In this document: piece after piece, positions 1-22,360 of the stretch | How positions within the stretch are numbered: position 1 is the stretch's first letter | Layout of the letters: every line of letters begins with the position of its first letter | Assembly (NCBI GenBank): GCA_002279765.1 | Contig: NCCR01000088.1 | Span: 6,634-28,993, forward strand | Source of the DNA: Verrucomicrobia bacterium 12-59-8 | Lineage (GTDB): Bacteria; Verrucomicrobiota; Verrucomicrobiae; Verrucomicrobiales; Verrucomicrobiaceae | Reading direction: 5' to 3' | Length of the DNA: 22,360 nt | Made by a program: the position numbers and the translations under genes | Notes under the pieces: generated by a model | Seen by the model: the letters and a program-made list of their open reading frames with translations, nothing else | Database searches by the model: none | What the model was told of the DNA's origin: nothing

Positions 1-1563
1 TTCATCTGCGGAGTTCTGATTGCAAACTCCGGTGTATTGGAACTGCTCGGCGGTGGTGAATCGCATGAGCAGGTCTCGCAGATGGCGGAGTTTGGAGTCG
101 TGCTGCTCATGTTCACCCTGGGATTGGAGTTCTCACTTGGCGAGCTGCGATTCCTGCGCCGTCTCGCATTTGTAGGTGGAGGATGGCAGATGGGACTTTG
201 CATGGCGGTGGTCGCAGCTACATCGACCGCGCTGCATTCCTCGTCTTGGCAGGGAGCGGTCCTTTTGTCCGTCGCGCTCGCCATGAGTTCCACGGCAGTC
301 AGTCTGAAGAGCTTTCAAGACCTCGGCCTCGAAGCCAGCCCCGGTGCACGTATGGCGCTGGCCGTGGCGATTTTTCAGGACCTGTTCATCATCGTCTTCT
401 TCCTGTTCCTACCACTGCTCCTCCCGCACGAAGGTGCTGCCACGGCACTGATGCCCAGGCTTGGCTCGCTGGCTTTGCGCGGTGGTGCCTTTGTGATTCT
501 GGCAGGCGTGGCTGCACGGTGGGTCATCCCGTGGCTGCTCAATGCGGTGACACGAACGCGCAGCCGTGAACTATTCACTCTCTCGGTCATTGGCAGTTGC
601 GTGGGTCTGGCTTTCGTTGGTGGTTTGCTCGGGCTCGGGCTCGCACTCGGCGCGTTTGTCGCCGGACTCGCAGTCAGTGAATCCATCTTCAAGCACCGTA
701 TCCTGGCCGATGTAATGCCGCTCAAGGATCTCTTCCTCACCCTGTTTTTTGTTTCCGTCGGCCTTATGATCGACGTCAAGGCAGCCATGGTGTTGTGGCT
801 GCCTATTTGCACGCTCACAGCTGTGCTCATGCTCAGCAAAGCTGGTCTTATCACCCTCATCGCGCGTCGGCTCGGTCTCGCACAGAAGCAGGCGCTCATG
901 GCGGGCATCGGCCTTTGCAGCGCGGGGGAATTTTCGCTCGTCCTGCTGCAGAATGCCAGCAGCGCCCATCTGTGGAGCAATGACACCCAGCAGACACTTC
1001 TCGCAGCGAGCGCGCTTTCCATGGGCCTCCTCCCTGCCCTGCTGAAATTCGGCATCCCACTCGGCGACTGGCTGGTGAAACGCGGCTGGGGCCGAGGCAA
1101 GACGGTCAAAGTCGATGCCGGCAGCCTGCGCCAGCGTATCAGCGGTCTTACTGACCACGCCATCATCTGCGGCCATGGCCCCGTGGGTGAAAAGCTCAAC
1201 AAAGCGCTTCTCGACTCCGGCGTGCGCACGCTCGTGGTCGAACTGAATGCTGACACCGTCCACAAACTTCAGCGGCAAGGTCAGGCCGTGCTGTTTGCCG
1301 ATGCCAGCCACGCAGAAACCTGGGAACTCACCCAACTGAAAAATGCGCGCATGGTCGCCCTGACCTTCCCAGACGCCACGGTCAACGCCCAGGCCCTGGC
1401 CATGATCCGCGAGCATCGGCCAGACATCGCGGTGCTCGCCCGCGCACGCTTCAGCTCCGATGTGGAGCGACTGAAGCGTCTCGGTGCCACACAGGTCGTG
1501 AACGACGAGACCGAAGCCAGCCGTGCCATGGAAGATGCGGCAATCACTTTGCAGGGAGCTTGA
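1..1563 (+). CDS. Kef-type monovalent cation:proton antiporter (CPA2) with C-terminal TrkA-N/RCK domain, 5' end missing
   Basis: The reading frame is open from base 1, so the start lies outside the window; the TTG at 37 is internal, because the codons before it continue the family sequence. About 520 residues remain. The first ~355 are highly hydrophobic and match the Na+/H+ exchanger fold of CPA2 antiporters. Visible motifs include AEFGVVLL, SSTAVSLK and FQDLFII. From about residue 385 a cytosolic RCK/TrkA-N domain follows, with the nucleotide-binding glycine motif GHGPVG. In characterised KefB/KefC and related proteins this domain gates K+ or Na+ efflux in exchange for protons at the inner membrane. 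The substrate ion cannot be told from sequence. The stop lies 43 bases before polA on the same strand, with no terminator hairpin evident between them. Confidence 0.9.
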   Translation, partial: FICGVLIANSGVLELLGGGESHEQVSQMAEFGVVLLMFTLGLEFSLGELRFLRRLAFVGGGWQMGLCMAVVAATSTALHSSSWQGAVLLSVALAMSSTAVSLKSFQDLGLEASPGARMALAVAIFQDLFIIVFFLFLPLLLPHEGAATALMPRLGSLALRGGAFVILAGVAARWVIPWLLNAVTRTRSRELFTLSVIGSCVGLAFVGGLLGLGLALGAFVAGLAVSESIFKHRILADVMPLKDLFLTLFFVSVGLMIDVKAAMVLWLPICTLTAVLMLSKAGLITLIARRLGLAQKQALMAGIGLCSAGEFSLVLLQNASSAHLWSNDTQQTLLAASALSMGLLPALLKFGIPLGDWLVKRGWGRGKTVKVDAGSLRQRISGLTDHAIICGHGPVGEKLNKALLDSGVRTLVVELNADTVHKLQRQGQAVLFADASHAETWELTQLKNARMVALTFPDATVNAQALAMIREHRPDIAVLARARFSSDVERLKRLGATQVVNDETEASRAMEDAAITLQGA

Positions 1564-1606
1564 GCATCATTTGCGCAGGCCACCATACCGCCTAGTCTGA
1601 GGGCAA

Positions 1607-4396
1607 ATGTCCCAACGCCTCTTTCTCCTCGACGGCATGGCGCTGCTTTACCGCGCGCACTTTGCCTTCATCAAAGCTCCCATCCGCACCAGCGACGGAT
1701 TGAACACATCTGCGCTCTATGGCTTTGCCAACACCCTGCTCGATATTCTGAAGAATCAGCAGCCTACACATCTGGCCGTCGCATTGGATACATCCGCGCC
1801 CACACCGCGCCACGAGATGTTCCCGGCATACAAAGCGCAGCGCGAAGAGATGCCGGAGGACATCAGCATGGCCATCCCACAGATCAAACGTCTCATGGAG
1901 GCCATGAATGTGCCCATCCTCGTACGCGATGGCTACGAGGCCGACGATATCATCGGCATCATGGCCAAACGCGCCGAGAAGGAAGGCATCGAGACGTTCA
2001 TGGTCACACCGGACAAGGACTTCGGTCAGCTTGTTTCCGATCATGTCAAAATCTATAAACCGGGCCGCTCCGGTGCAGATGTGGAAATCCTGGGTGTGAA
2101 GGAAATCTGTGAACGCTGGGGCATCGAGCGCCCGGAGCAAGTCATCGACATCCTCGCGCTCATGGGCGACGCCGTTGATAACATCCCCGGTGTGAAAGGC
2201 TTCGGCGAAAAAACCGCCACCGCACTCATCCAGCAGTTTGGCAGCGTCGAGAATCTCATCGCCAACACCGACAAGATCAAAGGCAAGCAGCGCGAGAAAC
2301 TCGAAGCCAGCAAGGATGATGCACTGCTCTCCAAGCAGCTCGCCACCATCTTCGTGAATGCGCCTTATGAGGCACAGGTGACTGATCTCGTCATCCAGCC
2401 ACACAACGATGAAGCGTTGAAGGCATTCTTCACCGAGTTCGAATTCAACGCCCTCGGTCGTCGTGTTTACGGTGATGAGTTCAAAGCAGGCCGTGGTCGA
2501 AAAGCGGAACAGGCTGCTGAAACACCGGCTGCAGAGGATCTGTTTGCCGCGCCCGCTGTAGCCAAGCTCAGCAGCATCGCCGATACACCGCATGTTTATC
2601 ATCTCGCGCAGACGGCTGATGAGCGTCAGAAACTCATCGCACAGCTCACTATCCTGAAGTCATTCTGCTTTGATCTCGAAACCACCGGGCTCGACCCACG
2701 CGACACGCAGATTGTCGGTATCGCCTTTTCATGGCAGAAGCATGAAGGATGGTTCGTGCATTTTCCACGAGAGAGAGCCGAAGCCAAGGCTGTGCTGGAA
2801 GAATTCCGTGCTTTGCTCATGCAAGAAAGTGTCGAGAAGATCGGTCACAATCTCAAGTTCGATCTCAGCGTTCTGCTCGCGCATGGCGTCGAAGTTTGCG
2901 GGCCGTATTTCGATTCCATGCTCGCGCACTCGCTCATCGATCCGGATCAGCGCCACGGCATGGATTACCTCGCCGAATCGTATCTGCACTACACCCCTGT
3001 ACCCATCACCGCTCTCATTGGCACGGAGAAGGACGATCTCTTCAGCCAGTCCACCATGGCCGATGTCGCAGCCGAAGATGCCCGCAAGGTGGCCGACTAT
3101 GCCGCTGAGGATGCGGATGTGACGTGGCAGCTTGCCGCAAAGATGCGCCCCGAGTTGAAGGAGCAGCAGTACGTCTTCGACACCGTCGAGTGCCCCTTGC
3201 TGCCCGTGCTCACGAAGATGGAAAACTTTGGTGTGAAAATCGACGTGCAGGCACTGCGCGAATATGGCATCGAACTCGACAGAAAAGCCGCCGAGCTGCA
3301 AAAGCGCATCCAGGAAAACGCAGGAGGCCCCTTCAACCTCAACAGCCCCAAGCAGCTCGGTGAAGTGCTCTTTGACCGCCTCAAACTCATCGAGAAACCG
3401 AAGAAGACTGCCACCGGCCAGTATCAGACGAACGAGCAGGTGCTGCAGTCCCTCATGGGCCTGCATCCCATCATTCAGGACATCCTCGACTACCGTGAAG
3501 TGACCAAGCTCAACAACACCTACGTCGAGGCGCTGCCGCATGCCGTTTCACGCGTCACCGGCCGCATTCACACCACGTTTCATCAGCTCATGGCCGCCAC
3601 TGGTCGCATGGCAAGCAGCAATCCGAACCTGCAAAACATCCCGATCCGCTCCGATCTCGGACGCGAAATTCGCAAGGCTTTCGTGCCTGGCTTTGACGGC
3701 TGGGTGCTGATGAGCGCTGACTACTCGCAGATCGAACTCCGAGTCATGGCCGCTCTCAGCGGTGACGAGGCCATGATTGAGGCCTTTGCCAACGGTTTCG
3801 ATATTCATCAGGCCACCGCCGCACGTGTCTATGGCGTGGAACTCGACGGCGTGCTGCCCGAGATGCGCCGCACCGCCAAGATGGTCAACTTCGGCATCAT
3901 CTATGGCATCTCCGCCTTCGGCCTGAGCCAGCGTCTCGGCATTCCGCGCGGCGAGGCCGCCACCATTATTGAAAACTACTTCAAGCAGTTCCCCGGCGTG
4001 AAGCGGTTCATGGAAAAGATTGTCGAGGATGCCAAACAATGCGGCTACGTCGAAACCCTCACAGGCCGCCGCCGCACCATCCGCGATCTCACCAGCGCCA
4101 ACGCCACCATCCGAGGCCAGGCCGAACGTGTCGCCATGAATACTCCCATTCAGGGCACGGCAGCAGACATGATCAAGCTTGCCATGATCCACGTCGATGC
4201 TGCACTGACGAAAGCTGGCCTGCAAACCCGCATGCTGCTTCAGGTTCACGATGAACTGCTCTTCGAAATGCCTGAGAGCGAAGTCGAACAGGCGCGAACG
4301 ATCATTCTAGAGGCGATGAAGAACGCGCTGCCACTCGAAGGCGTGCCGGTGGAGGTCGAAGCAGGGACAGGCTTGAACTGGCTGCAGGCGCATTGA
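1607..4396 (+). CDS. polA: DNA polymerase I
   Basis: This 929-residue protein has all three activities of a classical Pol I. Residues 1 to about 290 form the 5'-3' nuclease (flap endonuclease) used in Okazaki fragment and repair synthesis. Around 350-520 is a 3'-5' proofreading exonuclease with intact acidic residues: D356 and E358 in FDLETTGLD, then HNLKFD and YAAEDAD. The polymerase domain follows. It has motif A (SADYSQIELR, D705), the O-helix (R754, K758, F762 in NFGIIYG) and motif C (QVHDE, D882 and E883). Both metal-binding aspartates are present, so all sites look active. The start ATG has a GAGGG ribosome site three bases upstream. Length matches the family. The gene is convergent with the toxin gene that ends at 4415. 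Confidence 0.98.
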   Translation: MSQRLFLLDGMALLYRAHFAFIKAPIRTSDGLNTSALYGFANTLLDILKNQQPTHLAVALDTSAPTPRHEMFPAYKAQREEMPEDISMAIPQIKRLMEAMNVPILVRDGYEADDIIGIMAKRAEKEGIETFMVTPDKDFGQLVSDHVKIYKPGRSGADVEILGVKEICERWGIERPEQVIDILALMGDAVDNIPGVKGFGEKTATALIQQFGSVENLIANTDKIKGKQREKLEASKDDALLSKQLATIFVNAPYEAQVTDLVIQPHNDEALKAFFTEFEFNALGRRVYGDEFKAGRGRKAEQAAETPAAEDLFAAPAVAKLSSIADTPHVYHLAQTADERQKLIAQLTILKSFCFDLETTGLDPRDTQIVGIAFSWQKHEGWFVHFPRERAEAKAVLEEFRALLMQESVEKIGHNLKFDLSVLLAHGVEVCGPYFDSMLAHSLIDPDQRHGMDYLAESYLHYTPVPITALIGTEKDDLFSQSTMADVAAEDARKVADYAAEDADVTWQLAAKMRPELKEQQYVFDTVECPLLPVLTKMENFGVKIDVQALREYGIELDRKAAELQKRIQENAGGPFNLNSPKQLGEVLFDRLKLIEKPKKTATGQYQTNEQVLQSLMGLHPIIQDILDYREVTKLNNTYVEALPHAVSRVTGRIHTTFHQLMAATGRMASSNPNLQNIPIRSDLGREIRKAFVPGFDGWVLMSADYSQIELRVMAALSGDEAMIEAFANGFDIHQATAARVYGVELDGVLPEMRRTAKMVNFGIIYGISAFGLSQRLGIPRGEAATIIENYFKQFPGVKRFMEKIVEDAKQCGYVETLTGRRRTIRDLTSANATIRGQAERVAMNTPIQGTAADMIKLAMIHVDAALTKAGLQTRMLLQVHDELLFEMPESEVEQARTIILEAMKNALPLEGVPVEVEAGTGLNWLQAH

Positions 4397-4414
4397 TGCA
4401 AAAAGGAGCCGCCC

Positions 4415-4735
4415 TCAAAACATCTCCCGCGCCTCTTCGATGCGCTTGCGCCAGTAGTAAGGACGGCGCTTGGCGTGGGCGATGGCGAGGATCACGAGCT
4501 TCTCCTGCCAAATCATGTAGGCGATGTAGTACTCACCAAAACGCGGTGTAAGATTGATTCGACGCGTGTTGCTACGACGAATGTTGAACAGCAGCGGTTC
4601 TTTGCAAATGTCCCCACGACATCTCTTATAATGCTCATCAAACGAATGAGCCAGTTCGGGATCAATGCCAAGATAGTGCTCTAAAGCTGCTTCCAATTCA
4701 TCTTCCGCCGCTGGATGGATGTGCCATGAAATCAT
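4415..4735 (-). CDS. RelE/ParE-family toxin of a type II toxin-antitoxin pair
   Basis: This is a 106-residue basic protein of ParE/RelE fold (plasmid stabilisation family). The C-terminal pattern is characteristic: a beta strand FGEYYIAYMI, then LVILAIAHAKRRPYYW at about 80-95, which matches the family's AIAHxRRxPxYWxxR ending. RelE-fold toxins either cleave mRNA on the ribosome or poison gyrase. ParE-like members with this ending are usually annotated as ParE, but the target cannot be decided here. The start codon overlaps the antitoxin stop as ATGA (4732-4735), so it is translationally coupled and made after the antitoxin, the usual order. It converges on polA, whose stop is 18 bases away. 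Confidence 0.87.
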   Translation of the reverse strand: MISWHIHPAAEDELEAALEHYLGIDPELAHSFDEHYKRCRGDICKEPLLFNIRRSNTRRINLTPRFGEYYIAYMIWQEKLVILAIAHAKRRPYYWRKRIEEAREMF

Positions 4736-5004
4736 GCTGTGCGGCGCTGCAGACCATGGCGAGCAAACAAGGCGTCAACACGGCGCTCCGACTCCTCGGC
4801 AGTCAGCAACTGGACGGTGCCGTCCTCAATTTCCTGTACTCGGCGGTCGATCTCCGCATCCCACTCAGCCTCAATGAAGGCTACATCATCCCCTTCAGGA
4901 GCGGGCATGGTGTATTCATTTTGGAGATCACGCAGCAGATGATCCACCTCATCCGGTGCCAGATTGCGGATCTCCTGTTTGATGCGTTCGACAGTGGCTG
5001 TCAT
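4732..5004 (-). CDS. Antitoxin of the TIGR02574/addiction-module component family
   Basis: This 90-residue acidic protein sits directly upstream of the RelE/ParE toxin and overlaps it by four bases. Residues from about 40 on (EAEWDAEIDRR, then a glycine, then EESERRVD) fit the putative addiction module component family (Unstab_antitox, TIGR02574/PF09720). Members of that family have a short N-terminal helical part and a WxxEixRR core that wraps the toxin. The start is the ATG at 5004. A second ATG five bases upstream (5009) is out of frame and opens only a two-codon ORF, ATG-ACA-TGA. A good sigma-70-like promoter lies so close that the mRNA may be leaderless. Such antitoxins normally repress their own operon together with the toxin. 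Confidence 0.82.
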   Translation of the reverse strand: MTATVERIKQEIRNLAPDEVDHLLRDLQNEYTMPAPEGDDVAFIEAEWDAEIDRRVQEIEDGTVQLLTAEESERRVDALFARHGLQRRTA

Positions 5005-5010
5005 GTCATG

Positions 5011-5038
5011 ATTCTACCCGAAGAGCGGATTTTGTCGA
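5011..5038 (-). promoter_or_regulatory. Predicted sigma-70-type promoter of the toxin-antitoxin operon
   Basis: On the minus strand, TCGACA (5038-5033, five of six to TTGACA) and TAGAAT (5016-5011, five of six to TATAAT) are separated by 16 bases. The expected start of transcription falls within a base or two of the antitoxin ATG at 5004, which implies a leaderless or nearly leaderless transcript. No Shine-Dalgarno sequence is visible in front of that ATG, which agrees. This is a consensus match only. Confidence 0.5.
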
Positions 5039-5063
5039 GAGCCGGAGTCATACCCCAACCAGC

Positions 5064-6050
5064 CTAATCTCCGCTCTTCGGATCAAACGCATCGCGCAGA
5101 CCATCACCGAGGAAGTTGAGGGCGAGGAGACTTGCGGACATGAGGAGAGCGGGAAACACGAGGAGCCACCATTTACTTTCGAGCGGATTGATAACCTGCG
5201 CGCCGTCCTTGAGCAGGGAGCCCCAGCTTGCGGCAGGGTCTTCGATACCGAGACCGAGGAAGCTCAGGAAGGATTCGTCGAGGATGACGGCGGGAATGGT
5301 GAGCGTGAGGTAGGTGAGGATGATGGTGCTCAGGTTGGGCAGCAGATGCCGACGCAGCACGCCCCACGGGCTCTGGCCCATCGCACGGGATGCGGTGACG
5401 AAGGTCATCTCCCGCAGTACAAGCACCTGGCCGCGCACGATGCGCGCCATGGTGAGCCATTCGACGAGGCCAAGTGATACGATCATCACCAGTACTTTGG
5501 AATAGGCCTTCAGCTCGCTGATGTTTGCAGCCAGATCAGTCCAGTTTCGCGCCTCTGCGGCGAGACGCCAGCCGTCGATCCATTCCTTCACGTACTCATC
5601 AAGAGCAGCGATGAGGATCATGATGAAGAGGATACGCGGAACGGATTGCAGCACCTCGACGGTGCGCATCATCACGCCATCGATCCGACCACCCGCGTAG
5701 CCGCTGATCATGCCGTAAAGCGTGCCGATGCCGAGGCTGATCAGCGCGCCGATCAATCCTACGCCGAGAGACACACGAGCACCGGACAGCACTCGGTAGA
5801 GCATGTCCTGGCCGTTCACATCCGTGCCGAGCAGATGCAGCGCATGGGTTTCCACCGCATGCTGCAGCGGTGGGACAAAAGAGGCGCTGCTGGTGGCTTT
5901 CAGCTCCGCAGGCAGCAGCATGGGCACGACGACGGCAATGAGTGACAAGCCTGCAAGAAAACCGAGCGCGATGAGTGCTGCGCGGTTGCGCTTCAGGATC
6001 TGCCAGCCATCAGGCCTTGCGATGGATGCTGGAGCGGCGGCCTCAGGCAT
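5064..6050 (-). CDS. OppC/DppC-like ABC transporter permease with an inserted segment
   Basis: This 328-residue inner-membrane permease belongs to the binding-protein-dependent peptide/nickel family. It has an N-terminal cytoplasmic tail and first membrane helix (about 24-46), the family's early motif LLGTDVNGQDMLYRVLSGAR (73-92), and an EAA loop at about 220-239 (ASRAMGQSPWG, then HLLPN) that contacts the ATPase. The C-terminus has FLSFLGLG and WWLLVFPALLM. Compared with usual OppC/DppC proteins there is an extra stretch of roughly 35-40 polar residues at about 150-186 between two membrane segments (DEYVKEWIDGW to KAYSKV). The start overlaps the oppB-like stop by eight bases, so the two permeases form one unit. 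No ATPase or solute-binding protein gene is in the window, so the substrate is unknown. Confidence 0.92.
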   Translation of the reverse strand: MPEAAAPASIARPDGWQILKRNRAALIALGFLAGLSLIAVVVPMLLPAELKATSSASFVPPLQHAVETHALHLLGTDVNGQDMLYRVLSGARVSLGVGLIGALISLGIGTLYGMISGYAGGRIDGVMMRTVEVLQSVPRILFIMILIAALDEYVKEWIDGWRLAAEARNWTDLAANISELKAYSKVLVMIVSLGLVEWLTMARIVRGQVLVLREMTFVTASRAMGQSPWGVLRRHLLPNLSTIILTYLTLTIPAVILDESFLSFLGLGIEDPAASWGSLLKDGAQVINPLESKWWLLVFPALLMSASLLALNFLGDGLRDAFDPKSGD

Positions 6051-6963
6051 AGAGTTTGATGCGTTTGTCCAGCAGCGTGTAGATCACGTCCACGAACAGG
6101 TTGAAGAGCACGAGCAGCATGCAGTAAACGATGACGGCCCCGCCGAGCAGAAAGACGTCGCGATTCTGAATCGAGTTCACGAAAATCATGCCTGCCCCAG
6201 AGATGTTAAAGACACTTTCGACAATCATCGAACCCGTGAGCAGATGCGCCGCGAGCGGCCCGAGGAAGGTGATGACCGGTAGGATGGCCACTTTGATGGC
6301 GTGTCTTGCCACGGCCTGCGTTTCGGTGAGGCCCTTGGCTCGTGCCGTGCGCAGGAAGTCGCTTTTCAGCACATCGAGAAGGCTGTTGCGCATCAAACGC
6401 GCGACGTAGGCGATGTAGGGTGCGGCGAGGCAGATCGCGGGCAGGATCATCTGCGACGCGGTTCCCCAGCCCCCGACCGGCAGCCAGCCGAGCCACAATG
6501 CGAAAACCGCGATCAAAAACGGCCCGCTGATAAATGAAGGAATCGAAATGGACAGCAGAGCGCCAAACATCGCGGAGCGATCGATCCAGGTGTCTTTCTT
6601 CATCGCAGCCAAGCTGCCGAGAAAAACACCGGCACAACTCGCGATGACGAAGGCCAGCGTTCCCAGCGCGAATGAATTCGGCATCTTCTGCCTCAACAGT
6701 TCGGAGACACGCCAGTCGCGATAGCGCGTGGAGACGCCAAGATCGAAGTGAGCGATGGCTGAAACATAGGCGAAGTACTGTTGTAAGACAGTGCCATCGA
6801 GATGATACCGGGCCAGCTTCGCTTTCATCACCTGGTCACTGACCGCTTTGTCCGTGTCAAACGGCCCGCCTTTCGTGATCCGTGCGAGCACGAACGTGAT
6901 CGAGATCACGCAGAAGATCACAATCACGCTGCTGAAGGCGCGGCGGAGGAGAAACGGAAACAT
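6043..6963 (-). CDS. OppB/DppB-like ABC transporter permease
   Basis: This 306-residue permease is the partner of the OppC-like protein. It has the usual OppB plan. A first membrane helix spans about 10-29 and is followed by a periplasmic segment that includes the family motif FDLGVS (73-78). Several membrane helices follow, then the EAA loop beginning RTARAKGL at 205-212, then GSMIVESVFNISGAGMIF near the end. OppB and OppC normally make a heterodimeric channel with two ATPases and a periplasmic binding protein; those partners must be encoded elsewhere. The gene lies 39 bases downstream of the methyltransferase stop on the same strand and may be co-transcribed with it, though a functional link is not evident. 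Confidence 0.93.
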   Translation of the reverse strand: MFPFLLRRAFSSVIVIFCVISITFVLARITKGGPFDTDKAVSDQVMKAKLARYHLDGTVLQQYFAYVSAIAHFDLGVSTRYRDWRVSELLRQKMPNSFALGTLAFVIASCAGVFLGSLAAMKKDTWIDRSAMFGALLSISIPSFISGPFLIAVFALWLGWLPVGGWGTASQMILPAICLAAPYIAYVARLMRNSLLDVLKSDFLRTARAKGLTETQAVARHAIKVAILPVITFLGPLAAHLLTGSMIVESVFNISGAGMIFVNSIQNRDVFLLGGAVIVYCMLLVLFNLFVDVIYTLLDKRIKLYA

Positions 6964-6969
6964 TGCGGA

Positions 6970-6999
6970 AATGTCGAACGACGAAGGCGTAATGTCGAA
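6970..6999. repeat. Short direct repeat between methyltransferase and oppB-like genes
   Basis: AATGTCGAA occurs at 6970-6978 and again at 6991-6999 in the 39-base gap, spaced 21 bases apart, with GACGAA between. The CGAA-rich wording resembles the stretch at 22053-22085 (ATTCGCAATTCG), so these may be degraded copies of a dispersed intergenic repeat. No function is assigned. Confidence 0.35.
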
Positions 7000-7002
7000 T
7001 AC

Positions 7003-7863
7003 TCAATCACCCAGCCACCATGCAAAGCTGCCACTGGGGACGGGCAGGACGCCGGCTGCGCCACGGAGTTGCATCTCGCCATGCTCCACTTTGCCACCAT
7101 TGCGGCCAAACTGCTGTTTGAGGAGGTGATGAAGCGAAATAGGCGTCAGTTCCGGCGTGTGACAGGACAGCAGCACGCCCAGCGGTTGGGGCGACATCAA
7201 TTTGCCCAGAAGTGCAAGGAGGGGTGGCAGGTCGTTTTCGATTTTGAAGACCTCACCCTTGGCCCCCCGGCCATAGCTCGGCGGATCGAGGATGAGCAGG
7301 TCGTACTGCCGGTCGCGGCGCAATTCACGTTCGAGAAACTTGGTCACGTCATCCACGATCCAGCGCACCGGTTTTTCTTCGAGACCATTGAGCGCCGCAT
7401 TCTTGCGCGCCCAATCGACCATGCCCTTGGAGGCGTCTACATGACACACTTCAGCTCCCGCATGCGCCGCAGCGAGCGTGCTGCCGCCGGAGTAGGCGAA
7501 GAGATTCAGCACCCGCGCAGGGCGGTTGTGGCGTTTGGCATATTCCTTGCAGCCTTCGCGGATGCGCCGCCATTGATCGCGCTGCTCAGGAAAAATGCCG
7601 AGGTGGCCGAAATCGGTCGAGCTGAGCTGAAACTTTGTGCCATCGACCTCAATGGTCCATGTCTCGGGCAGTTTGTCGCGGCCTCGCCATTGATTGCCGC
7701 CGTCACGGAAGAAGGTGGCGGTCACCTGCTGCCAGTCGGCCTTGGCCAGTGTCTGCTGCCAGACCGCCTGCGCGCAGGGGCGTGAGAGCACGACGCTGCC
7801 AAAGCGCTCCAGCTTTTGAAAAGCGCCGCTGTCGAGAAGTTCGTAACCGTTTGAATCAGCCAT
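7003..7863 (-). CDS. Class I SAM-dependent methyltransferase, RlmI/RlmK-like
   Basis: This 286-residue protein has the Rossmann methyltransferase core of the RlmI/RlmK-type family (Methyltrans_SAM). It has motif I RVLNLFAYSGGST (117-129), the acidic end of beta 2 in HVDASKG, and RWIVDDVTKF (167-176). Motif IV DPPSYGRG (193-200) is typical of RNA base methyltransferases. Relatives methylate 23S rRNA cytosine or guanine, but the target here is inferred only. It lacks the N-terminal PUA domain of E. coli RlmI and carries a short different N-terminus. I chose the ATG at 7863, seven bases after the gpsA stop. The longer frame to 8001 would add 46 residues with five cysteines and no family likeness, lying inside gpsA. 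Confidence 0.88.
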   Translation of the reverse strand: MADSNGYELLDSGAFQKLERFGSVVLSRPCAQAVWQQTLAKADWQQVTATFFRDGGNQWRGRDKLPETWTIEVDGTKFQLSSTDFGHLGIFPEQRDQWRRIREGCKEYAKRHNRPARVLNLFAYSGGSTLAAAHAGAEVCHVDASKGMVDWARKNAALNGLEEKPVRWIVDDVTKFLERELRRDRQYDLLILDPPSYGRGAKGEVFKIENDLPPLLALLGKLMSPQPLGVLLSCHTPELTPISLHHLLKQQFGRNGGKVEHGEMQLRGAAGVLPVPSGSFAWWLGD

Positions 7864-7870
7864 TGGAAAA

Positions 7871-8872
7871 TCAATCTGCCTCAGGGCGTGGATCACGTGA
7901 AAGCAGGGCACGCATGCCTTCCTTGGGGGATTTGCCCTGATGCAGCACGGCGTGGATTTCGTCAAGGAGCGGCATGCGCACACCACGCGCCTGCGCGGCA
8001 CGGTGCATGCTGGCAGTGTTCAGTACGCCTTCTGCGACCATGCGGGTGCTGGCAATGATCTCATCCAGCGGCCGCCCCTCTCCAAGCATGACCCCGACAC
8101 GATGGTTGCGACTGTGCATCGAATAGCAGGTGCCCACGAGATCCCCCACTCCGCTCAGGCCATAAAAAGTTTCCACCTTGCCGCCTTCAGCCACGCCCAG
8201 ACGCACCATTTCCGCAAGCGCACGAGTGACGAGCGCGGCGAGAGTGTTGTCACCGAGTTTCAGGCCATGGGCGATGCCCGAAGCGATGGCATACGGGTTC
8301 TTCATCGCTCCGGCCCATTCAGCGCCGATGATGTCGTCGGTAGTGTAGGTGCGGAAAAACGGCAGCGTGAAGCAGGCCTGCACCGCTTTGGCGATTTCAC
8401 CCTCCGCACATGCCACGACGGCGGCGGTAGCAAGCTGGCGCGCCACTTCTTCCGCGTGATTGGGACCCGTCAGCACCGCCAGCGGAACGCCGGGAATGGA
8501 CTCACCAATAATCTCGCTCATGCGGCGGCCGGTTTCGAGTTCGATGCCTTTGGAGCAGGAAATGAGCACCCGTGCACAGGATGCCGCCCCACTTTGACCA
8601 ACGAGCTCCGCAGTAACGCGCATCGCCTTGGAAGGAATCACGAACACCAGCATGTCAGCAGGCTGCAAAGCCTCCAGATCGGCGGTGACGGTGATCTCAG
8701 GCGAGAGTTCCAAATCAGGCAGGTAGCGCGCGTTACGACGAGTGTCGCGGATCTGCGCCATCAATTCAGCATCGCGTCCCCAGAACTGCACGTTCAACCC
8801 ACGCCAAGACAACAAAGCAGCAAGGGCAGTGCCCCAGCTGCCGGCACCGATGACTGTGGCGGACTGAATCAT
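7871..8872 (-). CDS. gpsA: Glycerol-3-phosphate dehydrogenase [NAD(P)+]
   Basis: This 333-residue cytosolic enzyme reduces dihydroxyacetone phosphate to sn-glycerol-3-phosphate, the backbone of membrane phospholipids. The NAD(P)-binding motif GAGSWG is at 9-14, the SKG motif at 107-109 and GPNHAEE at 136-142. The catalytic lysine is K191 in GAMKNPYAIASGIAHG. The family's GDL and SRN motifs follow (SGVGDLVGTCYS, then HSRNHRVG). Length and motif order match bacterial GpsA. The start overlaps the plsY stop as ATGA (8869-8872), so translation is coupled and the two consecutive steps of phospholipid precursor synthesis are made together. Confidence 0.97.
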   Translation of the reverse strand: MIQSATVIGAGSWGTALAALLSWRGLNVQFWGRDAELMAQIRDTRRNARYLPDLELSPEITVTADLEALQPADMLVFVIPSKAMRVTAELVGQSGAASCARVLISCSKGIELETGRRMSEIIGESIPGVPLAVLTGPNHAEEVARQLATAAVVACAEGEIAKAVQACFTLPFFRTYTTDDIIGAEWAGAMKNPYAIASGIAHGLKLGDNTLAALVTRALAEMVRLGVAEGGKVETFYGLSGVGDLVGTCYSMHSRNHRVGVMLGEGRPLDEIIASTRMVAEGVLNTASMHRAAQARGVRMPLLDEIHAVLHQGKSPKEGMRALLSRDPRPEAD

Positions 8873-9519
8873 GGCTGCGGCTTCTTTTTGGTGAACACCT
8901 TGCTCTCCGTGCCTGCAATCAAGCGCTGAATGTTCGAGCGATGCCGGATGAAGGCGAGAATCATCACCACAATGCCAAAGCCGAGCAGCACGAAATCCCA
9001 GTGCCCCTCACGCCACATTTGAATGGCCATTGCCGTGGGTACCCCGACCGCCGCCGCCAGAGAACCGAGCGAGACATAACGAAACGCGAAGAGGAAGGAG
9101 AGAAAGCCGATCCAGCCACCGAGCATCCCCGCTTTGGAAATGCCGTACAACACGCCACCGGTGGTCGCGATGCCTTTGCCACCTTTGAAGCCGAGCCAGA
9201 AAGTGAACATGTGGCCGATCACGGCGGCGAAACCGGCCAGCACTTTGCCCAAAGAGATCATTTCGGGAGCTGCGCCGGTCTGTGCGATCCAGCCCGCCGC
9301 CAGCCAGACGGGCAGCCAGCCTTTGAGCATATCGAGGATGAACACCGGAATGCCGATCCCCTTCCCCAGTACGCGGATGGCATTGGTGGCGCCGATGTTG
9401 CCGCTGCCGTGCTGGCGGATGTCGATGCCTTTCAGGCGGCCGGCAAGATAACCGAACGGCACGGAGCCGCAAAGATAGCCGCAGGCAATGCTGAGGAGAG
9501 TGGCGGTGGTTGTGGTCAT
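8869..9519 (-). CDS. plsY: Glycerol-3-phosphate acyltransferase (acyl-phosphate dependent)
   Basis: This 216-residue integral membrane enzyme transfers an acyl group from acyl-phosphate to glycerol-3-phosphate, giving lysophosphatidic acid. All three conserved PlsY loops are present: SVPFGYL with GSGNIGATN (19-46), DMLKG (63-67), and GHMF followed by FKGGKGIAT (102-119). Several hydrophobic helices surround them. It heads the plsY-gpsA pair; its substrate is the product of GpsA. A weak ribosome site (AGGAG) lies about 12 bases before the ATG. It is 74 bases downstream of the cyanophycin synthetase stop on the same strand, so read-through from that gene is possible. Confidence 0.97.
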   Translation of the reverse strand: MTTTTATLLSIACGYLCGSVPFGYLAGRLKGIDIRQHGSGNIGATNAIRVLGKGIGIPVFILDMLKGWLPVWLAAGWIAQTGAAPEMISLGKVLAGFAAVIGHMFTFWLGFKGGKGIATTGGVLYGISKAGMLGGWIGFLSFLFAFRYVSLGSLAAAVGVPTAMAIQMWREGHWDFVLLGFGIVVMILAFIRHRSNIQRLIAGTESKVFTKKKPQP

Positions 9520-9593
9520 GGCGTGATCAGGCTCCTAGTAGCCGAATTCAGCGTGCTCTGGCAAGCATTTCATCGGGCCGAAAACGCCGGATG

Positions 9594-12263
9594 TCATTTC
9601 GCCCCGTACTTTTCTTTCAGGTACTGCACGGTTTCATCCGCCGTATCGGCCTGAATCATCACCAAATCCCCCGCCTGCGCGGATTCGAGGGCCAGATCAA
9701 CCGCCTTCAAGTGGCCGAGAATGGACTCTACACGCCGGGTGCGCGGAGCGTTCTCCAGGCCAGTGGCGATGAGTTTCATGATCTCGCCCGATTCACGACC
9801 GCGCACATAATCGCCTTCGTAGAGCCAGGCTTCATCAAATTCTGCGCTCAGCATGCGGCCTTGTTCAATTATATCGCTGTCACGGCGGTCGCCAGCGGAG
9901 CTGTAAACGACGATGCGGCGCGGATTGCTAAACTGTCGCAAACCATCGAGCAATGCGCGGAGGGCATCGACGTTATGGCCGTAATCGACGATGACGGTGA
10001 TGCCTTTGAGATCAAGCACATTGAAGCGACCCGCATTTTGTTCGAGGCTGGGGACAAAGGTGCGTGCGCCCTGACGAATGAGGTTGTCGTCCATGCCCAG
10101 TGCCCATGCCGCCGCCACTGCGGCGAGGGTGTTTTCGACTTGAAAACCGATCCTCCCACCATGGGTGAGCGGGATTTCGCTCAGCGGCATCAGAACATCC
10201 TCATTCGGACCAGTGGCGCGAATGATGTTCCCATTGCGCACAAAAATGGCACGTTCCCCCTGGATGCGATGGCGGACGATGACGGCGCACTCACCGTCCA
10301 GAGCGAAGAAGATCGTTTTGCGCGGATAGGTCTCCGCCATTTTCACTACGAGCGGGTCAGCGGCGTTCAAGACAGCGCTGCCGTCGGCAGACACGGCGGC
10401 GACGATGCACTGCTTCACCTCAGCAAGCTGCTCTGGAGTGTCGATGTCATTGATGCCAAGGTGGTCGCCAGCCCCAATGTTGGTGACGACGGCGACGTCG
10501 CAGTGGTCAAAGGCCAGACCTTCCCGCAAAATGCCACCGCGGGCGGTTTCCAGCACGGCAGCATCACACAGTGGGTAGGAGAGGATGCTGCGGGCGCTCT
10601 TGGGACCACTACAGTCGCCGCTGTCGATCATTCGTGAACCGACAAAGACACCGTCCGTGCTCGTCATGCCCACGCGCCATTTGTTTTGAGTCAGCAGATG
10701 CGCAATGAAGCGCGTCGTGGTGGTTTTTCCATTCACCCCTGTCACGGCAACGATGGGGATGCGGCCACGGCATTCGGGGGCAAACATGGTGTCGATCACC
10801 GCTTTGCCCACGGGACGCGGCTCTCCTTCAGAAGGATACAGGTGCATGCGCAGTCCCGGACGTGCATTGAGCTCGATGATGACGCCGTTTCGCGGACTCA
10901 GGGGCTGCGTGATGTCCGGTGCGATCATGTCGAGGCCACAAATATCGAGGCCGACCATTTGCGCTGCTTCGACAGCGGCGGCGCAGATCGTGGGATGCAC
11001 CTCTGCGGTGCAATCGACGGCGGTACCGCCTGTGCTGAGGTTAGCATTGCGGCGGATGAGGATCATCCGGTCTTTTTCGGGGATCGATTCTGGAGTGACT
11101 CCCTGCTCGGCCAGCACGCCGATGGCGACGGCATCGATGCGAATGCGGCTCAGGGCGGCTGCGTGATCGGCGGCACGGCGTGGATCGCGATTCTTTTCAG
11201 CAATGAGTTCCTGGATGGTATGCTCACCATCACCGATGACATGCGCAGGATAGCGGCGTGAGACGGCAATGAGTTCACGTCCGATCACAAGTACTCGGTA
11301 GTCCTCCCCCTCGGCAAACTGCTCCACAATGACCGACCGGCTTTCCTCCCGGGCGGCATCATAGGCCTTGATGACCTGCTCGCGGGTGTACAAGTTTAAA
11401 GCGACGCCACGGCCCTGATTCCCGTCCAGCGGTTTCACGACAACGGGCAGGCCGATTTCATTGGCTGCGGCCCAGGCGTCGTCAGCATTCTTGACGGGGC
11501 GTCCCTGCGGCACCGGCAAGCCGATTTCATTGAGCATCCTGCGGGTGAAGTCTTTGTCCTGCACTATGTCTTCGGCAATCGCGCTCGTCTGACTGGTGGC
11601 GGCAGCGAGAATCTTCTTTTGTTTCGCTCCCCAGCCAAGCTGAACCAAGCTGCCTTCGGTGAGGCGATGAACCGGGATGCCACGCAGACGTGCGGCATCC
11701 ACCATGGCACGGGTGCTCGGGCCGAGACAGACACTTTGGGCGAGTTCGCCCAGTTCCGTGATGGCCGCGTTCACGTCCATGGTCTGGCCGAAGAGTGCAG
11801 CGTCGATCAAACGACGCGCGAGCTCGAAGGCTGCATGCGCCACAGCTTCCTCATCGAACTGTGTGATGATGCGGTAGGTCAGGGGCAGCGAGGTGGGCAT
11901 CACCTTGCCAAAGCTCACCTGAAGATCGGAGCGGCTTTGCAGATGCAGCGTGATGGACTGTAGCAGGGCCGCCAAGGCCTCCGCATGTGGTGTCAGACTG
12001 GTTTCGCTGAGCTGCGGCTCCAGAACCGGCAGCCAGGAAAGGAGCCAGGAACGCCAGTTCGAGACGTAGTCGGTCAGTTCGGGAAACTCAATTTTGCACT
12101 CCAAAACAGTCTCACGCGCCCAGAGATTCGGGCCGCGCAGCGCAAGGATTTTGCGCACAATGGTGGAGCGGAGTTCGCTGGATGGGGCAGAGTTGGACAA
12201 GCAAGAAATGGAACGCGCGGAATTGTCCACAGGCCTGAGGGAGGTCAAGGGAAACCTCGGCAT
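9594..12263 (-). CDS. cphA: Cyanophycin synthetase (full length, CphA1-like)
   Basis: This 889-residue protein has the full CphA domain order. The N-terminal domain begins near residue 38 (KILALRGPNLW). The ATP-grasp half spans about 225-490, with VVKPLDGNQGRGV (274-287), RRNANLSTGGT (404-413) and ELNARPGLRMH (464-474). The Mur-ligase half has P-loop GVNGKTTTTR (509-518), ETARGGILR (572-580), DYGHN (760-764) and GDRRD (791-795). In characterised CphA1 the ATP-grasp half adds aspartate to the backbone and the Mur half adds arginine to its side chain, building multi-L-arginyl-poly-L-aspartate, a nitrogen reserve. All the motifs look intact. The N-terminal ~150 residues diverge from the usual CphA pattern, and about 35 residues precede the RGPN motif, so a downstream GTG start near residue 36 is possible. 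The product, including the side-chain amino acid, is inferred. Confidence 0.92.
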   Translation of the reverse strand: MPRFPLTSLRPVDNSARSISCLSNSAPSSELRSTIVRKILALRGPNLWARETVLECKIEFPELTDYVSNWRSWLLSWLPVLEPQLSETSLTPHAEALAALLQSITLHLQSRSDLQVSFGKVMPTSLPLTYRIITQFDEEAVAHAAFELARRLIDAALFGQTMDVNAAITELGELAQSVCLGPSTRAMVDAARLRGIPVHRLTEGSLVQLGWGAKQKKILAAATSQTSAIAEDIVQDKDFTRRMLNEIGLPVPQGRPVKNADDAWAAANEIGLPVVVKPLDGNQGRGVALNLYTREQVIKAYDAAREESRSVIVEQFAEGEDYRVLVIGRELIAVSRRYPAHVIGDGEHTIQELIAEKNRDPRRAADHAAALSRIRIDAVAIGVLAEQGVTPESIPEKDRMILIRRNANLSTGGTAVDCTAEVHPTICAAAVEAAQMVGLDICGLDMIAPDITQPLSPRNGVIIELNARPGLRMHLYPSEGEPRPVGKAVIDTMFAPECRGRIPIVAVTGVNGKTTTTRFIAHLLTQNKWRVGMTSTDGVFVGSRMIDSGDCSGPKSARSILSYPLCDAAVLETARGGILREGLAFDHCDVAVVTNIGAGDHLGINDIDTPEQLAEVKQCIVAAVSADGSAVLNAADPLVVKMAETYPRKTIFFALDGECAVIVRHRIQGERAIFVRNGNIIRATGPNEDVLMPLSEIPLTHGGRIGFQVENTLAAVAAAWALGMDDNLIRQGARTFVPSLEQNAGRFNVLDLKGITVIVDYGHNVDALRALLDGLRQFSNPRRIVVYSSAGDRRDSDIIEQGRMLSAEFDEAWLYEGDYVRGRESGEIMKLIATGLENAPRTRRVESILGHLKAVDLALESAQAGDLVMIQADTADETVQYLKEKYGAK

Positions 12264-12327
12264 GAATCATTAAATGAGATGGTCCGCGCATTTCAGCGCC
12301 TCGGTTTGGGGAAATAACCGCCCCGGT

Positions 12328-12356
12328 TTGACAAGCTCTGGTAACATTGGACTATC
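12328..12356 (+). promoter_or_regulatory. Possible promoter for the ABC-DUF1854 unit in the divergent intergenic region
   Basis: A perfect TTGACA stands at 12328-12333. At a 16-17 base spacing there is only a weak -10 (GACTAT or ACTATC, 12350-12356). The region separates divergent cphA (start 12263) and the ABC gene (12347). If this promoter is real, transcription begins near 12362 and the in-frame TTG at 12383 is a better start than the one at 12347. Confidence 0.28.
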
Positions 12357-14602
12357 GGCGGCTTTCACGTTCCGCCTCCACTTTGCCGCGTCCCCTCATC
12401 CAAGACCTTCCCGACCTCCTGCTTCCGCATGCCGAGTCCAAACTGGCATCTGGTGAGCGCATGCTCGCCCGTCTGATGACGGACTTGGACGCCGGATTGC
12501 ATTTCCGGCATGGACTGATCGTGCTGACCAATACGCGCCTGCTGCATTTTGAGGATGCAGGCGCCAGCCAGCCGCGCTTCCTAGCCTGGAAGCTGGCAGA
12601 GTTGCAGGAGTTCAAACTGGAGGAAATGGGCGCGACCATTGCGCTGCACCTCATGGGAAACGGCACCCTCCTCGGCCAGTGGCGCGTGACTTCCGGCTGC
12701 CTGCGTCAGGCGGAGGCCTTTCTGGCACGGTTTCGGGAGCAGCGCCGGATCCTGAGTGGCGAGGACGGAGGCGCTGAAACCGGTGGCGATGAGGTCGAGG
12801 AGGATGAGGAGGAAATTTTTGCCGCTGAAGATGCCGAAGGGTACATCCCGCCGGGGAAGCCGCTGCTGCGCCTGCTGAGCTTTGCCCGGCCATGGTATCG
12901 ACTGCTCTTTCTCGGGCTGACGCTCACCCTGGCGAGCACCGGGGCGCAAATGATCGCCCCTTGGCTCACCATGTCGCTGGTGGATGACGTGCTCATCCCG
13001 CTGCAAAGCCAGACCGAGCAGGTGCATGTTCATCTGGTCTATGTGTTCATCACCGAACTGGCGCTTGCCGCCTTGCTGACCTGGGCGCTGAACTGGGGGA
13101 AAACGTTCGTGGTAGCGCGCATAGCCGAGCATGTGACCAGCCGCATGCGGCGGGAGACCTTTGAGCATCTGCAGCGGCTTTCCCTCACCTACTTCAACCG
13201 CAAGCGCACTGGAGACCTGATCTCTCGAATTGGTTCGGACACAGAGCATCTCTCTCTGTTTATTTCGGTGAACTTCATCGATTTCTTCTGTGATGTGCTG
13301 CAGTTCATTTTCACGGCGGTCATTTTGTTCAGCATCAACCCGCTTCTCGCTGTGGCCGCATTGGGTCCGGTGCCCATCGTCGCGTGGCTGGTGCAGCGAG
13401 TGCGTGAGCATTTGCGCGGTGGGTTTGCCGCGGCCAGCCGTGCGGGCAGCCAGCTCACCAGCGTGCTGGCGGACACGATTCCCGGCGTGCGCGTGGTCAA
13501 GGCTTTCGCACAGGAGAAGCGTGAGATCGAGCGCTTCCGCGTGGCGGACAAACACATCTTCGACACCAATGACCGTGTGAACAAGACCTGGTCGTTCTTC
13601 ACGCCGATGATCAAACTGCTGACGGACCTGGGCCTGCTGATCGTGTGGGCGGTTGGTGCCTGGAGCGTGGCGCACGATAGCATCACGGTGGGGGTGCTGA
13701 CAGGTTTTGTGCTTTACATCAGCAGCTTCTACGAGCGGATGGATTCGATGAGCCGATTCACGGCATCAATGCAGCGTGCCGCCGCCAGTGCGCACCGTGT
13801 CTTTGACGTGCTGGATGTAAAGCCGGACGTGCCGGTGCAGCGCAATGCGATCAAAGTGGGCCGCCTGCGTGGCGAGATCGAGTTTCGTGATGTGAAATTC
13901 CGCTATGGATCGCGTGAAATCATTCGCGGCATCAGTTTGAAAATCGCGCCGGGCGAAATGGTGGGATTTGTGGGGCCGAGTGGCGCAGGTAAAACAACGC
14001 TGGTGAACCTGGCCTGCCGATTCTTCGAGGTGAGCGAAGGCGCAGTACTGGTGGATGGCTTCAATCTGAGTGACGTCGATGTGATGGACTACCGCAGAAA
14101 CCTCGGACTCGTGCTGCAGGAGCCATATCTCTTTTATGGCACGATCGCGGAGAACATCGCCTATGGAAAACCGGAGGCGACACGGGCCGAGATCGTCGCT
14201 GCGGCGCGAGCAGCACGTGCGCACGACTTCATTATGCGGCTGCCGGACGCTTATGACTCCATGGTCGGCGAGCGCGGGCAGCAGCTCTCCGGTGGCGAAC
14301 GGCAACGTATCAGCATAGCGCGGGCGCTTCTCGTTGATCCGGCCATTTTGATTCTGGATGAAGCCACGTCCTCCGTGGACACTGAGACGGAGCGTGAAAT
14401 CCAGGCGGCGCTGGATCACCTCGTCAAAGGCCGCACCACGATCGCCATCGCGCATCGACTTGGAACCTTGCGCAAGGCCAGCCGGCTGGTAGTGATCGAA
14501 GAGGGACGCATCAAGGAAATCGGATCGCATGATGAACTGCTGAAGAGCAGCGGCACCTACGCGCGCCTGCATCAAGCCATGCTGGAGGTGAACCATTCAT
14601 GA
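12347..14602 (+). CDS. Cyanophycin-locus ABC exporter-type protein with extra N-terminal domain
   Basis: This 751-residue fused membrane/ATPase half-transporter would act as a dimer in the inner membrane. Residues ~15-135 form an extra, apparently soluble domain containing DLDAGLHF and LIVLTNTRLLHFE, resembling a PH-like fold. An acidic linker (about 143-163) follows. The type I exporter membrane region (about 175-480) has six hydrophobic helices, and the nucleotide-binding domain is complete: Walker A GPSGAGKTT (543-551), Q-loop LQEPYLF, signature LSGGERQR (647-654), Walker B ILILDEATSS and H-loop IAHRLG. This type is repeatedly found beside cphA and annotated as cyanophycin metabolism-associated; its substrate is unknown. 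There is no ATG start: TTG at 12347 or 12383 are the candidates. The first ATG (residue 39) would cut into the conserved N-terminal domain. It overlaps the DUF1854 gene by four bases. Confidence 0.9.
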   Translation: MDYRRLSRSASTLPRPLIQDLPDLLLPHAESKLASGERMLARLMTDLDAGLHFRHGLIVLTNTRLLHFEDAGASQPRFLAWKLAELQEFKLEEMGATIALHLMGNGTLLGQWRVTSGCLRQAEAFLARFREQRRILSGEDGGAETGGDEVEEDEEEIFAAEDAEGYIPPGKPLLRLLSFARPWYRLLFLGLTLTLASTGAQMIAPWLTMSLVDDVLIPLQSQTEQVHVHLVYVFITELALAALLTWALNWGKTFVVARIAEHVTSRMRRETFEHLQRLSLTYFNRKRTGDLISRIGSDTEHLSLFISVNFIDFFCDVLQFIFTAVILFSINPLLAVAALGPVPIVAWLVQRVREHLRGGFAAASRAGSQLTSVLADTIPGVRVVKAFAQEKREIERFRVADKHIFDTNDRVNKTWSFFTPMIKLLTDLGLLIVWAVGAWSVAHDSITVGVLTGFVLYISSFYERMDSMSRFTASMQRAAASAHRVFDVLDVKPDVPVQRNAIKVGRLRGEIEFRDVKFRYGSREIIRGISLKIAPGEMVGFVGPSGAGKTTLVNLACRFFEVSEGAVLVDGFNLSDVDVMDYRRNLGLVLQEPYLFYGTIAENIAYGKPEATRAEIVAAARAARAHDFIMRLPDAYDSMVGERGQQLSGGERQRISIARALLVDPAILILDEATSSVDTETEREIQAALDHLVKGRTTIAIAHRLGTLRKASRLVVIEEGRIKEIGSHDELLKSSGTYARLHQAMLEVNHS

Positions 14603-15078
14603 GCACGCAGCAGCCACAGAGCATCGAATTCGCCAAAGATGAGCTGGGCCGATTGGTGCTGGTAGATCAAGACGGCGTCCAGCATGTGAATGTACATCCC
14701 GCCAAACTCTTTCCACTGACCGAGAAAGACCACTGGATCTCCATTCAGTCCGAGGGTGCGCGTGAAATCCTGTGCATCGAGGATCCGCAAAGCCTGCCCG
14801 AGCCTTCGCGAACGCTGCTGCTCGATGCGCTGGCCCGGCGTGACTTTGTCCCCATCATTGAGGTGATCCACCGCATCGTGCGTCTGGCAGCTGGGCATGA
14901 ATGGCATGTCACTACGGATCGAGGGGATACGCGCTTTGAAGTGGAGACGGATGAAAGCATCCAAGCACTTGGCCATGGCCGTCTGGTCATTGTTGACCGC
15001 CGCAACACACGCTATCTTATTCCCAACGTTGCTAGCCTGGACCGAGTCAGCAAACGGAAGCTGGAGCACTACTACTGA
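14599..15078 (+). CDS. DUF1854 protein, cyanophycin-locus type
   Basis: This 159-residue soluble protein of the DUF1854 family has no signal peptide or membrane segment. Family features visible are the opening DELGRLVLVDQDG, the phrase HPAKLFPLTEKDHWISI, LPEPSRTLLLDAL, HVTTDRGDTRFEV and LDRVSKRKLEHYY at the end. The family has no established biochemical role. It travels with the ABC protein next to cyanophycin synthetases, which suggests a cytosolic partner of the transporter, but this is inference. Its ATG overlaps the ABC stop (ATGA) and has a near-perfect ribosome site GGAGGTGA seven bases upstream (14584-14591), the strongest I noticed in the window. Strong coupled expression with the ABC protein is expected. 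Confidence 0.9.
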   Translation: MSTQQPQSIEFAKDELGRLVLVDQDGVQHVNVHPAKLFPLTEKDHWISIQSEGAREILCIEDPQSLPEPSRTLLLDALARRDFVPIIEVIHRIVRLAAGHEWHVTTDRGDTRFEVETDESIQALGHGRLVIVDRRNTRYLIPNVASLDRVSKRKLEHYY

Positions 15079-15080
15079 CC

Positions 15081-16174
15081 TTGAACCCCGTTAACACCCC
15101 GCCAGCCACCACTCCACGTATCGATTCGCTCGATGTCTATCGTGGCATCGTGATGTTCCTGCTCGGTCTGCGCCTGCTGGAGTTCGACGAAGTTTCAAAA
15201 CACTTTCCCAAAAGCGCCATCTGGCAGTTTCTCGGCCATCATTCCTCCCACATTCCATGGGTGGGCTGTTCGCTGAATGATCTGATCCACCCATCGTTTG
15301 CTTTTTTGACCGGGGCGGCGCTGGTGTTCTCCATTTCATCACGTTCTAGAAAAGGCCAGTCGCACTGGCACACGACACTGCATGCGCTGTGGCGCTCAGT
15401 GGCGCTGATCTTCCTCGGAATTTTCCTCCGCAGTGTGGATCGTGATGAGACCCATTGGACCTTCGATGAAACGCTGACCCAGACCGGTCTCGGCTACATG
15501 GCGGCATGCAGCCGCATGCCAATTCCATGGACTTCAACACCCCGGAAGGCTGGCAGCATGATTTCACCGGCTTTTTCGCCCACTGGAATCACAACCGCAA
15601 TGTGGGCTGGAGCTTTGACCGCTGGCTGCTCAATGAGTTCCCGCGTGAGCGTCCCTATGTGGGTTATCTTGGAGGGTACACCACGCTGAATTTCGTCCCC
15701 ACCATCGCCACCATGATCCTCGGGCTGATGGCCGGCACATGGATCAAGCGGGCGGACCAGCCAGCCAGGCAGCTCATGATCGCGAGCGTCGCCTGCCTAG
15801 CCTTCAGTTTTGTGCTCCACTTCGGCGGCATCTGCCCCATCGTGAAGCGGTTGTGGACACCGGCCTGGGTGTTCTTCAGCGGCGGCGGCTGCCTGCTGAT
15901 TTTGGCGGCGCTGTATCAGATCATCGATGTCAGGCAGTGGCGGCGCTGGTCCTTTCCTTTTGTGGTCGTCGGCGTGAACTCCCTCGCCTTCTATGTGATG
16001 CGCCACACGCTGGACATCTGGTTTTCGGAGACACTCCGGAAACACTTTGGCACTCGCGTGTTTCAGATCTTCGGCCCGGAACTTCAGCCAGTCATGATTG
16101 GGGCATGCACCTTCCTCATTTTCTGGCTGGTCCTGCTATGGATGTACCGCCGAAAAATTTACATCCGGCTATGA
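15081..16174 (+). pseudogene. DUF5009/heparan-alpha-glucosaminide N-acetyltransferase-like membrane protein, broken by internal deletion and frame change
   Basis: Two reading frames together spell one family member. The first runs from a TTG at 15081, two bases after the DUF1854 stop, to about 15504. It gives the family opening RIDSLDVYRGIVMFLLGLRL, then WVGCSLNDLIHPSFAFL, ALIFLGIFLRSVDRDET and TQTGLGY. The second, in another frame from about 15506 to 16174, gives GWQHDFTGFFAHWNHN, then TTLNFVPTIATMILGLMAG and four further hydrophobic helices, ending WMYRRKIYIRL. Relatives carry about 45-55 residues, one or two membrane helices, between TQTGLGY and the tryptophan-rich motif; these are missing. 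So both bases and frame were lost at one point, right at a perfect hairpin (15503-15520). This could be a true pseudogene or an assembly error. Relatives move acetyl groups across the membrane, but the substrate here is unknown. Confidence 0.75.
15503..15520. repeat. Perfect short hairpin at the break in the acyltransferase gene
   Basis: GGCATGC (15503-15509) and GCATGCC (15514-15520) are perfect inverted arms of seven bases around the loop AGCC. The hairpin lies exactly where the acyltransferase reading frame switches and where about 150 bases appear to be missing, so it may mark a deletion joint or a place where assembly collapsed. Confidence 0.6.
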
Positions 16175-16182
16175 TGCCTAGG

Positions 16183-18342
16183 TCAGCTGTAGCTGCTTAC
16201 ACCATCGACGATTACTTGGTCCTCCAGTCCATAAGCCCATGCGGCACCTACTGCGGCGAGAACGTTAGGAACATTGAAGCTAAAATGGCCGGTAAGCGGC
16301 ATGGCCACCTCACTTAGCGCACAGAGACGGCGGGCTGTGTCACCTTCGGCAAGATAAACCTCGTCATCCTGCACGAAGACTGCGCGCCCACCTTTCGCCC
16401 GATGGGCGATGACCACAGGATTATCCGCCATGTGTGAGAAGAACAGCACGCTGCAAAGGCAGTGCTGTGACTCTGCCATGCCAGCTACGAAAACATCATC
16501 GGCATTGAGCACAGCAGTCCCCTCCGGCAGCACGACATCCACCACACAGCGCTTCACCTTGGTCATTTGCTCCATGGTGTCGATGTAGCCCAGCCCGAGA
16601 TGCTCAGTCCCTACATTGAGTACGACGCCGATCTGGCAACGGTCATACCCAAGTCCCTCAAGAAGAATTGACTCAGCGCTGCTCTCACAGATGGCTATCT
16701 CTGTCCACGGATGCAGCAATACTCCGTACGTGCCGCTGGTGCGGTCACCATTTTTCGTGGTGGCAAAGCGTTCGCCAAACTGCAGCCCACCGCTGTGACA
16801 CACACCGAGAAATTTTCCGGTGGCTTTCATCAGATGCGCCAGCAGCCGGGTAGTGGTGGTCTTGCCATGGGTGCCGGTGATGCCAATCACAGGAATGCGG
16901 CCGTCTTTCCCGGCAGCAAACATCATGTTGATGATCGCTTCGCCAACGGGCCGCACCTCACCCGTGGCAGGCCTCAGGTGCATGATGAGCCCCGGGCTGG
17001 CATTCAATTCCACAACGGCACCGCCCTGGTCTTCGAGAGGTTTGCTGATGTCCGTACACACCACGTCCACCCCGCAGATGTCCAGCCCCGCCACCTGCGC
17101 GGCGATGGTGACGTGTTCACGGTTGCGCGGATGCACCAAGCCGGTCACCTCAGTGGACCAGTTGGCAAAACGCGAGATCAGAACCCGCTCTCCGTCATTG
17201 GGAATCGAATCCGGCAGGTAGTCCTGCTTCTCCAATTCAGAGAGAATTGCAGGATCCCATTCTTCCGTGTCAATTTTGGACCATGGGCAGAAGTCACTCA
17301 CGCCGCGCAGCGGATTGGTGTTCAGTTGGGTGTCCACCAGCGTAGCAATCGTATCGGTGCCAGTGCCGGTGATGACCGCATGGTCACCACGGCTTGCCGC
17401 GATCAGTTCCCCGCCGACGACGAGCAGACGGTGATCATTGCCTGGAATGAAGCGCTCCACCATCACCCCATCACCTTCCGTTGCGGCGGTTTGGAACGCG
17501 CTCTCCACCTGCTCGCGCGTGGTGAGGTTGATGAACACGCCGCGCCCATGGTTCGCATCCTGCGGTTTCACCACCACGGGAGTGCCGATGTCCTCCGCCG
17601 CCTCCCAGGCGTCGTCGGGATTGGCAACGACACGTCCTTCAGGCACGGGCACCCCTGCTTTGCTTAACAAGGTACGTGTCAGATCCTTGTCCTGCACAAT
17701 GTGCTCTGCGATGGCTCCGGTGCGATCAGTTTCCGCCGTCCAGATGCGGCGCTGATTCACCCCCTGCCCTAGCTGAACCAGACTGCGGCCCTCCCGGAGC
17801 CGCCGCCATGGAATGCCGCGTTTTGCAGCAGCGGCGATGATGGCGTTCGTACTTGGCCCGAGTGCGTTGCGGTCCACCACACGCTTCATGCGCGCCACGG
17901 CGTCATCGATGTCGTACGCTTTGCCAGCATACCCTGCCAGAAGGATCTCGCGCGCCTCACGCATGCAGGCTTCAGCCACGACCTCATCTAGATATTCGAT
18001 GACCACTTTATACAGGCCCTCCACGCAGGTCTCCCGCGCCTTGCCAAAGCCGACAGTATGTCCGGCCAAGGTCTGAAGTTCCAGAGTCACATGCTCCAGA
18101 ATGTGCCCAGGCCAAGTGCCGGTGTCGAGCCGCTGAAAAAATCCCCCGCGCTCGCCAATGCTGCAGCGGTGCTCGATCATGCCGGGGAACCACGTTTTGA
18201 GCTGCTCGCTAAAACCGGGCACGATGTCGGATGAGGTGTCTTTGAGCCCGCCCAGGTCCACCCAGGCTTCCAGCACGGGATCGTTCGTCCAGATGTTGGG
18301 TCCGCGGAGAAAGTGGATTTCACGAATGTCGAGGTCGGTCAT
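16183..18342 (-). CDS. Short cyanophycin synthetase homologue lacking the Mur C-terminal domain
   Basis: This 719-residue protein aligns with CphA from its first residues (FLRGPNIW at 11-18) through the N-terminal domain (HILEHVTLELQ, 80-90). The ATP-grasp half has VVKPQDANHGRGV (257-269) and ELNASPGLIMH (445-455). The Mur middle domain has P-loop GITGTHGKTTTTR (487-499). It stops at VDGVSSYS, the point that precedes NxGRFN in the long enzyme, so about 150 residues (the Mur C-terminal domain with DYGHN and GDRRD) are absent. Motifs also differ: ESSAESILL (553-561) replaces ETARGGILR, and NWSTEVTG replaces NLSTGGT. It may be a CphA2-like enzyme, which in cyanobacteria joins beta-Asp-Arg dipeptides, or a CphA-prime subunit paired with the long enzyme. 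It converges on the broken acyltransferase, eight bases away. Confidence 0.88.
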   Translation of the reverse strand: MTDLDIREIHFLRGPNIWTNDPVLEAWVDLGGLKDTSSDIVPGFSEQLKTWFPGMIEHRCSIGERGGFFQRLDTGTWPGHILEHVTLELQTLAGHTVGFGKARETCVEGLYKVVIEYLDEVVAEACMREAREILLAGYAGKAYDIDDAVARMKRVVDRNALGPSTNAIIAAAAKRGIPWRRLREGRSLVQLGQGVNQRRIWTAETDRTGAIAEHIVQDKDLTRTLLSKAGVPVPEGRVVANPDDAWEAAEDIGTPVVVKPQDANHGRGVFINLTTREQVESAFQTAATEGDGVMVERFIPGNDHRLLVVGGELIAASRGDHAVITGTGTDTIATLVDTQLNTNPLRGVSDFCPWSKIDTEEWDPAILSELEKQDYLPDSIPNDGERVLISRFANWSTEVTGLVHPRNREHVTIAAQVAGLDICGVDVVCTDISKPLEDQGGAVVELNASPGLIMHLRPATGEVRPVGEAIINMMFAAGKDGRIPVIGITGTHGKTTTTRLLAHLMKATGKFLGVCHSGGLQFGERFATTKNGDRTSGTYGVLLHPWTEIAICESSAESILLEGLGYDRCQIGVVLNVGTEHLGLGYIDTMEQMTKVKRCVVDVVLPEGTAVLNADDVFVAGMAESQHCLCSVLFFSHMADNPVVIAHRAKGGRAVFVQDDEVYLAEGDTARRLCALSEVAMPLTGHFSFNVPNVLAAVGAAWAYGLEDQVIVDGVSSYS

Positions 18343-18372
18343 GGAGCGCCGATGTTACGTGTGAGTCTGCGG

Positions 18373-18431
18373 GTGGCAAGAACTCGCCACTGGCAGTTCA
18401 CGCTTTTGGTTTGTGCCGGATCGGCGGCACA
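18373..18431. promoter_or_regulatory. Two inverted repeats in the divergent region between the short synthetase and the MBL gene
   Basis: The 131-base gap holds GTGGC(8)GCCAC at 18373-18390 and TGTGCCG(6)CGGCACA at 18412-18431, the latter with perfect seven-base arms. Neither has a T-run, so they are not intrinsic terminators. Placed between two divergent starts they could be operators or part of the 5' leader of the MBL mRNA. No known regulator consensus is recognised. Confidence 0.35.
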
Positions 18432-18473
18432 TACCTCTTGCCTTCGCTGTCAGAACGCCTTGAATCGTTTCCC

Positions 18474-19298
18474 ATGCTGCTCCCCCTCGAAGACCTGTTC
18501 AATGATGTGATCGCCAAGTCCATGCGTGGCCAGGGCATCAGTGATGCCGACCTCGCCGCCCGCTCCGGTGTCAGCGTAGCGGACATTGCTGAAGCCAAGG
18601 CCGGCAAGGTGGATGACCTTGTGCTGCGCAAAATCGCCCCCCACCTCCAGCTCGAAGGCTTGTCGCTGGTGGCCCTGGCACACAGTGAATGGCGTCCGCT
18701 CCCCGTGAATGTGACCGGTTTGGAACAGTTTAACACTACGTACCACGACATGACGGTAAACGCGTATCTCGTCTGGGATACAGAAACAAAAAACGCTGTG
18801 GCTTTCGACACCGGGGCGGATGCATCCCCCATGATCAACTTTATTCAGAAAAAAGGCCTCAATCTCAGCCTGATCTTCCTCACGCACACGCATCCAGATC
18901 ACATCCTCGATCTCGCGAAATTGTCCGCCGATGGGGCCGTCACCACCTTTGTGCATGAGAAGGAATCCTGCCCCGGCGCGAAAACCTTCAAGCTCAGCGA
19001 CACTGAATCGTGGGAATCCGGTGGGCTGCGCATCGAGCCACGCAGCACCTGGGGCCACTCGAAGGGCGGCATCACTTATCTCGTCAACGGCTTGAAGCAC
19101 CCCATCGCCATCGTGGGAGACGCCGTATTCGCCTCCAGCATGGGCGGTGGCGTGGTTTCATACGCCGACGCTCTTGCCACCAACAGGAAGGAAATCTTCA
19201 CCCTGCCAGACAACACGGTGCTCTGCCCCGGCCACGGCCCCATGACGACCGTCGGTGAAGAAAAAGCCCACAATCCGTTTTATCCCGAGTTTAAATAA
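18474..19298 (+). CDS. Metallo-beta-lactamase-fold hydrolase with HTH-like N-terminal domain
   Basis: This protein has 274 residues. Residues ~17-65 look like a small helix-turn-helix or helical domain (LAARSGVSVADIAEAKAGK). From about 80 a metallo-beta-lactamase fold follows with the full set of metal ligands: HTHPDH at 138-143, H195 in WGHSKGG, D216 in VGDAVF, and H254 in CPGHGP. The pattern is nearest to glyoxalase II-like hydrolases, which cleave thioesters such as hydroxyacyl-glutathione; the substrate is not known. I chose the ATG at 18474. An in-frame TTG at 18411 would add 21 residues of no family likeness and would start inside the inverted repeat. The dehydrogenase follows 22 bases later on the same strand, so the two are probably one transcript. 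The gene is divergent from the short synthetase. Confidence 0.88.
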   Translation: MLLPLEDLFNDVIAKSMRGQGISDADLAARSGVSVADIAEAKAGKVDDLVLRKIAPHLQLEGLSLVALAHSEWRPLPVNVTGLEQFNTTYHDMTVNAYLVWDTETKNAVAFDTGADASPMINFIQKKGLNLSLIFLTHTHPDHILDLAKLSADGAVTTFVHEKESCPGAKTFKLSDTESWESGGLRIEPRSTWGHSKGGITYLVNGLKHPIAIVGDAVFASSMGGGVVSYADALATNRKEIFTLPDNTVLCPGHGPMTTVGEEKAHNPFYPEFK

Positions 19299-19320
19299 AT
19301 CCCAACCAGCCCAACCCATC

Positions 19321-20205
19321 ATGTCTCAAACCGTTGCTTTCGTCGGAGTCGGTAAAATGGGGGCCAACATGGTCCGCCGCCTCAAAGATTGTGGATACGT
19401 CGTCAGCGCCGTGCTTGATGTGAATACCCAAGCCGCCGCTGATCTGGCCACTGAGCTAGGCTGCAAGGCCTGCACCAAGCTCGCCGACGTCACCGCCGCC
19501 GCCGATGTCATTTTCACCGTCGTCACCAACGATGCGTCTATGCGCGGTATCTTCCTCGGCAGTGAGGATAGCCTGCTCACGAACGCCAGAGGCAAAATCT
19601 TCGTCAACTGCGCAACGCTGTCTCCAGCGATCCACCGCGAAGTGTATGCTGCTGCGGCTGCGGTCGGCGCTCACAGTCTCGAAGCCAGCATGGCCTCCTC
19701 CATCAGTCATGCCCGTGAGGGGAAGCTCTACCTCATGCTTGCCGGTGACGAAGCCACCTACCAAAAAGTGCAGACAATGATCGAGCAGATGAGCATGAAC
19801 CGCCGTTTCGTCGGAGGTCCGGGCAGTGCTGCCGAAGTCAAAGCCCTCGTCAACATGGTCATGAACATCAACACCGCCGGTCTTGCCGAAGGCTTGGGTC
19901 TCGCAGATGCACTCGGTCACGATCTGAGCATGATCCGCGAGGTCTTCAGCCAGACCGGGGCCAATTCACGCGTGCTGGAAACCGACAGCGCCGACATGGT
20001 GGCCCGCGAGCACGACTGCTGGTTCTCCGCTGAGCACGCCGCCAAGGACAGCGGTATCGCCGCCGATGTAGCAAAGACCGTCGGCCTGAACCTGCCACTC
20101 AACGACGCGACCAAGGCGCAGTATGAGAAGATGGTCGCGCTAGGTCTCGGAGATCTCGACAAATCGGGCGTCGCCGAACTCACGTTCAAAGGACGGCACG
20201 GGTAG
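19321..20205 (+). CDS. NAD(P)-dependent oxidoreductase of the 3-hydroxyisobutyrate dehydrogenase family
   Basis: This 294-residue beta-hydroxyacid dehydrogenase has the cofactor motif GVGKMG at 9-14, and an aspartate (D33) at the end of the second strand, which hints at NAD+ preference. The catalytic lysine is K174 with N178 following (AAEVKALVN), and the all-helical C-terminal domain has GLAEGLGLA. The family's substrate loop, usually DAPVSGG, reads EASMASSIS (121-129), so the substrate may differ from hydroxyisobutyrate, tartronate semialdehyde or gamma-hydroxybutyrate. I chose the ATG at 19321, just before the Rossmann fold; the frame opens 22 codons earlier inside the MBL gene. Co-transcription with the MBL hydrolase suggests a shared short-chain acid or aldehyde pathway, which is inference. 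Confidence 0.9.
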   Translation: MSQTVAFVGVGKMGANMVRRLKDCGYVVSAVLDVNTQAAADLATELGCKACTKLADVTAAADVIFTVVTNDASMRGIFLGSEDSLLTNARGKIFVNCATLSPAIHREVYAAAAAVGAHSLEASMASSISHAREGKLYLMLAGDEATYQKVQTMIEQMSMNRRFVGGPGSAAEVKALVNMVMNINTAGLAEGLGLADALGHDLSMIREVFSQTGANSRVLETDSADMVAREHDCWFSAEHAAKDSGIAADVAKTVGLNLPLNDATKAQYEKMVALGLGDLDKSGVAELTFKGRHG

Positions 20206-20231
20206 TCTGGCACCGACGTCGCAGCGCCCAC

Positions 20232-21485
20232 TTAGCCGTTCAGACAGCTTTTTACCACATCCATGCTGGCGGCAAACTTGGCCATCACGAAGTCTCGCGC
20301 CTTGTCAGCCTTGGCCTTCGAACCAGCAGGATCTTGGGCCATGGCCAGCACCGTGGCAGCAACCCGTTCCAGTTCATCCTCCTTGTCGAGATCGAAGAGC
20401 CATTCGTTCAAACCGATGTCACGCCACATGTAGCCTTTGCTCGTCTGCTCGGCCCAGCGGCAGACAATGGCGGGGATGCCGTTGCCGATGCACATGATCG
20501 GGCTGTGCATCTCATGACCAAACAACCCCGCACTGCGGCGGTAGGTGCTGAGAGCCTCATCGGTGAGCCAATAGTTTTCGCGCCAAACCACGCGCGCCTT
20601 CACGTCCTCCGGCAGCTTGTCGTAAAGCATGTCCTTGCCGATTTGCATCTGCGTCTTGTCCTCCGGGCAGAGTAGAATTTTGAGATCGGTGTTTTTGATC
20701 ACGCTGATGATGGCATCCAGCAGCGGCTTGCCGTCATGGTCTTTCATCGCCTCGTTGCGGGCATGTTTCATCTCATCCACCGCCGCATGCTTCTCTGGCA
20801 ACGTCCAGTAAGGCGTGTTGCGCATGCGCGGGATGCAGCAGAGGAATTTGCCCCGTTCCAGCCCGTGCTCTTTTAGGTATGCCTCGGCTTTCGCATCGTC
20901 CTTCAAGTCCACCGCGAAGGCACCATCGGGACCGAGATCCATACGCGGACAGGTGCAGCCCATTTTCTTCGCCAGTTCCAATGAGACCGAGTCACGGAAA
21001 TAGACGAACTTCGCGCCGCTAAGGACGTCGATGGTTTGCACCGGCTGCTTGGTCTTATCCTTGATGATCCTTGGATTCTGCTGGCCTGAGAACGTGATGC
21101 CATACACGCCGTAGGGCTTGCCCGTGGCCTCGCTCCATTTCACCACATCCGCCTGCGCCACCAGCGAGGGGCCGGAGCCGTGGAGCAGGAAGTCACATTC
21201 CTCGAAGGACTTCCTCACCTCCTCTCCTTGTATCACCTTCACTTTGGGAAATCGCGCCGCCAGCATCTCTCCCACTCCGTTGTCCAGCTTGCTCGGCCAC
21301 AGCCGCACCTCCACATCCGGCAGATGCTTTTCCAGCAGCGCCAGCACACCCGGAGTGTGTCCGATGTCGCCAATGTTCACCGTCTGCCACGAGGAGCGCA
21401 GGATGAGGCGCTTCGGCATTTCAGCAGCGATGGCAGAGATGAATGGCAATGCGGCGGCGGAGCGGATGAAGTGGCGGCGGTTCAT
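20232..21485 (-). CDS. Polysaccharide pyruvyl transferase family protein with Tat-type signal
   Basis: This 417-residue protein begins MNRRHFIRSAAALPF, a twin-arginine signal (RRHFIR, then a hydrophobic stretch ending near AIAA at 20), so export in folded form is predicted. After it the protein follows the polysaccharide pyruvyl transferase fold (PF04230): NIGDIGHTPGVLALL at 36-50, LLHGSGPSL, a FRDSVSLELAKKMG segment, and GHEMHSPIMCIGNGIPAIV near the C-terminus. Characterised members move pyruvate from phosphoenolpyruvate to sugars of cell-surface polymers, a cytoplasmic reaction. The Tat signal makes a periplasmic role, perhaps a different glycan or nucleotide-sugar activity, possible. It converges with the dehydrogenase (26 bases between stops) and diverges from the lipoprotein gene. 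Confidence 0.82.
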   Translation of the reverse strand: MNRRHFIRSAAALPFISAIAAEMPKRLILRSSWQTVNIGDIGHTPGVLALLEKHLPDVEVRLWPSKLDNGVGEMLAARFPKVKVIQGEEVRKSFEECDFLLHGSGPSLVAQADVVKWSEATGKPYGVYGITFSGQQNPRIIKDKTKQPVQTIDVLSGAKFVYFRDSVSLELAKKMGCTCPRMDLGPDGAFAVDLKDDAKAEAYLKEHGLERGKFLCCIPRMRNTPYWTLPEKHAAVDEMKHARNEAMKDHDGKPLLDAIISVIKNTDLKILLCPEDKTQMQIGKDMLYDKLPEDVKARVVWRENYWLTDEALSTYRRSAGLFGHEMHSPIMCIGNGIPAIVCRWAEQTSKGYMWRDIGLNEWLFDLDKEDELERVAATVLAMAQDPAGSKAKADKARDFVMAKFAASMDVVKSCLNG

Positions 21486-21541
21486 GGTTGATTGTTTTAG
21501 CGCAAAGCTCGGCAGGCATGCAACTCCTCAAAAAATGCGCA

Positions 21542-21577
21542 GGACTGCGTATTGCATGCAACACAATACCGCAGTCC
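21542..21577. repeat. Strong inverted repeat in the leader of the lipoprotein cytochrome gene
   Basis: GGACTGCGTATTG (21542-21554) pairs with CAATACCGCAGTCC (21564-21577) with one bulged C and a nine-base loop. A ten-base palindrome TTGCATGCAA (21552-21561) overlaps the left arm and loop. The repeat ends nine bases before the ATG at 21587 and sits in the 101-base gap between divergent genes. It could be an operator, an mRNA hairpin covering the ribosome site, or a mobile short repeat. No T-run follows, so it is not an obvious terminator. Confidence 0.7.
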
Positions 21578-21586
21578 AGTCCTGCC

Positions 21587-22048
21587 ATGAACATCCACCA
21601 CTTCACCAGCCTGCTCTGCGTCCTCGCCCTCGGGGCCTGCACCACGCCACCCAATCCGGAAACCAAACCGATGGGCGAGAATGTGCTGAGCCAAGATGCG
21701 ATCCATGCTGCCAAGACCGGCCCTGTCGAATTCACGGCGCACGTGAAGCCAGTGCTGGAGGCCAAATGCGTGATGTGCCACAACCGCAAAGCTCTGCCAG
21801 GGCACATGAGTCTCGAAAATCGCACGGAGGCCATGCGCTCGGGTGCGCTGGGTGCCTACATCGTGCCGGGGCATCCTGAGAGCAGCCTGCTGGTGGCGAA
21901 TGTGAAGTCCGCCCATCAAAAGGTCAGCGTCATGCCGGCTGTGGGCGAGCGTTTGACGCCGGATGAATATGCGATCCTGACCAAGTGGGTCAAAGAGGGT
22001 GCACAGTGGCCTGCGGGCACGGCTGGCACATTGAAGATCATTCGTTGA
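21587..22048 (+). CDS. Lipoprotein with single c-type haem motif (planctomycete-type cytochrome C-like)
   Basis: This 153-residue protein starts with a lipoprotein signal peptide: hydrophobic FTSLLCVLALG and lipobox LGAC with C18. A proline-rich spacer follows, then one haem-attachment motif CVMCH (61-65). The surrounding text (FTAHVKPVLEAKCVMCHN, then LLVANV, SVMPAVGERLT and AILTKWVKEGAQWP) is typical of the small cytochrome C-like domain common in planctomycetes and verrucomicrobia. M117 is a plausible second haem ligand. It would be anchored to a membrane, facing the periplasm, and serve in electron transfer. I chose the ATG at 21587 because it gives a normal signal peptide. The frame continues 33 codons upstream across the inverted repeat with no signal-like character. 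Confidence 0.87.
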   Translation: MNIHHFTSLLCVLALGACTTPPNPETKPMGENVLSQDAIHAAKTGPVEFTAHVKPVLEAKCVMCHNRKALPGHMSLENRTEAMRSGALGAYIVPGHPESSLLVANVKSAHQKVSVMPAVGERLTPDEYAILTKWVKEGAQWPAGTAGTLKIIR

Positions 22049-22052
22049 ATCA

Positions 22053-22074
22053 GAATTTCCGATCTTCGGCATTC
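22053..22074 (+). other. Weak stem-loop after the lipoprotein cytochrome gene
   Basis: CCGA (22059-22062) and TCGG (22066-22069) pair around TCT, and outer GAAT (22053-22056) can pair with ATTC (22071-22074). It begins five bases after the stop codon. It has no U-tract, so any terminator role is doubtful; it may be part of the CGAA/TTCG-rich intergenic repeat type also seen at 6970. Confidence 0.3.
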
Positions 22075-22119
22075 GCAATTCGTCTTGGCCCCTCGGAGCG
22101 GTCATGCTCTACTGGCCGC

Positions 22120-22360
22120 ATGTCAGACCATCGCGCCCTCATTTCGAATCCCGCAGACCTGAAGCCCTCCACCGCCTGGAACGAAACGGTCTGGGCCTAC
22201 ACAAGCGAGGAGGAACTCGTGGATCATACCACGAAGGCCCGCCTCTGCGTGGCCACCCTGCTGCCGTTCAAGGACAAGAAGCCCGACTGGGATGGCTTCA
22301 CCAAGAGCGTGCGCTGGATGCAGCAATGCGCCGCGCACTATGGCGTGGAGATGGTCTTCG
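22120..22360 (+). CDS. Partial gene, possibly an aldolase/dihydrodipicolinate-synthase-like (beta/alpha)8 protein
   Basis: The first 80 codons are present; the frame runs off the right edge without a stop. The text begins MSDHRALISNPADLKPS and continues with ARLCVATLLPFKDKKPDWDG and KSVRWMQQCAAHYGVEMVF. A strand ending ATLLPF followed by a polar loop, an aspartate, a helix, and another strand is the opening layout of DHDPS-type aldolase barrels (compare VTPF in DHDPS). I do not recognise the exact family, and the catalytic residues would lie outside the window. No signal peptide is seen. The ATG at 22120 lies 71 bases after the lipoprotein stop; there is no clear ribosome site. Confidence 0.5.
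   Translation, partial: MSDHRALISNPADLKPSTAWNETVWAYTSEEELVDHTTKARLCVATLLPFKDKKPDWDGFTKSVRWMQQCAAHYGVEMVF

Follow-up and report, generated by a model that had tools for sequence, protein, structure and literature searches.

Two neighbouring cyanophycin synthetase homologues retain opposite active sites in three bacterial phyla

Introduction

Why should a bacterium carry two cyanophycin synthetase homologues close together, with an exporter-type transporter between them? The question is raised by a locus in the window (the whole stretch of DNA analysed, 22,360 nucleotides) from Verrucomicrobia bacterium 12-59-8. In most bacteria, three active sites are united in one CphA1 enzyme, whereas the pair described here appears to divide them over two genes. 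The available sections of PMC9262961 define the N-site motif as Cx19HxxEH, report the N site in 83% of CphA1 enzymes and state that in CphA1 expression offers no way to balance building against cutting, as one gene serves both. The layout of the locus and its ABC association are already known. The Group 1 cphA cluster of activated-sludge bacteria likewise holds two cphA genes and an ABC gene without cphB, probably in the same layout; flanking insertion sequences are reported for it, and no active-site comparison of its cphA copies appears in the sections available (PMC10687191).

The locus and its parts

The initial annotation described a compact cyanophycin-type locus in a verrucomicrobial host, with the order long CphA, ABC, DUF1854, acyltransferase and short CphA. 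Every part was recovered, on the strands and at the coordinates given here, and the layout is conserved.

9594..12263, minus strand: LONG, a CphA1-type synthetase (889 aa; TIGR02068, 959.9 bits)
12347..14602, plus strand: ABC protein, exporter-type, membrane and ATPase parts fused (NF052233, 1000.2 bits)
12461..12757, plus strand: extension at the N-terminus of the ABC protein, predicted to fold into seven strands and a helix
14599..15078, plus strand: DUF1854 protein (PF08909, 125.6 bits), with a 4-base overlap with the ABC gene end
15081..16174, plus strand: broken membrane acyltransferase-like gene of the NagX type, two pieces of which match NF046061
16183..18342, minus strand: SHORT, a synthetase homologue (719 aa; PF18921, 112.6 bits)
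18091..18165, minus strand: Cys60-x19-His80-x2-Glu83-His84 motif of SHORT, read from the sequence; primer-making metallopeptidase site of CphA1 N domains
17149..17163, minus strand: aspartate-loop gap in SHORT, from alignment to 7lg5 and 7wac, placed to within a residue or two

The synthetase profiles were matched, and a verrucomicrobial host is indicated because the short CphA finds its closest named relative in a Prosthecobacter MAG, at 94% identity. The earlier statement that no cyanophycinase lies nearby also held, since a scan of 18 window proteins gave no match to peptidase S51, the family to which cyanophycinases belong. The acyltransferase gene is indeed broken, with 94 bases missing after window base 15504 relative to three related loci in which the gene is intact (L002, L003 and L005). 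Its pieces score 33.7 and 92.6 bits to NF046061 (NagX), far below the cut-off of 480, and an intact relative scores 124.5 bits. A match to the gene occurs in 16 of the 26 loci from Verrucomicrobiota that have DUF1854 and SHORT on one stretch and in 0 of 7 Burkholderiales loci, an occurrence that rules it out as a core part.

Features of the two synthetase copies

LONG exceeds the TIGR02068 cut-off of 850 and carries the ligase sites of both the G and the M domain, together with the C-lobe. In TeCphA1 numbering, K220, K261, R309, R323, N394, S396, D431, E450, R458, K499 and E558 are all present, and the protein differs from TeCphA1 at positions 215 (Asp) and 267 (Gln). The N-site motif Cx19HxxEH is absent. 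Both differences recur elsewhere: position 267, where TeCphA1 has a catalysis-supporting His, is Gln in 88 and Lys in 2 of 90 LONG copies and is also Gln in L085, an intact single copy, while E215 is kept in 1/90 LONG and 0/55 SHORT copies, and 14 of the 30 canonical copies have another residue there too.

SHORT scores 757.3 bits to TIGR02068, under the cut-off, and 927.9 bits to the cyanophycin synthetase subfamily NF010623, above its cut-off of 877. It has no M-domain C-lobe (no Mur_ligase_C match; C-lobe coverage 0). Its aspartate pocket is altered, with R323 replaced by Gly, R458 by Ile and the binding loop (ANLSTGGIAVD in TeCphA1) shortened by about five residues. The M-domain P-loop GTHGKTT is present, its Lys being replaced in Burkholderiales SHORT copies. 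At the N site, the C-H-H metal site, the Glu base and the supporting H57, F67, R70 and E87 are all found; these eight residues (H57, C59, F67, R70, H79, E82, H83 and E87) are invariant in 55/55 SHORT copies, and some substrate-contact positions (S60, E90, G97 and T101) vary. The ATP and Mg2+ residues K220, K261, R309, D431 and E450 are likewise kept in all 55. SHORT is not the outcome of a local or assembly truncation, because 52 of the 54 complete copies with a known end share the absence of the C-lobe.

Reciprocal loss in three phyla

Copy groups were set by locus, with centres in Prosthecobacter, Ramlibacter and the Myxococcota, and identical-core copies were merged before residues were tabulated; coverage of the N, G and M regions was required, which removed 22 of 197 aligned copies, among them L148, L173 (the damaged LONG of G654), L135 (a LONG over two frames) and L042 (a SHORT over two frames). 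The motif C59/H79/E82/H83 is intact in 55/55 SHORT (23 Verrucomicrobiota, 25 Burkholderiales, 7 Myxococcota) and in 0/90 LONG copies (38, 46 and 6, respectively), and all 90 of the latter show gaps in the F67-R70 stretch. Conversely, an intact aspartate loop with R323 and R458 occurs in 90/90 LONG and 0/55 SHORT. The C-lobe is found in 89/90 LONG (L137 stops early) and in 2/54 SHORT with a known end, both from Myxococcota (L168 and L169); the 55th complete SHORT, L160, is cut by a contig end and hence falls outside this count. The motif is present in 29 of the 30 canonical copies (the exception being L049 of G082), and the ligase features are present in all 30. The Chryseobacterium copy L148 showed no motif by pattern search.

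Conservation between Verrucomicrobiota and Burkholderiales follows the same division: it is 57% in SHORT and 25% in LONG for the N-domain core, 37% and 56% for the M-domain N-lobe, and 55% and 57% for the G domain. In a FastTree phylogeny (87 sequences, TeCphA1 region 150-715, TmCphA1 left out), LONG and SHORT together form one clade (support 1.0), SHORT forms one clade within it (support 1.0), and the intact single-copy enzyme L085 is their sister. Judged from these residues and this tree, the two neighbouring genes derive from one ancestral synthetase and have retained opposite active sites. The initial annotation was correct that both homologues are real and overlooked this complementary loss, which was not found in the openly licensed PMC papers searched. 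The pair is also seen unlinked, with LONG and SHORT on separate contigs in G007, G009, G014 and G017. A short copy alone was found in G228, and G654, whose LONG looks damaged, has a canonical CphA1 as well.

The transporter follows the pair

The ABC protein scores above the cut-off (880) of NF052233, the 'cyanophycin metabolism-associated ABC transporter', and its next-best family matches are exporter families. Its structure model is weak (mean pLDDT 70.5, pTM 0.43), and its N-terminal extension matches bPH_3, a bacterial PH domain, weakly (E=0.022, below the family's cut-off). The DUF1854 protein matches the Pfam DUF1854 family and scores 137.6 bits to NF052234, under the cut-off of 150; a fold search gave no confident structural match, which does not imply a new fold. 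No paper on both cyanophycin and DUF1854 was found in a search of openly licensed PMC papers.

The initial annotation tied the ABC-DUF1854 pair to cphA, a link that would fail if the pair were just as frequent elsewhere, and this was not the case. Among the 68 genomes of the L001 family, an ABC match of at least 840 bits occurs in 30/31 with CphA and 0/37 without it; for the 200 genomes of the L044 family, the corresponding figures are 121/125 and 0/75 among the matches listed. The association holds for the two-copy type and fails for canonical CphA1: among the matches listed for the L044 family, the ABC gene is present in 121/121 two-copy genomes (two or more CphA matches; at least 121 genomes) versus 0/4 single-copy genomes, and it is present in 7/7 two-copy genomes of a third group and in 0/41 canonical-only genomes (G082 left out). 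The pair was read in the DNA of the L044 family for L038-L040, L042-L044, L046, L087-L113 and L122-L141. The ABC-DUF1854 pair follows the LONG-SHORT pair, not cyanophycin synthetase in general. The cyanophycin association is already in the names of NF052233 and NF052234, whereas the link in the genomes tested is narrower. More distantly related ABC-DUF1854 pairs are found in the absence of CphA (L047), and one CphA-free genome in the L001 family has a 551-bit ABC match. The ABC protein may be an exporter, an importer or a polymer-surface ATPase.

Degradation enzymes

Known degradation enzymes are absent from most pair genomes tested, with IadA in 0/33 and IaaA in 2/33. Cyanophycinase above the cut-off was found in 35/121 two-copy versus 4/4 single-copy genomes of the L044 family (among the matches listed). 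Because known degradation enzymes are so scarce, the pair fits ordinary storage poorly. A recognizable cyanophycinase is similarly reported in 2.8% of 903 beta-proteobacterial cphA1 genomes, for which the authors suggested unknown isozymes (PMC10206079). In two loci (L017 and L020), an S51 cyanophycinase-like protein whose start resembles a lipoprotein signal lies between DUF1854 and SHORT.

A synthetase probably split over two genes

Since opposite active sites are kept, LONG is likely the chain builder and SHORT likely the chain cutter. We put the probability at about 0.57 that the two genes constitute one synthetase, in which LONG builds the Asp-Arg chain and SHORT cuts primers for new ones. 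LONG would make cyanophycin, resembling CphA1 (TIGR02068; 7lg5, 7wac, 7lgm, 7lgn) in both ligase domains and in the checked catalytic residues save 215 and 267. SHORT, whose N domain carries the primer-making site as in CphA1, would act as an endo-cyanophycinase in trans on the product of LONG, cutting chains into primers that LONG would extend. With separate genes, the cell could adjust cutting independently of building, and the ABC and DUF1854 proteins would handle oligomers or polymer from the pair. The available sections of PMC9262961 report that the SuCphA1 N domain supplied in trans turned a primer-dependent CphA1 primer-independent, and those of PMC10687191 that both cphA copies of Accumulibacter, a putative LONG-SHORT pair, are evenly expressed in wastewater data. 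Counting against a split, primer-independent synthesis was faster with all three sites in one protomer (PMC9262961, sections available). A missing N site also need not imply a partner, because primer-dependent single CphA1 enzymes exist: Tatumella TmCphA1 lacks the N-domain peptidase motif as LONG does, and the available sections of PMC9262961 mention no short partner. The Gln or Lys at 267, the rarely kept E215, the kept ATP residues and conserved G domain of SHORT, the variable substrate-contact positions of its N site, the unlinked genes, the damaged LONG of G654 and the lack of degradation enzymes in most pair genomes tested likewise speak against the split.

Several other functions have to be weighed against this division of labour. 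The pair could make an exported product, with LONG polymerising, SHORT trimming and the putative ABC-DUF1854 exporter shipping oligomers; we regard this as unlikely overall, yet a serious contender. The transporter's occurrence with the pair and not with canonical CphA1, its exporter-type family matches, the few known degradation enzymes, the lipoprotein-like S51 protein of L017 and L020 and an N-domain product consisting mainly of (beta-Asp-Arg)4 (PMC9262961, available sections) all point that way, but DUF1854 has neither a known function nor a confident structural match, and its distant ABC-linked relatives without CphA weaken the connection. A complete polymer secretion system, in which a duplicated, split synthetase with its own ABC-DUF1854 exporter would ship Asp-Arg oligomers out and not store them, is a tentative proposal that we hold to be unlikely. 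That SHORT is the missing cyanophycinase, degrading polymer for nitrogen recovery and not making primers, would agree with the rarity of recognizable cyanophycinases in beta-proteobacteria and in the two-copy genomes of the L044 family; we find it quite doubtful, as the activity reported for the N domain is slow, with tetramers and not dipeptides as its main product (PMC9262961, sections available), and the next enzymes, IadA and IaaA, are scarce too.

SHORT may do more than cut, because its ATP and Mg2+ residues are kept and conservation of its G domain is on a par with that of LONG. The G domain dimerises in CphA1, and its conservation in SHORT despite the lost aspartate pocket would suit a role that is mainly structural or regulatory, in a complex formed with LONG, where the N site of SHORT is secondary; eight invariant N-site residues are unlike a relic, and such a role seems improbable. 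A CphA2-type ligase joining beta-Asp-Arg dipeptides is very improbable indeed. SHORT shares with CphA2 (7ta5, 8fxh) a length below that of CphA1, the missing M-domain lid, the kept ATP-grasp residues and a replaced R458 (Phe in 7ta5, read by eye from a bridging alignment; Leu, Ile or other in SHORT). However, the residue tests rule out SHORT as CphA2: it has the N-site motif, which CphA2 lacks according to the available sections of PMC9262961, and it has lost R323 and the S396-G399 loop, both of which 7ta5 keeps. The M-domain P-loop of the window SHORT is a further difference from CphA2, which has none. SHORT also scores 517 bits to CphA1 versus 154 to CphA2. The name CphA2, given to neighbouring pairs in the available sections of PMC5178258, would not fit these features, and its use for short copies probably misleads.

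If one synthetase is indeed divided in this way, evolution appears to have separated building and cutting in three phyla, and an ABC-DUF1854 transporter is now linked to one type of enzyme pair. SHORT becomes a candidate, open to test, to explain why beta-proteobacteria unexpectedly lack cyanophycinase (PMC10206079), and the pairs may offer native two-protein sets for polymer production in E. coli. Plasmid searches with the DUF1854 and ABC proteins gave no match at the limits used. With the short CphA, 19 of 23 plasmid matches cover at least 80% of the protein, at one place per record, and seven of these records served as controls.

Layout of the locus

The initial annotation proposed a compact cyanophycin-type locus, and all five genes lie where it placed them in the window:

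9594–12263, minus strand, long CphA synthetase copy
12347–14602, plus strand, ABC transporter gene
14599–15078, plus strand, DUF1854 gene
15081–16174, plus strand, acyltransferase-like gene, broken
16183–18342, minus strand, short CphA synthetase copy

Its further statements also held: the acyltransferase is broken (94 bases are missing relative to three intact relatives), no cyanophycinase is nearby (peptidase S51 in 0 of 18 window proteins scanned), and the host is verrucomicrobial, the closest named relative of the short copy being from a Prosthecobacter MAG (94%). In Myxococcota, an HGSNAT-type membrane acetyltransferase gene (PF07786; L045:10440–11471) adjoins DUF1854 on the opposite strand and is perhaps related to the broken gene. 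An OppC- and OppB-like gene couple (oligopeptide-type permease) at 5064–6963, about 2.6 kb from the long copy, has counterpart ORFs at the equivalent spot in loci L001 and L002 and is conceivably a dipeptide importer. A small protein at 4415–4735 matches ParE_toxin (24.3 bits, cut-off 23).

Complementary active sites

Both window copies were aligned to solved CphA1 structures. The short copy stops at the expected start of the M-domain C-lobe and has a shortened aspartate loop, but carries the motif C-x19-HILEH, whereas the long copy has the C-lobe and aspartate loop and lacks the motif. C-x19-HxxEH is described as the primer-making metallopeptidase of CphA1 N domains, and the same account states that an N-domain peptidase given in trans turned a primer-dependent CphA1 primer-independent (PMC9262961). 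Among 175 complete copies (55 short, 90 long and 30 canonical CphA1), the motif occurs in 55/55 short, 0/90 long and 29/30 canonical copies, while the intact aspartate loop with R323 and R458 (TeCphA1 numbering; aspartate and ATP residues as listed in PMC9427784) occurs in 0/55, 90/90 and 30/30, respectively. The C-lobe is present in two of the 54 short copies with a known end, 89/90 long and 30/30 canonical copies. All 20 canonical copies from the Myxococcota control genomes sampled (20 of 41 canonical-only genomes) keep the motif; because the share of CphA1 with the motif is given as only 83% (PMC9262961), its loss in all long copies is unusual without being unique. Domain identities between Verrucomicrobiota and Burkholderiales show opposite trends in the two copies: 57% (short) versus 25% (long) for the N-domain core, 37% versus 56% for the M N-lobe, and 55% versus 57% for the G domain.

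A two-gene synthetase is the best-supported mechanism suggested by these sequences, in which the long copy would build the chain and the short copy would cut and thereby prime. Since the G domain of the short copy remains conserved, with its ATP and Mg2+ residues kept, this copy may also bind chain ends, hold the complex together or ligate something else.

In Myxococcota, a second match confined to the M domain (TIGR02068 positions ~475–858) occurs in 25 of the 41 canonical-only genomes, mostly directly beside CphA1, and also in L162 and L163; it is a putative free-standing Mur-ligase-like partner of CphA1. On a Ruegeria plasmid (L145), a Mur ligase family gene occupies the corresponding place beside CphA1.

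Origin of the two copies

In a tree of 87 sequences, the short copies of Verrucomicrobiota and Burkholderiales form a single clade (support 1.0), as do long and short copies jointly (support 1.0); the long copies by themselves were not recovered as a clade. Sister to the joint clade is an intact single copy, L085, which shares Gln267 with the long copies and is adjoined by a cyanophycinase in its genome (G467). Two Myxococcota genomes have short copies that carry the motif and have lost the loop but retain a decayed C-lobe (L168:4445–7054, L169:4377–7226), likely an evolutionary intermediate. The tree, L085 and these C-lobe-bearing copies together suggest duplication, loss of opposite sites and later loss of the C-lobe.

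Distribution and link to ABC-DUF1854

Scanning GTDB species genomes with the DUF1854 alignment gave 48 loci (38 Verrucomicrobiota, seven Burkholderiales and one each in Myxococcota, Gemmatimonadota and Actinomycetospora), and most loci with sufficient flank hold the long copy, ABC, DUF1854 and the short copy together. In Burkholderiales, the short copy precedes the long one on the same strand, with ABC-DUF1854 divergent from them. CphA matches were found in 28 of 30 genomes tested, each with one match above the cut-off (TIGR02068, 850 bits) and at least one shorter match below it; neither the Gemmatimonadota nor the Actinomycetospora genome gave any. Linkage can be loose: short and long copies are on separate contigs in G007, G009, G014 and G017, with ABC on a third contig in G009. 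CphA is rare in the wider phylum of G001 (3/194 genomes).

The ABC-DUF1854 pair goes with the long–short pair. The initial annotation had tied it to cphA loci, which plain genome counts, ignoring kinship, bear out. In the Prosthecobacter family (68 genomes), CphA occurs in 31 and ABC at ≥840 bits in 30, all among those 31; the sole exception, G261, is a fragmentary assembly. One genome of this family (G228) has a short copy only, and weaker ABC matches (551 and 576 bits) occur in G225, without CphA, and G226. In the Ramlibacter family (200 genomes), among the matches listed, CphA occurs in 125 and ABC in 121 of these; the other four have a single CphA match each, three canonical by score and one partial. 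Among 188 Myxococcota genomes, 49 have CphA and seven have DUF1854 above cut-off, all seven with long- and short-type CphA matches (in G654, the long-type copy is damaged and canonical CphA1 is present too), compared with 0/41 genomes with canonical CphA1 only. Seven weaker DUF1854 matches (62–85 bits) fall in five CphA-free genomes, G593 (canonical CphA1) and G627 (a 377-bit CphA-like match).

At a Gemmatimonadota locus (L047:5300–10498), a DUF1854 gene accompanies two ABC genes in tandem, and the genome has no CphA match; the locus may belong to a broader ABC-DUF1854 family that perhaps acts on a different substrate. A below-cut-off match in the control genome of Sulfolobus acidocaldarius means that the DUF1854 family may extend to archaea. 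Structure comparison of DUF1854 gave no usable match; the modelled N-terminal extension of ABC may be PH-like. G458 holds two long–short pairs (L137, L138), the long copy of one ending early, and a TGL gene (protein-glutamine gamma-glutamyltransferase, PF20085) adjoins the short copy in three Verrucomicrobiota loci (L016:11588–12694, L026:12574–13692, L035:13343–14443).

Two adjoining cphA copies with an ABC transporter, without cphB, are reported in PMC10687191, as are two adjoining synthetase genes in Sideroxydans in PMC5178258, and the NCBIfam names of the ABC and DUF1854 families already refer to cyanophycin. Neighbouring copies with ABC were thus known; of the reciprocal active-site loss and its tie to ABC-DUF1854, we found no earlier account in the CC-licensed PMC literature searched.

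Degradation enzymes and possible export

Of 42 genomes that carry a long copy, a short copy or both, 4 have a cyanophycinase above cut-off, and so does the single canonical genome compared; in the Ramlibacter family, the enzyme occurs in 35/121 two-copy versus 4/4 single-copy genomes, among the matches listed. At E up to 1e-20, 33 pair genomes (only six of them Burkholderiales) have IaaA in two and IadA in none, and 10 canonical genomes have IaaA in four, IadA in seven and at least one of the two in eight. The share of beta-proteobacteria with IadA or IaaA, 70.9% (PMC10206079), is higher than in the pair genomes here. Among plasmid control loci, cyanophycinase, isoaspartyl peptidase or both adjoin cphA in 6/7. 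Because the long–short pair is so closely tied to an exporter-type ABC and known degradation enzymes are scarce, export is a possible, and the boldest, reading of the assembled genes.

In G009, a 600-aa CphA-like ATP-grasp protein (L164:7684–9483), which resembles CphA2 in the absence of a complete M domain, adjoins an S51-like gene, and a similar match occurs in G226. Between DUF1854 and the short copy, two loci encode a peptidase S51 protein (L017:10427–11560, L020:10426–11529) that is cyanophycinase-like at 109–110 bits, below cut-off; its start, judged by eye, resembles a lipoprotein signal, and it is possibly an exported cyanophycinase.
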